Positions 1-64,000 of a DNA stretch of 64,000 bases are shown one piece after another. The stretch spans positions 806,001 to 870,000 of the forward strand of contig NZ_JAIUZR010000003.1 of the NCBI RefSeq assembly GCF_020171465.1, given 5' to 3'. The translations under genes and the position numbers were made by a program. Position 1 is the first letter of the stretch. Every line of letters starts with the position of its first letter. This DNA is from Lutimonas saemankumensis (GTDB lineage Bacteria; Bacteroidota; Bacteroidia; Flavobacteriales; Flavobacteriaceae). Below the pieces are notes generated by a model. It had not been told where the DNA came from and did not search any database. It was given only the letters and a program-made list of their open reading frames with translations.

Positions 1-12
1 TACTCTTTTTCG

Positions 13-1545
13 ATGAAAATAGTCAGAACACTTATTTTACTTTTCATTTTTGCCGGTCAATCCTTGTTTGCTCAAGAGCAATCCGATGTTGACCTGAAGG
101 CACTTGACGCTTATTTTGCCCAAATGGTTAAAGACTGGGAACTTCCTTCGGCTTCCATTGGTATTGTCAAAGACGGGAATCTCGTATTTACAGGAAATTA
201 CGGGGTCAAAGAAATAGGTAAGAAGGAGATGCCTGATGAAAACACCCTCTATGCCGTCGCCTCAAATTCAAAAGCATTTACATCTGCCATATTAGGTATG
301 CTTGTTCAGGAGGGTAAACTTAAATGGGATGATAAGGTAAGGGACTATCTGCCTTATTTTGCAGTCTATGACGATTGGGTAAGTGAGCATGTAACGGTAC
401 AGGACCTGCTGAGCCATCGTGTAGGACTAGGTACCTTTAGCGGTGACAATATCTGGTATAAATCCAATCGCTCCGCAGAAGAGATCATCAAAAGTATCAA
501 ATATGTGCCACAGGCATTTGATTTTAGAGCCGGATACGGATATTCCAACCTGATGTATATCACAGCGGGAGAGCTTATCAAAACGATTACCGGCAAATCC
601 TGGGGAGAGAATGTGACAGAGCGGATACTTGAACCCTTAGGGATGGATCGTAGCATTTATAAACTTGATGATTTGGATAAAATAGGGAATTATGTAACAC
701 CTTATGTTTATCGAGACGGTGAAAATATCAAAATTGACTGGGTTGACTGGGAGACCGTTGCCGCTACCGGAGGGTTGATTTCAAGTGTTTCTGACATGTC
801 AAAATGGATGGTTTTTAACATGAATCACGGCATACATGGTAAGGATACCTTACTGACGGCTTCTACCCGTAATATGATGTGGAAACCACACAATAGCTTT
901 ATGGTAGATCAAACCAAACCGAACAACCTGGGGCGTCGTTTTTCAAGTTACGGGCTCGGATGGGGTATAAGTGACTATAAAGGAAAGCTTCGTGTGAGTC
1001 ATACAGGCGGCTATGACGGAATGATAACTGCAGTTACCATGTTGCCCGAGGAAAATCTTGGAGTAGTTGTTCTGACCAACGGAACGCAAAGCCCAATCAT
1101 GGCAGCAACCTATTACGCGCTGGATCGATTTTTAGATGAAGAAGAAATGGACTGGTCCAAATTCTATTTGGAAAGAACGAAAAAGCGTGCTGCCAATGAC
1201 AAAAGAGTGAGTTCCATAAAAAGTAAGCGGGTAATGAACACCCAGCCGACATTAAGTGAAAGTTCAATCGCTGGATCGTATTATTCTGATATGGTGGGTG
1301 GAATTAAAATTGTGGATAAAGGAGGACAGCTTAGGCTGGAATTCGAACATCATCCATTGCTCAGCGCCAGATTGAGCCACTGGCATTATGATACCTATCA
1401 AATTGAATGGGACGAACCACAGGCCTGGTTCAATTTTGGAACCATCAAATTTAACAGTAATAATAATCTTGAAGTTACAGGTTTTGACTTTGATGTCCCC
1501 AATGATGACATTTTTTTCGAAGAGTTAAAACCGAGACGAAACTAA
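13..1545 (+). CDS. Secreted beta-lactamase-family serine hydrolase (class C fold)
   Basis: A 510-residue exported hydrolase of the class C beta-lactamase/esterase superfamily. A signal peptide (residues 1-20, ending LFAQ) is followed by the three family motifs: SxxK at S84-K87 (SNSK), YxN at Y177-N179 (YSN) and HTG at H330-G332 (HTGG). The last ~100 residues match the DUF3471-type beta-barrel tail often attached to these enzymes. The catalytic serine should act in the periplasm or outside the cell. The family includes esterases, D-aminopeptidases and peptidases, and the substrate cannot be read from sequence. Only 12 bases precede the start, so its promoter is not visible. It converges on the next gene without an obvious terminator. 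Confidence 0.88.
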   Translation: MKIVRTLILLFIFAGQSLFAQEQSDVDLKALDAYFAQMVKDWELPSASIGIVKDGNLVFTGNYGVKEIGKKEMPDENTLYAVASNSKAFTSAILGMLVQEGKLKWDDKVRDYLPYFAVYDDWVSEHVTVQDLLSHRVGLGTFSGDNIWYKSNRSAEEIIKSIKYVPQAFDFRAGYGYSNLMYITAGELIKTITGKSWGENVTERILEPLGMDRSIYKLDDLDKIGNYVTPYVYRDGENIKIDWVDWETVAATGGLISSVSDMSKWMVFNMNHGIHGKDTLLTASTRNMMWKPHNSFMVDQTKPNNLGRRFSSYGLGWGISDYKGKLRVSHTGGYDGMITAVTMLPEENLGVVVLTNGTQSPIMAATYYALDRFLDEEEMDWSKFYLERTKKRAANDKRVSSIKSKRVMNTQPTLSESSIAGSYYSDMVGGIKIVDKGGQLRLEFEHHPLLSARLSHWHYDTYQIEWDEPQAWFNFGTIKFNSNNNLEVTGFDFDVPNDDIFFEELKPRRN

Positions 1546-1584
1546 GGAACTGAGATAAACTTAAAGATTCTGAAATAATTGAGA

Positions 1585-2025
1585 TCATGGTGCTGCCAAA
1601 ATTCTAATCGTATACTTTTGATTGTCATAATCCTGGGAAAAACAAAATCCATCTCCAGGTCCGTACAGATCAGCACGTAGCTCTACACGCACCTTAATTT
1701 CTTTGCTCCCTTCAAGATTTGGTGTTCCGTATATAATAAAGGTCCTTCCCTCTGATCTGTAATTAAGGCCTGAAGGAAGAAGGCCCTCCAAACTGAAACT
1801 GTATTCAAATGCATCATCATCAGCATTTTTGATATAAGCATCTATAGTCTCCGTATAAGGAACTCCTACCTGACCCGTACGTAGGGCTTTATCAGGTAGT
1901 TTTGGCCTGATCTTGTAAATACATTCTGAAATTTCTTCATTAAAAAGTTCACATGAACTCAGAGAAAGGATAAATGCAAAAGGTAAAATATATTTTGCAG
2001 ATCTTGTAGGTATAAATCTAATCAT
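1585..2025 (-). CDS. Lipoprotein with putative Ig-like (He_PIG-like) domain
   Basis: A 146-residue predicted lipoprotein. The N-terminus has a hydrophobic stretch ending in the lipobox LSSC (Cys about residue 25). The mature part contains GQVGVPYTETI, then a GLLPSGLNY stretch and a YGTPNLEGSKEIKV stretch. This order (G.pY...i.a, glP.GL......g.i.GtP...G....v.v) is typical of putative-Ig (He_PIG) domains. Such domains are usually adhesive or structural; no catalytic residues are seen. It stands alone between convergent and divergent neighbours. Function unknown. Confidence 0.7.
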   Translation of the reverse strand: MIRFIPTRSAKYILPFAFILSLSSCELFNEEISECIYKIRPKLPDKALRTGQVGVPYTETIDAYIKNADDDAFEYSFSLEGLLPSGLNYRSEGRTFIIYGTPNLEGSKEIKVRVELRADLYGPGDGFCFSQDYDNQKYTIRILAAP

Positions 2026-2095
2026 ACATTCATTATTGAGGGTCTAATTGATATTTCCAAAATTCGTGCCACAGAGGGAATACCTGATCTTTTCT

Positions 2096-2103
2096 TATCT
2101 TTA
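2096..2103 (+). promoter_or_regulatory. Promoter -7-like box of the PPK2 gene
   Basis: TATCTTTA lies 27 bases before the ATG at 2130. It differs from the Bacteroidota -7 consensus TAnnTTTG only at the last base. No well-placed TTG -33 element is seen. The same octamer sits 20-27 bases before two other starts in this window (7732 and 7919). Confidence 0.4.
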
Positions 2104-2129
2104 GAACTAACTAAAAAATCAAATTCCTT

Positions 2130-3005
2130 ATGCCAAAGATTACCCCCGATGATTACATGGTAAAAAGTTCCATAACGTTAAAAGACAGAAAGACGCTTGT
2201 TCAGCTGGATGAAGATGAGAAAGTTGAAAAACAACTGAGAAAACTGAGAAAAAAGCTTGGCAAACTACAAGATACCCTTTACGCCCATGGTAAATATGCT
2301 GTTCTGATCTGTATTCAGGGCATGGATACAGCAGGTAAAGACAGCATGATCAAAGAGGTTTTTAAAGATTTTAATACCAGTGGCCTGATTGTTCACAGTT
2401 TTAAGGTTCCCACGCCTCTGGAACTCGACCACGATTATCTCTGGAGGCATTATATAGCGCTTCCGGCAAGAGGTAAGTTTGCCATCTTTAACCGGACACA
2501 TTATGAAAATGTACTGGTTACCCGGGTTCACCCATCCTATATTCTAGGTGAAAATCAGCCTGGTATTCATACCGTGAAAGATGTTAATGAAGCTTTTTGG
2601 GACAGAAGGTTCGAAGAAATAAAAAACTTCGAGAAACATCTGGCCGACAATGGGACCATTATGTTCAAGTTCTTTCTTCACCTTTCAAAAGAAGAGCAGA
2701 AAAATCGTCTGTTACGCCGATTGAACATTGAAGATAAGCATTGGAAATTCTCTCCTGGAGACCTTAAAGAAAGAAAGCTCTGGAACGAGTATCAGGTTGT
2801 TTATGAGGATGCGATCAACAGGACCTCTACTTCTCATGCTCCCTGGTTTACCATTCCTGCTGACAATAAACCCTCTGCACGTTATATTGTAGCTTCAATT
2901 CTATATCAGGCCCTAAAGGGATATTCTGATATAAAAGAGCCTCCACTTGATGATGACATCAGGGCCCGATTGGAAGAATACAAGGCTGAATTAAATAATG
3001 AATAA
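2130..3005 (+). CDS. PPK2-family polyphosphate:nucleotide phosphotransferase
   Basis: A 291-residue member of the polyphosphate kinase 2 family, which moves phosphate between polyphosphate and nucleoside mono- or diphosphates in the cytoplasm. Motifs visible: Walker A GMDTAGKDS (about residues 64-72), the SFKVPTPLELDHDYLWR segment, and the Walker B/lid region IFNRTHYENVLVTRVHP. These match the single-domain PPK2 type and its usual length (about 260-300 residues). Whether it prefers AMP or ADP, and which direction dominates, cannot be decided from sequence. It is followed 11 bases later by a small lipoprotein gene, so the two may be co-transcribed. Confidence 0.9.
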   Translation: MPKITPDDYMVKSSITLKDRKTLVQLDEDEKVEKQLRKLRKKLGKLQDTLYAHGKYAVLICIQGMDTAGKDSMIKEVFKDFNTSGLIVHSFKVPTPLELDHDYLWRHYIALPARGKFAIFNRTHYENVLVTRVHPSYILGENQPGIHTVKDVNEAFWDRRFEEIKNFEKHLADNGTIMFKFFLHLSKEEQKNRLLRRLNIEDKHWKFSPGDLKERKLWNEYQVVYEDAINRTSTSHAPWFTIPADNKPSARYIVASILYQALKGYSDIKEPPLDDDIRARLEEYKAELNNE

Positions 3006-3016
3006 TATTTATTGTG

Positions 3017-3565
3017 ATGAAAAAAATAATACTAGCATTGCTCATTGTAACCTTGTTTGTTGGTTGTAACAAGGTAAAATCAAATCAAGATTCTAACAAG
3101 AATGAGGCTTCAGAGAAAGAGGCTGTTCCTGAAACTGTGGCTGATGAGATTGTTGTTCCGGACGTCCCCCTGGGATTTCTTGTAACTTATGAGGGTAAAT
3201 ACGCAACTCAGGAAAAGCTGTTTGAAAAAGAAGAATTTGCCCAGAGACTCAAATCACTGGATCGTTTTAACTATGAAGCGCTATTAAAGAATTATAATAC
3301 GGAAACGCCGGTGACCATTGTTGATCAGGTGGTGCACATGAGTGGATGCAGACAGCATGATTGTCCGGCCAGTGCCTATGATTTTTTTATAGACCTTGAT
3401 AATGATAATATTAACATTTTTCATTTCAGGTCAAATATGCTCAGGGTTTATCAGGAAAAAGGCTTTATTGAATTACCTCCTGCTTTTGCGAAGGAAATGG
3501 AAATCAAAAAATCAAATGCCGGCATTGGCAATACGGAAACAACAGAATCTAAATATGAACTTTAG
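3017..3565 (+). CDS. Hypothetical lipoprotein
   Basis: A 182-residue predicted lipoprotein. It begins with a short signal sequence ending in the lipobox LFVGC, then a charged linker rich in Glu, Lys and Asn. The mature domain holds a HMSGCRQHDCPASAYDFFID segment with two cysteines five residues apart, possibly a disulfide or metal site. A GTG codon at 3014 could also initiate, but ATG at 3017 gives a clean signal peptide. It lies close behind the PPK2 gene. I do not recognise a family. Confidence 0.65.
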   Translation: MKKIILALLIVTLFVGCNKVKSNQDSNKNEASEKEAVPETVADEIVVPDVPLGFLVTYEGKYATQEKLFEKEEFAQRLKSLDRFNYEALLKNYNTETPVTIVDQVVHMSGCRQHDCPASAYDFFIDLDNDNINIFHFRSNMLRVYQEKGFIELPPAFAKEMEIKKSNAGIGNTETTESKYEL

Positions 3566-3580
3566 TTAAATCAGGTATTA

Positions 3581-4900
3581 TCATTCTTTCCAAAAGGGAA
3601 TTGTTTTGTTATGCTGCATGACTATGGTGTCCTTACCATCTTGTCGCTTTTTTTGCAAGGCATTGATTTTTATCTCATATTCACCTCGATCTAAATAATC
3701 AACATCCAAAACAGTTAATAATCCAATGTTCTTTCGTTCCGGATGCTGATAGAATCTATACTTTGGATCATTAATAAGGCTGTCATTGACGAAAATCTCA
3801 AATCGTTTTGCATGGCAGGCCAGGGCCTCATCCCCATCCATTTCTAACCGTTCCTTAAAATCCGTTCTAAAAATAAAAACCCCTTTTTTGGCAGGTGTAA
3901 GCTCCGGACATATTTTCGCAATAACTTCATCATCGGACCTCCCAAAATAAGGGAGAAACAACTCTATATATGCGTTTTTTACATATCGAGAGCCAATGCT
4001 TGCCTCACCCAAAAATTCAGAACGATCCCAGGTGTCATCATAGAAATTGTTATTAATGGATTGCATCGTTCTTCGGCCGGGAAGATAGCCATGCGGCTCT
4101 ACGCGCATGCTTGTAAAAAGAGCAAAAATAAATAGATAGGGGATGAGAAAAAGAACTACTTTTTTCCCATATCGATTGTCTATAAGATTGTAGTAAATGG
4201 GCCTGTAAATAAAAGAAAGCGTTACAAAATTGTAAAATCGATAAATGGGGTAATAAATTTTACCAATGGATTTATTTCGCTTAAACCATCCCAAGGTCAT
4301 AAAATCGAAAAAATAGATAACTCCGCCAATGATGTATATCAATAATATGGGAATCAGAAGTCCAAGCCAACCCGAGCTGTAATAATCCTGCACTGCATTA
4401 ATGGCAAGACTTATTAAAATAATTCCCATTACATAAAAGCCAATGGAAATCAATATAAAAATGATGAGAAAGGTAAAACCAAAAACAATACTGCACAGGC
4501 TCTCAAGCCGCTCAATATAGTTGTCAAAACTGACTATTTTTCTTCTCAGGAACTGATCAAATTTAGGGCTAAAATTCAGGCTGTCAAAATCAATTTCATC
4601 AGAAACATAGCGTAAGCCAATGGTACTGATCCATAATCCTCTCAATAAAACATGTAAAATCAAGTTGATGATCAAAACATACCAGGTACCAACCGCTATT
4701 TGTAAAGGAAGAAACAAGGCTCCGTAATAACTGCCACCCATTGTTAAGAGCCTTAAATCATAATTTAATTGTACGAGTGGGTCATAAGCGCTGGCGAGTA
4801 AAAAAATAGCAAACCCCGATATAAGCAGTTCAAGTTGCCAGCTCTCCTGTTGAAGGATTTCTAGCCATTTGGCAAAGGATTTTTTGTTGTTCTGCGCCAT
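3581..4900 (-). CDS. Hypothetical multi-pass membrane protein
   Basis: A 439-residue membrane protein. About five to six hydrophobic helices fill the first ~270 residues (for example LELLISGFAIFLLASAY and VVLFLIPYLFIFALF). The last ~170 residues are hydrophilic and mixed alpha/beta, probably on one side of the membrane. The cytoplasmic-looking N-terminus is basic (NNKKSFAKW). It ends 15 bases from the convergent lipoprotein gene. I do not recognise a family and propose no function. Confidence 0.65.
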   Translation of the reverse strand: MAQNNKKSFAKWLEILQQESWQLELLISGFAIFLLASAYDPLVQLNYDLRLLTMGGSYYGALFLPLQIAVGTWYVLIINLILHVLLRGLWISTIGLRYVSDEIDFDSLNFSPKFDQFLRRKIVSFDNYIERLESLCSIVFGFTFLIIFILISIGFYVMGIILISLAINAVQDYYSSGWLGLLIPILLIYIIGGVIYFFDFMTLGWFKRNKSIGKIYYPIYRFYNFVTLSFIYRPIYYNLIDNRYGKKVVLFLIPYLFIFALFTSMRVEPHGYLPGRRTMQSINNNFYDDTWDRSEFLGEASIGSRYVKNAYIELFLPYFGRSDDEVIAKICPELTPAKKGVFIFRTDFKERLEMDGDEALACHAKRFEIFVNDSLINDPKYRFYQHPERKNIGLLTVLDVDYLDRGEYEIKINALQKKRQDGKDTIVMQHNKTIPFWKE

Positions 4901-5008
4901 TTTAAATTTTCATATTGTTCGGTCTAAGTTAAACAATTTGAACTTTACCTGTAATGGGCAAAAGGATATACTGTTAAAAATCTAATTCAGAAAGGTTTAA
5001 TTTCCTTT

Positions 5009-5320
5009 TTAGCGTTTTGAAACAACGAGCCAGTAATAAATAATTATGCTATAAAATATTCCTCCAAATCCCATTAATATGGCTATTGCGGGAGAGAAAA
5101 GGAGTAATAGTGCCGCAGTAAAATAGTACAAACCTACGCCTTGCATGCATTTTTTAAGTCTTCGTCGCTCAAGGTCATCTGAGGGCCAGAGCGGAGTTCC
5201 TCTAAAAATATTTTTATATGCAGGATGCACAAATTTTTCGAATAATATGGCAATCCATAAGATCAAGGTGATAATCACCAAAATGGTACTTCCAACATCG
5301 ATAACCAGGATCATGTTCAT
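5009..5320 (-). CDS. Small hypothetical membrane protein (about 3 TM)
   Basis: A 103-residue protein with an N-terminal hydrophobic helix (VGSTILVIITLILWIAILF), a central basic segment (LERRRLKKCM), and two further hydrophobic helices. It lies just upstream of, and in the same direction as, the 439-residue membrane protein, 108 bases away, so the two may share a transcript. No family recognised. Confidence 0.55.
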   Translation of the reverse strand: MNMILVIDVGSTILVIITLILWIAILFEKFVHPAYKNIFRGTPLWPSDDLERRRLKKCMQGVGLYYFTAALLLLFSPAIAILMGFGGIFYSIIIYYWLVVSKR

Positions 5321-5365
5321 TTTAAGTCGTTTATAAAAATAGGAATTCAGTATATAAAACTCTAA

Positions 5366-5507
5366 ATACTAAGCTTTAGTATAATCAGAATAGTTTAATG
5401 TGCCATGCTGAGTTTTGAATAACGATTTAGAGGGAAATTTTTCAGCCCGATCAAGGGACATTTTGAGTACGATGATGAGAATCATTTTTTTTGATGATCG
5501 TGATCAT
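5366..5507. repeat. Gene-free stretch with several perfect short palindromes
   Basis: The 260-base gap between 5321 and 5596 holds no convincing ORF but several inverted repeats. ATACTAA-GCT-TTAGTAT lies at 5366-5382 and ATGATC-GT-GATCAT at 5494-5507. A GAAGTGAA/TTCACTTC pair (5513-5520 and 5549-5556) is centred on TTGATCAA. They precede the hairpin terminator at 5563-5598. They could be operators for the small membrane-protein gene or folds in an untranslated RNA. Confidence 0.4.
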
Positions 5508-5562
5508 TTATTGAAGTGAAATTGATATTTACATTTGATCAAATTTACTTCACTTCCCCTCT

Positions 5563-5598
5563 AAAAAACCGGTTATAGTTTTCTGCAGCCGGTTTTTT
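5563..5598 (-). terminator. Rho-independent terminator after the GDSL hydrolase gene
   Basis: AAAAAACCGG at 5563-5572 pairs perfectly with CCGGTTTTTT at 5589-5598. The arm overlaps the TAA stop (5597-5599) of the minus-strand GDSL gene and supplies its T tract. The mirror symmetry means it could also stop transcription arriving on the plus strand. Confidence 0.7.
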
Positions 5599-6334
5599 AC
5601 TGTTCCAGTAATTCAAGTACCACAGGAACGATCTCTTCTACCCAAAGGCTGTACTGATACCCACTGGGATGCAAGGCATCTGAAGCCAGCGCCCCGTCGG
5701 AATCGCCAAGGTTTCTTGAGATTTCCGTGACATCAACCAATGGAACATTATTTTCTTGACAGTGCATTTTTATAAAGCCATTGTAATTATTAATTTCTGA
5801 AGCGATTCCTCCCGGATTTGCCGATCCGTATCTTGTAACTCCATAATCAGGAATGGACACCACAAACACTCTCTTGGATTCCCCGGCGAGATTCATGGAA
5901 ATATTCAGAAGTTCTTTGAACTCTTCCTGAAATTCTTCAAAAGGCCTCTGCTGATACTGATTATTCACACCTATTAAAAGAGATACCAGGTCATATTGCC
6001 CTGGCTGCTTCTCGTTTATGGCGTTCAGCAGGGCAGAAGTGGTCCATCCTGTTTGAGCTATAATATCAACTTTCTCAAGGGTAACAGATTCTTTAAGTAA
6101 TCGATCCTTTAGCTGATTTGGCCATCTCATTTCATCAGAAACACCTTGACCGATCGTATAGGAATCGCCTAGTGCAAGAAAAGTGAATGAATTTTCCATT
6201 GGGGACTGATTTAGTTGGGTATTGAATGCATTCGTATTATCTGGCTGAAAATATTCCATTCGCGAAGATGAATCATCCGAGCAGGACCATAGCAAAGAAA
6301 GGGTCACTATGAATATGTTGAAATGCAGTTTCAC
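5597..6334 (-). CDS. SGNH/GDSL-family lipoprotein hydrolase
   Basis: A 245-residue lipoprotein esterase/lipase-like protein. The start codon is GTG (no in-frame ATG nearby) and gives a signal peptide with lipobox LLWSC. Family blocks are in order: block I GDSYTIGQGV with the nucleophilic Ser, a Gly in QTGWTTSALL (block II), block III LLIGVNNQYQ with GxxN, and block V DALHPSGYQY with the Asp-His pair. This is the full catalytic set of the SGNH superfamily (Ser, Gly, Asn, His). The enzyme probably sits on the inner or outer membrane facing the periplasm. Deacetylation of sugars or lipids is possible; the substrate is not determinable. Confidence 0.85.
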   Translation of the reverse strand: MKLHFNIFIVTLSLLWSCSDDSSSRMEYFQPDNTNAFNTQLNQSPMENSFTFLALGDSYTIGQGVSDEMRWPNQLKDRLLKESVTLEKVDIIAQTGWTTSALLNAINEKQPGQYDLVSLLIGVNNQYQQRPFEEFQEEFKELLNISMNLAGESKRVFVVSIPDYGVTRYGSANPGGIASEINNYNGFIKMHCQENNVPLVDVTEISRNLGDSDGALASDALHPSGYQYSLWVEEIVPVVLELLEQ

Positions 6335-6441
6335 TAGGCTATAGGACTAGAAATTAATAAAAATGCTGACCAGGAAATCTGATCACGGGTAGGGTAAAGC
6401 AAAAATACGCTTTATCTTCAACTAAATATCTATAATTATCC

Positions 6442-7113
6442 CTAAATTGGTGTAAAGGATGACAATAGCTCGTATTCCAGATCGGATCCGTCAATATTGA
6501 TTATCGTAAATCTGAGTCCCTCACATTCGTAGATGGTGTCTTCCTGTAATCTAAAGGAATATTCTTTTTCAACTGATATTTTGTTGAGCACCCCGGACAA
6601 CAACTGATATGTAAACCTTAATTCATCATCTTGCTGACCCAGAAAGGTGAGTTTCTGAATGTAGCAATCATTGCATGGCTGTAAAGACTCTATTCGCTCA
6701 ATACTTTTTTGGATTTTATATTTCTTTTGTTTCGACATATCTCCTTCCGGAGTTACCAAAACTGAAATCACATCGAGTGAATCCTTTTGATTAATTCCTA
6801 TTCCCCAATATTTACCATCTACCAATTTGTCATTTGCATAATAGAGATCGTATCCTTTTTTTGCTCTGCGAAGTGGATATTTAGTAGCTTTTAGATGTTT
6901 GTATTTTGTGAATCCGCTTTTTACTTCAAAAGATTCAAGGATTTGAACCTGTAATGTTCTGGACATTAGTTTTGAAGAGGCAATCAGCTCCCCGGGACCT
7001 GCCTTCATTTCTTTATTCAGTTCGGGTGAAAGCAAAACCCTTTCCTGAGACTGGACCGCAAAAGGAATAAAGCATAGTAAGACAATTACACGTGAAAAAT
7101 AAAACAGTTTCAT
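6442..7113 (-). CDS. Hypothetical secreted protein
   Basis: A 223-residue protein with a clear signal peptide (MKLFYFSRVIVLLCFIPFAVQSQ region). A TTG 18 bases further upstream is possible, but the ATG at 7113 gives the normal signal sequence. The mature part is beta-rich and contains a paired CNDC (Cys-x-x-Cys) motif near the middle and another Cys near the C-terminus. No recognised family. It lies 34 bases downstream of the small four-helix membrane protein gene on the same strand. Confidence 0.6.
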   Translation of the reverse strand: MKLFYFSRVIVLLCFIPFAVQSQERVLLSPELNKEMKAGPGELIASSKLMSRTLQVQILESFEVKSGFTKYKHLKATKYPLRRAKKGYDLYYANDKLVDGKYWGIGINQKDSLDVISVLVTPEGDMSKQKKYKIQKSIERIESLQPCNDCYIQKLTFLGQQDDELRFTYQLLSGVLNKISVEKEYSFRLQEDTIYECEGLRFTIINIDGSDLEYELLSSFTPI

Positions 7114-7147
7114 AGATTCAATTTTTAGCAAATAAACTTTTTATCAT

Positions 7148-7561
7148 TTACTTCGATAATTTTTGAGCAATTTTTCCACCTATCCAGGCCATGGGTAGAT
7201 AGGCCAGTGCAATATCGGTAATCGTGAACCAAATTGGCCCTTTGATCATATAATTGGCCCAGATTCCTCCCAATAAAAATAACATCCCAATCCCCATTGA
7301 AAACTTCATTTTTTGACTCGAGGCTATCCACCCAGCCAAAATCGCTCCGGCCAAAGTTCCAAGAGCATGTGCTAAAAAAGGAAAAATAAAATATTTAAAA
7401 TCCAGGGTAGGCATTACCCTCGCGAGGGCTTCCATATCATTTGGGTCCAGATCCTTTATCGGAAAAACCAGATGTCCCGTTTTAATCAAACCCATATTTA
7501 TGATACTTCCAGACAGCCATCCAAAAAGAACGGCCAATATGTTTCTGAGGATTGGTTTCAT
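7148..7561 (-). CDS. Small four-helix membrane protein, hypothetical
   Basis: A 137-residue integral membrane protein with about four hydrophobic helices, rich in Gly and Ala (LAVLFGWLSGSIINMG, HALGTLAGAILAGWIA, MGIGMLFLLGGIW, DIALAYLPMAWIGGKIA). The GxxxG-like spacing suggests tightly packed helices. The first gene of a probable two-gene unit with the secreted protein that follows. No function assigned. Confidence 0.6.
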   Translation of the reverse strand: MKPILRNILAVLFGWLSGSIINMGLIKTGHLVFPIKDLDPNDMEALARVMPTLDFKYFIFPFLAHALGTLAGAILAGWIASSQKMKFSMGIGMLFLLGGIWANYMIKGPIWFTITDIALAYLPMAWIGGKIAQKLSK

Positions 7562-7704
7562 CTTATAATTGTTTCATTATTTTTTTCCGTATTTTTCAAC
7601 ATGAACTTAAACGGATTGTTGAAGATATAAAATTATTACCACTAACATATTCTCCGTGTTTATTGAAAATGACTTAACTCATGCTTTAATTCATTTAAAG
7701 TTCT

Positions 7705-7712
7705 TATCTTTA
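7705..7712 (+). promoter_or_regulatory. Promoter -7-like box before a 34-codon ORF
   Basis: TATCTTTA ends 19 bases before the ATG at 7732. It is the same octamer found before the PPK2 and aldo/keto reductase genes and one base away from TAnnTTTG. It supports real expression of the short ORF that follows. Confidence 0.4.
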
Positions 7713-7731
7713 GGTTTTTAAAAATCAACTG

Positions 7732-7836
7732 ATGAAAAATTTTTTGGAGTTAATCCTTGCCATGTTCCTTGCCTTCATTTTGATCATCTCACTCCCCTTA
7801 CTAATGATCCATGAGACCAAGGTTATTATTGAATAA
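7732..7836 (+). CDS. Predicted 34-residue single-pass membrane peptide
   Basis: A 34-codon ORF, ATG to TAA, that fits as a small membrane protein. The N-terminus MKNFLELIL leads into one uninterrupted hydrophobic helix (AMFLAFILIISLPLLMI), and the tail is polar (HETKVIIE). The composition is what a real transmembrane peptide would show and not what random AT-rich sequence usually gives. A promoter-like box lies 20 bases upstream, and the stop is followed by 82 bases before the next gene. Function unknown. Confidence 0.45.
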   Translation: MKNFLELILAMFLAFILIISLPLLMIHETKVIIE

Positions 7837-7887
7837 AAGATTTTACCCACATTGAAACTCTACTTTCTGAACTGTACTCAAAATTAG

Positions 7888-7895
7888 TATCTTTA
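7888..7895 (+). promoter_or_regulatory. Promoter -7-like box of the aldo/keto reductase gene
   Basis: TATCTTTA, 23 bases before the TTG start at 7919. It supports the choice of that start, because no ATG is present in the leader and an in-frame stop lies upstream at 7868. Confidence 0.35.
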
Positions 7896-7918
7896 ACATA
7901 ACTAATCGTATAAGTAGT

Positions 7919-8875
7919 TTGAACAATACCAAAATTGGACTTGGTTTGGCTGCCATTGGCAGGCCTCAGTATATTAACTTGAGGCAGGAATCCGACCCGG
8001 ATAAATCAGAATTTTTTTACAGAAGCAGGGCCTTTGATTTGCTAAGCTTCGCCTATGATCAGGGAATTAGGCATTTTGACACTGCTCCTTCTTACGGAAA
8101 GGGAGAAGAATTCCTTCAGCAATGGTACCTGAACAATCCTTATAAGGATCTTTCCTTAAGCACGAAATGGGGATACACCTATATGGCAAACTGGGATCTG
8201 GGATATTCCAAACCTCATGAAATCAAAGAGCATTCCTTAAATAAACTCAGAGATCAATGGTCTGTTTCCAAAAGTTTATTACCTGCTTTAAAAACATATC
8301 AGATTCATTCTGCAACATTTGAAAGTGGGGTTCTTAAGAACAAAGAGGTGCTTCAGGAACTTCATGACATCAAAAAATCAACAGGATTAAAAATTGGACT
8401 TTCAGCCAGCGGAATTCAACAAAAAGATATCCTGGAATACGCATCAAAAAAACGGGTTGAAGGGGAGATTCTTTTTGAAAGTTTTCAGGTTACCTACAAT
8501 ATTTTAGAATCCAGTACCCACGAAATACTTAAGGAATTGATCAGCAATGGGAAGGCAATTATTATAAAGGAGGCGCTGGCTAACGGAAGAATCTTTGGAA
8601 ATGCAGATTATGATCACTATTCGGAACTGGTAATTTTCATGGAAAGTTTGGCCAAGAAGTACCAGGTTTCTCTCGATGCCATTGGATTGCGGTTTGTTAT
8701 AGATCATTTGCAGCCTGCCATTGTATTAAGCGGGGCATCGAATAAACGACAATTGACACAAAACTTAAAGGCTTTGAAATTCAAACTTCAACCAAAGGAA
8801 CTGGATCAGTTAAAACAATACGCTGTAGACTGCGATTTCTATTGGAATGAAAGAAAAAACTTAAAGTGGTATTAA
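7919..8875 (+). CDS. Aldo/keto reductase
   Basis: A 318-residue NAD(P)H-dependent oxidoreductase of the aldo/keto reductase superfamily, cytoplasmic. The catalytic tetrad is visible: Asp and Tyr in HFDTAPSYGKGEE, Lys in LSTKWG, His in YQIHSATF. The C-terminal LSGASNKRQLTQNLKAL is the usual nucleotide 2'-phosphate-binding segment. The start is TTG. There is no upstream ATG in frame, the reading frame opens at a TGA at 7868, and the N-terminal beta strand (KIGLGLAAIGRP) follows directly, so the gene is probably complete. The substrate is unknown, with sugar or secondary-metabolite carbonyls possible. It converges on the sterol-reductase-like gene. Confidence 0.82.
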   Translation: MNNTKIGLGLAAIGRPQYINLRQESDPDKSEFFYRSRAFDLLSFAYDQGIRHFDTAPSYGKGEEFLQQWYLNNPYKDLSLSTKWGYTYMANWDLGYSKPHEIKEHSLNKLRDQWSVSKSLLPALKTYQIHSATFESGVLKNKEVLQELHDIKKSTGLKIGLSASGIQQKDILEYASKKRVEGEILFESFQVTYNILESSTHEILKELISNGKAIIIKEALANGRIFGNADYDHYSELVIFMESLAKKYQVSLDAIGLRFVIDHLQPAIVLSGASNKRQLTQNLKALKFKLQPKELDQLKQYAVDCDFYWNERKNLKWY

Positions 8876-8909
8876 TTTATAGATCACTAAAAGAGAAGCT
8901 CAAATGTTT

Positions 8910-9986
8910 TTAATAGAGATAGGGTATGATTTTATATTTTACTTTTTGAGTGTATTCCTGCCATAAATCACCATATTTGACCGCACATCTTTTATCATCA
9001 TCAATTTGCCTGGGAAATAGCAAAGCCACATAGTATAAGGGGTACAGCCACACCCACAAAACTTCGGGATAACCAACACTTAAGGCAATAGCGGTTCCCA
9101 TTAAAATTTCACCTAAATAATTGATATGCCTGCTGAGCCCCCAAAATCCATTGACCAGTAAAGTCCTGTTTCCATCCGTGATAATTTCCGGTCTAATTCC
9201 CAGAAAAGATTTGTCTGGAGCTGTTTTAAAGTAAAACTTTTGCATGTTGGCTCCACGAGCAAGGCTCCATCCCAGTAGAAAAAGCAGTGCATAAAATACA
9301 AGCCACCATAAAGGTGTGTGAGGATCAGGTAAATTTGCGGTTGCCCAGATTGCAATGGAGTAGAAGTAAGGGTAAAAAGAAAGGCAGCCCCATCCTAGTT
9401 TAAACCCAACGCGTTCTGCGAAAATATCATAGGTATACAAATGTACTTTTTCAAAACTCAAGTAATCCAAAATGAAATAAGTAAGCATACTTCCGCATAG
9501 GATCAGTCCGGGTGAAATTGTACCGAAGGTCAGATAATGGTGCGAAATAAAGCTCAATACGTTTAACTGAAGCATTACTGCTCCGATCAGGTACAGCCAC
9601 ATTTTTGCATCGATTCTTCCTTCTTTTAGTTGAGGATTTATCAGCCGTCCTAAATAAAAATCTGACAGCCATGATCCACCGGTAGAAGGTGCCGATAGCA
9701 CGATCCAAAATGAAAACAGCATTCCAAAAACAAAAGCTCCTGCAAGGCTGTACCATCGGATCGTATACAGCCAGTCAAAAGGAACCCAGCCCAGATAACC
9801 CAAACCGAACCAAAGAAAAACGGTAGAAAACAGAACCAGCCTTCCATTGAGCCTGTATCTCAAAAGACTTCCTGAAGTTTCGTCCTTAACATAGCCCGTT
9901 TCCCATTTTCCTGGTAGGAAATAATGTAAAATTGTAATCAAGAGGTATATGATCCAGGGTGAAAAGAAACCTAGTGCTTGTGCCAT
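8910..9986 (-). CDS. ERG4/ERG24-family sterol reductase-like membrane protein
   Basis: A 358-residue integral membrane protein with about 8-9 helices. Its C-terminus carries the ERG4/ERG24 (sterol C14/C24 reductase) signature: GLSRHINYLGEI, the LLFPRQIDDDKRCAVKYG segment, and WQEYTQKVKYKIIPYLY at the very end. The GIRPEIITDG segment also matches this family. Eukaryotic members reduce a sterol ring or side-chain double bond with NADPH. Bacterial homologues are scattered and few have been characterised. The start ATG overlaps the stop of the upstream SDR gene by one base (TAATG), so the two are translationally coupled and probably act in one pathway. A sterol or other isoprenoid substrate is inferred, not shown. 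Confidence 0.8.
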   Translation of the reverse strand: MAQALGFFSPWIIYLLITILHYFLPGKWETGYVKDETSGSLLRYRLNGRLVLFSTVFLWFGLGYLGWVPFDWLYTIRWYSLAGAFVFGMLFSFWIVLSAPSTGGSWLSDFYLGRLINPQLKEGRIDAKMWLYLIGAVMLQLNVLSFISHHYLTFGTISPGLILCGSMLTYFILDYLSFEKVHLYTYDIFAERVGFKLGWGCLSFYPYFYSIAIWATANLPDPHTPLWWLVFYALLFLLGWSLARGANMQKFYFKTAPDKSFLGIRPEIITDGNRTLLVNGFWGLSRHINYLGEILMGTAIALSVGYPEVLWVWLYPLYYVALLFPRQIDDDKRCAVKYGDLWQEYTQKVKYKIIPYLY

Positions 9987-10768
9987 TATGATAAATCTTT
10001 AGTGTTTTTGTCCATTATTGAAATTGCCCATTTTCTAGGCAGAATACGATTCATAAAAAAATGAGCCAGTTTATTCGTAAAACCAGGTATGATCGTGGGT
10101 GTTCTTCCAAGAGCATTGAGGGAAGAGCTGGCCACTTCCATTGGAGACAGTGTTCCAGGTGCATCTCCGGTATTTTGAGCGTTTTTGTATCCCGGGGTTG
10201 ATATAGCTCCCGCGCATGAGGCAAGAACGTCAATTCCATGCTTCTTTAATTCATTCCATAACCCTTCCGCCAGTATAGCATTAAATGCTTTTGAAGCTGC
10301 GTAGGTAGCAATTTTGGGGCTTCCCTGTGTTCCTGCAAGTGAGGACATTAATATAATACCTCCTTGTTGTCTCTGTATCATATCCTGTGACAGGAGTTTT
10401 GAGAGAAGCAAAGGGGTTTTGATATTTACTTCCACGATCTTTTCGAGCCTGTGCTCCTCTATATTTTCAAAGTAACCAATTGGAGAATATGCCGCATTGT
10501 ATACCAATAATCCTATTGAGACCTTGGAATGGGAGATAAAATTTTTGACAGATTCGAAATCTGACAAATCAGCACTGTATGTTATAATATCGACTGAATA
10601 TATACTTTTCAAGTGTACGGCTAAAGATTCTAATTTACTTTGAGTCCTTGCAATTAGGATCAGGTTCAATCCCTTGCCGGCAAGAATCTCGGCAAAGGCT
10701 GCCCCCAATCCTTCAGAAGCTCCGGCCACAAGGGCCCAGGGACCGTATTTTGATTTAAAATCAATCAT
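9986..10768 (-). CDS. Short-chain dehydrogenase/reductase (SDR)
   Basis: A 260-residue classical SDR. The cofactor-binding glycine motif is GASEGLGAAF near residue 17, and NAA lies in VYNAAYSPIG. The catalytic Ser is in LMSSLAG, and Tyr-Lys are in YAASKAF. The DLVLIARTQSKLESL-type segment with an Arg after the second strand suggests NADP(H). ATG at 10768 is preferred over an upstream codon that would add nine residues before the conserved DFKSKYGPWALV start. Its stop overlaps the start of the ERG4/ERG24-like reductase by one base, which makes a steroid or prenol ketone substrate plausible. Its C-terminus resembles 17-beta-HSD-like SDRs only loosely. Confidence 0.82.
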   Translation of the reverse strand: MIDFKSKYGPWALVAGASEGLGAAFAEILAGKGLNLILIARTQSKLESLAVHLKSIYSVDIITYSADLSDFESVKNFISHSKVSIGLLVYNAAYSPIGYFENIEEHRLEKIVEVNIKTPLLLSKLLSQDMIQRQQGGIILMSSLAGTQGSPKIATYAASKAFNAILAEGLWNELKKHGIDVLASCAGAISTPGYKNAQNTGDAPGTLSPMEVASSSLNALGRTPTIIPGFTNKLAHFFMNRILPRKWAISIMDKNTKDLS

Positions 10769-10875
10769 CACGTTTGGTTTTGTGAATATAACCAAAAATG
10801 ATAATGTTTTAAAAGCGGATTGAACCAGTTTTTATATAGTACCAACATTCCGATTCTGCTTAAAGCAACTCTGAA

Positions 10876-11289
10876 TTAAGCCTGAAAAACATCATTGGAA
10901 TTCTTAAAACATTTAAATTCAACCCTGTATTCATTCGGGTCAGTTACGAAGAATGACAAATGCTCACCGGGTTTGTCTTGGAGAAAAGTGGTTTTTTCCG
11001 TTAAGTTAAAATCTTTTGTTTCTAATCTATGATAAACCTGGTTAAATGAATCAGTATCTAATATTACTCCAAAATGAAATGATGGAAGTATGTTGCCTTC
11101 AAATTTATAATTAGGGACAGAAAGATCAAAAGGACCGGCATTGGTAAAAGTAATTTGATTCCCGAATAAATTAATATCCAGCCAGTTTTGAGTATATCTT
11201 CCCATTGATCCCCCAATACTATCGACATAAAATATTTTGGTCTCAATTAATTTAAGGCTGGGGAGTGAAAGATGAAATGATGTTGCCAT
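10876..11289 (-). CDS. VOC-family (glyoxalase-like) protein
   Basis: A 137-residue protein with two beta-alpha-beta-beta-beta halves typical of vicinal-oxygen-chelate proteins. The second half shows HFGVILD (metal His), then FLQDKPGEHLSFFVTDPNEYRVEFK, where DPN.y.vEFk is the classic C-terminal VOC motif with the metal Glu. Activity could be a dioxygenase, lyase or resistance function, or none. It is separated by five bases from the upstream 83-residue gene, so they form a unit. Confidence 0.7.
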   Translation of the reverse strand: MATSFHLSLPSLKLIETKIFYVDSIGGSMGRYTQNWLDINLFGNQITFTNAGPFDLSVPNYKFEGNILPSFHFGVILDTDSFNQVYHRLETKDFNLTEKTTFLQDKPGEHLSFFVTDPNEYRVEFKCFKNSNDVFQA

Positions 11290-11294
11290 TGATT

Positions 11295-11546
11295 TTATTT
11301 ATTATTGATTAATTCTAAATACTCTATTCTGTAGATAACAAAATCTACTTCATCGTCTGACATGTATTCCGAAAAATACAAATGAAACAAGTTTCCTCTT
11401 AATTTGCTGTCATTCTTTAAATCATATTTCAACAGTATTTTAGGATGTATTTCCTCGAATACCATTTCCAAACCATCTTCAAAAACAAAAGTGTAGTAAC
11501 CATTCTTAAATGATTTAAAAATACATGTATAATATTTTGAGCTCAT
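11295..11546 (-). CDS. Small hypothetical protein, 83 residues
   Basis: An 83-residue protein with no signal peptide or membrane helix. The start is beta-rich (KYYTCIFKSFKNGYYTFVFEDGLEMVFEEI) and the end is acidic and helical (EYMSDDEVDFVIYRIEYLEL). It reads like a small cytoplasmic beta-barrel or OB-like fold, but no family is recognised. Five bases separate it from the downstream VOC gene. Confidence 0.55.
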   Translation of the reverse strand: MSSKYYTCIFKSFKNGYYTFVFEDGLEMVFEEIHPKILLKYDLKNDSKLRGNLFHLYFSEYMSDDEVDFVIYRIEYLELINNK

Positions 11547-11688
11547 AGTTTATTTAAGTTTATGGATCAAAAATCCTTTTATTACCTTTTACATATGTAA
11601 TTCAGGAACGATGGCTTTTTCATATTCAAATCAATTTATTTGGATAAACTTTTTTATTCTTCTTGTCCATTAAGGTCGTTATGAACAC

Positions 11689-11985
11689 TTATAATTCATC
11701 TAAGTCATCATTATCCAGAGAATCAATATCGATGTTGTCTTTCTCTTCATCATTTATCGAGTCAACTTCTTCAACAAAATCCTCCATTGCCCTAATTAGT
11801 TTTACACCAACTTTTACGAGATAAATAGTGTCTTCAGTTCTAACTTCGACCGCTTCAATAACCTCACCCTTGGCATTTTGAAAAGTGATAAAATCGTCAT
11901 TTCCATATCCATACGGGAACTTCTCAATTAATAAATTGAGTATATCTTCATTCAGTTTTTGATAATCTACAATTTTTCGTATCAT
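11689..11985 (-). CDS. Small acidic protein at the end of the polyamine operon
   Basis: A 98-residue protein with a folded-looking N-terminal ~75 residues (IVDYQKLNEDILNLLIEKFP, then FQNAKGEVIEAVEVRTEDTIYLVKVG) and an extremely acidic tail (DEEKDNIDIDSLDNDDLDEL). It starts 19 bases after the stop of the deoxyhypusine-synthase-like gene on the same strand, so it is very likely its co-transcribed neighbour. The acidic tail could bind polyamines or regulate the enzyme, but this is guesswork from charge alone. No family recognised. Confidence 0.6.
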   Translation of the reverse strand: MIRKIVDYQKLNEDILNLLIEKFPYGYGNDDFITFQNAKGEVIEAVEVRTEDTIYLVKVGVKLIRAMEDFVEEVDSINDEEKDNIDIDSLDNDDLDEL

Positions 11986-12004
11986 GAATTCTTATGTTAC
12001 ACCG

Positions 12005-12988
12005 TTACATGCCTAACAAATAAGCAAAGATTAATGGCGCTACTATAGTCGCATCACTTTCTATGATGAACTTAGGTGTATCAATGCCTAGTTTTCCCCA
12101 GGTAATTTTTTCGTTGGGTACAGCGCCTGAATAGGAACCATAGCTGGTAGTTGAATCACTTATTTGGCAGAAATAGCTCCAAAATGGTGTTGTTGTTCTA
12201 TTCATATCCTGATAAAGCATAGGAACTACACAAATAGGAAAATCACCGGCAATGCCACCTCCGATTTGAAAAAAACCAATTCCTCGACTTGAATTGTCAG
12301 AATACCAATCTGCTAAAAACGTCATATATTCTATTCCAGATTTTATAGTACCAGGTCTCAGATCTCCTTTCAAGACATAACTGGCGAATATGTTACCCAT
12401 GGTGCTGTCTTCCCAACCAGCGCATACGATTGGTAAATTCTTTTCTGCAGCCGCATACATCCATGAATCCTTTAAATCAATTTCATAATACTCCTCAAGG
12501 ACACCAGATAAAAGCAGTTTATACATATATTCATGTGGCAAGAATCTTTCTCCCTTTTCATCTGCTTCTTTCCAGATGGCGTAAATATGTTTTTGCAATC
12601 TTCTAAAGGCTTCTTCTTCTGGTATACAAGTATCCGTAACTCTATTCAATCCTTTTTCCAGTAAATCCCATTCCTGTTGTGGGGTCAAATCTCTATAGTT
12701 AGGTACACGCTTATAATGTGAGTGTGCCACCAGATTCATAAGATCCTCCTCTAGGTTGGCCCCTGTACACGATATGATATGAACTTTATCCTGTCGAATC
12801 ATTTCAGAAAAAATCTTTCCGAGTTCAGCAGTGCTCATGGCACCTGCCAGTGACACCAGCATTTTTGCCCCGTTTTTTAGCTGTTCATCGTACGCTTTTG
12901 CAGCATCTACTAAGGTAGCCGCATTAAAATGCAAATAGTATTTCTCAATAAAAGCAGAAATGGCTCCTTTAGTACTCATCTTCTTCAT
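12005..12988 (-). CDS. Deoxyhypusine synthase-like enzyme (probable homospermidine synthase)
   Basis: A 327-residue cytoplasmic protein of the deoxyhypusine synthase family. The catalytic lysine segment is intact near the C-terminus (SGAVPNEKITWGKLG; Lys about residue 299). The NAD-binding features SLAGAMSTAELG and CTGANLEEDL are also present. Bacteria lack eIF5A, and Flavobacteriaceae characteristically contain sym-homospermidine. With arginine decarboxylase and agmatinase directly upstream, conversion of putrescine to homospermidine is the likeliest role. ATG at 12988 is chosen; ATG at 12979 is also possible. The gene overlaps the end of the agmatinase gene by 11-20 bases. Which acceptor amine it uses needs an assay. 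Confidence 0.85.
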   Translation of the reverse strand: MKKMSTKGAISAFIEKYYLHFNAATLVDAAKAYDEQLKNGAKMLVSLAGAMSTAELGKIFSEMIRQDKVHIISCTGANLEEDLMNLVAHSHYKRVPNYRDLTPQQEWDLLEKGLNRVTDTCIPEEEAFRRLQKHIYAIWKEADEKGERFLPHEYMYKLLLSGVLEEYYEIDLKDSWMYAAAEKNLPIVCAGWEDSTMGNIFASYVLKGDLRPGTIKSGIEYMTFLADWYSDNSSRGIGFFQIGGGIAGDFPICVVPMLYQDMNRTTTPFWSYFCQISDSTTSYGSYSGAVPNEKITWGKLGIDTPKFIIESDATIVAPLIFAYLLGM

Positions 12989-13907
12989 CAAATTTTATTT
13001 TTTTAATCAAACTATTGGGTTCTTCATATGATTCGTCATAATGATCATCTGTTACTTCGTTACAGAACTTATAACTCAACATTTTATAATATAATTTAGC
13101 AGCCAGAAAATCTGATGATCTGTCGTTTTCGTTAGGACATAACTCCACAATATCAAACCCAACGACGTTTTTCTCTGCAAATACTTGTTTTAAGAAACCT
13201 AAGGTTTCGTACCAAAATAAACCTCCAGGCTCTGGCGTTCCTGTGCTTGGCACAATTGAAGGGTCAAATGCATCCAGATCAAATGTTATGAAAACATTAT
13301 TTGTCATTTGTTCAAGAGCGGAATCAACCCAGGTATCATCTGCTGCCATATCATGAGCAAAATAGGTTTTATCAAAATCCATTACAGATTTCTCCTTAAC
13401 ATCCATAGAACGGATTCCTACCTGTATCAGGTTTGTATTTATACTGGCCTGATAAACGGCACAGGCGTGATTACAAGTGCTGCCTTCATAGGACTGTCTT
13501 AAATCAGCGTGAGCATCTAAGTGTAAAACCGTTAAATTATCATAAACTTCATTAAAAGCCTTGATTGTGCCGATTGAAATAGAATGCTCTCCCCCAAAAA
13601 CAGTAACAAACTTATTTTTCTTTATGTATTTCTTTGTTTCCATGTGCACCGCATTGACCATGTCTTCTGGTGTAGCATTTGTATCTATGGGGGGTGTTAG
13701 AAAAATACCATTTTTGTATACTTCAGAATCTGTTTCTATATCATATAACTCCATATTTTCCGAAGCTTCCAGGAAGGCTTCCGGTCCTTTATCTGCTCCT
13801 TTCTGCCAGGTACTTGTCCCATCGTAGGGAACAGGAATTAATACAATCTTCGCCTGTTCTAACTTTGCATATTGTTCTGGAATTCCAGCATAAGTTTTCG
13901 TATTCAT
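12969..13907 (-). CDS. speB: Agmatinase-type ureohydrolase
   Basis: A 312-residue manganese ureohydrolase of the arginase/agmatinase family. All metal motifs are visible: GGEHS, the DAHAD pair in HLDAHADLRQ, and DLDAFDP followed by STGTPEPGG. The last pattern (with PGG) is typical of agmatinases. The expected reaction is agmatine to putrescine plus urea. It begins three bases after the stop of the arginine decarboxylase gene and overlaps the start of the deoxyhypusine-synthase-like gene, giving an ordered three-step operon. The tail after FCNEVTDDHYDESYEE is acidic and longer than usual. Guanidinobutyrase or arginase activity is a less likely alternative given the context. Confidence 0.87.
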   Translation of the reverse strand: MNTKTYAGIPEQYAKLEQAKIVLIPVPYDGTSTWQKGADKGPEAFLEASENMELYDIETDSEVYKNGIFLTPPIDTNATPEDMVNAVHMETKKYIKKNKFVTVFGGEHSISIGTIKAFNEVYDNLTVLHLDAHADLRQSYEGSTCNHACAVYQASINTNLIQVGIRSMDVKEKSVMDFDKTYFAHDMAADDTWVDSALEQMTNNVFITFDLDAFDPSIVPSTGTPEPGGLFWYETLGFLKQVFAEKNVVGFDIVELCPNENDRSSDFLAAKLYYKMLSYKFCNEVTDDHYDESYEEPNSLIKKIKFDEEDEY

Positions 13908-13910
13908 AGG

Positions 13911-15374
13911 TTATTTATTTACAAATTGAAAATTTCTTTCAGACTCTTCGTTTTGAAATTTATCTATTCGTTTAACTTCTTTTTTGTATCCTAAAATTTT
14001 AAGTAATTCTTCACTTTTTTGTTCTTCACGAAATAGTTGAGTATTAATATTTCCCTTCTCATCTTTACTAATTAATACATGCTTCGGGGCAGGAATCAGG
14101 CAGTGTTGTAAACCTCCATACCCACCGATTGTATCTTGATAAGCTCCAATACTAAAAAACCCTACATATAATGGTTTATCCTTGTCGTACTTAGGCAAGT
14201 ATATCGCGTTGATGTGTTGCTCACTATTGTAATAATCATCACTATCGCATGTTAAACCACCGAGCAATACGCGTTCATAGTCACAATCCCATCTATTGAT
14301 TGGAAGCATGATAAACCTTTTATTTATAGCCCATGTATCGGGAAGAGTAGTAATGAATGAAGAATTGATTATGTTCCATTTCTCTCTGTCATTTTGTTGT
14401 TTCTGATACAGAACCTCATAGATAGCTCCACCACTTTCTCCAACGGTAAAGCTTCCAAATTCAGTAAAAATATTCGGAACGGGAACTCCTTCTTCCTCAC
14501 AGGCTAATTTGATTTGGTTTATGATTTCATCAATCATGTAGGCATAATCAAAATCAAATGCTAAAGAGGTTTTAATGGGAAAGCCACCTCCAATATTCAG
14601 GCTATCCAATGAAGGGCAGATCTTTTTTAGACTTGTATATACTTTTAAACATTTTAAAAGTTCATTCCAATAATAGGCATTGTCATTGATACCCGTGTTA
14701 ATGAAGAAATGAAGCATTTTAAGCTGAATCTTGGGATTGTATTTGATCTGACTCTCGTAAAAAGGAACTATATTCTTGTAGCCAATACCTAATCTTGAGG
14801 TGTAAAATTCAAACTTTGGCTCTTCTTCTGAAGCGATTCTGATACCAATATTAAAATTCTTGTGAATTTCACTTGACAACAGATCAATTTCCTCAAAATT
14901 ATCAATTATGGGTATGCAATTTAGATGCCCGTCGTTTACAAGTCTCGCAATGTTGGTAATGTATTGTTCCCTTTTGAAACCGTTACATATAATAAAGGTA
15001 TCATTCTTTATTTTTCCAGAATTTTTAAGGCTTTCTACAATGTCGATATCAAATGCTGAAGATGTTTCGATATGTATGTCATTCTTCAACGCTTCATGAA
15101 GCACATGCTTAAAATGTGAGCTCTTGGTACAATAACAATATTTGTAAACACCCTGATAATCGTGCTTTCTAATTGCATCTTTAAACCATTTTTTTGCTCT
15201 GTTTATGTTTTCGGATATTCTGGGTAGATAGGTAAACTTCAAAGGTGACCCATAAACTTCAACTAGTTTATTTAAGTCAATGTCATGAAACAATAATTTA
15301 TTATCAACCAGGTCAAATTCAGGTTGTGGAAAATCAAAAGTCTGATTGATAAAATCAATATATTTTGTATTCAT
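13911..15374 (-). CDS. speA: Arginine decarboxylase (alanine racemase-fold, PLP)
   Basis: A 487-residue PLP-dependent decarboxylase of the alanine-racemase fold (fold III). The Schiff-base lysine is in YCYCTKSSHF (K84), the phosphate-binding glycines are in LNIGGGFPIK, a substrate segment is FTEFGSFTVGESG, and the catalytic Cys is in GGLTCDSDDYY. This compact form lacks the extra domains of the ~650-residue E. coli SpeA but is normal for Bacteroidota. It should make agmatine from arginine. It is first in the operon with agmatinase (3-base gap) and the deoxyhypusine-synthase-like gene. The 5' side is a long gene-free stretch with hairpins. Diaminopimelate or ornithine specificity is possible but fits the agmatinase neighbour less well. 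Confidence 0.85.
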   Translation of the reverse strand: MNTKYIDFINQTFDFPQPEFDLVDNKLLFHDIDLNKLVEVYGSPLKFTYLPRISENINRAKKWFKDAIRKHDYQGVYKYCYCTKSSHFKHVLHEALKNDIHIETSSAFDIDIVESLKNSGKIKNDTFIICNGFKREQYITNIARLVNDGHLNCIPIIDNFEEIDLLSSEIHKNFNIGIRIASEEEPKFEFYTSRLGIGYKNIVPFYESQIKYNPKIQLKMLHFFINTGINDNAYYWNELLKCLKVYTSLKKICPSLDSLNIGGGFPIKTSLAFDFDYAYMIDEIINQIKLACEEEGVPVPNIFTEFGSFTVGESGGAIYEVLYQKQQNDREKWNIINSSFITTLPDTWAINKRFIMLPINRWDCDYERVLLGGLTCDSDDYYNSEQHINAIYLPKYDKDKPLYVGFFSIGAYQDTIGGYGGLQHCLIPAPKHVLISKDEKGNINTQLFREEQKSEELLKILGYKKEVKRIDKFQNEESERNFQFVNK

Positions 15375-15768
15375 CTTAGATTTTTAAAAGTTAATAGAAT
15401 ATAAGGGGAGCGATAACTGCCTCATATAGAGAAGTCTAATACTTTTATTAAATCATAATATGATACTGTATTTCTAAAATGAAACACGAAATAATTTGCG
15501 CGGAAAAATAATTTACAGCGGAAGTTAGCTTTAAATTTCGGTCGCTTACACCATAAGCTGCTTTTGAATTTGACTTCCTAATTTTCAAAAGCCCGAACGT
15601 AAAAACAGTTTTCACTTTGTTCAGCTAAAAGCTCCGTTTGATAAAAGCTTCAGTTTACAAATGAAACACAAAAAAATGAATAAAAAAAATAAATATTTTC
15701 CAGACCATTACTTAAGATGAAAATTCACAACTCAAGACTGGTACAACATTGCGGACATATTGACAATG
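15375..15768. other. Gene-free leader side of the polyamine operon
   Basis: Together with the adjacent tandem array this forms about 800 bases without a gene between speA and tRNA-Arg. I see no ORF with coding character and no clear TAnnTTTG box on the minus strand near speA. The stretch is AT-rich and contains the 9-base inverted repeat annotated separately. Part of it may be the untranslated leader of the polyamine operon. Confidence 0.5.
15560..15592. repeat. 9-base inverted repeat upstream of speA
   Basis: GCTTTTGAA at 15560-15568 pairs perfectly with TTCAAAAGC at 15584-15592 across a 15-base loop. It lies about 190 bases upstream of the speA start. No T tract follows on the minus strand, so it is not a classical terminator. 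It could be an mRNA leader hairpin or an operator. Confidence 0.45.
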
Positions 15769-16092
15769 AAAGGATTACTCGCGTGATCCTAAGTGCAATC
15801 CATTTTGAGAATGAAAGGCCCACATCCGTCTAACGACGGATAATTCCTTAAAGGATTACTCGTGTGATCCTAAATGCAATCCATTTTGAGAATGAAAGGC
15901 CCTCATCCGTCTAACGACGGATAATTCCTTAAAGGATTACTCGTGTGATCCTAAATGCAATCCATTTTGAGAATGAAAGGCCCACATCCGTCTAACGACG
16001 GATAATTCCTTAAAGGATTACTCGCGTGATCCTAAGTGCAATCCATTTTGAGAATAAAAGGCCCACATCCGTCTAAAGACGGATAGATCCTT
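15769..16092. repeat. Four tandem 81-base units, each with two hairpins
   Basis: Exact period of 81 bases: copies start at 15769, 15850, 15931 and 16012 with no spacer. Each copy holds hairpin 1 (AGGATTAC, a TCGC or TCGT loop, GTGATCCT; one U-G pair) and hairpin 2 (ATCCGTC, a TAAC or TAAA loop, GACGGAT). Only seven of 81 positions vary among copies (14, 25, 45, 54, 66, 75, 76), and none lies in a stem. Copies 1 and 4 share C14/G25; copies 2 and 3 share T14/A25. It lies between the terminator of tRNA-Arg and the polyamine operon. It is not CRISPR, since there are no unique spacers. Confidence 0.92.
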
Positions 16093-16144
16093 TTTATTTG
16101 TCGACTCCTTATAAAACCAAGGTTTTAACGGATTCTCCAAATAA

Positions 16145-16170
16145 AAAGGCCTCACTTTCGTGAGGCCTTT
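16145..16170 (-). terminator. Rho-independent terminator of tRNA-Arg
   Basis: AAAGGCCTCAC (16145-16155), loop TTTC, GTGAGGCCTTT (16160-16170): an 11-base perfect stem. On the minus strand it is followed by TTTTTATTT, and it lies just 13 bases beyond the 3' end of the minus-strand tRNA-Arg. Confidence 0.9.
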
Positions 16171-16182
16171 ACTATTCATCTG

Positions 16183-16256
16183 TGATCGCGATAGGATTCG
16201 AACCTATGACCGTCTGCTTAGAAGGCAGATGCTCTATCCAGCTGAGCTACGCGACC
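16183..16256 (-). tRNA. tRNA-Arg (anticodon TCT)
   Basis: A 74-base cloverleaf. The acceptor stem GGTCGCG pairs with CGCGATC (one G-U). It is followed by TAGCTCAGCTGGATAGAGC (D arm), the anticodon loop CTTCTAA between TCTGC and GCAGA, and the T arm ATAGG-TTCGAAT-CCTAT. The anticodon TCT reads AGA/AGG. The 3' CCA is not encoded. It has its own promoter and terminator. Confidence 0.96.
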
Positions 16257-16282
16257 CATTAATTGATTGTTTTAAGCGGGTG

Positions 16283-16313
16283 CAAATATAGTCTGACATT
16301 ACAAATAAAACAA
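16283..16313 (-). promoter_or_regulatory. Promoter of tRNA-Arg
   Basis: On the minus strand, TTG (16313-16311), 20 bases, then TATATTTG (16290-16283), a full match to the Bacteroidota consensus. The predicted start of transcription falls about 20 bases before the mature tRNA end. Confidence 0.75.
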
Positions 16314-16426
16314 ACGATAAGAGATAATTTTTTTTAAAAACAAAATTAACGGATAGGAATTATCTCAAAATTTAGAATCCCAAATAATTCGTATCTTTTC
16401 AGTCTTAATCATAAATCCCCCTAATT

Positions 16427-16732
16427 ATGATAAAGAATCTATTTTTGCTCATTCTGGCTTTAATGTTTCCTGCTGTAATACTCGGTCAGATAAGTGTATC
16501 GGAAGACAAAGTGGAAGAGGTTTTAATCAAGCTTGAAGACTCTGATGTTGACATTATCAAACTTAAAACAGTAAAAAAATGGAAGGCACTTGAATTAAGT
16601 CATGAAATGAAGCCTCAAATGAATTATAATGTCGTATTGGTCAAATATGAATCTAAGGGTCAGTTAAAAACAGTAATTATAGATCAGCACCTCGTACCTA
16701 TCAGATTTGATTATTTGGAGAAGGAAGACTGA
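16427..16732 (+). CDS. Small secreted hypothetical protein
   Basis: A 101-residue protein with a signal peptide (residues 1-21, ending VILGQ) and a mature domain of about 80 residues with alternating helix and strand (VEEVLIKLEDSDVDIIKLKT, then YNVVLVKYESKGQLKTVIIDQ). It could be a small periplasmic alpha/beta fold, somewhat PepSY-like in spacing, but I would not assign that. Single gene between tRNA-Arg and its own terminator. Confidence 0.65.
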   Translation: MIKNLFLLILALMFPAVILGQISVSEDKVEEVLIKLEDSDVDIIKLKTVKKWKALELSHEMKPQMNYNVVLVKYESKGQLKTVIIDQHLVPIRFDYLEKED

Positions 16733-16869
16733 CCAGGGATTGGTATGCGGAAATTTTCATGATAAAAATCATTGCCTGTTTTTTAGTCAGGTTTTAATTT
16801 TGAATACTTTAAGTTTTTTTGGGGGGAAAAATTTAAAGTAAATCTTAAGTAAGATTATAATTTTAGTAA

Positions 16870-16904
16870 AAACCCGAATGATAATTATTCATTCGGGTTT
16901 TTTT
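16870..16904 (+). terminator. Rho-independent terminator
   Basis: AAACCCGAATGA (16870-16881), seven-base loop, TCATTCGGGTTT (16889-16900), followed by further T residues. A perfect 12-base stem, about 140 bases after the 101-residue secreted protein gene. Confidence 0.85.
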
Positions 16905-16997
16905 AATGCCTAAAGCAATTTCTTAATATTGTCTAAGAAAAAAATAATAATCTTAGACATTTTTATTCAAAATATTTTTTTTGTTCAGTTTTAGTTG

Positions 16998-17005
16998 TAT
17001 ATTTG
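16998..17005 (+). promoter_or_regulatory. Promoter -7 box of the 103-residue membrane protein gene
   Basis: TATATTTG, a perfect TAnnTTTG match, 20 bases before the ATG at 17026. A TTG at 16981-16983 is 14 bases upstream, shorter than the usual spacing. Confidence 0.6.
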
Positions 17006-17025
17006 TTGAACAATAATTTTGAATT

Positions 17026-17337
17026 ATGAACGCTTTATCAAGAAAAATGAATCCAAGAAATGATCGCTTAAGCACTACGGCGACTCAAAACCATTCATTG
17101 ATCAAGGCGTTTGATTTGACATCTGCAGCAGAGGCTGTCAACGGACATTTAAATCGATTCATTGTTATTCTCTTAATTCCCTGTATGGCTTTATATGAGG
17201 CTTTTTACAGAAATGGTGAGACAGGTAGGGTCCTCGCTTTTCTGTATTTAATTCTTGTTGCATTTAGGTCTTGGTTTCTGCTTGTAAAGTCTTCAGTTAA
17301 TCTAGAGGAGAAGGTGAATCGATCTTTTTTAAGATAG
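17026..17337 (+). CDS. Small hypothetical membrane protein
   Basis: A 103-residue protein with a polar 40-residue N-terminus and two hydrophobic segments (FIVILLIPCMALYEAFY and VLAFLYLILVAFRSWFLL) before a basic end. A strong promoter box lies just upstream. No family recognised. It precedes the CHRD lipoprotein by 82 bases and may be co-transcribed with it. Confidence 0.5.
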   Translation: MNALSRKMNPRNDRLSTTATQNHSLIKAFDLTSAAEAVNGHLNRFIVILLIPCMALYEAFYRNGETGRVLAFLYLILVAFRSWFLLVKSSVNLEEKVNRSFLR

Positions 17338-17419
17338 TGTTTGGAGGTAACCCATAAGCCTCCAAGCACCGCTTAAAACGTTATTGAATAAGACAAGAAT
17401 ACCTAAACAAATAGAAACC

Positions 17420-19372
17420 ATGAAACCGATTAAACTTTCCATTTTAAAAAATTTGATGCTTGCACTTCTCGTTATATCCTTCACTGGATGTAGTGATGAT
17501 GATGATCCCATTATAACTCCGGATCCAGATCCTGTGGATCCACCAATCACAGTCTCCAAAAGTACTGAGTATGATCTCAATGCCGTTGCCGTAGCTGATA
17601 TTTCTGGTAAAGCAACTTTTATAGAATATTCCGATAATACGGTGGCAATTGAACTAGAACTATCAAATACTCCTGCCGGTGGCCAGCATCCTGCACACAT
17701 ACACTACAATACGGCAGCTGAGGGAGGAGATGTAGCCTTAACTTTAGGTACTGTAGATGGAACGACAGGAAAAAGCTCAATTACTGTATCAGCATTGAAT
17801 GACGGAACAGCCATTGGTTACGATGATCTGGTTGCTTTTGACGGATATATAAATGTTCATTTAAGTTCAGATGACCTTGAAACGATCGTGGCACAGGGAG
17901 ATATAGGCGAAAATGCACTAACCGGAACTTCAAAATCATATGATTTGTTGGAAAAAGCGGTCCCTGGGATCTCAGGAACCGTTACCTTCTTTGAAAGAAT
18001 CAATGGAGAAGCCCTGAGTGTGATCGAACTTTCTAATACACCGGAAGGTGGAATCCACCCGGCCCACATCCATGATGGTAATGCACTGGAAGGTGGCGGA
18101 ATAGCTGTTTCTTTAAATCCTGTAGACGGTACTTCGGGAATGAGTAAAACAAGTGTAAGCCAATTAGATGATGGAACTGCCGTTTCATATGATGATCTAT
18201 TGGATTTCAATGGCTATATCAATGTTCATCTAAGCGCTGAAGAATTAGCCACGATTGTGGCTCAGGGTGATATTGGAGGCAATGAGTTGTCAGGAAGCGA
18301 AATGATGTACATGTTAGGTGAAAAAGATGTAGCTGGAATTTCAGGAATGGTTCATTTCTATAAAAGAAATAATGGTGAAACCCTGGCAAAACTCGAATTG
18401 ATGAATACTCCTGAAGGAGGAATTCACCCGGCCCACATACACAACAATTCTGCTATTGAAGGAGGCGGAATTGCTGTAAGCCTTACACCGGTAGACGGAA
18501 CCACAGGTATGAGCTATACCAATATTAGGGCTTTAGACGATGGTTCGGCACTTACTTATGACCAGCTAATGGACTTTGACGGATATATAAATGTACACTT
18601 AAGTCCTGAAAACCTTGCCGTTATCGTAGCTCAGGGTGATATTGGCCAAAATGAGTTAACGGGAATGTCAATTATGTATGACCTGGGTGAAAAAGATGTA
18701 CCAGGTATTTCCGGAATGGCCACATTTTATGAAAGAAAGAGTGGAGAAGCTCTGGCTATGATAAAATTAATGAATACTCCTGCTGGAGGCGTTCATCCGG
18801 CTCATATTCACAATAATTCAGCCGCAGAAGGTGGAGGAATTGCCTTTTCTTTCAATCCTGTTGACGGAGATACAGGAATGAGTTATACGCACCTGGCACA
18901 ACTAGATGACGGAAGCTCTTTTGGCTTTGATGATATTGAAACTTTCGACGGATATATAAATGTGCATTTAAGTCCTGACAACCTTGCAACAATAGTGGCT
19001 CAGGGAAATATTGGTTCCAATCTGAATGATAATGGGGGAGGTGAAGGTGAAGCTGTAACTTATGCCGTTGGCAACACGGGTTCGAGTGCCTATGTTTTTA
19101 CAGGCGGAGACCTGAATAACGAATCTAATCCTGATTTTACTTTTAAACGCGGACAAACTTATATTTTTAATGTAAATGCACCCGGACATCCTTTTTTGAT
19201 CAAAACAACTGAAACACTTGGGACTGGTGATTCCTATGATAATGGAGTGACCAATAACGGAGCAGCTACTGATACAATTACTTTTACTGTACCGATGGAT
19301 GCACCTGATACCCTTTTCTATATATGCGAGTTCCATGCTGAAATGGCTGGAACGATCAACATTGTTGATTAA
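17420..19372 (+). CDS. Lipoprotein with four CHRD domains and a C-terminal cupredoxin domain
   Basis: A 650-residue lipoprotein (lipobox ISFTGC; ATG at 17420 preferred to a TTG 36 bases upstream because it opens the signal peptide). Four CHRD domains follow with an exact 123-residue period: HPAHIH at about residues 90, 213, 336 and 459. Each is followed by an (E/D)GG...VDGTTGxS stretch and GYINVHLS...IVAQGDIG. The last ~95 residues form a plastocyanin-like domain with probable copper ligands His (GHPF, ~590), Cys (YICEF, ~636), His (~639) and Met (~642). The CHRD His clusters could also bind metal. Location is probably the cell surface or periplasm. Role unknown; metal binding or electron transfer is inferred. 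Confidence 0.85.
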   Translation: MKPIKLSILKNLMLALLVISFTGCSDDDDPIITPDPDPVDPPITVSKSTEYDLNAVAVADISGKATFIEYSDNTVAIELELSNTPAGGQHPAHIHYNTAAEGGDVALTLGTVDGTTGKSSITVSALNDGTAIGYDDLVAFDGYINVHLSSDDLETIVAQGDIGENALTGTSKSYDLLEKAVPGISGTVTFFERINGEALSVIELSNTPEGGIHPAHIHDGNALEGGGIAVSLNPVDGTSGMSKTSVSQLDDGTAVSYDDLLDFNGYINVHLSAEELATIVAQGDIGGNELSGSEMMYMLGEKDVAGISGMVHFYKRNNGETLAKLELMNTPEGGIHPAHIHNNSAIEGGGIAVSLTPVDGTTGMSYTNIRALDDGSALTYDQLMDFDGYINVHLSPENLAVIVAQGDIGQNELTGMSIMYDLGEKDVPGISGMATFYERKSGEALAMIKLMNTPAGGVHPAHIHNNSAAEGGGIAFSFNPVDGDTGMSYTHLAQLDDGSSFGFDDIETFDGYINVHLSPDNLATIVAQGNIGSNLNDNGGGEGEAVTYAVGNTGSSAYVFTGGDLNNESNPDFTFKRGQTYIFNVNAPGHPFLIKTTETLGTGDSYDNGVTNNGAATDTITFTVPMDAPDTLFYICEFHAEMAGTINIVD

Positions 19373-19390
19373 TCCCCCGATTTTTTGAGT

Positions 19391-19417
19391 AAAAGCCCCA
19401 GTTTACTGGGGTTTTTT
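19391..19417 (+). terminator. Rho-independent terminator after the CHRD gene
   Basis: CCCCAG (19396-19401), TTTA loop, CTGGGG (19406-19411), flanked by AAAA and TTTTTT, about 20 bases after the stop codon. Confidence 0.85.
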
Positions 19418-19584
19418 ATTTGTGTTAAACTTGGATGGTATCTACTCTAAGTTATATGAATCACAGGACCGTGACTGAGAGTTAATTGACTATACTTTAG
19501 TTATTAATAATTATTAAAATCATGATTTTTGTCAATATTATTTTCTTCATTGGATTGTAAATTTACCTAGTTGTAAATTTTAAT

Positions 19585-20007
19585 ATGTCCGCCATGAATA
19601 GATATAGCAAGATCTGGAAGAATAGAGTTGATGGAGCCATAAGCTCAGAATGGTCTCCGTTTCCAGGCCCAATGAGCATGAAAATTAAGGAAGATAAACC
19701 CAGTAAGATCTTTATATCGGCTTCGGTTGGATTTAAAGGCAAACCGTCCTCAGGCTATCAGGAAAACGCTAACAGTTCCCTTTACTACAGAATACTGGTT
19801 AATGGTGAAAAGGTCGTTGAATACCACGTTCCAAATCCAAGGAAACTTGAAAAATTGTCAGATGTAAGTATTCAGGGAGTTTCTGAAATTCCTCCTGGCG
19901 AAAATACAGTTGAAGTTTATTACAAGGGTTCTAAGAGTTGCTCTTGGAATTACAGGCAAAACCAGGCCGAAGCAGAATTAAGTGTATTGGCTGTACCGGT
20001 TCACTAG
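19585..20007 (+). CDS. Hypothetical cytosolic protein, 140 residues
   Basis: A 140-residue protein without signal peptide. It is beta-rich (SKIFISASVGFKGKP, SLYYRILVNGEKVVEYHV, GENTVEVYYKGS) and resembles a jelly-roll or Ig-like sandwich. A GTAAATTTAC palindrome followed by TTGTAAAT lies just upstream (19556-19577). ATG at 19594 is an alternative start. No recognised family. Confidence 0.5.
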   Translation: MSAMNRYSKIWKNRVDGAISSEWSPFPGPMSMKIKEDKPSKIFISASVGFKGKPSSGYQENANSSLYYRILVNGEKVVEYHVPNPRKLEKLSDVSIQGVSEIPPGENTVEVYYKGSKSCSWNYRQNQAEAELSVLAVPVH

Positions 20008-20144
20008 TATTTTTTTGAATAGTTTATTTGATTCGGTAAATAAAATGTAACTTTCGGAAAGTAATAAGCTTAATTCATCCTTGTGAAAATTTTTTATTGA
20101 TGCTTATTTGCTAAATTCAATATTGACAATTTAAATACCTAAAC

Positions 20145-20492
20145 ATGAAAATTATTGTAAGTGAAATAAACCATTATTGGGTTCATTTTCAAGCCGGACG
20201 AACCGGAAGCAACCTTATCTATCCAAAAATTATAGTGAAATGTTATCACGATGAAGATTACGTTTTACAGGCTAGTTTCTATCCTGACGGCAAAAGCCTT
20301 CCTGAAAACTATCATGACGTAAATTCAAAATTGGTCTATTTGAGATATCCGGTTTCCATGTATCCCAATGTGATTGATCTTTTAAGAAATGAGAAACCTA
20401 TCTATTTTAGTTATTCGGAAAAGTCAAAACTTGGATATATTAGAACAGGTAAGGAACCCATAGGAGAAGGGGAAAACGACGCCGATTTTTAA
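20145..20492 (+). CDS. Hypothetical protein, 115 residues
   Basis: A 115-residue soluble protein, beta-rich with aromatic residues (NHYWVHFQAG, YLRYPVSMYPNVIDLLRNEKPIYFSY). The pattern of strands and the acidic end (GEGENDADF) give no family match I recognise. It follows the 140-residue hypothetical gene by 137 bases, in the same direction. Confidence 0.5.
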   Translation: MKIIVSEINHYWVHFQAGRTGSNLIYPKIIVKCYHDEDYVLQASFYPDGKSLPENYHDVNSKLVYLRYPVSMYPNVIDLLRNEKPIYFSYSEKSKLGYIRTGKEPIGEGENDADF

Positions 20493-20527
20493 TTTAATTA
20501 TGTAAACGGGGCAGAGAAATTTAAAAG

Positions 20528-20611
20528 TGCACATGACTGGACTCGAACCAGCACGTTCTTGCGAACACAGCCCCCTCAAGGCTGCGTGTCTACCAATTTC
20601 ACCACATGTGC
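20528..20611 (-). tRNA. tRNA-Leu (anticodon GAG)
   Basis: An 84-base class II tRNA. The acceptor GCACATG pairs with CATGTGC. The anticodon loop TTGAGGG lies between GCAGCC and GGCTGT, so the anticodon is GAG (reads CUC/CUU). It has a variable arm (GTTCGCAAGAAC) and the T arm CTGGTTCGAGTCCAG. CCA is not encoded. Confidence 0.95.
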
Positions 20612-20622
20612 AGTAGTAGATG

Positions 20623-20630
20623 CAAAACTA
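20623..20630 (-). promoter_or_regulatory. Promoter -7 box of tRNA-Leu
   Basis: TAGTTTTG on the minus strand fits TAnnTTTG exactly and sits 11 bases before the mature 5' end of tRNA-Leu. It lies between the terminator of tRNA-Lys and tRNA-Leu, so the two tRNAs are probably separate transcripts. No TTG is found at the expected -33 position. Confidence 0.55.
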
Positions 20631-20655
20631 AAAAAAAATCCCGCTTTGGCGGGAT
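20629..20655 (-). terminator. Terminator between tRNA-Lys and tRNA-Leu
   Basis: ATCCCGC (20638-20644), TTTG loop, GCGGGAT (20649-20655). On the minus strand a run of T follows, about 16 bases after the tRNA-Lys CCA end. Confidence 0.8.
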
Positions 20656-20670
20656 ATTTTTTTGAATATC

Positions 20671-20746
20671 TGGTGACCTGGCTGGGGCTCGAACCCAGGA
20701 CCCTCTCCTTAAAAGGGAGATGCTCTACCAACTGAGCTACCAGGTC
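20671..20746 (-). tRNA. tRNA-Lys (anticodon TTT)
   Basis: A 76-base cloverleaf. The acceptor GACCTGG pairs with CCAGGTC, the D arm is GCTCAGTTGGTAGAGC, the anticodon loop is CTTTTAA (anticodon TTT), and the T arm is CTGGGTTCGAGCCCCAG. A 3' CCA is encoded, unlike the two other tRNAs in the window. Confidence 0.97.
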
Positions 20747-20760
20747 AAATAATTCGGATG

Positions 20761-20790
20761 CAAAGATACATTCAATTATTAATAATACAA
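20761..20790 (-). promoter_or_regulatory. Promoter of tRNA-Lys
   Basis: On the minus strand, TTG (20790-20788), exactly 19 bases, then TATCTTTG (20768-20761). This is a textbook Bacteroidota promoter, with transcription predicted to start about 10 bases before the mature tRNA. Confidence 0.85.
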
Positions 20791-20856
20791 GTGTTTTTAT
20801 TAAAAAAAAATTAAAGATATTTGCTGTCAATTTACAAACCTATAAATCAGTATTTT

Positions 20857-21381
20857 ATGAAATTTGTCTTACTGGGCTACATGGGAAGCGGTAAGTCAAC
20901 AGTAGCCAAAGCACTGTCCAACAAGCTTCATTTACCTCACCTGGATCTGGATGATTATATAGAAGAGAAAGAACAAATGTCTGTAAATAAAATATTTCAG
21001 ACTCAGGGAGAAATCTATTTCAGGCTTCAGGAAAGCAAATTCCTTGAGGAAATACTGAAGATGGATTCAGAACTGGTTCTTTCGGTAGGAGGGGGAACCC
21101 CATGCTATTCAAACAACATGGAATTGATCAATCGGTTTTCCAGCTCGATCTACCTGAAAGGGAGCATTCCCACAATCTGTCAAAGACTCAGAAACGAAAA
21201 GGATCAAAGGCCCCTAATCGCCGATTTGAACGACGAACAACTCACTGAGTTCGTTGCAAAACATTTGTTCGAAAGGCGAAATTTTTACGAAAAAGCCAAT
21301 AAAATAATAAGTATCGACGGGAAATCCCTGGAAGATTTATTGACTGAAGTAACGCTGACCCTAAAAGAATATTTAAAATAA
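20857..21381 (+). CDS. aroK: Shikimate kinase
   Basis: A 174-residue kinase that phosphorylates shikimate at the 3-hydroxyl with ATP in the aromatic amino acid pathway, cytoplasmic. Walker A is GYMGSGKST; the shikimate-binding DLDDYIE with the conserved Asp pair follows. GGGTP in LSVGGGTPCYS and the lid arginine segment RPLI in DQRPLIADL are also present. The start at ATG 20857 gives the standard N-terminus MKFVLLGYMGSGKS; a TTG 36 bases upstream is rejected. It converges on the phosphoribosyltransferase gene with a four-base gap. Confidence 0.93.
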   Translation: MKFVLLGYMGSGKSTVAKALSNKLHLPHLDLDDYIEEKEQMSVNKIFQTQGEIYFRLQESKFLEEILKMDSELVLSVGGGTPCYSNNMELINRFSSSIYLKGSIPTICQRLRNEKDQRPLIADLNDEQLTEFVAKHLFERRNFYEKANKIISIDGKSLEDLLTEVTLTLKEYLK

Positions 21382-21385
21382 GGTA

Positions 21386-21883
21386 TTAATCCAGATAGGC
21401 CTCAGCCTTGTTCCCTTTAAATTCTACGTATATATGTTCCTGCATAGAGGTTGAAAGAGAAATACCTTTAAAATCAGCCTTGATGGGGTATTTTTTGTGA
21501 TTTCGATTGACCAGTACACCTGTTTTAAATCTTTTCAGGGGAACCTCTAAAAAGAGTTTTGCTGCGTAGATCAGGGTTGTGCCTGAATTTAGCACATCAT
21601 CAACCAACACCAGAGCTTTGTTTTCATATTCCTCTTGCCTAATGCTTGTGATGATTTGTTCCCTGGGCTTCTTTTTATTCATTTGGACCTCACATAAAAT
21701 CACTTTTATGGGTGAGATGGTTTCAAGTACTTCCTTGATCTTTTTTGCAAAAATGAACCCATTCTCCTTGATTCCTGCTAAAACGATTTCAGTCTCATTA
21801 ATATTTGATTCATAGATCTGATAAGCTATTCGCTTTGTTTTATGTTGAATTTGCTCGTTATTTAAGATAATGGTCCTTTGCAT
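21386..21883 (-). CDS. PyrR/Hpt-like phosphoribosyltransferase
   Basis: A 165-residue type I phosphoribosyltransferase. The PRPP-binding loop is LVLVDDVLNSGTTL (about residues 94-107), preceded by the hood-like VLAGIKENGFIFAKKI. The size and the DDVLNSG form resemble PyrR or uracil/hypoxanthine phosphoribosyltransferases; which base, if any, is used cannot be decided. Last gene of a minus-strand run that includes the methyltransferase (6-base gap) and the S4 protein. Confidence 0.8.
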   Translation of the reverse strand: MQRTIILNNEQIQHKTKRIAYQIYESNINETEIVLAGIKENGFIFAKKIKEVLETISPIKVILCEVQMNKKKPREQIITSIRQEEYENKALVLVDDVLNSGTTLIYAAKLFLEVPLKRFKTGVLVNRNHKKYPIKADFKGISLSTSMQEHIYVEFKGNKAEAYLD

Positions 21884-21889
21884 GTTTGC

Positions 21890-22474
21890 TTATTTTATCT
21901 TTTCAAAAATAATAAAAAGTTCATTCCCAAGTCTCGGTTTTATAGAATTATAACAGGGAGACATGGTACGCAAATGAAAACGTTTTTCAAACGCCAGGCT
22001 GTAGGCGTCAGCATCACCCCCAAAAGGAGGGCCTTCATCAGTAAGGCGAAAGTCAAAAAGCAAGCCAACGAGCTTTCCATTATCTTTAAGTAACGAATTC
22101 ATTTTATTGATATAATCCATTCTTAAAGAAGGATCTAGAGCACAGAAAAAAGTTTGCTCAAGAATCAGGTCATATTGCCCCTGATGTTGAAAAAAGTCTT
22201 CTTGTATCAAATGACTTTTAGGAAATTCAGGTACCCTTTTCTTAAAATTTTCAAGAGGCTCTTTAACCAGGTCGAGCACGGTTACATCTGAAAAACCTTT
22301 TTTGAAAAGATATGCTGCTTCATAAGCATTTCCTGCCCCCGGAATTAAAATCGATAAATCCTTATTTTCAAGCTGATCTATATACTTTTTAAGAGGAGGG
22401 GAGACCTGTCCCATATCCCAGCCTGTCTGGTTGGTATTGTATTTTTCGGACCAAAAGGATGCATCAAAAGTCAA
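21890..22474 (-). CDS. Thiopurine methyltransferase-like SAM methyltransferase
   Basis: A 194-residue Rossmann-fold methyltransferase. The start FWSEKYNTNQTGWDMGQVSPP is the typical opening of the TPMT (thiopurine S-methyltransferase) family. Motif I is ILIPGAGNAYEA, and DLILEQTFFCALDP is the conserved motif IV region (EqtFFCAL). Chalcogen or thiol methylation is the known activity in this family. No ATG is available: TTG at 22474 matches the family start and overlaps the S4 gene by 11 bases, while TTG at 22498 would add eight residues. Confidence 0.8.
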   Translation of the reverse strand: MTFDASFWSEKYNTNQTGWDMGQVSPPLKKYIDQLENKDLSILIPGAGNAYEAAYLFKKGFSDVTVLDLVKEPLENFKKRVPEFPKSHLIQEDFFQHQGQYDLILEQTFFCALDPSLRMDYINKMNSLLKDNGKLVGLLFDFRLTDEGPPFGGDADAYSLAFEKRFHLRTMSPCYNSIKPRLGNELFIIFEKIK

Positions 22475-22841
22475 AATCTTCGTCGTTATAGTTATCAATA
22501 TCCCTGCGATCCTTTTTGGTGGGCCTGCCCGTACCTTTTTTTCGATAATAATCCTTGGAGTATTTCAACAACTCCTGATTCTCAAAAGCCTCCTGTGGAG
22601 TTACATCTTTTCTGTAAAGATCAACCAGTTTGGCACCCACTCGATTCTTAGGCAAATCCAAAACTATCATTTCATAATTGATCTGATTCTTTCTGATTGT
22701 CAGTTTCTCACCATTGAATACCTCTTTCGAGGGCTTTACATTGGCTCCATCCAGTTTTACATGCCCCTTTTTACAAGCCTCAGTGGCAATGCTCCTCGTT
22801 TTATAATAACGAGTACACCATAAGTACTTGTCAATACGCAT
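22464..22841 (-). CDS. S4-domain RNA-binding protein (Hsp15-like)
   Basis: A 125-residue protein. The S4 domain (residues ~1-60: RIDKYLWCTRYYKTRSIATEAC, GHVKLDGANVKPSKEV) is followed by a basic tail with YRKKGTGRPTKKDRR. This is the Hsp15 layout. In E. coli Hsp15 binds 50S subunits that carry stuck peptidyl-tRNA. It is followed by, and overlaps, the TPMT-like gene and sits 24 bases after an S41 protease gene. Confidence 0.85.
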   Translation of the reverse strand: MRIDKYLWCTRYYKTRSIATEACKKGHVKLDGANVKPSKEVFNGEKLTIRKNQINYEMIVLDLPKNRVGAKLVDLYRKDVTPQEAFENQELLKYSKDYYRKKGTGRPTKKDRRDIDNYNDEDFDF

Positions 22842-22865
22842 AGAGTTTATGATTTTTAAAATACC

Positions 22866-24380
22866 TTAATTCCTTGGATAGATCAAGTGATCAAAATTTA
22901 AGACCTCTTGGTCATCTTCCGGTGACCTGACATCCAGCTTTTTCGAATTCAATTGAAACTTGGTCAATTCTCTTTTTGAGGAAATTCCTTCGATATCATC
23001 CAGTGCAGCCTTTAACAGGGTTTCATTTCTGTCACCAAATGGTAATACTTCATTCCAGTTTAAAGAATCATCAATTTCAATATCTGGCTCAAATCCATTG
23101 ATATAATCACTTTGTCCATCCTTGTTAAAAACCTGTATACAAATGGGCTGCATAGCATATTTATGCGAGGGATTCGCATATTCCTCACCGAGATAATCCC
23201 TGATCTCAGGTGTATCGTATAAAGTGAGGGAGCCAACATTCTTCCCAGACGTTGTTGTCCCGATCAATTTGATTGAGTTCATATAGGGCAAAAGGCCGTT
23301 GATAACCAATTCACTTGCAGATGCCGTGCTTCCCGTTGTTAACACGTACAACCTGTTTAAGGTATTTAACCTGTTTACAGGTTCTTCACCAATCACCTCG
23401 AGTTGTGTATTCTGAATCTGCAAAACATCCTGGAATCTGTCTTCGCTATTATACTGTGAATGCTTAGAATTAAATTTGGTCTCGTACATGATTCCGGTTC
23501 CAGCCTGTGCATAGATCATGCTTCCAAGATAGGTAGTGGCCAATCCAGACCCGCCACTATTGAATCTCAGATCAAGAACCAATTCATCAATACCGGCAGC
23601 CTTAAAATCGGCAAAAACTGCATTTAACTCGTCGTTATAAGAATCGCTAAACTGATTGTACAGTAAATATCCAACCTTTTTTCCACCTATATCATTAAAA
23701 ATTTTAAAGTAGTGAACCGGATTAGCAGCAACAACCGCTTTTGTCATAGTTATATCCTCAACCGGTGTCAGTACGCCATCTTCTTCTGTTACTGTTGAAA
23801 GCGTTGCTGTTTCATCCCCAAGCTGCCCATAAACGGAACTGAAATTACCCGTATTCATCACGGTACCATTAATGGCATTCACAATGTCGCCTCTTTTAAG
23901 GCCAGCCATTTCTGCCGGAGATCCTTGTTCGACCAAAAGAATCGAAACAACAACAAACCCTCCTTCTATTTCTACTGCATTCGCCGTAAATCCAAATCGG
24001 GTTCTTATCCCTTGAAAAGCATTATTTTGCTCTTCGTAATCATCAATGAACCAGGAATACCTGTCAACTGCATTTGCTGCGCCAACGACAGATATGTGCC
24101 TGTAGCACAAGTTATACATCAGATCCCGGTAATCATTATAGCCATTTAAAAAAGTATAGTAATCATTTTGATTGTCATCCTTTGAATCGGCCAGGTTTGC
24201 AGAGTCTTCCTGCCAGTTATACCAGGAGTTTAACCCTCTCCAGATAAAATCATTTACCGGATCATTAAGCGTAACGTTGTTACTTCCGTTTCCATTCCCC
24301 GGATCAATTACGGGGTCATCATCACTACATGAGAAGACTAAAAAAGTCAAACCCAAAAAAAGGAGGAAAAATTTTTTCAT
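22866..24380 (-). CDS. S41-family lipoprotein protease with PDZ domain (copy 1)
   Basis: A 504-residue predicted lipoprotein (lipobox VFSC, then SDDD). Order: an N-terminal helical domain (NDFIWRGLNSWYNWQ); a PDZ domain (about 110-200, AEMAGLKRGDIVNAING); and the S41 core. The core has KVGYLLYNQF, LDLRFNSGGSG, and the serine in TTGSTASASELVING near residue 352. The usual Lys partner site lies in the TTSGKNVGS region. It should cleave C-termini or misfolded proteins in the periplasm. It has a tandem paralogue upstream (24481-25992) with the same layout, 100 bases away. Confidence 0.88.
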   Translation of the reverse strand: MKKFFLLFLGLTFLVFSCSDDDPVIDPGNGNGSNNVTLNDPVNDFIWRGLNSWYNWQEDSANLADSKDDNQNDYYTFLNGYNDYRDLMYNLCYRHISVVGAANAVDRYSWFIDDYEEQNNAFQGIRTRFGFTANAVEIEGGFVVVSILLVEQGSPAEMAGLKRGDIVNAINGTVMNTGNFSSVYGQLGDETATLSTVTEEDGVLTPVEDITMTKAVVAANPVHYFKIFNDIGGKKVGYLLYNQFSDSYNDELNAVFADFKAAGIDELVLDLRFNSGGSGLATTYLGSMIYAQAGTGIMYETKFNSKHSQYNSEDRFQDVLQIQNTQLEVIGEEPVNRLNTLNRLYVLTTGSTASASELVINGLLPYMNSIKLIGTTTSGKNVGSLTLYDTPEIRDYLGEEYANPSHKYAMQPICIQVFNKDGQSDYINGFEPDIEIDDSLNWNEVLPFGDRNETLLKAALDDIEGISSKRELTKFQLNSKKLDVRSPEDDQEVLNFDHLIYPRN

Positions 24381-24480
24381 TGTTTTTTGTTAAGTTAAAT
24401 CATGTTATTTTACTTCGTCATTTTGAATTTTTACAAAAAATTAATTTCATCAAATTTCATTACTGGAGAAGCCGTCACCA

Positions 24481-25992
24481 TTAGGGTAACTCAAAAAAAT
24501 TTGCGTGAATATACATCTCTTTTTCGAACTTTTGTTCCGGGTCATCGAAATCAAGTTTTAAAGCATCTGTACGCCTTTTGATTGATTCAGGCTTTGCGGC
24601 AAATCCTCTGATATCATCCAAAGCAGACTTTAAGACAATTTCATTCTCATCGCCAAAAGGCAGGATGTTGTCCCAGTACTGCCATTCTTTTACTTCTATA
24701 TCCGGAGCAAATCCTTGTGTGTAATCACTTTCTCCAGATTTGTTAAATATTTGAAATACAATGGGCTGCATGGCATTCTTATGACTTTGATTGGTTGATT
24801 TAGCTCTAAAATCGGTACCAGGTGAATCATAAAGCGTTATGGACCCTACATTTTTACCATAGGTCCGTGTACCTATAACTTTGACAGGGATAAAAGGTTT
24901 TAAACCATTAATGATCATTTCACTCGCTGATGCTGTACCTCCGGAGGCCAGGACATACAAACGATCTATCGAACTCAATCGATTAATGGGTTCCTGTCCT
25001 TCTGAGTCCCCTTCAGCATTGTACTTGTTGAGTGTATTGGAAAAATTATAGGCCCCGTTTGATCCGCTATGCTTTGAATTAAAGATCAGTTCGGCAAAAA
25101 TATCAGTACCTGCATCCGCATAAATCATACTGGCAAGAAAAGCCGTTGTTTCAACTGAACCGCCTCCATTCAATCTCAGATCCAGCACCAGCTCATTAAT
25201 TCCTTCTGATTTGAAAAAGGCAAAAGCTTCGTTGAGCTCATCATTGTAAGAAAAACGAAAACCATTGTAAACCAAATAACCAACCTTTTTTCCGCCCACA
25301 TCCTCAAAAACCTTATAAAAATGTACAGGGTTATCAGCAACAACCGCTCGGGTAATGGTTTTGGAATCTAATTCTTTCAAGGAATTTCCTTCTATCGCTG
25401 CAATGGAAAAAGTTACAGTATTATCTGACAAAGAACTCATTACACTACTGTAATTTGAAGTGTTAATACTTGTACCATTCAGGCCACTGATAAGATCTCC
25501 CCGTTTCATCCCAGCCTTGAAAGCTGGTGAATCAGGTGATACAAACTCAAGATATAAGATAACGTCTCCGTCATTAGTAACCTGAACAGGCTGATACCTG
25601 ATTCCAAAAGACGTCGTTATACCCTGAAAAGCCTTTTCCTGAACCTCATAATCCTCGATAAACCATGAGAACCTGTCTACCGCATTTCCATCTCCAACAA
25701 CACTCCAGTGTTTATAGCATAACTGATACATAAAATCCTCAGCATCGTTATAAGAATTTAAAAACGTGTAGTAATCATTTTTAATATCATCTTTTGTGTC
25801 GTCAAGATTTTGAGATTCTTTTTGCCAGTTGTACCAGGAATTCATCGCCTTCCACACAAAATCATTAATAGGTTCGTTCAGGTTAACTTCCTGCCCATCA
25901 CCATTAACTCCGCCGTCAATAACGGAGTCATCATCACTACAGGAGGCTAAAAACAGAGCCATTCCAAAGAATAGGGGGAGTAATCTTTTCAT
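24481..25992 (-). CDS. S41-family lipoprotein protease with PDZ domain (copy 2)
   Basis: A 503-residue lipoprotein (lipobox LASC) and clear paralogue of the next gene. Shared blocks: NDFVWKAMNSWYNWQ, DRFSWFIEDYE, PDZ FKAGMKRGDLISGLNG, KVGYLVYNGF, LDLRLNGGGSV, ASGGTASASEMIING (catalytic Ser ~352) and TYGKNVGSITLYDSPG. ATG at 25992 opens the signal peptide and is preferred to a codon 21 bases upstream. The tandem pair sits back to back with the ECF sigma operon, so an envelope-stress link is plausible but not shown. Confidence 0.88.
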   Translation of the reverse strand: MKRLLPLFFGMALFLASCSDDDSVIDGGVNGDGQEVNLNEPINDFVWKAMNSWYNWQKESQNLDDTKDDIKNDYYTFLNSYNDAEDFMYQLCYKHWSVVGDGNAVDRFSWFIEDYEVQEKAFQGITTSFGIRYQPVQVTNDGDVILYLEFVSPDSPAFKAGMKRGDLISGLNGTSINTSNYSSVMSSLSDNTVTFSIAAIEGNSLKELDSKTITRAVVADNPVHFYKVFEDVGGKKVGYLVYNGFRFSYNDELNEAFAFFKSEGINELVLDLRLNGGGSVETTAFLASMIYADAGTDIFAELIFNSKHSGSNGAYNFSNTLNKYNAEGDSEGQEPINRLSSIDRLYVLASGGTASASEMIINGLKPFIPVKVIGTRTYGKNVGSITLYDSPGTDFRAKSTNQSHKNAMQPIVFQIFNKSGESDYTQGFAPDIEVKEWQYWDNILPFGDENEIVLKSALDDIRGFAAKPESIKRRTDALKLDFDDPEQKFEKEMYIHANFFELP

Positions 25993-26124
25993 TTTCAATT
26001 TTTTTATTAGCACCTCAAAAATAAGGAATTTTTCACTTTTTTTTATTTTTTATGTAACAAAAGAGATGCCAAATCGTGTTAAAGGTGTAGCAGAATTTAT
26101 AAATTGCTTTTTTTACTGAAATAA

Positions 26125-26634
26125 ATGAACCAAAAAGAATTTCTGGAAACGGTTTTACCCTTTAAAGATAAGGTGTTTCGATTGGCAAAAAGATTGCTTG
26201 TGTCTTCGGATGAAGCAGAGGACGCCACGCAGGAGCTTTACCTTAAATTATGGAGAAACAAAAATAAAATAGAGCAATATGATAATGTTGAGGCTTACGC
26301 CATGATGATGACCAAGAATTACTGCCTTGACCAGTTAAAATCAAAAAGAGCATCAAATCTGACGCTGGTTCACAGTAATTATAAGGATGAATCGAGCAGG
26401 GAAGAAGAAAATCTTGAATACAAAGACGGGGCAGATATCTTAAAAAGGATGATGAATGACCTGCCTGCAAAACAAAGAATGATCATTCAATTGAGGGATG
26501 TAGAAAATTATGAATTTCAGGAAATTGGAAAGATCATGAATATGGAACCGACAGCGATAAGGGTGGCCTTGTCGAGAGCAAGAAAAACATTAAGAGAAAA
26601 ATTTATTAAAAAACAGAATTATGGAATTGGCTAA
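26125..26634 (+). CDS. ECF-type RNA polymerase sigma factor
   Basis: A 169-residue sigma-70 family member with only regions 2 and 4. Region 2 includes RLLVSSDEAEDATQELYLKLW. Region 4 is LPAKQRMIIQLRDVENYEFQEIG, with the helix-turn-helix MNMEPTAIRVALSRARKTL. First gene of a probable four-gene operon: the next gene overlaps its end by 14 bases and looks like its membrane-bound partner. Two DUF4252 genes follow. The target promoters are unknown; autoregulation is usual for this class. Confidence 0.9.
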   Translation: MNQKEFLETVLPFKDKVFRLAKRLLVSSDEAEDATQELYLKLWRNKNKIEQYDNVEAYAMMMTKNYCLDQLKSKRASNLTLVHSNYKDESSREEENLEYKDGADILKRMMNDLPAKQRMIIQLRDVENYEFQEIGKIMNMEPTAIRVALSRARKTLREKFIKKQNYGIG

Positions 26635-27085
26635 AATTGAAAACTTACTGGAAAAATATTTTGAAGCTGAAACCTCATTAAAAGAGGAGGCAATTCTAAA
26701 AGATTTCTTTGAACAGGAAGATGTGCCGGCTCATTTAGCAGAGCACAAGGAAATGTTCAACTTCTTTAGTGCTAGTTCCATGGAGTCTTCAGAAAGAAAG
26801 ATTGAATTAAAGAAACCTGTGAATTTAAACCTCAGATGGCTTTCCATAGCAGCAATGCTAATCTTTTTTATAGGAGTCTATTCTGTTTACCAGGAAAACG
26901 AAAGAGAAGAGGAAGAAGCAAGATTGGCCTATATGGAAACTCAAAAGGCTCTTGAACTGATCTCTCAAAGCCTTAACAAAGGTACAGGTGCCATAGCGCA
27001 ACTGGATAAATTTAACAAAGGTACTGAAGCCATGGCCCAGCTTAGAACCTTTGAGAGTGCGAAGAATAAAGTTTTTAATCAATAA
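26621..27085 (+). CDS. Putative anti-sigma-type membrane protein
   Basis: A 154-residue protein with an acidic cytosolic N-terminal ~70 residues (ENLLEKYFEAETSLKEEAILKDFF). One membrane helix follows (LRWLSIAAMLIFFIGVYSVY), then a periplasmic tail. The tail has an imperfect 14-residue repeat, LNKGTGAIAQLDK and FNKGTEAMAQLRT. It overlaps the sigma gene by 14 bases, the usual sign of a sigma/anti-sigma pair. It lacks a zinc-binding HxxxCxxC motif, so it is not a ZAS-type anti-sigma factor. Confidence 0.65.
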   Translation: MELAKIENLLEKYFEAETSLKEEAILKDFFEQEDVPAHLAEHKEMFNFFSASSMESSERKIELKKPVNLNLRWLSIAAMLIFFIGVYSVYQENEREEEEARLAYMETQKALELISQSLNKGTGAIAQLDKFNKGTEAMAQLRTFESAKNKVFNQ

Positions 27086-27112
27086 ATCTAATAAACAAGT
27101 AATAATAAAATT

Positions 27113-27634
27113 ATGAAAATCAATAAAGTCATTTTAGTAGCGGTAATGGTAATGTCAGGATGGATTGCCAGTGCCCAGTCACAATTCGATAAATTTGAAG
27201 ATATCGAAGGAGTAACTTCAGTAGTGGTAACTCAAAAGGCATTTTCCCTGATGAGTAAGATTGGTCAGGATTCTGATGAAGAATACATGGATCTGATAAA
27301 GAACATCAATTCACTGAAGGTTTATGCAACAGAAAGTTCGGAAGTTGCCAAGCAGATGGAAAGCGCAGCAAAGAGTTATTTAAAGTCAGCAAACCTTGAA
27401 GAACTGATGCGTGTAAAGGATGAGGGCAGCAATGTTACCATTTATGTCAAAGAAGGTAAGTCTGAAGATTTTGTAAAAGAACTGTTCATGTTCGTAAAAG
27501 ACAGTGACAGTACTTCAAAAGAGTCTGTGATCATTTCTTTAACAGGTGATATCGATTTGAATCAAATTGCCAAATTGACCGATAAGATGGATCTTCCAGG
27601 GGGAGAACATTTAGAAAAGGCAAGTAAACAATAA
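27113..27634 (+). CDS. Secreted DUF4252-type protein (copy 1)
   Basis: A 173-residue exported protein (signal peptide ending ASAQ). The layout fits the DUF4252 family found beside ECF sigma factors in Bacteroidota: FEDIEGVTSVVVTQKAFSLMSKI, then INSLKVYATES, LMRVKDEGSNVTIYVKEG and VIISLTGDIDLNQIAKL. Function of the family is unknown. It is followed 11 bases later by a second, lipid-anchored member. Confidence 0.75.
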   Translation: MKINKVILVAVMVMSGWIASAQSQFDKFEDIEGVTSVVVTQKAFSLMSKIGQDSDEEYMDLIKNINSLKVYATESSEVAKQMESAAKSYLKSANLEELMRVKDEGSNVTIYVKEGKSEDFVKELFMFVKDSDSTSKESVIISLTGDIDLNQIAKLTDKMDLPGGEHLEKASKQ

Positions 27635-27645
27635 AATTTAAAACC

Positions 27646-28197
27646 ATGAATAACAAAATAAAAACACTTTCAATCCTCGTCTTAACGACCATGTTCTTTA
27701 TATCCTGTAATAAGGAAATGACAATCCAGGAATACTATGTCAAAAAGCAGGATAACTCAAACTTTTTAGCCATTGACATCCCTGCAAGCCTTTTTAAGGT
27801 CCAGGAAAGCGCCTCTGAGGAAACAAAATCGACAATGGAAAGCATTAAAAAACTGAATGTGCTGGCATTCAAGATCAATGCTGAGAATGCCGATCAATAT
27901 GCGACAGAGTACGAACAGGTTAAAAAGATCATTAAAGGGAGTAAGTACAATGAGCTAATGCGAATGAAGCACGACAATGTCAACATTGTAATCAATTACC
28001 AGGGAGAAGATGATGCCATTGACGAGTTTGTCTTGTTTGCCGCGGATAACGATAAAGGATTTGCCATTGCAAGGGTACTTGGCAATAAAATGGATCCGGC
28101 AAAGATCATGAAAATGGCCAAGGATATGGAAAATATCGATAAAGGGGGAGCAGGAGATGCTCTTGGACAATTATCTGAATTATTTGGTGATATTTAA
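27646..28197 (+). CDS. Lipoprotein DUF4252-type protein (copy 2)
   Basis: A 183-residue lipoprotein (lipobox FISC) homologous in layout to the preceding gene. It shares a KKLNVLAFKIN segment, YNELMRMKHDNVNIVINYQGE and AIARVLGNKMDPAKIMKMA. Having one free periplasmic and one membrane-anchored copy in the same sigma-factor operon suggests that they work together, perhaps in envelope stress sensing; this is inference. A strong terminator follows. Confidence 0.75.
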   Translation: MNNKIKTLSILVLTTMFFISCNKEMTIQEYYVKKQDNSNFLAIDIPASLFKVQESASEETKSTMESIKKLNVLAFKINAENADQYATEYEQVKKIIKGSKYNELMRMKHDNVNIVINYQGEDDAIDEFVLFAADNDKGFAIARVLGNKMDPAKIMKMAKDMENIDKGGAGDALGQLSELFGDI

Positions 28198-28234
28198 ATC
28201 TGTTTGTAATATTTAAATCTGGTTAACTTTAATA

Positions 28235-28270
28235 AACTGCTTCAGCCCAGCGCTGAAGCAGTTTTTTTTA
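28235..28270 (+). terminator. Rho-independent terminator of the ECF sigma operon
   Basis: AACTGCTTCAGC (28235-28246), five-base loop, GCTGAAGCAGTT (28252-28263), followed by TTTTTT. A perfect 12-base stem 37 bases after the last stop. Confidence 0.92.
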
Positions 28271-28286
28271 ACCCAACTTTAACGAT

Positions 28287-28314
28287 TTGATTTCTAACAT
28301 TTCATCTATATTTG
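28287..28314 (+). promoter_or_regulatory. Promoter of the M1 aminopeptidase gene
   Basis: TTG at 28287-28289, 17 bases, then TATATTTG at 28307-28314. This perfect -7 box covers the TTG at 28312 that could otherwise be read as a start codon, so translation must begin further on, at ATG 28345. Confidence 0.75.
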
Positions 28315-28344
28315 CGGTCTCAAACCATTAACTTTATTAAAACC

Positions 28345-30798
28345 ATGAATTTTAAAGCACTATTGCTATGCTTTTTTTTAAGTATAGGATTTACATTTGC
28401 TCAGGTAACTGAGTCGATCAATACGGAATACAGAGCTGAACGTGAAAAGGTTAGTAACCTGGTTCATACAAAATTAAAAGTAGATTTTGATTTTGATAAA
28501 AGTCAGATGAATGGAGAAGCCTGGATCACTTTAACACCTCATTTTTACAATGTAAATGAGTTGGAATTAGATGCCAAATCTATGCTGATTCATAAAATTA
28601 CTTCAAATGGCAAAGACTTAAAGTATGAATATGACGGTGAAAAACTTCAGATCAAACTGGGCAACACCTATGGCAAAGGCGAAGAATACGAGGTTTACAT
28701 AAAGTATACGGCCAGGCCTGAAGAAGTAACTCAGCAGGGAAGCGCAGCCATAACCGGGGCGAAAGGACTGTATTTCATTGATCCGCTTGGCGAGGACCCG
28801 GAAAAGCCAACCCAGATCTGGACCCAGGGAGAAACCGAGGCGAGTAGCTGCTGGTTTCCAACAATTGATTCGCCAAACCAGAAAACGTCTCAGGAAATCT
28901 ATATGACTGTTCCTGATCAATACGTAACCCTTTCTAACGGGCTCTTAAAAAACCAAACTAAAAATTCAGACGGAACCAGAACTGATTACTGGAAATTTGA
29001 TCAAAAACATGCTCCTTATTTATTCTTTATGGGGGTGGGAGAATTTAGCGTGGTCCAGGACAAATGGAAGGAGCTTGACGTGGACTATTATGTGGAGAAA
29101 GAATACGAATCGGTTGCAAGAGGAATTTTTGGTTTGACACCGGAAATGATAGGTTTCTATTCTGAATACACGGGAGTTGAATATCCATGGCCAAAATATG
29201 CTCAAATGGTTGGACGTGACTATGTAAGCGGAGCAATGGAAAACACAACGGCGGTTCTACATGGAGAGATGGCCTACCAAACGGCCGGAGAACTCATAGA
29301 TGATAATACCTGGGAAGCTACCATAGCCCATGAATTGTTCCATCACTGGTTTGGAGATCTTGTCACTGCTGAAAGCTGGAGCAACCTGACGATCAATGAA
29401 TCATTTGCCAATTACAGTGAGTATTTGTGGTTAGAGCATAAGTACGGAAGAGACCATGCAGATGCCCACAGATTAAAGGAGGTAAAAGGGTACCTTACAC
29501 CGAGCAATGAACTAAAAGACCTGGTAAGGTTTCATTATAACAGCAGAGAAGATATGTTTGATGCCGTTTCTTACAATAAAGGAGGAACCATCCTGCATAT
29601 GCTGAGAAGTTATCTTGGAAATGAAGCCTTTAAAGCTGGGATGAATCAATTTTTGAATGATAACAAATACGGAACCGGAGAAGCTCATCAGTTAAGGCTG
29701 GCTTTTGAAGAAGTAAGCGGAAAAGATCTGAACTGGTTCTTTAATCAATGGTATTTTAGCAACGGTCATCCAAAACTCGATGTTAACTATGTTTACAGTG
29801 AAGAGGCAAAAATTGTAACGGTTCAGATCGAACAGACCCAGGAGAATATATTTGAGTTTCCGCTTGCAATAGAAGTTTTTGAAGAAGAAACTCCAAAGCG
29901 ATATGAAGTTTGGGTGGATCAAAAAACCAATTCTTTTTCTTTCAAATATGAAAATATGCCTAAACTGGTCAATGTTGATGCCGACAGGACGCTTTTGGCG
30001 GAATTCAACGATGAAAAGACGGCGGAAAACCTGGTTCACTTATATAAAGTGGGCAAGAAATATGAAGACAGGAAAGAGGCTCTTGATAAACTGATAAACT
30101 ATCAGGAAAATGAGGAGGTATTTAAAACCTATGAAAACGCTTTAAATGACCCGTATTACGGCATAAGGATCCTGGCGATTAAAAATATTGATCTTGAAGC
30201 CAATGGTTCAAAAAAAGCCGTAAAGGCAATTGAAGCCATGGCGGTCAATGATCCAAAAACGCTTGTAAGAGCAGCAGCCATTGATAAACTATTCATTCTT
30301 GATGGAGGTGCCTATGTTGATTTGTACCGCGAAGGATTAAATAGTGAGTCCAGCGCTGTAAAGGGTAGCTCCCTTACATCACTCTACTGGGAAGATAAAG
30401 AGGCTGCCCTTGCCTATGCGACTTCCATTACAGATAAAATGGAAAAAGAAAGTTTAAAAGATGCATTGATTCCATTATTCATCATGGATGAAACAGAATC
30501 AGAAATGCCTTTTGTAGCCAATAATTTAATCGCTGGAATGTTTTTTACGCAAGACAAAGAAAAAGCGAACACCTATAAATCAGGATTTCAGTGGGTTGCC
30601 TCCAGTTCAAATGAGGAAGCTACCCAAAATCTCGTGGATTCATTTGTCCAGGTTGGAAATCAATACAAGCAATACGGTGTTGATAAAATGGCTAAACAAG
30701 TCTTACAGCAGGTTCTTGCAGTGAAAAATGAATCGGATTTTGACAATAAAGAAACATTGGTAAACATTGTTCAGGACGGACTCACCCGACTTGAATAG
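28345..30798 (+). CDS. Secreted M1-family aminopeptidase
   Basis: An 817-residue zinc metallopeptidase with a signal peptide (ending FTFAQ). The exopeptidase motif GAMEN is at residues 296-300. The zinc site is HELFHH (H329, E330, H333) with the third ligand Glu 352 in INESFANYSEYLW. The C-terminal ~250 residues form a HEAT-like helical domain. It removes N-terminal residues from peptides, probably in the periplasm. The start is ATG 28345 because the upstream TTG lies in the promoter. A second M1 domain occurs in the window, fused to an ABC permease at 49782-53342. Confidence 0.92.
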   Translation: MNFKALLLCFFLSIGFTFAQVTESINTEYRAEREKVSNLVHTKLKVDFDFDKSQMNGEAWITLTPHFYNVNELELDAKSMLIHKITSNGKDLKYEYDGEKLQIKLGNTYGKGEEYEVYIKYTARPEEVTQQGSAAITGAKGLYFIDPLGEDPEKPTQIWTQGETEASSCWFPTIDSPNQKTSQEIYMTVPDQYVTLSNGLLKNQTKNSDGTRTDYWKFDQKHAPYLFFMGVGEFSVVQDKWKELDVDYYVEKEYESVARGIFGLTPEMIGFYSEYTGVEYPWPKYAQMVGRDYVSGAMENTTAVLHGEMAYQTAGELIDDNTWEATIAHELFHHWFGDLVTAESWSNLTINESFANYSEYLWLEHKYGRDHADAHRLKEVKGYLTPSNELKDLVRFHYNSREDMFDAVSYNKGGTILHMLRSYLGNEAFKAGMNQFLNDNKYGTGEAHQLRLAFEEVSGKDLNWFFNQWYFSNGHPKLDVNYVYSEEAKIVTVQIEQTQENIFEFPLAIEVFEEETPKRYEVWVDQKTNSFSFKYENMPKLVNVDADRTLLAEFNDEKTAENLVHLYKVGKKYEDRKEALDKLINYQENEEVFKTYENALNDPYYGIRILAIKNIDLEANGSKKAVKAIEAMAVNDPKTLVRAAAIDKLFILDGGAYVDLYREGLNSESSAVKGSSLTSLYWEDKEAALAYATSITDKMEKESLKDALIPLFIMDETESEMPFVANNLIAGMFFTQDKEKANTYKSGFQWVASSSNEEATQNLVDSFVQVGNQYKQYGVDKMAKQVLQQVLAVKNESDFDNKETLVNIVQDGLTRLE

Positions 30799-30824
30799 AA
30801 CCAGACATGCATTAAACCAAACAG

Positions 30825-30852
30825 ACCCTTGACATCAAAGTCAGGGGTTTTT
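30825..30852 (+). terminator. Rho-independent terminator of the M1 gene
   Basis: ACCCTTGAC (30825-30833), six-base loop, GTCAGGGGT (30840-30848), one G-U pair, followed by TTTTT. It also abuts the stop codon of the convergent XRE regulator gene. Confidence 0.8.
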
Positions 30853-31235
30853 TATTTGAGATACTCTTTAAAAGTTCCGTTTTTAAAAAATATCACAATT
30901 CGTTCTATTTCCTTGGAGCGCATGCCTTTGTTTGGATCGGCATTTTCTTTGGTTTCCTGTGTTTTTTCTTTAGGAGCGGGATTTACATCCGGTTCGATAG
31001 GGGATGCCTTCTTAGGAAAATTACCTTTCCCATTTAAAAGCCAGTACAATTCAACCTGGTCAAATTCTTTAATGACCTTCATAACAAAGTCGAGGCTTGG
31101 TCTGTTTCTTCCTGAAAGCAAATGAGAAATACTGGATCTTGGAACCTCAATTCTATCAGCAAAACCCGAGGCCGACAGCTGGTAATACTCCATGATCCTT
31201 TTAAGTCTTTCAGAAAATTCGGTATTGTTTATCAT
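30852..31235 (-). CDS. XRE-family helix-turn-helix regulator
   Basis: A 127-residue DNA-binding protein. The XRE-type helix-turn-helix occupies residues ~1-65 (FSERLKRIMEYYQLSASGFADRIEVPRSSISHLLSGRNRPSLDF in sense; recognition helix near PRSSISHLL). It is followed by a Pro/Glu/Lys linker and a short conserved-looking end, IERIVIFFKNGTFKEYLK. ATG at 31235 is chosen because a TACATTTG promoter box lies upstream of it (31263-31256), inside any longer reading. Two degenerate copies of the palindrome found in front of the M14 gene sit at its promoter and start codon, suggesting autoregulation and control of the M14 gene. Confidence 0.85.
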   Translation of the reverse strand: MINNTEFSERLKRIMEYYQLSASGFADRIEVPRSSISHLLSGRNRPSLDFVMKVIKEFDQVELYWLLNGKGNFPKKASPIEPDVNPAPKEKTQETKENADPNKGMRSKEIERIVIFFKNGTFKEYLK

Positions 31236-31241
31236 TGTAAA
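31228..31241 (-). promoter_or_regulatory. Operator-like palindrome over the XRE start codon
   Basis: TTTATCATTGTAAA (plus strand) matches the M14 operator TTTACANTTGTAAA at all but two positions and spans the XRE start codon (31233-31235). Binding here would block the regulator's own expression. Confidence 0.45.
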
Positions 31242-31251
31242 CTGCTCTACT

Positions 31252-31265
31252 GTAACAAATGTAAA
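31252..31265 (-). promoter_or_regulatory. XRE gene promoter box overlapping an imperfect operator
   Basis: On the minus strand TACATTTG (31263-31256) is a perfect -7 box. The surrounding 14 bases (plus strand GTAACAAATGTAAA) keep the full TGTAAA arm and most of the other arm of the operator motif. Confidence 0.5.
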
Positions 31266-31451
31266 TATTATTATTGATTGACATAACAATATTTATAAAT
31301 TCTGAGGTATGTAAAGTGAATTAACATGAATATTAAATTGAAGTAAAGTAATTTAAAAACCTGATATAATATATTTTATATAATATTTTAAAGATCAATA
31401 AAAATATTTTATAAAACCTTGGTACCAATGCTAAGTTAGGCCTTCACATTG

Positions 31452-31523
31452 TTTACACTTGTAAAATTATTCTAGATTAATGCTGTTTACAATTGTAAAA
31501 ATCTAATTGTTTACATTTGTAAA
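31452..31523 (+). promoter_or_regulatory. Three perfect palindromic operators before the M14 gene
   Basis: TTTACA-CT-TGTAAA at 31452-31465, TTTACA-AT-TGTAAA at 31486-31499, and TTTACA-TT-TGTAAA at 31510-31523. All three have perfect 6-base arms, G before and A after. The third directly abuts the ATG at 31524 and contains TACATTTG (31512-31519), a perfect -7 promoter box, so an occupied site would cover the promoter. Transcription from that box would begin at or within a base or two of the ATG. The dimeric XRE protein encoded nearby is the obvious candidate ligand. Confidence 0.8.
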
Positions 31524-32645
31524 ATGAATGAAAAAGAAGTCAGTTCCATTATCGATATATATGGAGCGATCAGAGACGAAAATCTTGATCGCCGTCACCT
31601 ATCTCTTGAGGATATAAAACCATACATGTCCTCCCTGCCAAAAGATTTTAAGCTGAAGAAAATTGGCCGGTCCTTTGAGGGAAGGGATATTCACAAAATC
31701 GTCTTTGGAAGCGGTCCGGTTAATATTCTCCTATGGACCCAGATGCATGGAAATGAAAGTACCGGGACAAGAGGATTGTTCGACCTGTTTAATTTCTTTG
31801 ACAATTCAAATGAATTTGACCCCTTAAAAGATCAAATTCTCGATAAATGTTCGATTCATTGTATACCTATTTTGAACCCTGACGGAGCACAGGCTTATAC
31901 CCGGGTAAATGCCCAGGGTATTGACCTAAACCGGGATGTCATTGACAAAAAGGCTCCTGAAAGTGTCGTTTTGCAGGAGGTCCTGCAAAAGATAAAACCC
32001 GATTATTGCTTTAATCTTCATGACCAGAGGACAATTTTTAGTGTGGAACCGGGTACTAAAACGGCAACCATGTCTTTTTTGGCTCCTTCAGTTGATGTAA
32101 AAAGAAGCATAACCGAGGGTAGAAAAAAAACAATGAGTGTTATTTCTTCGATCAACAGATCCCTGCAACAGGTTATGCCGGGCAGAATAGGGCGTTACAC
32201 CGATGAGTTTTACCCAACGGCAACAGGAGATAATTTTCAGAAAATGGGTTTCAATACTGTTCTCATTGAAGCTGGCCACAGTAAAGGAGACTACTTGCGA
32301 AAGGAATCAAGATTAGGTACATTTTTAGCACTTCTCGAGGGTATAAGGTTTATTGCCTTAGAATCTGACCTGGATCTTCATAAAGACTATTTCAACATTC
32401 CCAACAATGAGAAGAAGTACCTGGATATTATTGTGCGAAATATTAACCTGAAAGATGAACTAATGGATATTGGAGTATTATTTATTGAAAAACTTAATAA
32501 AGAAGGGAAACTGGAATTTGAACCAAGTGTAAATCAGTTAAGAAATTTAGCTGACTTTAATGCTGATAAGATTATTGAAGGTGAAGGGCTCTTATTTAAT
32601 GATGAAAAAGATGTTGAGATTTGGGTTAAAAACACGTTTAATTAA
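31524..32645 (+). CDS. M14-family zinc carboxypeptidase-like metallopeptidase
   Basis: A 373-residue protein of the M14 peptidase/succinylglutamate desuccinylase-aspartoacylase fold. Zinc ligands are His and Glu in TQMHGNESTGTRGL and the later His in FNLHDQRTIFSV. The general base Glu is in VLIEAGHSKGDY. No signal peptide, so cytoplasmic. It starts immediately after three palindromic operators and one promoter box, suggesting tight repression and possibly a leaderless mRNA. Substrate (peptide, amidated or acylated amino acid) unknown. Confidence 0.85.
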   Translation: MNEKEVSSIIDIYGAIRDENLDRRHLSLEDIKPYMSSLPKDFKLKKIGRSFEGRDIHKIVFGSGPVNILLWTQMHGNESTGTRGLFDLFNFFDNSNEFDPLKDQILDKCSIHCIPILNPDGAQAYTRVNAQGIDLNRDVIDKKAPESVVLQEVLQKIKPDYCFNLHDQRTIFSVEPGTKTATMSFLAPSVDVKRSITEGRKKTMSVISSINRSLQQVMPGRIGRYTDEFYPTATGDNFQKMGFNTVLIEAGHSKGDYLRKESRLGTFLALLEGIRFIALESDLDLHKDYFNIPNNEKKYLDIIVRNINLKDELMDIGVLFIEKLNKEGKLEFEPSVNQLRNLADFNADKIIEGEGLLFNDEKDVEIWVKNTFN

Positions 32646-32694
32646 AAATTAACCATAAAATACTAATCTTTTTTAGTAAAAAATGTATTTATTT

Positions 32695-32709
32695 TGACAA
32701 ATTTTGTCA
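32695..32709 (+). promoter_or_regulatory. 15-base palindrome before the Lrp-type regulator gene
   Basis: TGACAAA-T-TTTGTCA is a perfect palindrome 30 bases before the ATG at 32739, followed at once by TATTTGC. It is the size and symmetry expected of an autoregulatory Lrp/AsnC operator. A separate TACTAA/TTAGTA inverted repeat lies at about 32661-32678. Confidence 0.55.
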
Positions 32710-32738
32710 TATTTGCAATATAAACAAATGCAATACTT

Positions 32739-33224
32739 ATGTCAAAATTCAAATTGGATGAATTAGATCATCAAATTTTAGAGGCCCTTATTGAAAATGC
32801 AAGAACTCCATTTACAGATATAGCAAAAAACCTTCTCGTATCAGCCGGTACCATTCATGTAAGAGTGAAAAAGATGGAAGATGAGGGGGTTATCAAAGGT
32901 TCTACGCTAAGCGTCGATTACAATAAGATGGGATATACTTTCATTGCTTATGTCGGGTTGTTTCTGGAAAACTCCTCAACAACACAACTGGTGATTGAAG
33001 AAGTGAGAAAAATTCCCGAAGTTACGGTGGCTCATCTTACGACCGGTAAATTTTCAATTTTCTGCAAAATTCGGGCAAAAGACACCATGCATGCCAAGGA
33101 GATCATTTTCAGGCTTGATAGAATCGAAGGAATCAAACGAACTGAAACCTCTATTTCTCTTGAAGAAGTGATCAATGACAAGAAAAGGCTCATGCACCAG
33201 ATATTCAAGGAAATATCCTTTTAA
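32739..33224 (+). CDS. Lrp/AsnC-family transcriptional regulator
   Basis: A 161-residue regulator. The N-terminal winged helix-turn-helix is LDELDHQILEALIENARTPF ... LLVSAGTIHVRVKKMEDEGVI. The C-terminal RAM (ligand-binding, oligomerising) domain has TFIAYVGLFLEN and VTVAHLTTGKFSIFCKIRAKD. Members sense amino acids or small acids. A perfect palindrome lies in front of the gene. The next gene downstream encodes a branched-chain-type 2-oxoacid dehydrogenase E1, so control of 2-oxoacid metabolism is plausible. Confidence 0.9.
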   Translation: MSKFKLDELDHQILEALIENARTPFTDIAKNLLVSAGTIHVRVKKMEDEGVIKGSTLSVDYNKMGYTFIAYVGLFLENSSTTQLVIEEVRKIPEVTVAHLTTGKFSIFCKIRAKDTMHAKEIIFRLDRIEGIKRTETSISLEEVINDKKRLMHQIFKEISF

Positions 33225-33243
33225 AGAATATAGAATATTTATG

Positions 33244-33282
33244 AAAATCCTCTTTGTTACGTTTTAATAAGGAGGATTTTTA
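33244..33282 (+). terminator. Terminator after the Lrp-type gene
   Basis: AAAATCCTC (33244-33252) pairs with GAGGATTTT (33272-33280), followed by TTA. The loop is 19 bases, longer than usual, but the stem is perfect and lies 20 bases after the stop. Confidence 0.65.
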
Positions 33283-33364
33283 CTTGATATGATACCTAAA
33301 AGATGATAAAAAAATCGATATTTGAGTAGAATTTCTTTATGTCATATTATTGAATGTTTTTTCT

Positions 33365-35344
33365 ATGAATTTTGACTACTCCAAGCCTAAACTGGATGCT
33401 TCCCAACTCATTGATCTGTACAAGGCAATGCTTAAATCAAGAATGATCGAGGAGAAAATGCTGATCCTCTTAAGACAGGGAAAAATTTCAAAATGGTTCT
33501 CAGGAATTGGCCAGGAAGCAATCTCTTCAGGAATTACACTGGCCATGAGGGAAGATGAGTACATCCTTCCCATGCACAGAAACCTAAGCGTATTCACAAA
33601 CAGGAAAATCCCCTTGTATAGGCTATTTTCTCAATGGCAGGGTAAAATGAATGGTTTTACCAAAGGTCGTGATCGATCCTTTCATTTTGGGACACAGGAA
33701 TTTAAAATTGTCGGTATGATCTCTCATCTTGGGCCACAGCTCGGGGTAGCTAATGGAATAGCCCTGGCTCACAAGTTGAAAAATGAAGAAAAGGTTACCG
33801 CTGTTTTTTCGGGCGAAGGTGCTACAAGTGAAGGTGATTTTCATGAAGCTTTAAATGTAGCATCCGTTTGGAGCTTACCGGTCCTGTTTTGCATCGAGAA
33901 CAATGGATATGGCTTATCCACACCTGTAAGTGAACAATTCAATTGTGAACATATTGCAGATAAGGGAAAAGGATATGGCATGGAAAGCCATATTATTGAA
34001 GGCAACAATATCGTTGAAGTGTATTCCAGGGTAGCCGAAATTACCAAAAGCATCCGTAAAGATCCAAGGCCCGTTTTACTTGAATTCAAAACATTTAGAA
34101 TGAGGGGACACGAAGAAGCCAGCGGAACCAAATACGTCCCCAAAGAGCTTTTAAATGAATGGTCAAGAAAGGATCCTATTTTAAACTTTCAGGAGTTTTT
34201 AAGGAATGAATCTATTCTCTCGGAAAAGGAGGAAGTTGCTATTAAAACCGAATTTGCTCACGAGATCAATGATAATCTTGACATTGCATTTCAGGAAAAA
34301 GAGGTCAACTCGAGCCTGGAAAAAGAATTAAGTGACGTATACAAAAACTTTGATAACCAGATTATTGATCCTAGCAAGAAAGTCTCAAAGATCCGATTGG
34401 TCGATGCGATTTCACAGGGTTTGTATCAAAGTATGGAAAGACATCCGGAACTGGTCATTATGGGGCAGGACATCGCTTCCTATGGCGGAGTTTTTAAAAT
34501 AACGGAAGGGTTTGCAAAAAAATTCGGACCCGAAAGAGTCAGGAATACCCCCATATGTGAATCCTCGATTATTGAAGCTGCATTTGGTTTAAGTGTTTCA
34601 GGTGTAAAATCGGTCGTTGAACTGCAATTTGGAGATTTTGTGACTTCCGGGTTTAATCCAGTTGTAAACCTTCTGGCAAAATCTTTTTACCGATGGGGTC
34701 AGAATGCTGATGTTGTTTTGCGAATGCCTTGTGGAGCTGGAGTAGGAGCAGGACCGTTCCATAGTCAAACAAACGAAGCATGGTTTACAAAAACTCCGGG
34801 ATTAAAGGTTGTTTACCCTGCTTTTCCTGCCGATGCAAAAGGCCTTTTAGCTTCAGCAATTGAAGACCCAAACCCGGTACTATTTTTTGAGCACAAACAA
34901 TTGTACAGATCTGTTTATCAGGAAGTCTCTGACGATTTTTACACGATCCCTATCGGTAAGGCCTCACTGGTTCAGGAAGGTGAAGAAATATCGATAATAA
35001 CTTATGGAGCTGGAGTTCACTGGGCAATTGACTCCTTGGAAAAACTTAAGCTGAAAGCTGACCTGATTGACCTAAGGTCTTTGCAGCCCCTTGATACCGA
35101 GGCAATCTACAACTCTGTTAAAAAAACCGGAAAAGTTATTATTCTTCAGGAAGACTCATTGTTTGGGGGTATTGCCTCTGATATTTCAGCACTTATCAGT
35201 GAACATTGTTTTGAATTTCTTGATGCTCCTGTAGTTCGAATCGGCTCTCCGGAGATGCCCATTCCATTTGCGAAGAACCTGGAAGAGATCTACCTTCCCA
35301 ACAAGAGATTTGAATTGGCTTTAATGGATCTGATCAATTATTGA
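33365..35344 (+). CDS. Fused alpha/beta E1 of a 2-oxoacid dehydrogenase (branched-chain type)
   Basis: A 659-residue thiamine-diphosphate enzyme with the alpha and beta subunits of E1 on one chain. The alpha half (~1-320) holds the ThDP/Mg motif GEGATSEGDFHEALN...ENNGYG and MRGHEEASGTKY. The beta half (~345-659) begins RLVDAISQGLYQSMERHPEL and includes GQDIASYGGVF, PFHSQTNEAWF and VIILQEDSLFGG. It decarboxylates a 2-oxoacid and passes the acyl group to E2 lipoyl domains. The fused form is common in Bacteroidota. Branched-chain 2-oxoacids are the likeliest substrate. ATG at 33365 is preferred to a TTG 15 bases upstream. Confidence 0.9.
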   Translation: MNFDYSKPKLDASQLIDLYKAMLKSRMIEEKMLILLRQGKISKWFSGIGQEAISSGITLAMREDEYILPMHRNLSVFTNRKIPLYRLFSQWQGKMNGFTKGRDRSFHFGTQEFKIVGMISHLGPQLGVANGIALAHKLKNEEKVTAVFSGEGATSEGDFHEALNVASVWSLPVLFCIENNGYGLSTPVSEQFNCEHIADKGKGYGMESHIIEGNNIVEVYSRVAEITKSIRKDPRPVLLEFKTFRMRGHEEASGTKYVPKELLNEWSRKDPILNFQEFLRNESILSEKEEVAIKTEFAHEINDNLDIAFQEKEVNSSLEKELSDVYKNFDNQIIDPSKKVSKIRLVDAISQGLYQSMERHPELVIMGQDIASYGGVFKITEGFAKKFGPERVRNTPICESSIIEAAFGLSVSGVKSVVELQFGDFVTSGFNPVVNLLAKSFYRWGQNADVVLRMPCGAGVGAGPFHSQTNEAWFTKTPGLKVVYPAFPADAKGLLASAIEDPNPVLFFEHKQLYRSVYQEVSDDFYTIPIGKASLVQEGEEISIITYGAGVHWAIDSLEKLKLKADLIDLRSLQPLDTEAIYNSVKKTGKVIILQEDSLFGGIASDISALISEHCFEFLDAPVVRIGSPEMPIPFAKNLEEIYLPNKRFELALMDLINY

Positions 35345-35383
35345 TCCCTTAAATTTTGATTATGAGCGAAGATTTTAATTTCG

Positions 35384-35391
35384 TAAATTTG
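35384..35391 (+). promoter_or_regulatory. Promoter -7 box of the lipocalin/OmpA pair
   Basis: TAAATTTG, a full TAnnTTTG match, 23 bases before the ATG at 35415. No correctly spaced TTG is seen. Confidence 0.5.
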
Positions 35392-35414
35392 AGAAACTTT
35401 AACACCGCCACATT

Positions 35415-35921
35415 ATGAAAAAACTACTACTTCTTACACTTACTATTTTATTAATCAGTTCATGTGGCTCAACGCAGTCAAGTTCAGCCTCTAAGCCAAG
35501 CAAGAAAACTTTAAAAGGGACCTGGGAAATAACCAATATTAAATTTGTTGGCGAAAAAGGGCTCTACAAGGCCAATTTGTTTGACATGGCGGATTCAGCA
35601 TGTTTTAAGGGTAGTCAATGGGTATTCATTCCTAATAACGGGTCTGGTAAATACACTATCAATGATGGTTCTCAATGCGAAGGTGTTGCCACGAGAATTC
35701 ACTGGTCATTTTATGAGCCAGGAGACGGAACCTACCAGTTTCAATTCAAGTATGTTGATGAAAAGAATAAGCCTATTGATTCTGCAAACAGAGGCTACAG
35801 ATCGGATATAGATTCTCTTGATGAAAACACGATGTTAATGAGGGTTAGGACAAGTTACGAGGGCAACGAGTTTGACGTTGTGCTCACTTATACAAAGGTT
35901 TCTGATGATTTTGCACTATAA
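35415..35921 (+). CDS. Lipocalin-like lipoprotein
   Basis: A 168-residue lipoprotein (lipobox LISSC). After a Ser-rich linker comes TLKGTWEITNIKFVGEKG, the Gly-x-Trp start of lipocalin-like domains. Strands VFIPNNGSGKYTI, IHWSFYEPGDGTYQFQFKYV and ENTMLMRVRTSY fit a small barrel. It is followed 12 bases later by an OmpA-family protein, a pairing often kept in Flavobacteriia. It may carry lipid or support the outer membrane; no ligand can be named. Confidence 0.78.
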   Translation: MKKLLLLTLTILLISSCGSTQSSSASKPSKKTLKGTWEITNIKFVGEKGLYKANLFDMADSACFKGSQWVFIPNNGSGKYTINDGSQCEGVATRIHWSFYEPGDGTYQFQFKYVDEKNKPIDSANRGYRSDIDSLDENTMLMRVRTSYEGNEFDVVLTYTKVSDDFAL

Positions 35922-35933
35922 AAACCAAAAGAA

Positions 35934-36608
35934 ATGCTAAAACAGATAAAAATATACGGATTGTCCCTGGCAGTAATATTGTCTTTAAACATGAGTTGTA
36001 CTGCGATTCAAAATTCTAACAAGACCCAACGAGGAGCAGGGATAGGTGTTGCAGCCGGGGCATTGGTTGGAGGATTGATTGGTGGAAATATTGGTGGTGC
36101 TTTAATTGGAGCCGCAATTGGAGGAGCTGCAGGGGCAGTAATTGGAAAGCAAATGGATAAACAGGCTGATAAGATTGAAGAAGCAGTTCCTGGGGCTGAA
36201 GTAAAACGTGTGGGAGAGGGGATTCAAATTATTTTTGATGACAAAAGTGGAGTTAATTTTGCTTTTGACAGCGCTGATTTAACCCCGGAAGCCAAAAAGA
36301 ATCTCGATGCTGTTGCTGAGATTTTTATAGAGTTTCCTGATACTGAATTAATGATCGAAGGGCATACAGATAGCGTTGGTGATGAAAATTATAATATGAA
36401 ATTGTCCCAAAGACGTGCCAATTCTGTTGTAGCCTATTTAAAAGCCAAAGGAGTTGCCGCAAATCGGTTTAAAGTAGAAGCTTTTGGAGAAACCAGACCT
36501 CGATTTGAAAATGACACGAAGGAGAATCAGGCTAAAAACCGTCGTGTTGAGATTGGGGTTGCAGCCAATGAACAGATGATTGAAGATGCAAAAGCCCAGA
36601 CGGAATAA
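35934..36608 (+). CDS. OmpA-family lipoprotein with glycine zipper
   Basis: A 224-residue outer-membrane-associated lipoprotein (lipobox NMSC). Residues ~35-80 are a glycine zipper (GVAAGALVGGLIGGNIGGAL), and ~105-215 an OmpA C-terminal domain. That domain has FAFDSADLTPEAKKNLDAVA, EGHTDSVGDENYN (peptidoglycan-binding NxxLSxxRA form seen as MKLSQRRANSVV) and NRRVEIGV. It should tie the outer membrane to peptidoglycan. Second gene of the pair with the lipocalin-like protein. Confidence 0.9.
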   Translation: MLKQIKIYGLSLAVILSLNMSCTAIQNSNKTQRGAGIGVAAGALVGGLIGGNIGGALIGAAIGGAAGAVIGKQMDKQADKIEEAVPGAEVKRVGEGIQIIFDDKSGVNFAFDSADLTPEAKKNLDAVAEIFIEFPDTELMIEGHTDSVGDENYNMKLSQRRANSVVAYLKAKGVAANRFKVEAFGETRPRFENDTKENQAKNRRVEIGVAANEQMIEDAKAQTE

Positions 36609-36643
36609 ATACATCAAAGTAGGCTTTTGATATTTTATGATTT

Positions 36644-37675
36644 ATGACACATGAACTAAAACAAATTATTCAGGGTTATCTAAATGCGCGGCATTTAGGG
36701 CTTGATTGTGTATTGGCAACAGTAGTTGACCTTGATGGCTCGTCTTACAGAAGGCCGGGGGTCCGCATGTTGATCAACGAACATGGGCATATGACGGGAG
36801 CGGTGAGCGGTGGCTGTGTTGAAAAAGAGATTCTTAAACAATCCGGAACCGTTTTTAAAACAGGGGTATCCAAAATGATGACCTATGATGGTCGTTACAG
36901 ATTAGGGTGTGAAGGAACCTTATATATTCTGATCGAAAAATTCTGTCCGAGTCAGGATATGATCACGACATTTGAAGAAATACTCGAAAGTCGGAATACT
37001 TTTATCATAAAAAGTCAATATTCAAGAGAGCAGGGTGAGAACGCCGAACTGGGCTCGTATTTTGATTTTGGCTCTCAGGGAGCATTTGCTTTTTCGGGTC
37101 GGGAATACAGAATAAAAGGGAAAGAACTTAAAGTATTTGAGCAGCAGTTAAATCCATGTTTTCATTTACTGATCATCGGTGCAGAGCATGATGCATCTCA
37201 ACTATCCCTGATGGCTGCCTCACTGGGCTGGGATGTTACCGTTGTTGTCAGCCCGTCCAGCCCCCAGGTATTAACGGATTTTCCGGGCAGCCAAAAATTG
37301 GAAAAAACAAACCCGGGAGAACTTAATCTGGACCTTATTGATCATAATACGGCTGTGGTTCTGATGACACATAGCTATGTCAAGGATTTGGAATATCTGT
37401 TTCATTTGATCAAAAGTCAACCCTGCTACATTGGTCTTTTAGGTCCTTCAAACAGAAGGGAGCGGATGCTTAACGATTTGATTGAAAAATTCCCTTCGAT
37501 CAATGAAGAAATATTTGACGTCATGTTTGGCCCTGCAGGCTTGAACATCGGAGCCGAAACTCCTCAGGAAATTGCTTTGTCCATTTGTTCCGAGATTCTT
37601 TCAATTACAAGGGGTCAGGAGCCGAAGTCCCTTAAAGATAAAATAGGCAGAATCCATTTAAATACCAAACTCTAA
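36644..37675 (+). CDS. XdhC/CoxF-family protein
   Basis: A 343-residue protein of the XdhC/CoxI family, which in characterised systems inserts or sulfurates the molybdenum cofactor for xanthine dehydrogenase-type enzymes. Features: N-terminal XdhC_CoxI domain (YRRPGVRMLINEHGHMTGAVSGGCVE) and C-terminal Rossmann domain (HLLIIGAEHDASQLSLMAASLGW, VVLMTHSYVKDLEYL, IGLLGPSNRRERML). It is followed one base later by a MobA-like nucleotidyltransferase gene. No molybdenum hydroxylase gene is in the window. Confidence 0.88.
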   Translation: MTHELKQIIQGYLNARHLGLDCVLATVVDLDGSSYRRPGVRMLINEHGHMTGAVSGGCVEKEILKQSGTVFKTGVSKMMTYDGRYRLGCEGTLYILIEKFCPSQDMITTFEEILESRNTFIIKSQYSREQGENAELGSYFDFGSQGAFAFSGREYRIKGKELKVFEQQLNPCFHLLIIGAEHDASQLSLMAASLGWDVTVVVSPSSPQVLTDFPGSQKLEKTNPGELNLDLIDHNTAVVLMTHSYVKDLEYLFHLIKSQPCYIGLLGPSNRRERMLNDLIEKFPSINEEIFDVMFGPAGLNIGAETPQEIALSICSEILSITRGQEPKSLKDKIGRIHLNTKL

Positions 37676-37676
37676 G

Positions 37677-38288
37677 ATGAGTGGAGTTACATTCCGTCCA
37701 AAGGTTGCCGGTGTTGTCCTGGCAGCAGGTGCTTCAAACAGAATGAAAAGAATAAAACAACTTTTACCCTGGAAGAAAACTACGCTTTTAGGTCATGCCA
37801 TCAATCAGTTATTGCAATCAGGAGTCGAAAAGGTCTTTGTCGTTTTAGGGGCCAATGAAAACATTATTTCGGAACAGGTAAAAACTGAAAATATTGAGCT
37901 CATTAGCAATGCAAAATGGAAAGATGGAATGAGCTCTTCGATAGTCAAAATCATAGAATACTTTGAGGAAATGAACTTTGATTTTGATGGCTTACTAATT
38001 GCAGTTTGTGATCAACCATTACTTGATAACAACCATTATAAAAAACTTGTAATGAGCTGCATAAGTCAAGATCGTATTATTGTGTCCTCCTATGGGGACC
38101 AAGTAGGTGTACCGGCGTTATTCGGCAAGAATTTCTTTTCTGAATTAAAAGAGCTAAAGCATGATTATGGAGCAAAATCAGTTATTCAAAAACACTTGAG
38201 TAAAATGATTCAGCTTGATGCTCCAAACGGACTTATCGATTTAGATACAATGGAACAATACAATCATTATTACACTGCTTTTGGATAG
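37677..38288 (+). CDS. MobA-like nucleotidyltransferase (MocA type)
   Basis: A 203-residue NTP transferase. The signature LAAGASNRMKRIKQLLPWKKTTLLG includes the GxGxRxGx-like nucleotide loop. LIAVCDQPLLDNNHY carries the metal-binding Asp, and YGDQVGVPALFG matches the MocA branch that adds CMP to molybdopterin. Its position one base after XdhC supports cofactor maturation for a molybdenum hydroxylase. The next gene overlaps it by eight bases. Confidence 0.85.
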   Translation: MSGVTFRPKVAGVVLAAGASNRMKRIKQLLPWKKTTLLGHAINQLLQSGVEKVFVVLGANENIISEQVKTENIELISNAKWKDGMSSSIVKIIEYFEEMNFDFDGLLIAVCDQPLLDNNHYKKLVMSCISQDRIIVSSYGDQVGVPALFGKNFFSELKELKHDYGAKSVIQKHLSKMIQLDAPNGLIDLDTMEQYNHYYTAFG

Positions 38289-39027
38289 TATTTCACTTGG
38301 TTTTACAGATATCCTGCTGGCGTTTCTCGCTACCCTGCTTTTGGGAATGGGTAAATCGGGGCTCAAGGGCCTTGGTGTTGTCATTGTTACCTTAATGGCC
38401 ATTGTGTTTGGAGGAAAAGCTTCTACCGGAGTCTTAATGCCTATGATGATCGCTGCTGACATTTTTGCAGTAATTTATTACCACAGACACACGCAATGGT
38501 TTTTTTTAAAGAAACTCTTGCCGATGATGGTTCTTGGCGTGTTACTCGGCGTTTGGTGGGGAAATGATATCTCCGAGGATCTCTTTAAACAGGTCATGGC
38601 GGCATTTATTCTTTTGACCGTGCTGATCATGATCTGGATGGACAGGAGAAGGTCATATACCATTCCAAAGCACTGGGCTTTTAGCAGTTCTTTAGGCTTA
38701 TTATCCGGAATCACCTCGATGATAGGGAATCTTGCGGGATCTTTCGCAAGTATTTATTTCCTTGCGATGAGATTGCCCAAGAATGAATTCATTGGAACGG
38801 CAGCCTGGCTCTTCTTTATTATCAATGTTTTCAAATTACCCTTTCACATCCTGGTCTGGAAAACGGTTACTATTGAAACTTTAACCATGAACCTGTGGCT
38901 TTCTCCGGCCATACCTTTAGGTTTTTTTCTCGGAGTTCGATTGGTTAAACTGATCAATAATGACTTCTACAGAAAACTTGTACTTGTAGTAACTGCAGTG
39001 GGCGCCATTGTAATTTTATTCAAATAA
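38281..39027 (+). CDS. TauE/SafE-family membrane transporter
   Basis: A 248-residue integral membrane protein with about eight helices, of the sulfite exporter TauE/SafE family. The first repeat has LLLGMGKSGLKGLGVVIVTL and the second SLGLLSGITSMIGNLAGSFASIYF. Members export sulfite, sulfoacetate or other organic anions, and the substrate here is unknown. The start is TTG at 38281, overlapping the previous gene by eight bases; the next Met lies inside the first repeat. Co-transcription with xdhC/mocA suggests a purine- or sulfur-related role, but this is weak evidence. Confidence 0.8.
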   Translation: MDSISLGFTDILLAFLATLLLGMGKSGLKGLGVVIVTLMAIVFGGKASTGVLMPMMIAADIFAVIYYHRHTQWFFLKKLLPMMVLGVLLGVWWGNDISEDLFKQVMAAFILLTVLIMIWMDRRRSYTIPKHWAFSSSLGLLSGITSMIGNLAGSFASIYFLAMRLPKNEFIGTAAWLFFIINVFKLPFHILVWKTVTIETLTMNLWLSPAIPLGFFLGVRLVKLINNDFYRKLVLVVTAVGAIVILFK

Positions 39028-39089
39028 GCCCAAATCATACAGGTATTGTCACTCATGTTCTTGACTAATTATTTATGACAATAATTCCT

Positions 39090-39097
39090 TACATTTG
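39090..39097 (+). promoter_or_regulatory. Promoter -7 box of the disaccharide locus
   Basis: TACATTTG, a full match, 39 bases before the ATG at 39137. It covers the TTG at 39095 that would otherwise extend the transporter gene. Confidence 0.6.
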
Positions 39098-39136
39098 GTG
39101 GAATTTTTCCCAAAAAACAACTATTTAATCAATCAA

Positions 39137-40783
39137 ATGTCAGATTCAAAGAATCATCAAAAAGATGCACTTTCACCCATTTCACTAAAGGAAATTCTTG
39201 GCTATGCCGTGGGTGATGCAGGTTTTAATTTTTACTGGATCATTATTGGGTCCTATCTTTCTTATTTTTATACGGATATTTTCGGAATGTCTGCCGCAGC
39301 AGCGGGAACGATGTTTTTAGTCACAAAGATCATCGATGCTTTTACGGACCCCGCCATGGGAGCAATTGCTGACCGTACGAATTCAAGATGGGGGAAATTC
39401 AGACCCTATCTTTTATTTGGAGCCATCCCAATGGCAGCTGCCGCTATATTGACTATGAGTACTCCAGACCTTGGTGATACAGGAAAAATTGTATGGGCCT
39501 ATGCAACCTATACGATGATGATGTTGTGTTATACCATACTGAGCACTCCTTATTCATCTTTAGCAGGTGTAGTTACAGCCAACGCAGATGAACGAAACAA
39601 AATTTTTGGATGGAGATTCTTTTTTGCGTACACCACAGGAATCATTGTAGGTGCTTTCACTCCGGGCCTTGCAGATTATTTTGCCAATGGCAGTGAAGCT
39701 CATGGCTGGCAAATGACCATGGTGCTGTATGCGTCTGTGGCCACGGTTTTATTTTTAATCACCTTTGCCACAACAAAAGAAAGAATACAGCCTCCAAAGG
39801 GTCAGGTTACCAAGCCCTTGGATGACATAAAGGATCTTTTGAATAATAAGCCATGGATCATTCTCTTTGCCCTTGCCATGATCATTATGATGACCATTGT
39901 ATTCAGAGGCAGTTCTGCTACTTATTATTTTAAATATTTTGTACAAAGACCGGATTTAATGGGAGCCTTTATCGGGGTTCAAATGGCGGCATATGCCGTT
40001 GGCTGTCTTTTATCACCCTATCTAACCAAGTTGATGGACAAAGCAAAACTTTTGATGGTCCTTATGACGCTGGTCGGTGTCTTTTCGATTGCCTTTGCCT
40101 TCATACCAAAGCCTCAGTCTACAGGCGTGGTAACCGTTGATAATTCAACTAAGATAGAATTACATGCAAAAGACCTTCTGGATGATATAGACCAAAATTC
40201 GAATCGTTTTCAATGGGTCGAGCACAAGGCCGGAATATTTTGGTTTCTCAAGGACCTGGATCCCATTGGAGACAATACAAGCTCCTTAATCTTGGAGCCA
40301 GTAACAAGCGAAGCCAAAGCGAATCGGGTCATAAGTGTTTATCAAATGGATGAAAATGGCGCTGTAATTCAAGACAGTTCAGACCTTCCCAAGGAAATAA
40401 TATGGATGTTTATTTTGAACATCATCATCAGCCTTGCACTCGGACCAAAATCTCCGATAACCTGGTCCATGTACGCGGATGCAGCAGATTTTAATCAATG
40501 GAAAACAGGAAGAAGGGCTACGGCGATGACTTTTTCAGCGGCCACCTTCTCCCAGAAACTCGGAGGGGCCCTGGGATCTGCAGGTATTCTCTGGGTTCTT
40601 GCATCATTGGGTTATTCGGCTAACCAGATCCAGGAAGGCGCTTCGCTATCAGGGATCGTTTGGCTGCAAACTGTTGTTCCTGCTTTTTTTGCTTTTGTCG
40701 CCATATTTGCTTTGAAATTCTATGATTTGAGTGAGGCGAAGTTAAAGCAGATCCAACAGGATCTAAGTGAAAGAAATTCATAA
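39137..40783 (+). CDS. GPH-family sugar:cation symporter
   Basis: A 548-residue membrane transporter of the glycoside-pentoside-hexuronide family within the major facilitator superfamily. Family features: SLKEILGYAVGDAGFNFYW, FTDPAMGAIADRTNSRWGKFRPYL (the conserved D-R...W-G-K-x-R-P loop), and ITWSMYADAADFNQWKTGRRATAMTF in the late loop. An unusual hydrophilic insert of about 80 residues (VTVDNSTKIELHAKDLL...) lies between helices 8 and 9. It is followed 18 bases on by a GH94 phosphorylase, so it likely imports the disaccharide that enzyme splits. Start chosen at ATG 39137 because the promoter overlaps the longer reading. Confidence 0.9.
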   Translation: MSDSKNHQKDALSPISLKEILGYAVGDAGFNFYWIIIGSYLSYFYTDIFGMSAAAAGTMFLVTKIIDAFTDPAMGAIADRTNSRWGKFRPYLLFGAIPMAAAAILTMSTPDLGDTGKIVWAYATYTMMMLCYTILSTPYSSLAGVVTANADERNKIFGWRFFFAYTTGIIVGAFTPGLADYFANGSEAHGWQMTMVLYASVATVLFLITFATTKERIQPPKGQVTKPLDDIKDLLNNKPWIILFALAMIIMMTIVFRGSSATYYFKYFVQRPDLMGAFIGVQMAAYAVGCLLSPYLTKLMDKAKLLMVLMTLVGVFSIAFAFIPKPQSTGVVTVDNSTKIELHAKDLLDDIDQNSNRFQWVEHKAGIFWFLKDLDPIGDNTSSLILEPVTSEAKANRVISVYQMDENGAVIQDSSDLPKEIIWMFILNIIISLALGPKSPITWSMYADAADFNQWKTGRRATAMTFSAATFSQKLGGALGSAGILWVLASLGYSANQIQEGASLSGIVWLQTVVPAFFAFVAIFALKFYDLSEAKLKQIQQDLSERNS

Positions 40784-40801
40784 ATATTGAAGATCAATAA
40801 A

Positions 40802-43177
40802 ATGCTTACAAAATCAATCAATAATGGCGAACGGGTTAATTTGTACAGTCCGGTAGCCATGCCCAAGGCATCCTCTTTTCTTTGGAACAGGAAAATGATG
40901 ATCCATATGAATTGCAGGGGATTTGCCGTCGCTCAATTCATGCAGCCTGAACCTGCAAAATACGCTCATGCTCCAAACCTCGAAGCCAAGACCTTTATGC
41001 AGCCTGAGCAACCTTATTATGCACATCATCCTGGACGATTTTGTTATATCAAAGACCTGGATACCGATGAGCTGTTCTCAGTACCCCATGAACCCGTAAG
41101 GTCCGTGCCTGATGAATTTTGTTTTTCCGCAGGTCAGCATGATATAGGATGGCAGATTATAAAAAACGAGATTCAGGTCAAAATGACCCTGAATTTAACA
41201 AAGGATGACCTTGTTGAAATGTGGCAGATTGAAATTCAAAATCTGAGTAACAAATCCAAACGGCTTCAGGTCTTTCCTTATTTTCCTGTGGGATACATGT
41301 CCTGGATGAATCAATCCTCAAGCTACGATTCAAGATTAAATGCCATTATATGCAGCAGCATTTCACCTTATCAGAAATATCAGGACTATGATAAAATCAA
41401 GAGTTTCAAAGACAAAACATTTCTACTTGCTGAAGAAAAACCAGATGCCTTTGAAACAAATCAGGAAGCATTTGAGGGAGAAGGCGGGTTGCATGCTCCA
41501 TCCTCAATTGCGTCGGGTGGTTTAAAGAATGGTAATGCTATTTATGAAACGCCCACTTGTGCCATGCAATATGACCTTAAACTTGACCCGGAAGAAGAAA
41601 AATGCCTGAATTTTATTTTTGGCCCTGCCAAAGATCGGGATGAAATTGTAGGGATTCGTAAAAGGTTTTTTGAAGATCCATTGGGAGTTGAAAAGGCAAA
41701 GAGAGATTATAAGGAATACATTGAAAATGGTGTTAACCTCATTTCAATTGAAACACCAAACCAAAAACTGAATGAGTTTGTCAATCATTGGCTGCCAAGA
41801 CAAATTTATTATCACGGGGAAACCAATAGGTTGTCAACGGACCCTCAAACCCGTAATTATCTTCAGGATAATATGGGGATGGGGTATATCAAACCAGGTA
41901 TTGCACGCAAGGCCTTTGAAAAAGCTTTGTCTCAACAACAGTCTTCAGGTGCCATGCCTGACGGTGTCATTATTGTCAAGGGAGCCGAACTGAAATACAT
42001 CAATCAGGTTCCTCACACGGATCACTGTGTCTGGCTTCCTGTTTGTTTAAAAAGCTACCTGGACGAAACGAATGATCATGAATTTCTTTCTTCACTTCAG
42101 CCTTTTGCAGATCGTGAAGAAAAGGTTTCGGCTACAGAACACATAAACAGGGCCATGATCTGGTTAATGGAAAACAGAGATGAAAGAGGATTGAATTATA
42201 TCAATCAGGGCGATTGGTGCGATCCGATGAATATGGTTGGTTACAAGGGTAAAGGGGTTTCTGGCTGGCTGTCAATGGCTTGCTCTTATGCCCTTAAAAC
42301 ATGGGTTCAAATTGTTGAAACCTATAAACTCGACGTGGACACCTCGGTTTTTAAAGAATGTATCAAGGAACTAAATGATTCCGTCAACAGGCATATATGG
42401 TCTGTTCACTGGTATGGAAGGGGTATTACTGATGATAACACACTATTTGGGATCCACTCAGATCCTGAAGGGAGGATATTTCTTAACCCGCAGGCCTGGT
42501 CTTTATTATGCGATGCAGCAGACCGCGATAAAGAAAATAAGATCATTAAGGCTGTGGAAGAGGAGTTAGAATCACCCTATGGGATAGAAATGTTAAACCC
42601 TTCTTTTACTTCAATGAGGGAAGATATAGGGCGTGTTACTCAAAAACATCCCGGGTCGGCTGAGAACGGATCTGTGTATAATCACGCCGAGGCCTTTTAT
42701 ATTTTTGCGCTTTATACCAAAGGGTATGCTGACAAGGCCTACCGTTTGATCGATAAAATGATTCCGGGAACGGATGAGAAGGACCTTTTACAAAGGGGAC
42801 AACTACCGGTATTTATTCCAAATTACTACAGAGGAGCATTCAGACAACATCCAAGAACTGCAGGAAGGTCGAGCCAGTTATTTAATACTGGTACGGTACA
42901 CTGGATCTACAGATGTCTTATTGAAGGATTATTTGGTCTAAAAGGAGAAACCGGCGGATTGAGAATTTCCCCTCAACTTCCTGATGCTTGGGATCATGTG
43001 AAAGTGACAAGGCGGTTTAGAGGTGCTAATTTTCATATTGACATGAGAGTTGATCATGAAGTTTCAACCATTCAGGTTTTTCAAAACGATGAACGGCTGG
43101 AAGGCAATCTTATAGAGAACTTTCAAATAGGTAATGAATACCAGATCAGAGTAACTCTTCCAGGATCAGTTTCCTGA
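40802..43177 (+). CDS. GH94-family glycoside phosphorylase
   Basis: A 791-residue cytoplasmic enzyme of glycoside hydrolase family 94 (cellobiose/cellobionic acid phosphorylase group). The N-terminal beta-sandwich is followed by an (alpha/alpha)6 barrel. The catalytic Asp sits in NQGDWCDPMNMVGYKGKG (about residue 472), where most relatives have GDWND. The phosphate site matches QHPRTAGRSSQLFNTGTVHW. ATG at 40802 is preferred over a TTG 15 bases upstream. It would split a beta-linked disaccharide with phosphate into a sugar 1-phosphate. The Cys in GDWCD and the sequence around PDGVIIVKGAELK point to a non-cellobiose substrate, perhaps an aldonic acid-ended one, but this is uncertain. Confidence 0.85.
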   Translation: MLTKSINNGERVNLYSPVAMPKASSFLWNRKMMIHMNCRGFAVAQFMQPEPAKYAHAPNLEAKTFMQPEQPYYAHHPGRFCYIKDLDTDELFSVPHEPVRSVPDEFCFSAGQHDIGWQIIKNEIQVKMTLNLTKDDLVEMWQIEIQNLSNKSKRLQVFPYFPVGYMSWMNQSSSYDSRLNAIICSSISPYQKYQDYDKIKSFKDKTFLLAEEKPDAFETNQEAFEGEGGLHAPSSIASGGLKNGNAIYETPTCAMQYDLKLDPEEEKCLNFIFGPAKDRDEIVGIRKRFFEDPLGVEKAKRDYKEYIENGVNLISIETPNQKLNEFVNHWLPRQIYYHGETNRLSTDPQTRNYLQDNMGMGYIKPGIARKAFEKALSQQQSSGAMPDGVIIVKGAELKYINQVPHTDHCVWLPVCLKSYLDETNDHEFLSSLQPFADREEKVSATEHINRAMIWLMENRDERGLNYINQGDWCDPMNMVGYKGKGVSGWLSMACSYALKTWVQIVETYKLDVDTSVFKECIKELNDSVNRHIWSVHWYGRGITDDNTLFGIHSDPEGRIFLNPQAWSLLCDAADRDKENKIIKAVEEELESPYGIEMLNPSFTSMREDIGRVTQKHPGSAENGSVYNHAEAFYIFALYTKGYADKAYRLIDKMIPGTDEKDLLQRGQLPVFIPNYYRGAFRQHPRTAGRSSQLFNTGTVHWIYRCLIEGLFGLKGETGGLRISPQLPDAWDHVKVTRRFRGANFHIDMRVDHEVSTIQVFQNDERLEGNLIENFQIGNEYQIRVTLPGSVS

Positions 43178-43184
43178 TCCGGAA
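43158..43184 (+). repeat. Hairpin spanning the GH94 stop codon
   Basis: TTCC-A-GGATCAG (43158-43169), TTTC loop, CTGATCC-GGAA (43174-43184). A perfect 7-base stem plus a 4-base outer stem after one bulged A. The TGA stop lies inside the right arm. No T tract follows, so it is more likely an mRNA-stabilising fold than a terminator. Confidence 0.5.
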
Positions 43185-43349
43185 AAGTTCCGTTTGTAAG
43201 GCATAGGCCTGCATTTATAAGGAGATTGAGGTTGTAGGGCGAATAATGTTTTTCATGATCCTCTAAATATGTAATTTTAATGCAGTGATTGATCTTCGGC
43301 TCGACACAAATATTGATTGGAATTATAAATAACATAAACACAAGAAGAG

Positions 43350-43946
43350 ATGAGAAAAGCTGGTTTTATACTATTTCTTTTCTGCCTTAGTATATCGGCA
43401 GGATTATCGGCACAAACAAGTTTGTTTAATGGAAAAGACCTTTCGGGCTGGACAGCCTATGGTACCGAAAAATGGTATGTTGAGGATGGACTTTTGGTAT
43501 GTGAAAGTGGCCCTGACGAGCAGTACGGTTATCTGGCTACGAATAAACATTATAAAAATTTTGAATTGAATCTTGAGTTTAAACAAGAAGCTGATGGAAA
43601 CAGCGGGGTGTTTATTAGATCGACCATTGAAGGAACCAAAGTAAGCGGATGGCAGGTGGAAGTAGCTCCGAAAGGCAAGCATACCGGAGGGGTTTACGAA
43701 TCTTATGGCCGAGGTTGGCTGATCAAGCCTGAACCAGAAAAGGAAAATGTGCTTAAAGAAGGAGAATGGAATCAAATGAAAATCATAGTTAATGGGAACA
43801 TTTTGACTTCTTATTTAAATGGAGTTGAAATGATAAAGATTTCCGATGCAAAAATCGGTGCAGGTGAAGGCTCAGTTGCACTGCAAATTCACGACGGGGG
43901 CGGTATCAAAGTGAAATGGAGAAATATCGTGATCAAAGAAATGTAA
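43350..43946 (+). CDS. Secreted DUF1080 protein (3-keto-disaccharide hydrolase type)
   Basis: A 198-residue exported protein (signal peptide ending GLSAQ) that is one complete DUF1080 jelly-roll domain. Typical features are SLFNGKDLSGWTAYG at the start, NFELNLEFKQEADGNSGVFIRS, and GEWNQMKIIVNGN with LNGVEM. Relatives act on 3-keto-glycosides in Bacteroidota glucan and glycoside use. Together with the GPH importer and GH94 phosphorylase it suggests use of an unusual glucoside or keto-disaccharide; no dehydrogenase for making the keto sugar is in the window. Confidence 0.85.
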   Translation: MRKAGFILFLFCLSISAGLSAQTSLFNGKDLSGWTAYGTEKWYVEDGLLVCESGPDEQYGYLATNKHYKNFELNLEFKQEADGNSGVFIRSTIEGTKVSGWQVEVAPKGKHTGGVYESYGRGWLIKPEPEKENVLKEGEWNQMKIIVNGNILTSYLNGVEMIKISDAKIGAGEGSVALQIHDGGGIKVKWRNIVIKEM

Positions 43947-43973
43947 TTGTAATATTTTTGAATTATTTTATTT

Positions 43974-44008
43974 AAAGCCTGTTTGCTTAGCCAGACAGGC
44001 TTTGTTTT
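43974..44008 (+). terminator. Rho-independent terminator after the DUF1080 gene
   Basis: AAAGCCTGT (43974-43982) and ACAGGCTTT (43995-44003), 12-base loop, followed by GTTTTT. It lies between the DUF1080 gene and the convergent SRAP gene. Confidence 0.75.
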
Positions 44009-44607
44009 TAAAATAGGCTTTGTTGCTGATAAAGCCCGGGGTTGGTTGTAAAATCATAGCGAGGCTTTACATCTTTGCAATTTAACCAGGCCTGCATTTC
44101 GTCCTGATCATATAAGGCAAAGGGCATTCTTAATTTGGTATTGTGAATTTCGCGCATAACACCCTGCGCTTCCGTTGTAACCACCGCATACGTTTTTGTA
44201 TCGGAGCAGTGGTCATATAGCCCGGCAAGGGCGAACAATTCATTGTTAAATCCTATATCATATTTGATTTTACTTCCATTGATATGCTGCCATTCATAAA
44301 AGCCATTTACGATGATCAAACATCTGTTATTCGTGATATTCTTAAAGGAAGGTTTTTCTTCCAGTGTCTCGATTCTTGCATTCAGGGTGTATTGCCTGTT
44401 CCAGCTTTCATCTGCCCAGTAGGGGATAAGTCCCCATTGATAAAGCTGGATCAATTTTGGATCTTCATCTGTTATTACAGGAGTCTTGGGAAAGTCAAAG
44501 GCTTTGATCACTTCACTGGGATCAAACTCATCCAATCCACTGATTCGAGCATCAAACTGTCTTTGGATTTCTTCTTTTTTCTTGGTTATCTTGGTTTGAT
44601 AGCACAT
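44008..44607 (-). CDS. SRAP-family DNA-protein crosslink protein (YedK/HMCES type)
   Basis: A 199-residue SOS-response-associated peptidase family member. Cys2 of MCYQTK is the residue that traps abasic sites after removal of Met. The other active-site residues are Asn in NARIETLEEKPSF, Glu in VNGFYEWQHI, and His in HNTKLRMPFAL. It shields abasic sites in single-stranded DNA. It is 32 bases downstream of the exonuclease/GIY-YIG gene, giving a DNA repair pair. Confidence 0.92.
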   Translation of the reverse strand: MCYQTKITKKKEEIQRQFDARISGLDEFDPSEVIKAFDFPKTPVITDEDPKLIQLYQWGLIPYWADESWNRQYTLNARIETLEEKPSFKNITNNRCLIIVNGFYEWQHINGSKIKYDIGFNNELFALAGLYDHCSDTKTYAVVTTEAQGVMREIHNTKLRMPFALYDQDEMQAWLNCKDVKPRYDFTTNPGLYQQQSLF

Positions 44608-44639
44608 GATATGAATGGTTTTGAAATTTGACTAAGGGA

Positions 44640-46046
44640 TTAAATGATAAAGCCGGATTCGGTTTCGAGAAGTACGAATTTATCTTCATTTTTATTTCTA
44701 AATCCTCTCAGAATCTTCTGAATATCTCTGTTATCCTTCTTCATAATAAGGAACTCTTTTAACTGGTCAAGGGAAGCGATCTGCTGATCCGAATCAATAA
44801 AGCCAAAACCTTGATAAATTCCGTTTTCGATCAGTACAAACGCCAGCTCTTCACGATTCCTCCCTCGCTGTTTAATAAGATAGCTCTTACTGTCATTACT
44901 CATGTATTCAATGGCTTCTTTGACCCTCTTATTGTAGCTGGCTACGGATTCTTCGCCACGACAAACTCCTTTACATTTTTTTATCTGATAATGAAAACAG
45001 GAGTTCACGTTAGACTGTAAATGGCAATATTTGGGGCAAAGCTCAAATTTTTCGCAGATTCTTTCCAAAAATAGCCTGCTCTCAGTAGAATTATAAAACT
45101 TGCAAATGGGGTTGGGAGCGCTTTTAAGATTATTCCATGCCAAATGCATCAATCCCGACCTGTCTTCATAACTGAATACCGCAAAACCTTCGTTATTTCT
45201 TCTCTGGGCCCTGTTATAAAGCGGGTAGTACTTTTTTATTTCTTCCGATTCCAAAAGGAGCGCGATCAATTCGCTTCCGGTTATTTCAAAAGTTATATTG
45301 GTGGTTTGCTGACACAAAGAAACTTCCCTGTTTTTCTTATCATAAAAGTGGCTCAAAACCCTCTTTTTGATGTTTACGGCCTTCCCCACATAAATAATCT
45401 CATCCTTTTCATTTCGAAAATAATAGACACCCGTTTTTTCTGGTAATTGATCAAAAACTTCTTTGGCTAATCCAGGAGGGAGCGTGGCATGTCTGGATCC
45501 TTGCTTTAAAAATGAATTAAAAACTTTCCGATCATTGTCTAAATTTAAAAGTTTGTCAAAAAGCATGGCTGTTGCCCTTGTGTCACCCATCGCCCTGTGC
45601 CTGTCATGAAGAGGTATTCCCACATTGGCACATAGTTTCCCTAAACTATAGGAGGGAAGCCCCGGAATTAGCTTGCGAGACAATCTTACCGTACATAGTT
45701 TTTTTCTTTTAAAGGGAAATCCCAGATCAGCAAATTCCTTGTGAATTACGTTGTAGTCAAAATTGACATTATGGGCAACAAAAATACAATCGGAAGTAAA
45801 TTCAATGATCTCTTTGGCAATTTCATAGAATTTTGGAGCATCCGCAACCATATAATCATCGATTCCCGTCAATCTTGTAATGGCATAGGGGATACTGCTC
45901 TCAGGATTGACCAGGCTGTGAAATTCATCGACAACCTGTTTCCCATTATGAACCAGGATGGCAATTTCAGTGATTTTATTTCCCTGAATGCCCATCCCTG
46001 TGGTCTCAACATCAATTATTGCATATTTTACACCATCGTTCATCAA
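44640..46046 (-). CDS. DnaQ-type exonuclease fused to GIY-YIG nuclease domain
   Basis: A 468-residue two-domain nuclease. Residues ~8-170 are a DEDDh exonuclease of the Pol III epsilon type (YAIIDVETTGMG, FVAHNVNFDYNVI, HRAMGDTRATAMLF). Residues ~205-290 are a GIY-YIG domain (GVYYFRNEKDEIIYVGKAVNIKKRVLSHF). A Cys-bearing segment follows, with CPKYCHLQSNVNSCFHYQIK and KCKGVCRGEE as in UvrC/Cho-like proteins. The catalytic Asp-Glu of the first domain is in DVE (D12, E14). It likely incises and trims damaged DNA. It lies just upstream of the SRAP gene. Confidence 0.9.
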   Translation of the reverse strand: MMNDGVKYAIIDVETTGMGIQGNKITEIAILVHNGKQVVDEFHSLVNPESSIPYAITRLTGIDDYMVADAPKFYEIAKEIIEFTSDCIFVAHNVNFDYNVIHKEFADLGFPFKRKKLCTVRLSRKLIPGLPSYSLGKLCANVGIPLHDRHRAMGDTRATAMLFDKLLNLDNDRKVFNSFLKQGSRHATLPPGLAKEVFDQLPEKTGVYYFRNEKDEIIYVGKAVNIKKRVLSHFYDKKNREVSLCQQTTNITFEITGSELIALLLESEEIKKYYPLYNRAQRRNNEGFAVFSYEDRSGLMHLAWNNLKSAPNPICKFYNSTESRLFLERICEKFELCPKYCHLQSNVNSCFHYQIKKCKGVCRGEESVASYNKRVKEAIEYMSNDSKSYLIKQRGRNREELAFVLIENGIYQGFGFIDSDQQIASLDQLKEFLIMKKDNRDIQKILRGFRNKNEDKFVLLETESGFII

Positions 46047-46143
46047 AAAAGTAACAGAATTTAGCCGCAGATTATCTCCTGTTTAAAAATAAGAAAGAAA
46101 TTTATACTTATTTTTATCTGAACAACTTTATTGCAAATTTTTT

Positions 46144-46326
46144 ATGGAAGAACAATTTTTTCAGTGTCCTTACTGCTGGGAGGAGATTTCCATTCTGACA
46201 GATCCTTCTGTTACAGAACAAATTCTTGTTGAGGATTGCGAGGTTTGTTGTAACCCGATAGAAATAACGATAGTCTTTGATCAGGGCACTTTGGTCAGTT
46301 TTGAATCCAAGGATCTTGGTCAGTAA
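46144..46326 (+). CDS. CPXCG-type cysteine-rich protein
   Basis: A 60-residue zinc-ribbon-like protein. FQCPYCWEE near the start and VEDCEVCCNPIEI form two Cys-x-x-Cys knuckles, as in the CPXCG family. The ends are acidic. Function unknown. ATG at 46144. It runs opposite to the neighbouring MFS gene (ten-base gap, convergent). Confidence 0.85.
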   Translation: MEEQFFQCPYCWEEISILTDPSVTEQILVEDCEVCCNPIEITIVFDQGTLVSFESKDLGQ

Positions 46327-46335
46327 AAATTCGAA

Positions 46336-47562
46336 TCAACTTAATTTATCCATTACTTTTCGCCTTTGCCGCTTTGTATCGACTCGCAAATAGATAATGA
46401 TCAGAATCGATAAGAAACTGCATATCAGGAATCCTATAAATAGTGGTAAGGCTCGCTGATCGATAAATCGGCCAATATAGATACTGATGGGAACCGCCAT
46501 AATGGTAGAGATAAAACCGGTAATCGCGGCACCTATTCCCGCTATATGTCCTATAGGCTGCATAGCCATTGCCCTTAAATTTCCGAATAAGAATCCAATA
46601 GAAAAGAACTGCATGCCAAAAAACAACAGGAGAAGGGTAACATCCGGATTATCTGTATTATAGAATAGTATCAAATAAAGCAGGGAAATACTAAAAAAAG
46701 ACAAAATAGCAGTGTTAATAATTCGTTCCATTCCAAATCGAACTACCAGGGTTCCGTTTAAAAAAGTAGCAGATCCAATGGAGATGGCCAGCCCTGCAAA
46801 AATGAAAGGAAATTCCTCTTTCAATCCATATTGCGTGTGAAATATTTGCTGGGAGGAGCTTAAATAAACCATAAAGGATCCTGTGATAAAACCAGAGATA
46901 ATTGTATAACCCATCGTCTTTTTGTATTTGATCAGTTCCTTCAATCCATCAGAAAAAATATGTCCCGAAAAACTGATTCGTTGTGCATCAGGTAAGGTCT
47001 CAGGCTGCCTTTTCCAAAACCACCAAGACACTAAAATACTGAATATCAATTGAATATAGAATATTGCTTGCCAGTTATAGTGATCAAGTACAAACTTCCC
47101 CATGGCAGGAGCTATAATGGGGACCAAAATGAAAACAACCGTTATAAAAGACATGATTCTGGCCATATAATCACCTTCAAATGTATCACGCACCATAGCG
47201 ATACTAATGGTTCTAGGGGCGGATAAACCAACTCCCTGTAAAATTCGGCCAATCACCATCCAAAATAAACTTTCCGAATAAATACAGATCAAACTTGCAA
47301 TAATAAAAATGGTGAAACCCATGTACACAATGGGCTTTCTGCCTAAACTGTCTGAAATAGGTCCAAACAGAAGCGGCCCGATTCCCAATCCAAGAAAGAT
47401 CATGGTTATCAGCAGCTGTGTATCACTTGATTTTGTCGTTCCGATTGAAAAACCGATATAATCCAGTGCGGGAAGTAAAGCATCAATAGCAAGCGCCACA
47501 ATTGACATCAGGGACGCCATCAGCGCTACGAATTCAAACTGGGAAGGTATTCGATTTTGCAT
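46336..47562 (-). CDS. Bcr/CflA-type drug-efflux MFS transporter
   Basis: A 408-residue transporter with 12 predicted helices. Motif A appears as LGIGPLLFGPISDSLGRKPIVYMGF, and LQGVGLSAPRTISIAMVRDTF matches the Bcr/CflA branch. A late QPIGHIAGIGAAITGFISTIM segment is also typical. It probably pumps out drugs or amino acid-like compounds by proton exchange. ATG at 47562 is preferred over a TTG 18 bases upstream, since it opens the normal cytoplasmic N-terminus. Confidence 0.88.
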   Translation of the reverse strand: MQNRIPSQFEFVALMASLMSIVALAIDALLPALDYIGFSIGTTKSSDTQLLITMIFLGLGIGPLLFGPISDSLGRKPIVYMGFTIFIIASLICIYSESLFWMVIGRILQGVGLSAPRTISIAMVRDTFEGDYMARIMSFITVVFILVPIIAPAMGKFVLDHYNWQAIFYIQLIFSILVSWWFWKRQPETLPDAQRISFSGHIFSDGLKELIKYKKTMGYTIISGFITGSFMVYLSSSQQIFHTQYGLKEEFPFIFAGLAISIGSATFLNGTLVVRFGMERIINTAILSFFSISLLYLILFYNTDNPDVTLLLLFFGMQFFSIGFLFGNLRAMAMQPIGHIAGIGAAITGFISTIMAVPISIYIGRFIDQRALPLFIGFLICSFLSILIIIYLRVDTKRQRRKVMDKLS

Positions 47563-47650
47563 CCGGCAAAAATACGCCAAATTTATTTGCTGTTAACCAT
47601 TTAACATACCTATAAATTTGTCCTTCCATCAGCTGTGCGGGATTCGTTTT

Positions 47651-48934
47651 TTAGAACTGACTGGTCCAGCCAAGAACCGTTTTGAAAAATTCTGGATGCA
47701 ATGAGGACCAATAGGAGAAATCAGGGTTTTCCCTCAACATCATGGAATGATCGGCACCTTCAATTCTTAGGTATTTATTTTTCTTATTTGCCTTTTTACC
47801 AATATGGCTTTCAATCTTTTCAAGGCTTGATTCAGGAATGACCTGGTCCTGTCCACCTTCAATAATCAATAGAGGAGTAGACAGATTTTCAAAATAGGGA
47901 AGCGGGGTATAATTTAATTTTCGATCCGTAACCACCTCATCCAGATTAGGAATCCAAATTTGATGAAACCAGTTTTTTGATTCATACTGTGAGATTTTAC
48001 CTTCAAGTGATTGTTTATCAATATTGGAGGCAATATACTCAAATACAGCTCCTTGCATCAATGAAGCTTCTTCGATACTTGACTCTCCAATTACAGTTTT
48101 GTTCCTGTTTTTCCAATAATTGAGATCACTTTCCAATAGTGTTGAAGCAGGGCAACTTACGATTACGCCGTAAGCTAATTTTGGTTGCTTCTTTAAGATA
48201 TAGGGAATTTTAGCTCCGCCTTGACTACTTCCAATAATGCCAATGTCAGCATAATCGATCTTTTCAGATTCATGAAGGAATTCCAAGGCACTAAGATCAT
48301 CACCACAAAGCTCGGGTATATCCGCCAGTTGCCAGTTACCATCTGATAATCCTGTTCCGCGTTTGTCAATATGAAAACTTATATATCCGGCTTTTGCCAA
48401 TAAAAGTGCTTCGGCCCGTGAACTGCTGCGATCCTGGTTTCCTGAAGACGTAACCAGATAGATGGCTTTACCATTAGGGGTATCCGGATAGTAAATGGTT
48501 CCATATAATAGGTTTGAGCCCGATCTAAGCCGGACATCTTTGGATTTTGCGGATTCAGTGTCTGGATTTCTCTTATTCAATTCAAAATCATAGCTACGGC
48601 CATCCACGGTCAGCTGACAAGGCATTTCATTATCGTTAACACTGGAACATTCAAATTCATAGCGAAAAAAATCGCTTTGCAGAGCAAAGAAAAGTGAAGC
48701 ATCCTTGACCGAAATGTCACCGGCTGGTATTCCAAAAGCATTCTGGCCAAGACTGTTGAATTTAATAACATACTGATCGTTAATCTTGGAAATATCAAAT
48801 TCAAGATCTGTTTCAAAAGTTTCAAATTTAAATTGTCCTGAATAAACACCTGGTTCCGGAATTTTCTGAGCTTGAGAAAATTGAACAATTCCCAAAATAC
48901 TTAGAAATAGATAATAGTAATTTTTTAGTCTCAT
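47651..48934 (-). CDS. Secreted alpha/beta hydrolase (esterase/peptidase type)
   Basis: A 427-residue exported protein. The signal peptide (ending FSQAQ) follows ATG at 48934, preferred to a start 36 bases upstream. A beta-rich N-terminal domain (~20-140) is followed by an alpha/beta hydrolase domain with the nucleophile elbow GIIGSSQGGAKI, the acid in LLIEGGQDQVIP and the base His in EGADHSMML. The layout resembles BAAT/dienelactone-hydrolase-like enzymes (S9-like). Substrate unknown. A GACGT-CTA-ACGTC palindrome lies ten bases upstream of the start (48944-48956). Confidence 0.83.
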   Translation of the reverse strand: MRLKNYYYLFLSILGIVQFSQAQKIPEPGVYSGQFKFETFETDLEFDISKINDQYVIKFNSLGQNAFGIPAGDISVKDASLFFALQSDFFRYEFECSSVNDNEMPCQLTVDGRSYDFELNKRNPDTESAKSKDVRLRSGSNLLYGTIYYPDTPNGKAIYLVTSSGNQDRSSSRAEALLLAKAGYISFHIDKRGTGLSDGNWQLADIPELCGDDLSALEFLHESEKIDYADIGIIGSSQGGAKIPYILKKQPKLAYGVIVSCPASTLLESDLNYWKNRNKTVIGESSIEEASLMQGAVFEYIASNIDKQSLEGKISQYESKNWFHQIWIPNLDEVVTDRKLNYTPLPYFENLSTPLLIIEGGQDQVIPESSLEKIESHIGKKANKKNKYLRIEGADHSMMLRENPDFSYWSSLHPEFFKTVLGWTSQF

Positions 48935-48943
48935 AATATGTAA

Positions 48944-49275
48944 GACGTCTAACGTCATTTTTTGTAACAATTCTTTAAAAAATTTTAAATAAAAGGCAGA
49001 GAAATATTTTTATATACGGCTTTTGACCTGGTTCGGATGCATCATAATGATTATGAAAAGGAGAGGGTTTCCATATTTTCTATTTAACATAATATTAATT
49101 ATAGTACAAGTATAAGGTTTTGTTCTATACAAGGTATATCAACGATCTTTAAACTTAATCCGAAAAGCATATTATACGTTTACTTCATGATAAAAATCTG
49201 TTTTGATTTCCTTTTAATTCCATAATTTAGTAATGGCAATAAACCGAAATACAAATACTTCAAAATAGAATTCTT
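48944..49275. other. Gene-free stretch between the alpha/beta hydrolase and metal-binding genes
   Basis: About 330 bases with no coding ORF. It holds GACGT-CTA-ACGTC (48944-48956), next to the hydrolase start, and a perfect CATAAT-G-ATTATG palindrome (49043-49055) near the middle. No TAnnTTTG box is well placed for either gene. The palindromes are operator candidates. Confidence 0.4.
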
Positions 49276-49680
49276 ATGAAAGTCAATCGATTGCTTACCA
49301 ACCTGTTTATTTTAATTTTTTCATTGTTCCTGTTTTCTTCTTGCGCAGATAAAAAGACCGAACAAAAAACTGAATCCGTTAAGGAAACCGTTTCTGCTGA
49401 ATCGTCCTATCAATGTCCAATGGATTGTGAAAATGGCAAAACTTATGACGAATCCGGATCTTGTCCAGTCTGCAAAATGGATCTCAAAGCTATGAATTCA
49501 GCAAAGGCGCATACATGTAAAAAACACAAAGACGGAAAATGCGATTGTAAAGGTGAAAAATGTGCCTGTAAGAATTGTGCAGAACACGCTCAGGCTATGA
49601 CCTGTAAAAAGCACAAAGATGGTAAATGTACTTGCGAAGGGAAAAAGTGCGCCTGCGAAAACTGCGTCGAACATTCCTGA
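49276..49680 (+). CDS. Cys-rich metal-binding lipoprotein with two metallothionein-like repeats
   Basis: A 134-residue lipoprotein (lipobox Cys 23, FSSC). Residues 45-70 match the heavy-metal-binding domain (YQCPMDCENGKTY...CPVCKMDL) seen in copper and zinc efflux proteins. Then come two 29-residue repeats, TCKKHKDGKCDCKGEKCACK... and TCKKHKDGKCTCEGKKCACE..., each with six Cys in the same spacing (81, 89, 91, 96, 98, 101; then 110, 118, 120, 125, 127, 130) and a closing EH. This resembles bacterial metallothionein in its KCxC and CACxxC pairs, but on a lipid-anchored envelope protein. Binding of Cu(I), Zn or Cd is likely; it is not shown here. Confidence 0.85.
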   Translation: MKVNRLLTNLFILIFSLFLFSSCADKKTEQKTESVKETVSAESSYQCPMDCENGKTYDESGSCPVCKMDLKAMNSAKAHTCKKHKDGKCDCKGEKCACKNCAEHAQAMTCKKHKDGKCTCEGKKCACENCVEHS

Positions 49681-49700
49681 ATTCTCCCTCATTCTTAAAC

Positions 49701-49750
49701 AAAGTTCAAATGTAATAAACCGAAATTTCGATTTATTACATTTGGACTTT
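49701..49750. terminator. 50-base near-perfect palindrome, probable two-way terminator
   Basis: AAAGT-T-CAAATGTAATAAA ... TTTATTACATTTG-G-ACTTT across the whole 50 bases. The only non-Watson-Crick pairs are T/G (49706/49745) and C/A (49720/49731). It lies between the metal-binding lipoprotein gene (ends 49680) and the convergent ABC-M1 gene (ends 49782). The arms end in T or A runs on both strands. Confidence 0.75.
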
Positions 49751-49781
49751 AGTTAATTTCTATTTGGTCAAGAACGGGCTC

Positions 49782-52700
49782 CTACAAACTGTAAACATTG
49801 TCGTCAAAATTTTCATCCACCCTTGTTCCAAATGGATCAATTGAAATATACATTGGCTTATCTTTTACAATGATTTTAATCACAGTATCTTCTTTTTGAA
49901 TGGTATTCGATTCAAAATACAGAATAGAGCTTTCATCTTTTACATATGAGGGATGAGTCGTAAATACGCCAACCTTAATGGGCTCATTGATAGTTATTTG
50001 ACTAATTTTTCCTGTAGCGTTAGTTTCAAATCGCTTTGCTTTGATATTTAGCGAAACCTCATAAGTTCCATCCTCCAATTCTATATACGACCCTTCCTGG
50101 ACTGACAAGTCATAGGTTATCACCTTTTTGAACCAGTCGTCAATTAAGTGATGAAATTGATCGGGAGTTACCTGATAAATCTCCTCTAGAAATTCAATCG
50201 AATTAACTTCTAATTTATTGATGTTTCTATGTTTATCAGTCAAAGATTTCAAAACATTATTTACCAGATCCTCACCGATCAGGTCTCGCAATCCCATCAA
50301 AACCGTGTAAGCTTTTCCATACGAAATATATGCCTGACCAAACACCTTATATACCGGAGGTTCTGTTTCACTTGCCATGGACCTTCCGAAAAAGTATTTA
50401 CGCCTTGCATCTTTGCTAAGCTCGTATAAAGATCTTTTCCCAAACATCTTCTCCATCACAACAGCTTCGGTATATTTTGCAAACCCTTCAATAAACAGTG
50501 AGCCTCCCGCAACTGGTTTTGCCGATAAGGTATGGCCCCACCATTGGTGAGCAACTTCATGAATCGTTCTTTTTGCAACCAGATTAAACGTCTCCGGGTT
50601 ACTTACGTTGGTTAAATACAATTTATCTTCAACCATACTAATCACACCCGGATGTGCAAACCCTCCAAATCCCCAATATGAAGGTACTTCGGCTACTCTA
50701 ACATGATCAAAAGCATAATCTCCAAAATTTTCCTGACAATAATCTAATGTTTGTTTCACACTTGTCTCAACATCGGCTATATTATAATCATGGTTTTCAT
50801 CATAGAACTGTTCGATTGAAATTCCTTTATAATCAATTTTTCTTGTGGCGTATCTGGCTGAAAAATAAGCAACCTCGGGTAAAATCTTGACATTAGTCTT
50901 GTAATGAAAGAAGTTTCTATTATTTTCAGACCATTGTTTTACCAATTTACCTGAACTAATGGCAGTTTGATCCGAAGAGGTGGAAATAATAGTTTCAAAT
51001 CTTATTTTTTCATATTTATTGTCTTCTAATACGATATGTTCGTCTGAATTATCTTCTTCCTCTCTTTCAGGCAGGTTTCTTTTTTTACGTTCTGTTCTAT
51101 CTGAAATCTCCATTCCTTTGGTATAGCCTAAAATGGGCTCAAAATTCCCTAAACGGTTTATATAAGTTCCGTTATTCACTATTGAATTGTCTTCTTCATA
51201 GCCCTTTACCTGCTTTTTTAATATATAAGTCATCCTCACAGAATCATTAACTTCCAGGGGCCTGTCATATTTAAACAAATAGGTTCCATGCACCGAATCA
51301 TGATCAACCAATCGGGCATTTTGTATACTTACATTTTCCATGGCAACTCTTTCCGTTATAAACAGGTTTGTCAAAGGATGATCACTTTTATTCTTTAATA
51401 TATAGTCAGCTCTGACTAAATACATCCTTTGCTCCGGATATATATCCACTTCTGTCTTTTTTGAAGTGGGATACAACCTTTCGATGCTTTCATATCTCTT
51501 GAACTTAAGCTCATATTCTTCTCTAAGCTGCAATTGATCACTTACATTTTCATAGCCCGATACGATATTCAAGTTATAATAAGTCAAGCTTCCGGCTCCC
51601 AGAAATAAGGCAATTAAGGTAACCATAGTAAACTTTTGAACTTTTGTCCATTCCATTGTAAGTTGCTTTAGCTTAAGGCGAAAACCAGATTCTACTCCCC
51701 TATTCCAGATCTTAAAAGATAAAACAGTCAATATCAAACCAAAAGCCATCCAATACAAGGCCAGGTGGTCAAACAGATTCGAAATACCATCAAATCCATC
51801 CATATTAGTGTATTCAATTCTAGGTAAAAATCCGAGACTTGTCAATGGGTGTTCCAATCGCAATACGTCGGATTTTATACTGAGGATCACAATGAAACCG
51901 AAAATTCCCATTCCCATAAATTTGTTCTTCGCCAAACTATGGATGAATAAGGCAATCATACTAAATATGGCCGGCTGCAGTCCATAGTGATAATATAAAG
52001 TGGAATAAAGGTCAATTTCATAGTTTGAATAACCCAGTACAAACTGGAATCCGATGCATATTACAATACCCGTAGAAATCAAAATTGCCGGTAGCATGAG
52101 CAAGGCCGCAAATTTTGACAAAAAGAACACCCAGTTCTTTACCGGTGTTGCGTCGACAATTGAATTGAAATTAAAATTGCGTTCTCTCCAGACAATGTCG
52201 GCACTGTAAAAGACAATTAAAATCAGGCTAAAAATAGTTAAAGCGTCAACGATCAAGCCCATTAACTGATTCGTAAATGGAAGTAAACTAACACCATACT
52301 CACCTCCTTTTACCGCAGTTGCGTAAAGTTCTACGAATACAATGAACAACCACATGATCAACACCGCGATAAAAGGCAAACTTTTAAAAACACTTTTTAA
52401 TTCTAATTTCAGCAAAAAGAAAAATGCTGATTTCTGGGCCATCAAACCGTGAACCGTATCCAACGGCCTGTAGGATATCAATTGTTTGTTGCCTGTTTTT
52501 ACCCTTTTTTCTTTTTTTACCCTTTTGGTTATTTTTCGAAAGGAAAATACCTTGTAGGTTATTGTTAAAATTACGACGGATACTAAAATCCAGACAAGCC
52601 TGTTCCATAAAAATAATCCGGAAAAGGATAATAACTGTGTATTCTTTTGATATGGGGTCCAGTATTGAGTCTGTTCAAAAAATGCCGCAATACCGAAAGG

Positions 52701-53342
52701 ATCGGCTACCGCTGCAATGGCCATGCTCTCCGGTGATGCCGGAACTGACTGAGCCATTAGGGGTGAATTCAAAAAAATGGAGCTCACAAAATACAGCATA
52801 TAAACAAATACGGCACTCACATAGGTAGCCGTACTATTGCCGGTTAAGGTACTGACTGAGAATACAATAGATGAACATATTAGAATATTTGGAAGAACAA
52901 TATACAACCAGGGTTGCAAATAGGTCAGTAGTTCAAATTTTCCGAGACGCTCAGGATCCAGATCTGAAAAATGAATCCCCAACATATAACCCAGCAAAAA
53001 AGGTGAAAAAGCAAATACACTAAAAATAAATGTTCCTAAGAATCGACTCCAGAAATAATCAGACTTTTTTATTGCAGAGCTAAAAATTAAACCTTCCATA
53101 TGGAATTGCCTGTCTCTTAGCATTGCGCTTATGGCAAAAAACATGATAATAAAAACGCTTCCCAAGGTAAAAAGGCTACTGTGAAAATACACCTGATACA
53201 CAGCGTTAAAATTAATGCCCTTTGGAGCAAAACCCTGTCTTCCAACAAATATCCCCAAGGCCAAAAACAAAATTGCAAATAATGGAAATGCACGTTGCTT
53301 GAACTGGTAAAATACTTCGAATTTTAGTAACTTTTTAAACAT
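49782..53342 (-). CDS. ABC permease fused to M1 aminopeptidase-like domain
   Basis: A 1186-residue protein. The N-terminal ~590 residues hold two sets of about six membrane helices, with the first starting FEVFYQFKQRAFPLFAILFLA. The C-terminal ~590 residues are an M1 zinc peptidase domain facing the periplasm. The zinc site is HEVAHQWWGH (near residue 927) with Glu in LFIEGFAKYTEAV, and the expected Tyr lies in QAYISYGKAY. The next gene upstream (3-base gap) is its ATPase. It should couple transport across the inner membrane to peptide trimming. Substrate unknown. The divergent LytS/LytTR pair is its likely controller. Confidence 0.9.
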   Translation of the reverse strand: MFKKLLKFEVFYQFKQRAFPLFAILFLALGIFVGRQGFAPKGINFNAVYQVYFHSSLFTLGSVFIIMFFAISAMLRDRQFHMEGLIFSSAIKKSDYFWSRFLGTFIFSVFAFSPFLLGYMLGIHFSDLDPERLGKFELLTYLQPWLYIVLPNILICSSIVFSVSTLTGNSTATYVSAVFVYMLYFVSSIFLNSPLMAQSVPASPESMAIAAVADPFGIAAFFEQTQYWTPYQKNTQLLSFSGLFLWNRLVWILVSVVILTITYKVFSFRKITKRVKKEKRVKTGNKQLISYRPLDTVHGLMAQKSAFFFLLKLELKSVFKSLPFIAVLIMWLFIVFVELYATAVKGGEYGVSLLPFTNQLMGLIVDALTIFSLILIVFYSADIVWRERNFNFNSIVDATPVKNWVFFLSKFAALLMLPAILISTGIVICIGFQFVLGYSNYEIDLYSTLYYHYGLQPAIFSMIALFIHSLAKNKFMGMGIFGFIVILSIKSDVLRLEHPLTSLGFLPRIEYTNMDGFDGISNLFDHLALYWMAFGLILTVLSFKIWNRGVESGFRLKLKQLTMEWTKVQKFTMVTLIALFLGAGSLTYYNLNIVSGYENVSDQLQLREEYELKFKRYESIERLYPTSKKTEVDIYPEQRMYLVRADYILKNKSDHPLTNLFITERVAMENVSIQNARLVDHDSVHGTYLFKYDRPLEVNDSVRMTYILKKQVKGYEEDNSIVNNGTYINRLGNFEPILGYTKGMEISDRTERKKRNLPEREEEDNSDEHIVLEDNKYEKIRFETIISTSSDQTAISSGKLVKQWSENNRNFFHYKTNVKILPEVAYFSARYATRKIDYKGISIEQFYDENHDYNIADVETSVKQTLDYCQENFGDYAFDHVRVAEVPSYWGFGGFAHPGVISMVEDKLYLTNVSNPETFNLVAKRTIHEVAHQWWGHTLSAKPVAGGSLFIEGFAKYTEAVVMEKMFGKRSLYELSKDARRKYFFGRSMASETEPPVYKVFGQAYISYGKAYTVLMGLRDLIGEDLVNNVLKSLTDKHRNINKLEVNSIEFLEEIYQVTPDQFHHLIDDWFKKVITYDLSVQEGSYIELEDGTYEVSLNIKAKRFETNATGKISQITINEPIKVGVFTTHPSYVKDESSILYFESNTIQKEDTVIKIIVKDKPMYISIDPFGTRVDENFDDNVYSL

Positions 53343-53345
53343 GAC

Positions 53346-54236
53346 TTATGAAGCTTTTTTTAAGGATTGGTTCAACAAGGTTGCAAAATAATAGTCTTCC
53401 AGATTCGGTGAAATCGTTTCAAATCCGTTTTCAGGTTTGTTCTCTGACAACACTCTGATTTGTGTTTCTCCGGAAACCAGTTTCGTCGAAATTACATTAA
53501 AGGCTTTTTTATAAATATCAATATCTGTTTTCGGAATAATTTTGGTCCAGATTTTACCTTCGATCTCTGCTACCAGGATTTTTGGATTTCCCTGGGAAAT
53601 AATTTCGCCTTCTGAAAGTATAGCCATCTTAGGACATAAGTTTCTAACGTCTTCAACGATATGAGTGGAGAGTATAACAATGACATTCTCCCCTATTTCA
53701 CTTAACAAGTTTAAAAAACGGTTGCTTTCTTCAGGGTCCAAACCGGCTGTAGGCTCATCTACGATTATAATTTGAGGGTTTCCCAATAGCGCCTGAGCAA
53801 TACCAAAACGCTGTCGCATTCCACCTGAAAAAGTAGCCACAGATTTTTTTCTGTGTTGAAACAGGTTTACTTGTTGAAGTAAGGCTTTGACCTGCTCCTT
53901 ACGATCTTTCTTATTCAGAATTCCTTTAAGAACGGCCAAATGATTCAATAACTTTTCCGCAGATATTTTTGGGTACACGCCAAATTCCTGAGGTAGGTAT
54001 CCCAAGGTTTTTCTTATTTCTTCAGGTTTTTGAACCACATCTGAATTATTAAAGGAAATGGTTCCGGATGTAGGTTCCTGCAAGGAAGCAATGGTTCTCA
54101 TCAAAGAGGATTTGCCTGCTCCGTTAGCTCCCAACAAACCGAACATTCCGTTGGTTATTTCCAGGTTGATCCCGTTTAGGGCCCTGACCCCGTTTGGATA
54201 GGTTTTTGTAAGATTTTTTATGGCTAAAGTATTCAT
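53346..54236 (-). CDS. ABC transporter ATP-binding protein
   Basis: A 296-residue cytoplasmic ATPase: Walker A GLLGANGAGKSSL, Q loop LPQEFGVYP, signature FSGGMRQRFGIAQAL, Walker B IIIVDEPTAGLDP, and H loop STHIVED. The last ~70 residues are a regulatory extension (IWTKIIPKTDIDIYKKAFNV). It drives the permease/peptidase fusion encoded three bases downstream. Its promoter faces away from the LytS/LytTR genes. Confidence 0.94.
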   Translation of the reverse strand: MNTLAIKNLTKTYPNGVRALNGINLEITNGMFGLLGANGAGKSSLMRTIASLQEPTSGTISFNNSDVVQKPEEIRKTLGYLPQEFGVYPKISAEKLLNHLAVLKGILNKKDRKEQVKALLQQVNLFQHRKKSVATFSGGMRQRFGIAQALLGNPQIIIVDEPTAGLDPEESNRFLNLLSEIGENVIVILSTHIVEDVRNLCPKMAILSEGEIISQGNPKILVAEIEGKIWTKIIPKTDIDIYKKAFNVISTKLVSGETQIRVLSENKPENGFETISPNLEDYYFATLLNQSLKKAS

Positions 54237-54270
54237 GTTTTTCTTTTTTGTATTTGGGTTGGTTTAACTC

Positions 54271-54357
54271 TTATTTAAAACGTCTTTTAGTGTTCCATCT
54301 GCTTCCATTCGTCTTAATTAGTTTATTCCTGTACTCATTGTTTAAAAGGGTTCTCAT
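54271..54357 (-). CDS. Possible 28-residue basic leader peptide
   Basis: An ATG-to-TAA ORF of 28 codons in the leader of the ABC operon, MRTLLNNEYRNKLIKTNG then SRWNTKRRFK. It begins about 24 bases after the promoter box and ends 35 bases before the ATPase start. It is strongly basic and shows no signal or membrane helix. It could be a translated leader involved in control, or chance. Confidence 0.25.
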   Translation of the reverse strand: MRTLLNNEYRNKLIKTNGSRWNTKRRFK

Positions 54358-54380
54358 AATTTTGATTTTTTAATTTGAGA

Positions 54381-54409
54381 CAAACATAAACTGATCTTAA
54401 AGGGCCCAA
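54381..54409 (-). promoter_or_regulatory. Promoter of the ABC/M1 operon
   Basis: On the minus strand, TTG (54409-54407), 18 bases, TATGTTTG (54388-54381): a full consensus match. It leaves a leader of about 140 bases before the ATPase start. Confidence 0.7.
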
Positions 54410-54527
54410 TAATTAATATGATATAAGGTATTTTTCTCGGGTCAGACTAGGTAAAAATTGGCATCAATCGTATTCGTCATGAAAACTGAGGTGTTCGTGC
54501 CAATTATCATAGTGTGTGTCAACTTGC

Positions 54528-54558
54528 TTGTCAAGACAATCAAACTTGATTACTTTTG
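54528..54558 (+). promoter_or_regulatory. Promoter of the LytS/LytTR operon
   Basis: TTG (54528-54530), 20 bases, TACTTTTG (54551-54558). A full match, five bases before the ATG at 54563, so that start would give a leaderless or very short-leader mRNA. Confidence 0.6.
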
Positions 54559-54562
54559 GCTC

Positions 54563-55693
54563 ATGATTAAATTTCTAAACAAATACAAAGGATTCTTTAT
54601 AGGGCCGATTATTGTACTTCCCCTATTCTATTTGTTAGATCGTATTGGTTTAATAATTCTCCCTGAAGACAAGACCTATGAAATTGTTATTTATACACTG
54701 ATTTGGGGACTTATTATTGCTTTACCTATTCATTACTACCAGTATTTAAAAACAAAAAAGAAGACGGTGATCCGAGTTATCAGTCTGATCATTTTGTTTG
54801 TTGTGACTTTAGTCATTGATTCGACCATGAATTTCCCGGATAATCCAATTACGTTTACCCTGTTAATGGCTTTTTGGTTGGGGATTGCTTATTTATTGGT
54901 TCCCGGGTTTATTAAGAAATACTGGAAATTAATTGTATTTTTTTACATTCCTCTGTTGGCTTATTTTCTTTATCTGAGATTGTTTTCCGGAGATTTGGAA
55001 GCCTATTTGATCATCAAAGAAGACTTCCCTTTCATATTATTCTTTCTACCTATCCCGATTTTGTTTTTGGTCTGGATCTTTGAGCAATGGAAATGGGTTC
55101 AGAACCTGAAAGCTGAAAAATCAAAAACTGAATTATCCTTATTAAAAACACAGATCAATCCTCATTTCTTCTTCAACACACTAAATAATTTATACGCTTT
55201 AACCGTTAAAAACTCCGATAAGGCACCCGAGGTAATCTTAAAATTGTCTGATATGATGCGTTATACCATTTATGAAGGAGAAAAAGAAACCGTAAAGCTT
55301 CAGGATGAGATCGATTATTTGAAAAATTATATAGAATTACATAAGATTCGTTACAAGAAGACGGTAAAAATAATCTTTAGCCATGATATAGACACCAGTA
55401 TTCATATTGCACCTTTATTGTATATTATTCTTTTGGAAAATGCTTTTAAACACGGAGTGGAAACCCTGGCCGAAAATGCTTTTATCCAAATTGACTTGTT
55501 TGAAAAGGATAACTATATCTATTTCCAAATAGAGAATAATTTTGATCCAAACGAAAAGGCCGAAACAAACGGAATCGGTCTGGAGAACCTGAAAAAGAGG
55601 CTTTCGTTAATTTACGGTAAAGAACATGAGCTTATAACGGAAACCAAAAATAATTGCCACAAAACCACATTAAAAATTTCTACACATGCTTAA
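54563..55693 (+). CDS. LytS/YehU-type sensor histidine kinase
   Basis: A 376-residue membrane sensor. Six or so helices lie in the first ~170 residues. Then comes the His kinase domain LKTQINPHFFFNTLNNLYAL (phosphorylated His), and the ATP-binding N box LLENAFKHGVETL with GIGLENLKKRLSLIYG. ATG at 54563 is preferred because a strong promoter lies directly before it; longer readings from 54458 or 54479 run through the promoter. It overlaps the response regulator gene by eight bases. Confidence 0.88.
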   Translation: MIKFLNKYKGFFIGPIIVLPLFYLLDRIGLIILPEDKTYEIVIYTLIWGLIIALPIHYYQYLKTKKKTVIRVISLIILFVVTLVIDSTMNFPDNPITFTLLMAFWLGIAYLLVPGFIKKYWKLIVFFYIPLLAYFLYLRLFSGDLEAYLIIKEDFPFILFFLPIPILFLVWIFEQWKWVQNLKAEKSKTELSLLKTQINPHFFFNTLNNLYALTVKNSDKAPEVILKLSDMMRYTIYEGEKETVKLQDEIDYLKNYIELHKIRYKKTVKIIFSHDIDTSIHIAPLLYIILLENAFKHGVETLAENAFIQIDLFEKDNYIYFQIENNFDPNEKAETNGIGLENLKKRLSLIYGKEHELITETKNNCHKTTLKISTHA

Positions 55694-56390
55694 GTATATA
55701 ATAATTGATGATGAACCTTTGGCACATGAAATTATAGAAGAATTCTGTGGTATGCTGCCACACGTACAATTGGAAAAGAACTGTTACAACGCCATGGAAG
55801 CCATGCAGTATTTGAATGAAAACAAAGTGGACTTTATGTTTTTGGATATCAATATGCCCAAATTACGAGGTCTGGATTTCTTAAAAACATTAACTAATCC
55901 GCCAAAAACCATTGTTACAACGGCTTATAAAGAACATGCCCTGGAGGGTTTTGAACTCAATGTTGTGGACTATATTTTAAAGCCTTTTAGTTTTGACAGA
56001 CTGGTAAAGGCTGTTAACAAAGTTTCGGAATCTCAAACTACAAAAACCATTATCAAGGAGGTGGAAAGTTCAAGGGAACCATCGAAACGAATCTTTGTCA
56101 AAGGAGATAAAAAACACCATCAGATCGACTTGAACGATTTGTTATATATAGAAGCATTCGGAAATTACACTAAAATGTTTTTAAAAGAAGAAATGATTGT
56201 AACTCATGAAAAAATTTCTCACTACGATGAAATGTTAAGCGCTTCGGGGTTTTTAAGAGTTCATAAGTCTTTTATTGTGGCCATTGACAAAATAAAATTG
56301 ATTGAGGGTAACAGGATCATTATAGACAAACACAAAATCCCTGTAGGTCAAACCTACAAAAGCAAAATTAATAGGCTTTATAATTCTTAA
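55686..56390 (+). CDS. LytTR-family response regulator
   Basis: A 234-residue regulator. The receiver domain (~1-120) has the acidic pocket IIDDEP, the phosphoacceptor Asp in MFLDINMPKLRGL, and the Lys in YILKPF. The LytTR DNA-binding domain (~130-234) includes DLLYIEAFGNYTKMFL, FLRVHKSFIVAIDKI and IPVGQTYK. It pairs with the sensor through an eight-base overlap. The divergent ABC/M1 operon is a natural target. Confidence 0.94.
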   Translation: MLKYIIIDDEPLAHEIIEEFCGMLPHVQLEKNCYNAMEAMQYLNENKVDFMFLDINMPKLRGLDFLKTLTNPPKTIVTTAYKEHALEGFELNVVDYILKPFSFDRLVKAVNKVSESQTTKTIIKEVESSREPSKRIFVKGDKKHHQIDLNDLLYIEAFGNYTKMFLKEEMIVTHEKISHYDEMLSASGFLRVHKSFIVAIDKIKLIEGNRIIIDKHKIPVGQTYKSKINRLYNS

Positions 56391-56447
56391 ACCCGTCAGT
56401 CGTTAATAAAGATGATTATTCAAAAGCCATAAAATATAAGCAGCCAA

Positions 56448-59400
56448 TTACTTCTTGATAATTTTTACTGTAGTATAGCTTTTTCCATTGTAGGCCTTTA
56501 AAAAATAAATTCCTCTGATCAGGCTATCAACGTTCACCATTTTCAGATCAGACTTTTGCTCTAATACCTTTTGGCCAAGTATGGAATAGATTTCAATTCT
56601 GGTTAATTCATTTATCCCAGAGGTTTCCAGGTAAATGATATTGGTTGCCGGGTTTGGGTATATTCTAATCGAACCATCAAGAAATTCTTTAGCGCTTAAA
56701 GTTGCAACCTGATCGACATCGTCAAAATAAAAAGTTGAGCTTGAAGAGCCGTCTCCGGTATTTCCAAAATCAAACATGAATACGATTCGGTCGTATAGTG
56801 TGGCCCCCAGATTTGAAAAATCCCAGCTCAAGGTTTCCCATTCTCCGGATTCTTTGGTAAGCACATCCAATTCTGCAAAACTCCCCGGATTGGTTTGCTG
56901 TTCAAGCTTCATCCTTACCGTGGTTCCAACCGGAGCTTCTGTCCACAATTTCAACGTCAGATACTTGGCAGAGGTAAAATCCAATCCTCCCTGTAAATTT
57001 AAGAAAGCTCCGGCCCAGATATCTCCCCCGTCTCTTACGATTTTTGCAAGATTGATACTATTATTATTCAAGTCCTGAGGTGCTGTTACGGGCTCAACTG
57101 TTGCGGTACCTCCGTTAAAATTGTTGAAATCAGAGGTGACCGGTGAGGTTTCAAAATCAAAGGGTAATCCAATTTCAACCGGGACGCATATTTCAGAATT
57201 ATAGGTAAAGGTCATTTTGCCTAAATTAAATTCCCCATTCGTAACTGATAATCTTAAAATATGCACTCCTTTTGTCAGCTTGATACTGCTTACTTTACTG
57301 TTCCAGTTACCCCATCCTCCTGTGGTTGCCATCACAATATCCGGGCTTACTTTTTCACCATCTACCTCAAAGTAAAATGGCCCTCCACCACCATTATTCC
57401 CTGAAGCATAACGCAAATTAAGATCGTAACATCCTGTTGTTTGCACGTCAATGGTATATTCCAGCCACTCACCTGCCGTGATCCATCCCAGCGTCGCACC
57501 TTCATTTACATCCGTTGAGGCATCCACATATTCCACCGGTCTGAAACCTCCCTGATTGTCAGCGGAGGAATCAAAATATGTTATATTTTGGCCAATTCCA
57601 CCTTCAAAAGTGTCATAGTGCCCTGCCTCTATTGTTCCGGGAACAGTATTTGGAGTTCCCAGATAAGGAACCTGGCTACCAACATGAATTGTAATCACAT
57701 TGGTAACGTTAAAATCAGAACCAACATATACCTTGGCAAAGACGGAATAAATTCCTAAATCCAAATTCGAGAGGCCAAGTTCGTAAGGAGCGGAAAGGTC
57801 TTCACCCAAAAGGATGTCATCGTTGTAAAACTCAACTTTGGTTATTCCACTTCCTTCTGCAGAAACTTTGAGCTCAACACTTTCATTTTCATCTATTTGA
57901 TACGAATCAGCGGTAATCACGCCAGATACGTTCAAGTCTCGATTGGTAGCCATGGAATTCGCTGGGACCTGTAACTTAAACCCATCTGAAAAGCTGACGG
58001 TTAGGTCCGAATCAGAATAATTGTGAGCGGCATAAGTCATTTGTCCATTCTCTTTAAAAGCAACTGCAACAGGATAATTTGCTGTAACAGAAGGATCAAC
58101 TGTTCCTAGGGCCTTCATGGCATGCAGCCAATGATACGTTTGTGCATCTGATATTCCAAATTTTAAATTCCGTTCAGGATAGGATTCATACAGATCCAGC
58201 GCTGATTGAGGATCAATTAAGGAGAGATATTTCCAGTAGGTATCGTGCCATAAATTAGGATTCTCTTCATTTTGTAAAATACCGGTGTTCGCCGTGATCT
58301 CTGTCCACAGGCTGTTTGCATAATCCTGGTTATGTCCCAAATACAAGGAACCCCCATGAATTGGATACATCTCTATTCCATATGAAGCCGCTATATCTGC
58401 TGTCCAGAAAGTACCGTTATCATAGGAATTTCCCCATACCCTGGACACTAAACTATATTGCTGTGTTGGCCCGAAATTTCGTTTATACATGTCGAACCAG
58501 TATTCCTCAATAGCTGTTTGCTCAGTCGTATAGATATAGATTCCCAAATCTCTTATAGCGTCATCTTCGGTAATGGTTCCCCAATGAATCAGAGAGGAGG
58601 CGAATTGCATGCTTTCCGAAGTAGATTCCTGATCGTTTCCCTGTGGAAAGGTTGCAAATCCATTGGCCCAGCTGTGTCCGGCGTAGGGGCTAAAATTTCT
58701 TAAAAATGGAAACATGGCGTCATTCCGATTATCTGAAGCAGCGTCCCGAATCAACAAACGAATCATATCTCCCCATTTTTCAGCCCATCCAGGTTCAAAC
58801 TGTTCCATAAATGCCGCGGCATGAATAAAATAGCCCCAGTGAAAATGGTGATCATTAATGTTATTATCCTGGCCGTGTCCAGCCGGATAACCCAGCATGG
58901 AAGACCAGTTATCATTGTAGTAAAATAAAAATGCCACCTCCCCGGATTGATACGTTAACCAATCTTCCAAACGTTCTTTGATGGTAGCGATCATATTATC
59001 TCTGGCTTGCGTATTACCAATTTGATCTGCTATTCTTGCGGTCTGAATTAATCGATTCATAACCTGACCCTCATTATACGAATCCGTCCATGTTGCAAGA
59101 GCATCGTTTTCAATTTGTGAAATTTTCGAATTCAGGTCAGCAGGACTGTAATCAGAGCTGAAATGAACTAAATTAGGTAGTGTAGGCAGAATTCCCTTAA
59201 AGGTGTTTTCCACTGTAAAACTGTTTCCATTCAAGGTTTTCAATGCTCCCCTTACTGTTTCATAATTGTATTCTTCAGGGGTTGCAGAAGCTGCTGACAG
59301 ATTATCCCATTGATGGGGCAACAATCCAAGCAAAACCTTTGATTCTGATCCTTCTTTGACATCAGTAGCCACATTAAAAGTTGTTATTAGTTTTGAACTC

Positions 59401-60173
59401 GACTCATCGTAATTCCATTCCGCAGTTGTATTTACAGGAAAAACATAGGCATACTTTTTATATTCCTGGGCAACCGTGTTTGTGTTGACAGTACTTTGTG
59501 GAAGCATGGCCATCGACCAGTAATTTTTACCATTTAAGGCTGAGGTATACGTTGAGCCCGACAAAGACCAGGAACTTCCCGAAGGGGCGTAAAACACAAA
59601 ATCTGCACCATGGGAGGCATCTTTAATTATGAGCATTTCGCCTTCAACCGATGCAATTCCTGAATTCACTTTGATTTCAACTACATCATCAATTTCTTTT
59701 TCGAAATAAATAAAAGGCATTCCTATACCCGAAGTTGCCATTAATTCATGGGCATTGTCTTTCCAGTTCATGGTGACCGTCCAGTCGGAATAATCAGAAA
59801 CTGTCGCTTTTGAAGCGCTTAATCCTGAAAGTCTTACTTCTATCGGTGCGGAATCCCCAATGGGTCCCCAGGGAATATAGGTTACAATGAGACCCTGATT
59901 GGTTGTTTTCAAGGTCATGGGGTAATTGAATAAATTATCGGCATGGTTTTCCTTGATCAGCGTTGACCACCAATCGTTTGTCGGAACCGGTTTTCCTGCC
60001 GCATTTCCACTTAATTGAGGAGATCCCGAGGGAAACCCATTTCTTCCTGCGGCATCGGTCCCGGGAAATGAATCTGAATAACTTCCGCCCCCTACATTGA
60101 CCTGAGCAGTAAGGAATATTGTGTTGGATAAAAAAAAGAAAAGTATGACTTTTAAAAGGGTAATTTTGTGCAT
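56448..60173 (-). CDS. Secreted GH81 endo-beta-1,3-glucanase with CBM modules and T9SS tail
   Basis: A 1241-residue multi-domain enzyme. Order: signal peptide (ends FLTAQ; ATG at 60173 preferred to a TTG 63 bases upstream); GH81 catalytic region (~30-740); Ig-like linker domain; CBM6 (~850-975, DTFEGGIGQNITYF to GEFNLGKMTF); and a CBM-like beta-sandwich (~990-1160). The GH81 region has NDWWSTLIKENHA, DHHFHWGYFIHAAAFME, and the acid Glu segment NGFATFPQGNDQEST. The end is a type IX secretion sorting domain with IRIYPNPATNIIYLE and RIEIYSILGQKV. It should hydrolyse laminarin-type beta-1,3-glucan outside the cell. Confidence 0.93.
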   Translation of the reverse strand: MHKITLLKVILFFFLSNTIFLTAQVNVGGGSYSDSFPGTDAAGRNGFPSGSPQLSGNAAGKPVPTNDWWSTLIKENHADNLFNYPMTLKTTNQGLIVTYIPWGPIGDSAPIEVRLSGLSASKATVSDYSDWTVTMNWKDNAHELMATSGIGMPFIYFEKEIDDVVEIKVNSGIASVEGEMLIIKDASHGADFVFYAPSGSSWSLSGSTYTSALNGKNYWSMAMLPQSTVNTNTVAQEYKKYAYVFPVNTTAEWNYDESSSKLITTFNVATDVKEGSESKVLLGLLPHQWDNLSAASATPEEYNYETVRGALKTLNGNSFTVENTFKGILPTLPNLVHFSSDYSPADLNSKISQIENDALATWTDSYNEGQVMNRLIQTARIADQIGNTQARDNMIATIKERLEDWLTYQSGEVAFLFYYNDNWSSMLGYPAGHGQDNNINDHHFHWGYFIHAAAFMEQFEPGWAEKWGDMIRLLIRDAASDNRNDAMFPFLRNFSPYAGHSWANGFATFPQGNDQESTSESMQFASSLIHWGTITEDDAIRDLGIYIYTTEQTAIEEYWFDMYKRNFGPTQQYSLVSRVWGNSYDNGTFWTADIAASYGIEMYPIHGGSLYLGHNQDYANSLWTEITANTGILQNEENPNLWHDTYWKYLSLIDPQSALDLYESYPERNLKFGISDAQTYHWLHAMKALGTVDPSVTANYPVAVAFKENGQMTYAAHNYSDSDLTVSFSDGFKLQVPANSMATNRDLNVSGVITADSYQIDENESVELKVSAEGSGITKVEFYNDDILLGEDLSAPYELGLSNLDLGIYSVFAKVYVGSDFNVTNVITIHVGSQVPYLGTPNTVPGTIEAGHYDTFEGGIGQNITYFDSSADNQGGFRPVEYVDASTDVNEGATLGWITAGEWLEYTIDVQTTGCYDLNLRYASGNNGGGGPFYFEVDGEKVSPDIVMATTGGWGNWNSKVSSIKLTKGVHILRLSVTNGEFNLGKMTFTYNSEICVPVEIGLPFDFETSPVTSDFNNFNGGTATVEPVTAPQDLNNNSINLAKIVRDGGDIWAGAFLNLQGGLDFTSAKYLTLKLWTEAPVGTTVRMKLEQQTNPGSFAELDVLTKESGEWETLSWDFSNLGATLYDRIVFMFDFGNTGDGSSSSTFYFDDVDQVATLSAKEFLDGSIRIYPNPATNIIYLETSGINELTRIEIYSILGQKVLEQKSDLKMVNVDSLIRGIYFLKAYNGKSYTTVKIIKK

Positions 60174-60224
60174 TCGGATTTTATTTGGATCGGGACCGAA
60201 GTTAGTCTTTAGCCTGAGGCTGAG

Positions 60225-60232
60225 CAAAAATA
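60225..60232 (-). promoter_or_regulatory. Promoter -7 box of the GH81 gene
   Basis: TATTTTTG on the minus strand, a full TAnnTTTG match, about 52 bases before the ATG at 60173. No correctly spaced TTG is present. Confidence 0.45.
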
Positions 60233-60384
60233 ACACCTATACAAAAACTATACAGAATTGATTTACGCCAGAAAAATATACCTGGTAATCAAGCATTTGA
60301 AATTTAGCACCTAAATATTCCCATTCAGATCGATTTTTTAAAATAAGATTTGAGAATTTCAGCATAACCCTTAGTTTAGCCTTC

Positions 60385-61203
60385 ATGAGTTCAGATCTTA
60401 AAAATGCGAATTTACTTTTTCAGGGATATGTCAATACCGGCCTGTTGTGGAATCATGATTCTGTCTTTGGACTCAGGCAATTTGGCCCCAAAACCAATCT
60501 GAATTCAATAAATTCGGAATTTCTTTCTACTAATCTGCGATTGGGAAAACTCGTAGAACGATTTGTGATCCATACGCTGCAGCAAAACGAAAACATAGAA
60601 ATTTTTAAGGAAAATATTCAGGTAAAGAAGGGTAAAGTGACCATCGGTGAGCTGGACTGCCTGCTCAAACAGAATGAAACTCCCATTCATTTAGAAGTTA
60701 TTTACAAATTTTATTTGTACGACCCTCATTATGGTAAATCTGAACTTGATCATTGGATTGGCCCTAACAGAAATGACTCTCTCATTCAAAAATTGAATAA
60801 ACTCAGGGACAAACAACTGCCGTTACTTTTTAAACCTGATGCGCTGCCTGTTTTAAATAAACTTGGAATCGATAGAAAGAAACTTGAGCAAAGGGTCCAT
60901 TTTAAGGCTCAGTTATTCCTTCCCTTAGATTTGAGTTCGGATCAAATTGAAATTTTGAATAAGTCATGTTTGTCTGGAAATTATATTCCTTTTGCCGATA
61001 TTGATCATTTTAAGAACTGTGAGTTTTATATTCCTTCCAAGCTGGGCTGGCTCATGGAGATTCAAAATGACGTGGAATGGCTCTCTTTTCCAGAATTCCG
61101 GAAAGATGTAAGTCGGTTTATGGTTCAAAAACGTTCTCCACTGTGCTGGGTCAAATATCCCGATGGAAAAATGCAAAAACTCTTTGTGGTTTGGTGGAAC
61201 TGA
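60385..61203 (+). CDS. DUF1853-family protein
   Basis: A 272-residue protein without signal peptide. Its layout, LGKLVERFVIHTLQQNENIEIFKENIQVKKGKVTIGELDCLLK, and HLEVIYKFYLYDPHYG, fits the DUF1853 family. The E...ELDCLL...HLEVIYKF spacing is reminiscent of a PD-(D/E)xK nuclease core. The function of the family is unknown. It diverges from the GH81 gene and converges on the oxidoreductase gene (three-base gap). Confidence 0.82.
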   Translation: MSSDLKNANLLFQGYVNTGLLWNHDSVFGLRQFGPKTNLNSINSEFLSTNLRLGKLVERFVIHTLQQNENIEIFKENIQVKKGKVTIGELDCLLKQNETPIHLEVIYKFYLYDPHYGKSELDHWIGPNRNDSLIQKLNKLRDKQLPLLFKPDALPVLNKLGIDRKKLEQRVHFKAQLFLPLDLSSDQIEILNKSCLSGNYIPFADIDHFKNCEFYIPSKLGWLMEIQNDVEWLSFPEFRKDVSRFMVQKRSPLCWVKYPDGKMQKLFVVWWN

Positions 61204-61206
61204 AAA

Positions 61207-62175
61207 TTAAACCTTTAAAACAGCGCTACCCACTTTGTGGCCCCCGTCAACATGTTTGTAAGCCTCTACAATTTCTGATAATTCAAAAGTTTGTCCGATT
61301 ACTGGTTTTATATGATCCTGTTCAATAAGTTCTGCCACCGCTTTTAAGTCTTCTTTTTTGAATAATACCACCCCGGCAACTACTTTTTTGGCACCTGAAA
61401 AGGACGTAGATAAGACCTGGCCATATTCCTTTATTCCGGCTGCTGCCAAAAGCAAAACCCCCTTACTATTCAAGGAATCCCTGCATTTTGAGAAATCAAG
61501 TTTACCAACTGTATCATAGATGATATCATAGGTGTCACCATTTTTGGTAAAATCGGTGGTCTTGTAATCTATAACATGGTCAGCACCAACAGATTTAACC
61601 AGACCAACATTTGATGTACTACAGACCCCGGTTACTTCCGCGCCAAAATATTTTGCCAATTGAACCGCGTATATTCCCAAGGCACCTGAAGCACCATTGA
61701 TTAGAATCTTTTGACCTTTCTTTACCTTTCCAAAATCTCTCAGGTATTTTAAAGAAGTCATAGCACCAAAAGGAATCGAAGCTGCCTCATCATGTGATAG
61801 CTTTTCAGGTTTATGAAGTATTGCTGCTTTCTCTTTGATCACGAGATATTCTGCATGACATCCGAAATCTTCTTTGGATCCAAAAACTGCATCGCCTTTG
61901 CTGAACCCGCTTACTTTGTCTCCCACCTGTTCGATTATTCCCGAAAACACTACCCCTAAAACAGGTTTTTTCGGGCCCTTAAACCCAAACATAAGTTTTG
62001 TAATAAATTTAAATCCAAACGGGACGTTCAACCCTCTGATTCTGGCATCCCCGGAGGTTACAGGAGCTGCAATAACCTTGACAAGGATTTCATTTTCTTT
62101 CGGTACCGGCTTATCGATCTCCTGAATCATGGCAACTTCAGGGGGCCCATATTTTTTTGTAATAACTGCTTTCAT
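61207..62175 (-). CDS. Zinc-free MDR quinone oxidoreductase-like NAD(P) enzyme
   Basis: A 322-residue medium-chain dehydrogenase/reductase. N-terminal GroES-like domain MKAVITKKYGPPEVAMIQEI; LGVVFSGIIEQVG; Rossmann motif INGASGALGIYAVQLAKYFGAEVTGVCS; and the C-terminal VDGGHKVGSAVLKV. The Cys/His ligands of zinc alcohol dehydrogenases are absent, so it is probably a quinone oxidoreductase or enoyl-type reductase using NADPH. It diverges from the SLC12-like transporter gene. Confidence 0.87.
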   Translation of the reverse strand: MKAVITKKYGPPEVAMIQEIDKPVPKENEILVKVIAAPVTSGDARIRGLNVPFGFKFITKLMFGFKGPKKPVLGVVFSGIIEQVGDKVSGFSKGDAVFGSKEDFGCHAEYLVIKEKAAILHKPEKLSHDEAASIPFGAMTSLKYLRDFGKVKKGQKILINGASGALGIYAVQLAKYFGAEVTGVCSTSNVGLVKSVGADHVIDYKTTDFTKNGDTYDIIYDTVGKLDFSKCRDSLNSKGVLLLAAAGIKEYGQVLSTSFSGAKKVVAGVVLFKKEDLKAVAELIEQDHIKPVIGQTFELSEIVEAYKHVDGGHKVGSAVLKV

Positions 62176-62275
62176 ACTCCTATGACGTCATGCCCTTGTT
62201 TTTGTTACAACCAATGGTCCCTGTATTTTCATTTAAATTAGTAAATTACTCCGCCAAACCGATAGGATCCCATTT

Positions 62276-64000
62276 ATGAACAACGAACCTAAAACCATTA
62301 AAAAATTTGGAACCTTTGGCGGGGTTTTTACGCCTACTCTGCTCACAATTCTTGGAGTCATCATGTATCTGCGTCTCGGGTGGGTTGTAGGTAATGCGGG
62401 GCTTCTTGGGGCCTGGCTGATCATAATTATCTCATTTCTAATTACATTGTGTACGGCCTTGTCCATGTCTGCAATTACAACAAATATTCGTATCGGTGCC
62501 GGGGGCGCTTATGCCATTGTGTCCCAGGCCCTGGGCCTTGAAGTTGGGGGAAGCCTGGGAATTCCTCGATATATTTCACAGGGATTGGCCGTTACCATGT
62601 ACATTTTTGGTTTTAGAGAAGGTTGGCTTGGTATATTTCCGGAGCACAATGCTTTTTTAGTAGATATTATTGTCTTTGTCATTTTGTATACCATTGCCTA
62701 TATCAGTGCGAATCTGGCCATAAAGACTCAATATTTCATTATGGCTGTTATCGTTTTATCTCTTGTTTCAATAACCATAGCGGCTTATGAAGGGTCTATG
62801 ACCATTCCAACCAGCGACGCTTTAAGCTGGGGATCCTTTAAGGGATCTATGGAGAATAATTTCAGCGGCAGCAATTTCTGGATTGTTTTTGCGGTTTTTT
62901 TCCCCGCGGCAACCGGTATCATGGCAGGAGCCAATATGTCCGGGGAACTGGAAAAGCCCAAACGAAGTATACCGCGAGGTACGCTGTGGGCCATAGGAGT
63001 CAGTTTTGTGATCTATATGCTTCTTGCTTTTTGGATCTCAAGAAGTGCCACTGAAGAAGAACTTTTAACCGATTATTATATTATGGTAGACAAGGCCTTT
63101 TTTGGCCCATTGGTTATCGCAGGTATCCTGGGAGCCACTTTTTCATCAGCACTGGCTTCCATAGTAGGCTCCTCGAGGATTCTTTTTGCCATGGGTGAAC
63201 ACAGGGTCCTTCCCTACTCCGGATTTCTGAGTGGCCAGAGTAAGAACGGACAACCCAGAAACGCCATGATCATAACCGGCCTTCTTATATTTCTAACCCT
63301 TTTATTAAGGAATATCAATGCTGTGGCACCTTTGGTGACACTTTTCTTTTTGATCACCTATGCCATGATCAATATTGTGGTAATTATTGAACAGAACCTG
63401 GGCCTGATCAGTTACCGGCCAATATTCAAAATACACAACTGGGTTCCATGGTTTGGGCTGTTTTCTTCTGTCTTTGCCATGTTTATTATTAATCCATCCA
63501 TCAGTTTGATCTCGATCGTTATTGTATTGATGGTATACTGGTATTTATCCAGACAAAATTTAGAGACTCCTTTTGAGGATGTTCGTTCGGGACTTTTTGT
63601 TTCTTTTGCTGAATGGGCGGCTAAACATACCTGGGGTATGAAAAAAATGCAACAACGTGCATGGAAGGCTAATCTGATTGTACCTGTCAGGGATGTCAAC
63701 GGTTTAAAGGGAAATTTTGAATTCCTGCGAAATATTGCCAAACCAAGGGGCTCGATCAAATTATTGGGAATAGAACCATTTTCAGCCTCGAGTTCCCTGG
63801 CTTCAGAACTCGAAGCAATTTCAGCAGCGTTTCGAGAAAAGGAAGTGTTTTCATCTTCATCAGTCATTCATACCGAAGAGTTTGCCAAAGGAATCAATAA
63901 CAGTAATCAGGCGCTTCAAGGAGCCTTCTTCAGGCCCAACATTGTGTTTCTAAACCTGCAGGATCATGATAATTATGAAACTGAGTTAAGACCCGTTATG
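62276..64000 (+). CDS. SLC12-type cation-chloride cotransporter-like permease (partial)
   Basis: At least 575 residues; the gene is cut by the window end. Its opening TIKKFGTFGGVFTPTLLTILG and GVIMYLRLGWVVGNAG is the hallmark of the SLC12 Na-K-Cl/K-Cl cotransporter branch of the APC superfamily. FFPAATGIMAGANMSGELEKPKRSIPRGTL is the family's conserved sixth-helix region. About 12 helices end near residue 420; a cytoplasmic domain follows (QRAWKANLIVPVRD..). Complete bacterial members are often 700 residues or more. The start at ATG 62276 is the only one with the complete N-terminal motif. Confidence 0.88.
   Translation, partial: MNNEPKTIKKFGTFGGVFTPTLLTILGVIMYLRLGWVVGNAGLLGAWLIIIISFLITLCTALSMSAITTNIRIGAGGAYAIVSQALGLEVGGSLGIPRYISQGLAVTMYIFGFREGWLGIFPEHNAFLVDIIVFVILYTIAYISANLAIKTQYFIMAVIVLSLVSITIAAYEGSMTIPTSDALSWGSFKGSMENNFSGSNFWIVFAVFFPAATGIMAGANMSGELEKPKRSIPRGTLWAIGVSFVIYMLLAFWISRSATEEELLTDYYIMVDKAFFGPLVIAGILGATFSSALASIVGSSRILFAMGEHRVLPYSGFLSGQSKNGQPRNAMIITGLLIFLTLLLRNINAVAPLVTLFFLITYAMINIVVIIEQNLGLISYRPIFKIHNWVPWFGLFSSVFAMFIINPSISLISIVIVLMVYWYLSRQNLETPFEDVRSGLFVSFAEWAAKHTWGMKKMQQRAWKANLIVPVRDVNGLKGNFEFLRNIAKPRGSIKLLGIEPFSASSSLASELEAISAAFREKEVFSSSSVIHTEEFAKGINNSNQALQGAFFRPNIVFLNLQDHDNYETELRPVM

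Follow-up and report, generated by a model that had tools for sequence, protein, structure and literature searches.

A four-copy repeat array facing a tRNA-Arg gene of Lutimonas saemankumensis, probably the multiplied arm of a gene-less integrative element

Structure of the array and its surroundings

The window, that is the whole stretch of 64,000 nucleotides of the Lutimonas saemankumensis genome analysed here, carries at positions 15769–16092 a tandem array of four 81-bp units (units 1 to 4: 15769–15849, 15850–15930, 15931–16011 and 16012–16092, all on the plus strand), to which Tandem Repeats Finder assigned a period of 81, 4.0 copies, 95% matches and 0% indels (score 585). The units abut head to tail without spacers, and no ORF of 60 or more amino acids lies over the array; an earlier note on this DNA, which had described four head-to-tail copies with an exact 81-base period that are neither CRISPR nor coding, was right on these points. 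Each unit starts with a T-arm-like hairpin (GGATTA..TGATCC), here called hp1, with an 8-bp stem and a 4-base loop (15771–15790, 15852–15871, 15933–15952 and 16014–16033), followed by the core TTTTGAGAAT and by a second hairpin, hp2, with a 7-bp stem (15824–15841, 15905–15922, 15986–16003 and 16067–16084); in unit 1 a stretch resembling a tRNA 3′ end was marked between the two. Seven columns vary among the four copies (unit positions 14, 25, 45, 54, 66, 75 and 76), and as the note had observed, none falls in the 30 stem positions while positions 14 and 66 are in the loops of the two hairpins. Seven random sites would miss 30 of 81 unit positions with P = 0.033, so this argument for selection on the stems is weak, as the note itself had called it.

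All four units folded better than shuffled sequences on both strands, the plus strand giving the stronger signal (z of -3.4 to -3.9, versus -1.8 to -3.0 on the minus strand). Unit 4, the last copy, is a terminator-like hairpin on the plus strand and ends in a T-run (16089–16100), which is missing from the first three copies and also forms the left arm of a central palindrome. Within the palindrome lies a small hairpin, AAAACC aa GGTTTT (16113–16126), whose pairing is kept in the related genome G253 with a different sequence, and its right arm is CAAATAAAAAGG (16138–16149). Next in order, and convergent with the array, come the intrinsic terminator (16145–16170, minus strand) and the gene (16183–16256, minus strand; Rfam tRNA, 72.1 bits) of a tRNA-Arg with anticodon TCT. 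Unit 4 through the tRNA (16012–16256) folded with a z of -6.26 into hp1, an outer stem between unit and tRNA trailer (5′ side GAGAATAAAAGGCC, 16050–16063, pairing with 16164–16180), hp2, the palindrome and the tRNA terminator.

DNA similarity searches found no second copy of the array sequence in its own genome and no match in a phage collection. Rfam 15 (including Flavo-1), at the curated gathering thresholds, placed the array in no family and returned only three tRNAs from the 64 kb; a sub-threshold search gave no match wholly inside the array, some matches overlapping its end, and the better-scoring ones proved to be the terminator region. No RYYYAAC/GTTRRRY boxes, as in integron attC sites, were noticed by eye at the junction. 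A search of the same genome for 16S rRNA with Rfam RF00177, intended for comparing hp1 with the rRNA 3′ end, gave no match.

Association with tRNA genes

DNA search of 397 genomes of the family revealed, in one congeneric species, a related array (79-bp period) that faces the same tRNA; further search in the genus added a single copy in G025 and two diverged ones in G402, likewise opposite tRNA-Arg(TCT). The gene on the other side changes among relatives, with a MarC-like ORF in G253 and a FabH-like one in G402 (our readings); since the left-hand gene differs in these two genomes, the conserved neighbour of the array is tRNA-Arg and not speA. Judged from these neighbourhoods, the array belongs to the facing tRNA-Arg(TCT) gene and not to the polyamine operon.

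A covariance model built from ten units matched 67 of the 397 family genomes. A tRNA finder run on the fetched surroundings placed a tRNA or tmRNA gene in the locus for 103 of 137 matches, and all 103 were convergent; counted by locus, 67 of 97 contained such a gene, with the nearest copy 70–100 nt away in 47 of the 67. The RNAs faced were tRNA-Arg (four anticodons), Val, Tyr and Pro, and tmRNA once; a single Met match (L115) was judged to be due to chance and excluded from the tests. Among the 34 matches with no tRNA in the locus, inspection by eye found many with a truncated tRNA or tmRNA 3′ end and about eight A/T-rich chance matches. Tandem copies were present in 17 genomes, for example nine copies of 107 bp with 99% identity; other arrays adjoin Pro, Val and Tyr tRNAs, and several matches sit at contig ends. 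Two of the loci showed further repeats: at L042 (about 945–1020) a long run of the heptamer CCGACTA precedes an array of eight copies, in which two unit types alternate, at a tRNA-Val, and L039 (2604–2818) has a tRNA-linked array of another sort, four perfect 54-bp tandem repeats that start where a tRNA-Pro gene has its 5′ end (CTACACCCCGAAGG...).

Independently of the model, named genomes were scanned for the pattern CAGGATTACT N{2,14} GTGATCCTGA, which yielded 84 stretches, 80 of which were analysed. When these were divided by us into Bacteroidota and others from the record titles, a convergent tRNA lay within 450 nt in 43 of 56 Bacteroidota loci versus 1 of 24 other loci; in the former it was mostly tRNA-Pro(TGG) at 130–150 nt, and the taxa with a tRNA included Flavobacteriaceae, Cryomorphaceae, Roseivirga and a Bacteroidales MAG (tRNA-Met). 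Phylum-wide, the model matched 13 of 394 genomes, eight of them outside the family; three of the eight look real and face tRNA-Arg, and five look like chance. One contig filed as a Rhizobium MAG (L251) bears a typical unit at a tRNA-Pro, by mis-binning or transfer. Within the genome of the window itself, a survey of 33 tRNA flanks found a like arrangement at tRNA-Ala(GGC) and tRNA-Val(GAC), with hp1-like hairpins (GGGATTAGCTGCGCTGATCCC; TGGATTACTGGCGTGATCCA); Arg(TCT) scored lower (z 2.3), Pro scored on an A/T-rich trailer, Tyr was doubtful, and most of the 33 flanks showed no such arrangement.

Inverted copy of the tRNA 3′ end

Read on the plus strand and starting with the 3′ arm of hp1, the element aligns with its own tRNA over the 3′ end, the trailer and the start of the terminator. 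In 60 loci the alignment score with the own locus was 32.8, versus 21.1 (sd 0.55) with the tRNAs permuted, and none of 20,000 permutations reached the own value. With the T-stem removed and the pattern-scan loci restricted to those at a distance of 110–160 nt, 93 loci gave 27.4 versus 17.3 (sd 0.39), again with 0/20,000 reaching it; permutation restricted to loci of one anticodon gave 19.3 (sd 0.44; 0/20,000). The 5′ arm of hp1 was identical to the own T-stem at 3.98 of 5 positions, versus 3.64 when permuted within amino-acid type (0/20,000). Caution applies to these comparisons and to the hairpin counts below, as the loci were found with a model containing hp1.

Each unit is best explained, on these alignments, as an inverted and diverged copy of the 3′ end, trailer and terminator of its own tRNA. 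Unit 4 (16012–16092) accordingly reads as an inverted pseudo-copy of the 3′ end of tRNA-Arg with its trailer and terminator, the 3′ end of the gene at 16183–16256 being the authentic copy. Across the aligned loci both arms of the element change together from locus to locus; such co-variation could stem from gene conversion or from selection for base-pairing, without mobility.

Conservation of the hairpins

The fifth pair of hp1 is U.G (T.G in DNA) in 51 of 59 loci, nearly invariant, which is C.A on the other strand. Its inner stem, which is not tRNA-derived, shows four types of pair and is Watson-Crick paired in 51 of 54 loci, while shuffles gave a mean of 24.4 and 0/20,000 reached 51. In hp2, six pairs have double changes among 10 sequences. 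The pairing retained in hp1 supports the view that the hairpins are real and selected as hairpins. An ordinary double-stranded core site of a tyrosine recombinase is an unlikely role for hp1, given a loop that ranges in length from a few to about 30 nt. It probably acts as a folded single strand, either ssDNA or RNA, because the conserved mismatch is U.G on one strand only.

A folded RNA raises the alternative that the array encodes a plus-strand small RNA, consisting of hp1, the single-stranded core TTTTGAGAAT and hp2 as terminator, which would imitate a pre-tRNA 3′ end (T-arm-like hairpin, acceptor strand and trailer) and decoy a tRNA 3′-processing factor, with the tandem copies raising the dose. 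The better folding of the plus strand, the one-sided U.G pair, the covariation of hp2, the T-run that ends unit 4 and the core, which is invariant or nearly so in the genus set, are all as expected of such an RNA. The T-run is lacking in the first three copies, however, hp2 is also simply the mirrored tRNA terminator, and the displaced tRNA ends, stacks and sister-genome insertions described below require a DNA event. We therefore regard a decoy RNA as an unlikely account of the array, although it may coexist with an origin as a DNA element. An hp1 that worked at the RNA level would mimic pre-tRNA 3′ ends and co-evolve with its own tRNA.

Displaced tRNA ends and stacked elements

In relatives the unit starts exactly where an intact tRNA 3′ end, in some cases with its own terminator, was displaced. 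In 9 of 60 loci the sequence ahead of hp1 agrees with the acceptor strand of the adjacent tRNA (at least 6 of 8 nt), a recognisable displaced acceptor being missing in the other 51. At least four displaced ends (L060, L065, L082 and L120) keep their own trailer and terminator hairpin, which shows that an intact tRNA 3′ end was pushed aside there and another put in its place. In L060, L065 and L120 the terminator of the displaced end differs from the one now beside the tRNA, and the displaced copy matches the authentic one in the tRNA part while the inverted copy is far more diverged. In the window the displaced 3′ end is reduced to AAAGGATT (15769–15776, plus strand), which from its sequence and from the complete displaced copies in relatives would be a T-stem remnant now serving as the 5′ arm of hp1. 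Nothing beyond it survives, and the insertion history of the window copy is therefore inferred from relatives.

Two genomes of one genus, G160 and G340, share 149 bp with 96% identity that end exactly at ...GTGACCTCGCCAGGATT; past this point follow unrelated elements (67 of 142 aligned positions equal), and from the tRNA onward the sequences are orthologous again (518 bp, 90%). Synteny between genomes G316 and G126 extends to either side of tRNA-Arg(CCT) (1372 bp with 77.6% and 1356 bp with 70.9% identity), and the displaced 60 nt of G316 are 93.3% identical to the authentic flank of G126 versus 82.5% to that of G316 itself; by this comparison the syntenic locus carries an extra insert. Both L047 (G211) and L244 have a tRNA at which elements of different lineages are stacked, and an Owenweeksia MAG has at least four elements stacked at tRNA-Pro. 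At L059 (723–5733), one tRNA-Arg is faced by three hp1 sites with ORF6N, DUF2971 and HipA/HipB-like genes in between, a stack that resembles a set of cassettes and includes genes of toxin-antitoxin type.

In two loci, L068 and L101, a displaced tmRNA and a displaced tRNA-Val end, respectively, are followed by ORFs with tyrosine-integrase N-terminal domains (PF13102; PF17293 in L101). The former is in the genome of the window (C4:841400-843100) and consists of the displaced tmRNA 3′ end GTGGAGATGGAGGGA, two hp1 units and a tyrosine-integrase-like ORF; it is an island in the tmRNA T-loop. We found no integrase linked to the mini-elements, and G116, which has elements, gave 0 matches to PF00589 (genome 96% complete). 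Several congeneric species share the element at one and the same tRNA, which looks like a long vertical stay rather than activity.

A local inverted triplication (ODIRA-like), in which the template is switched twice, at the T-arm hairpin and at that of the terminator, and gene conversion keeps the copies alike with no mobile element involved, would give the observed authentic-inverted-direct order with hairpins at both junctions. It would suit an inverted copy that tracks the trailer and terminator of its own locus, and the occurrence of the arrangement at only a few tRNAs of the window's genome. The displaced ends of L060, L065 and L120 are difficult to reconcile with it, as are the unrelated sequences that follow the same base in G160 and G340 and the two inverted-copy lineages stacked in G211, and we consider a triplication decidedly unlikely.

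Very improbable is a spread of REP/REPIN-like palindromes by an IS200-like (RAYT) transposase. A Y1 transposase ORF does lie directly beside two units in G250 (L057, 4634–5197; PF01797, E 2e-8), but PF01797 had 0 matches in the genome of the window and, of 47 element genomes searched, occurred in no more than 16, tblastn with the G250 protein found it in one of the loci searched, and the copies sit at tRNA 3′ ends and are not dispersed. The PF01797 distribution and the tblastn result led us to reject RAYT as the general agent.

A gene-less element in the tRNA T-loop

The 3′ ends of tRNA genes are the usual landing site of bacterial genomic islands. The array is probably the amplified outer arm of a miniature integrative element that has no genes and sits in the T-loop of tRNA-Arg(TCT), a reading built on the position, orientation, inverted copy, displaced ends and stacking documented above. 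In the loci of relatives, the element lies between the displaced tRNA 3′ end and the intact tRNA, to which it supplies the present 3′ end, trailer and terminator; its other arm is the inverted, diverged tRNA 3′ end whose T-arm has turned into hp1, and the whole flank therefore forms one long imperfect palindrome. We propose that the element would insert at the T-loop through tyrosine integrases of other mobile elements acting in trans, with hp1 used as a folded single strand, and that stacks would arise by repeated insertion. Unequal exchange or slippage between hp1/GGATT sites may then have multiplied the outer arm to 4 × 81 bp, the 81-bp units of the window presumably having lost the remainder of the displaced tRNA end.

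More tentatively, and with considerable doubt, such elements may form, across the phylum, a class of quasi-palindromic mobile elements without genes, about 110–190 bp long, that reside in the T-loops of tRNA and tmRNA genes and whose folded single strand is recognised by way of hp1, with the rtT repeats of E. coli as the Gammaproteobacterial branch. With the tRNA 3′ end present in both arms, the tRNA could be restored whichever way round the element integrates. If such a class exists, the E. coli rtT repeats, known for decades, would be explained. A widespread unannotated gene-less element at the insertion point of islands would account for the tandem repeats that end contigs in several assemblies; such elements would also give many natural att-site variants for studies of integrase specificity and offer a testable origin for rtT. 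The element would be, to our knowledge, the smallest tRNA-targeting integrative element. A literature search limited to open-licence PMC turned up no published description of such arrays.

Comparison with known systems

The closest known case in layout is rtT of E. coli tyrT/tyrV, 178-bp repeats that carry the tRNA-Tyr 3′ end and are associated with the RttR RNA (Rfam RtT). An RttR annotation is present at tyrT/tyrV of E. coli K-12, where behind the tRNA 3′ end we read first GCGGGGAAGGATGAG, its inverted copy, and then GAGTAATCCTTCCCCCACCACCA, its direct copy, the series being repeated. Both systems have tandem repeats behind a tRNA with direct-inverted-direct copies of its 3′ end, and the other-strand junction is GGATTACTC in E. 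coli as in the window. They differ in that the direct copy is mostly worn down in the Bacteroidota elements, whereas every E. coli rtT unit has the full tRNA 3′ end, and in that E. coli has a long loop between the two arms and RttR on the tRNA strand. Rfam RtT had no match in the window at the gathering score or at E ≤ 5. The likeness of rtT to the window array is one of layout, and homology of the two would be conjectural.

Integrase-less segments flanked by att sites are also known to stack at one site as cis-mobilizable elements (site-specific accretion). Those are kilobase-sized remnants of conjugative elements with cargo, whereas the mini-elements are non-coding and palindromic. A further case comes from Riemerella, which belongs to the same order of bacteria as the host of the window. 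In R. anatipestifer, an integrase was shown to insert at a 53-bp att site in an Arg-tRNA, beginning TCCTCATAGGG (PMC6764341). In our reading, the att start equals the T-loop boundary of the mini-elements and the 3′ part looks like a terminator hairpin; the likeness would lie in a tRNA-Arg 3′ part with terminator used as att site; the inserted DNA differs, as it is a 10-kb island (10K) with an integrase and cargo (PMC6764341).

Islands in tRNA and tmRNA genes, as defined by Islander, split their target and restore it, leaving a displaced fragment at the far end, with crossover in the T-loop (PMC4383910). The mini-elements resemble islands so defined in the restored target, relatives having an intact tRNA with its own terminator plus a displaced copy, and in the T-loop as crossover point. 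A displaced fragment at the far end is seen in relatives (9 of 60 by acceptor match), and in the window it is reduced to AAAGGATT. Islands as defined there must encode an integrase; the mini-element has neither integrase nor any other gene, measures about 110–190 bp and contains an inverted pseudo-copy of the target.

The polyamine operon and other repeats

That the array serves as a leader or protein-binding array of the divergent polyamine (speA) operon, as the note had suggested, is scarcely credible: the array lies some 400 bp in front of the ORF that starts at 15374 and a similar left flank is kept in G025, but it follows the tRNA where G253 and G402 have other left-hand genes, other arrays are found at Pro, Val and Tyr tRNAs, and synteny contradicts the link. 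Of the note's interpretation, then, the hairpins stand and the polyamine connection falls; an inverted copy lodged at a tRNA had not been considered, and the wider search for the unit that it had called for turned up none elsewhere in the genome by DNA similarity, and units facing tRNAs in relatives. The minus strand of 15375–15740 folded no better than shuffles (z -1.09). A stretch of the gap, 15480–15660 (GGTCGCTTACACCATAAGCTGCTTTTGAA...CAAAAGCCCGAACG), is kept in G025 (L017, about 1090–1210) and could be the leader of the speA operon. Elsewhere in the window, a short imperfect tandem repeat of 17–18 bp at 52496–52536 is unrelated to the array.
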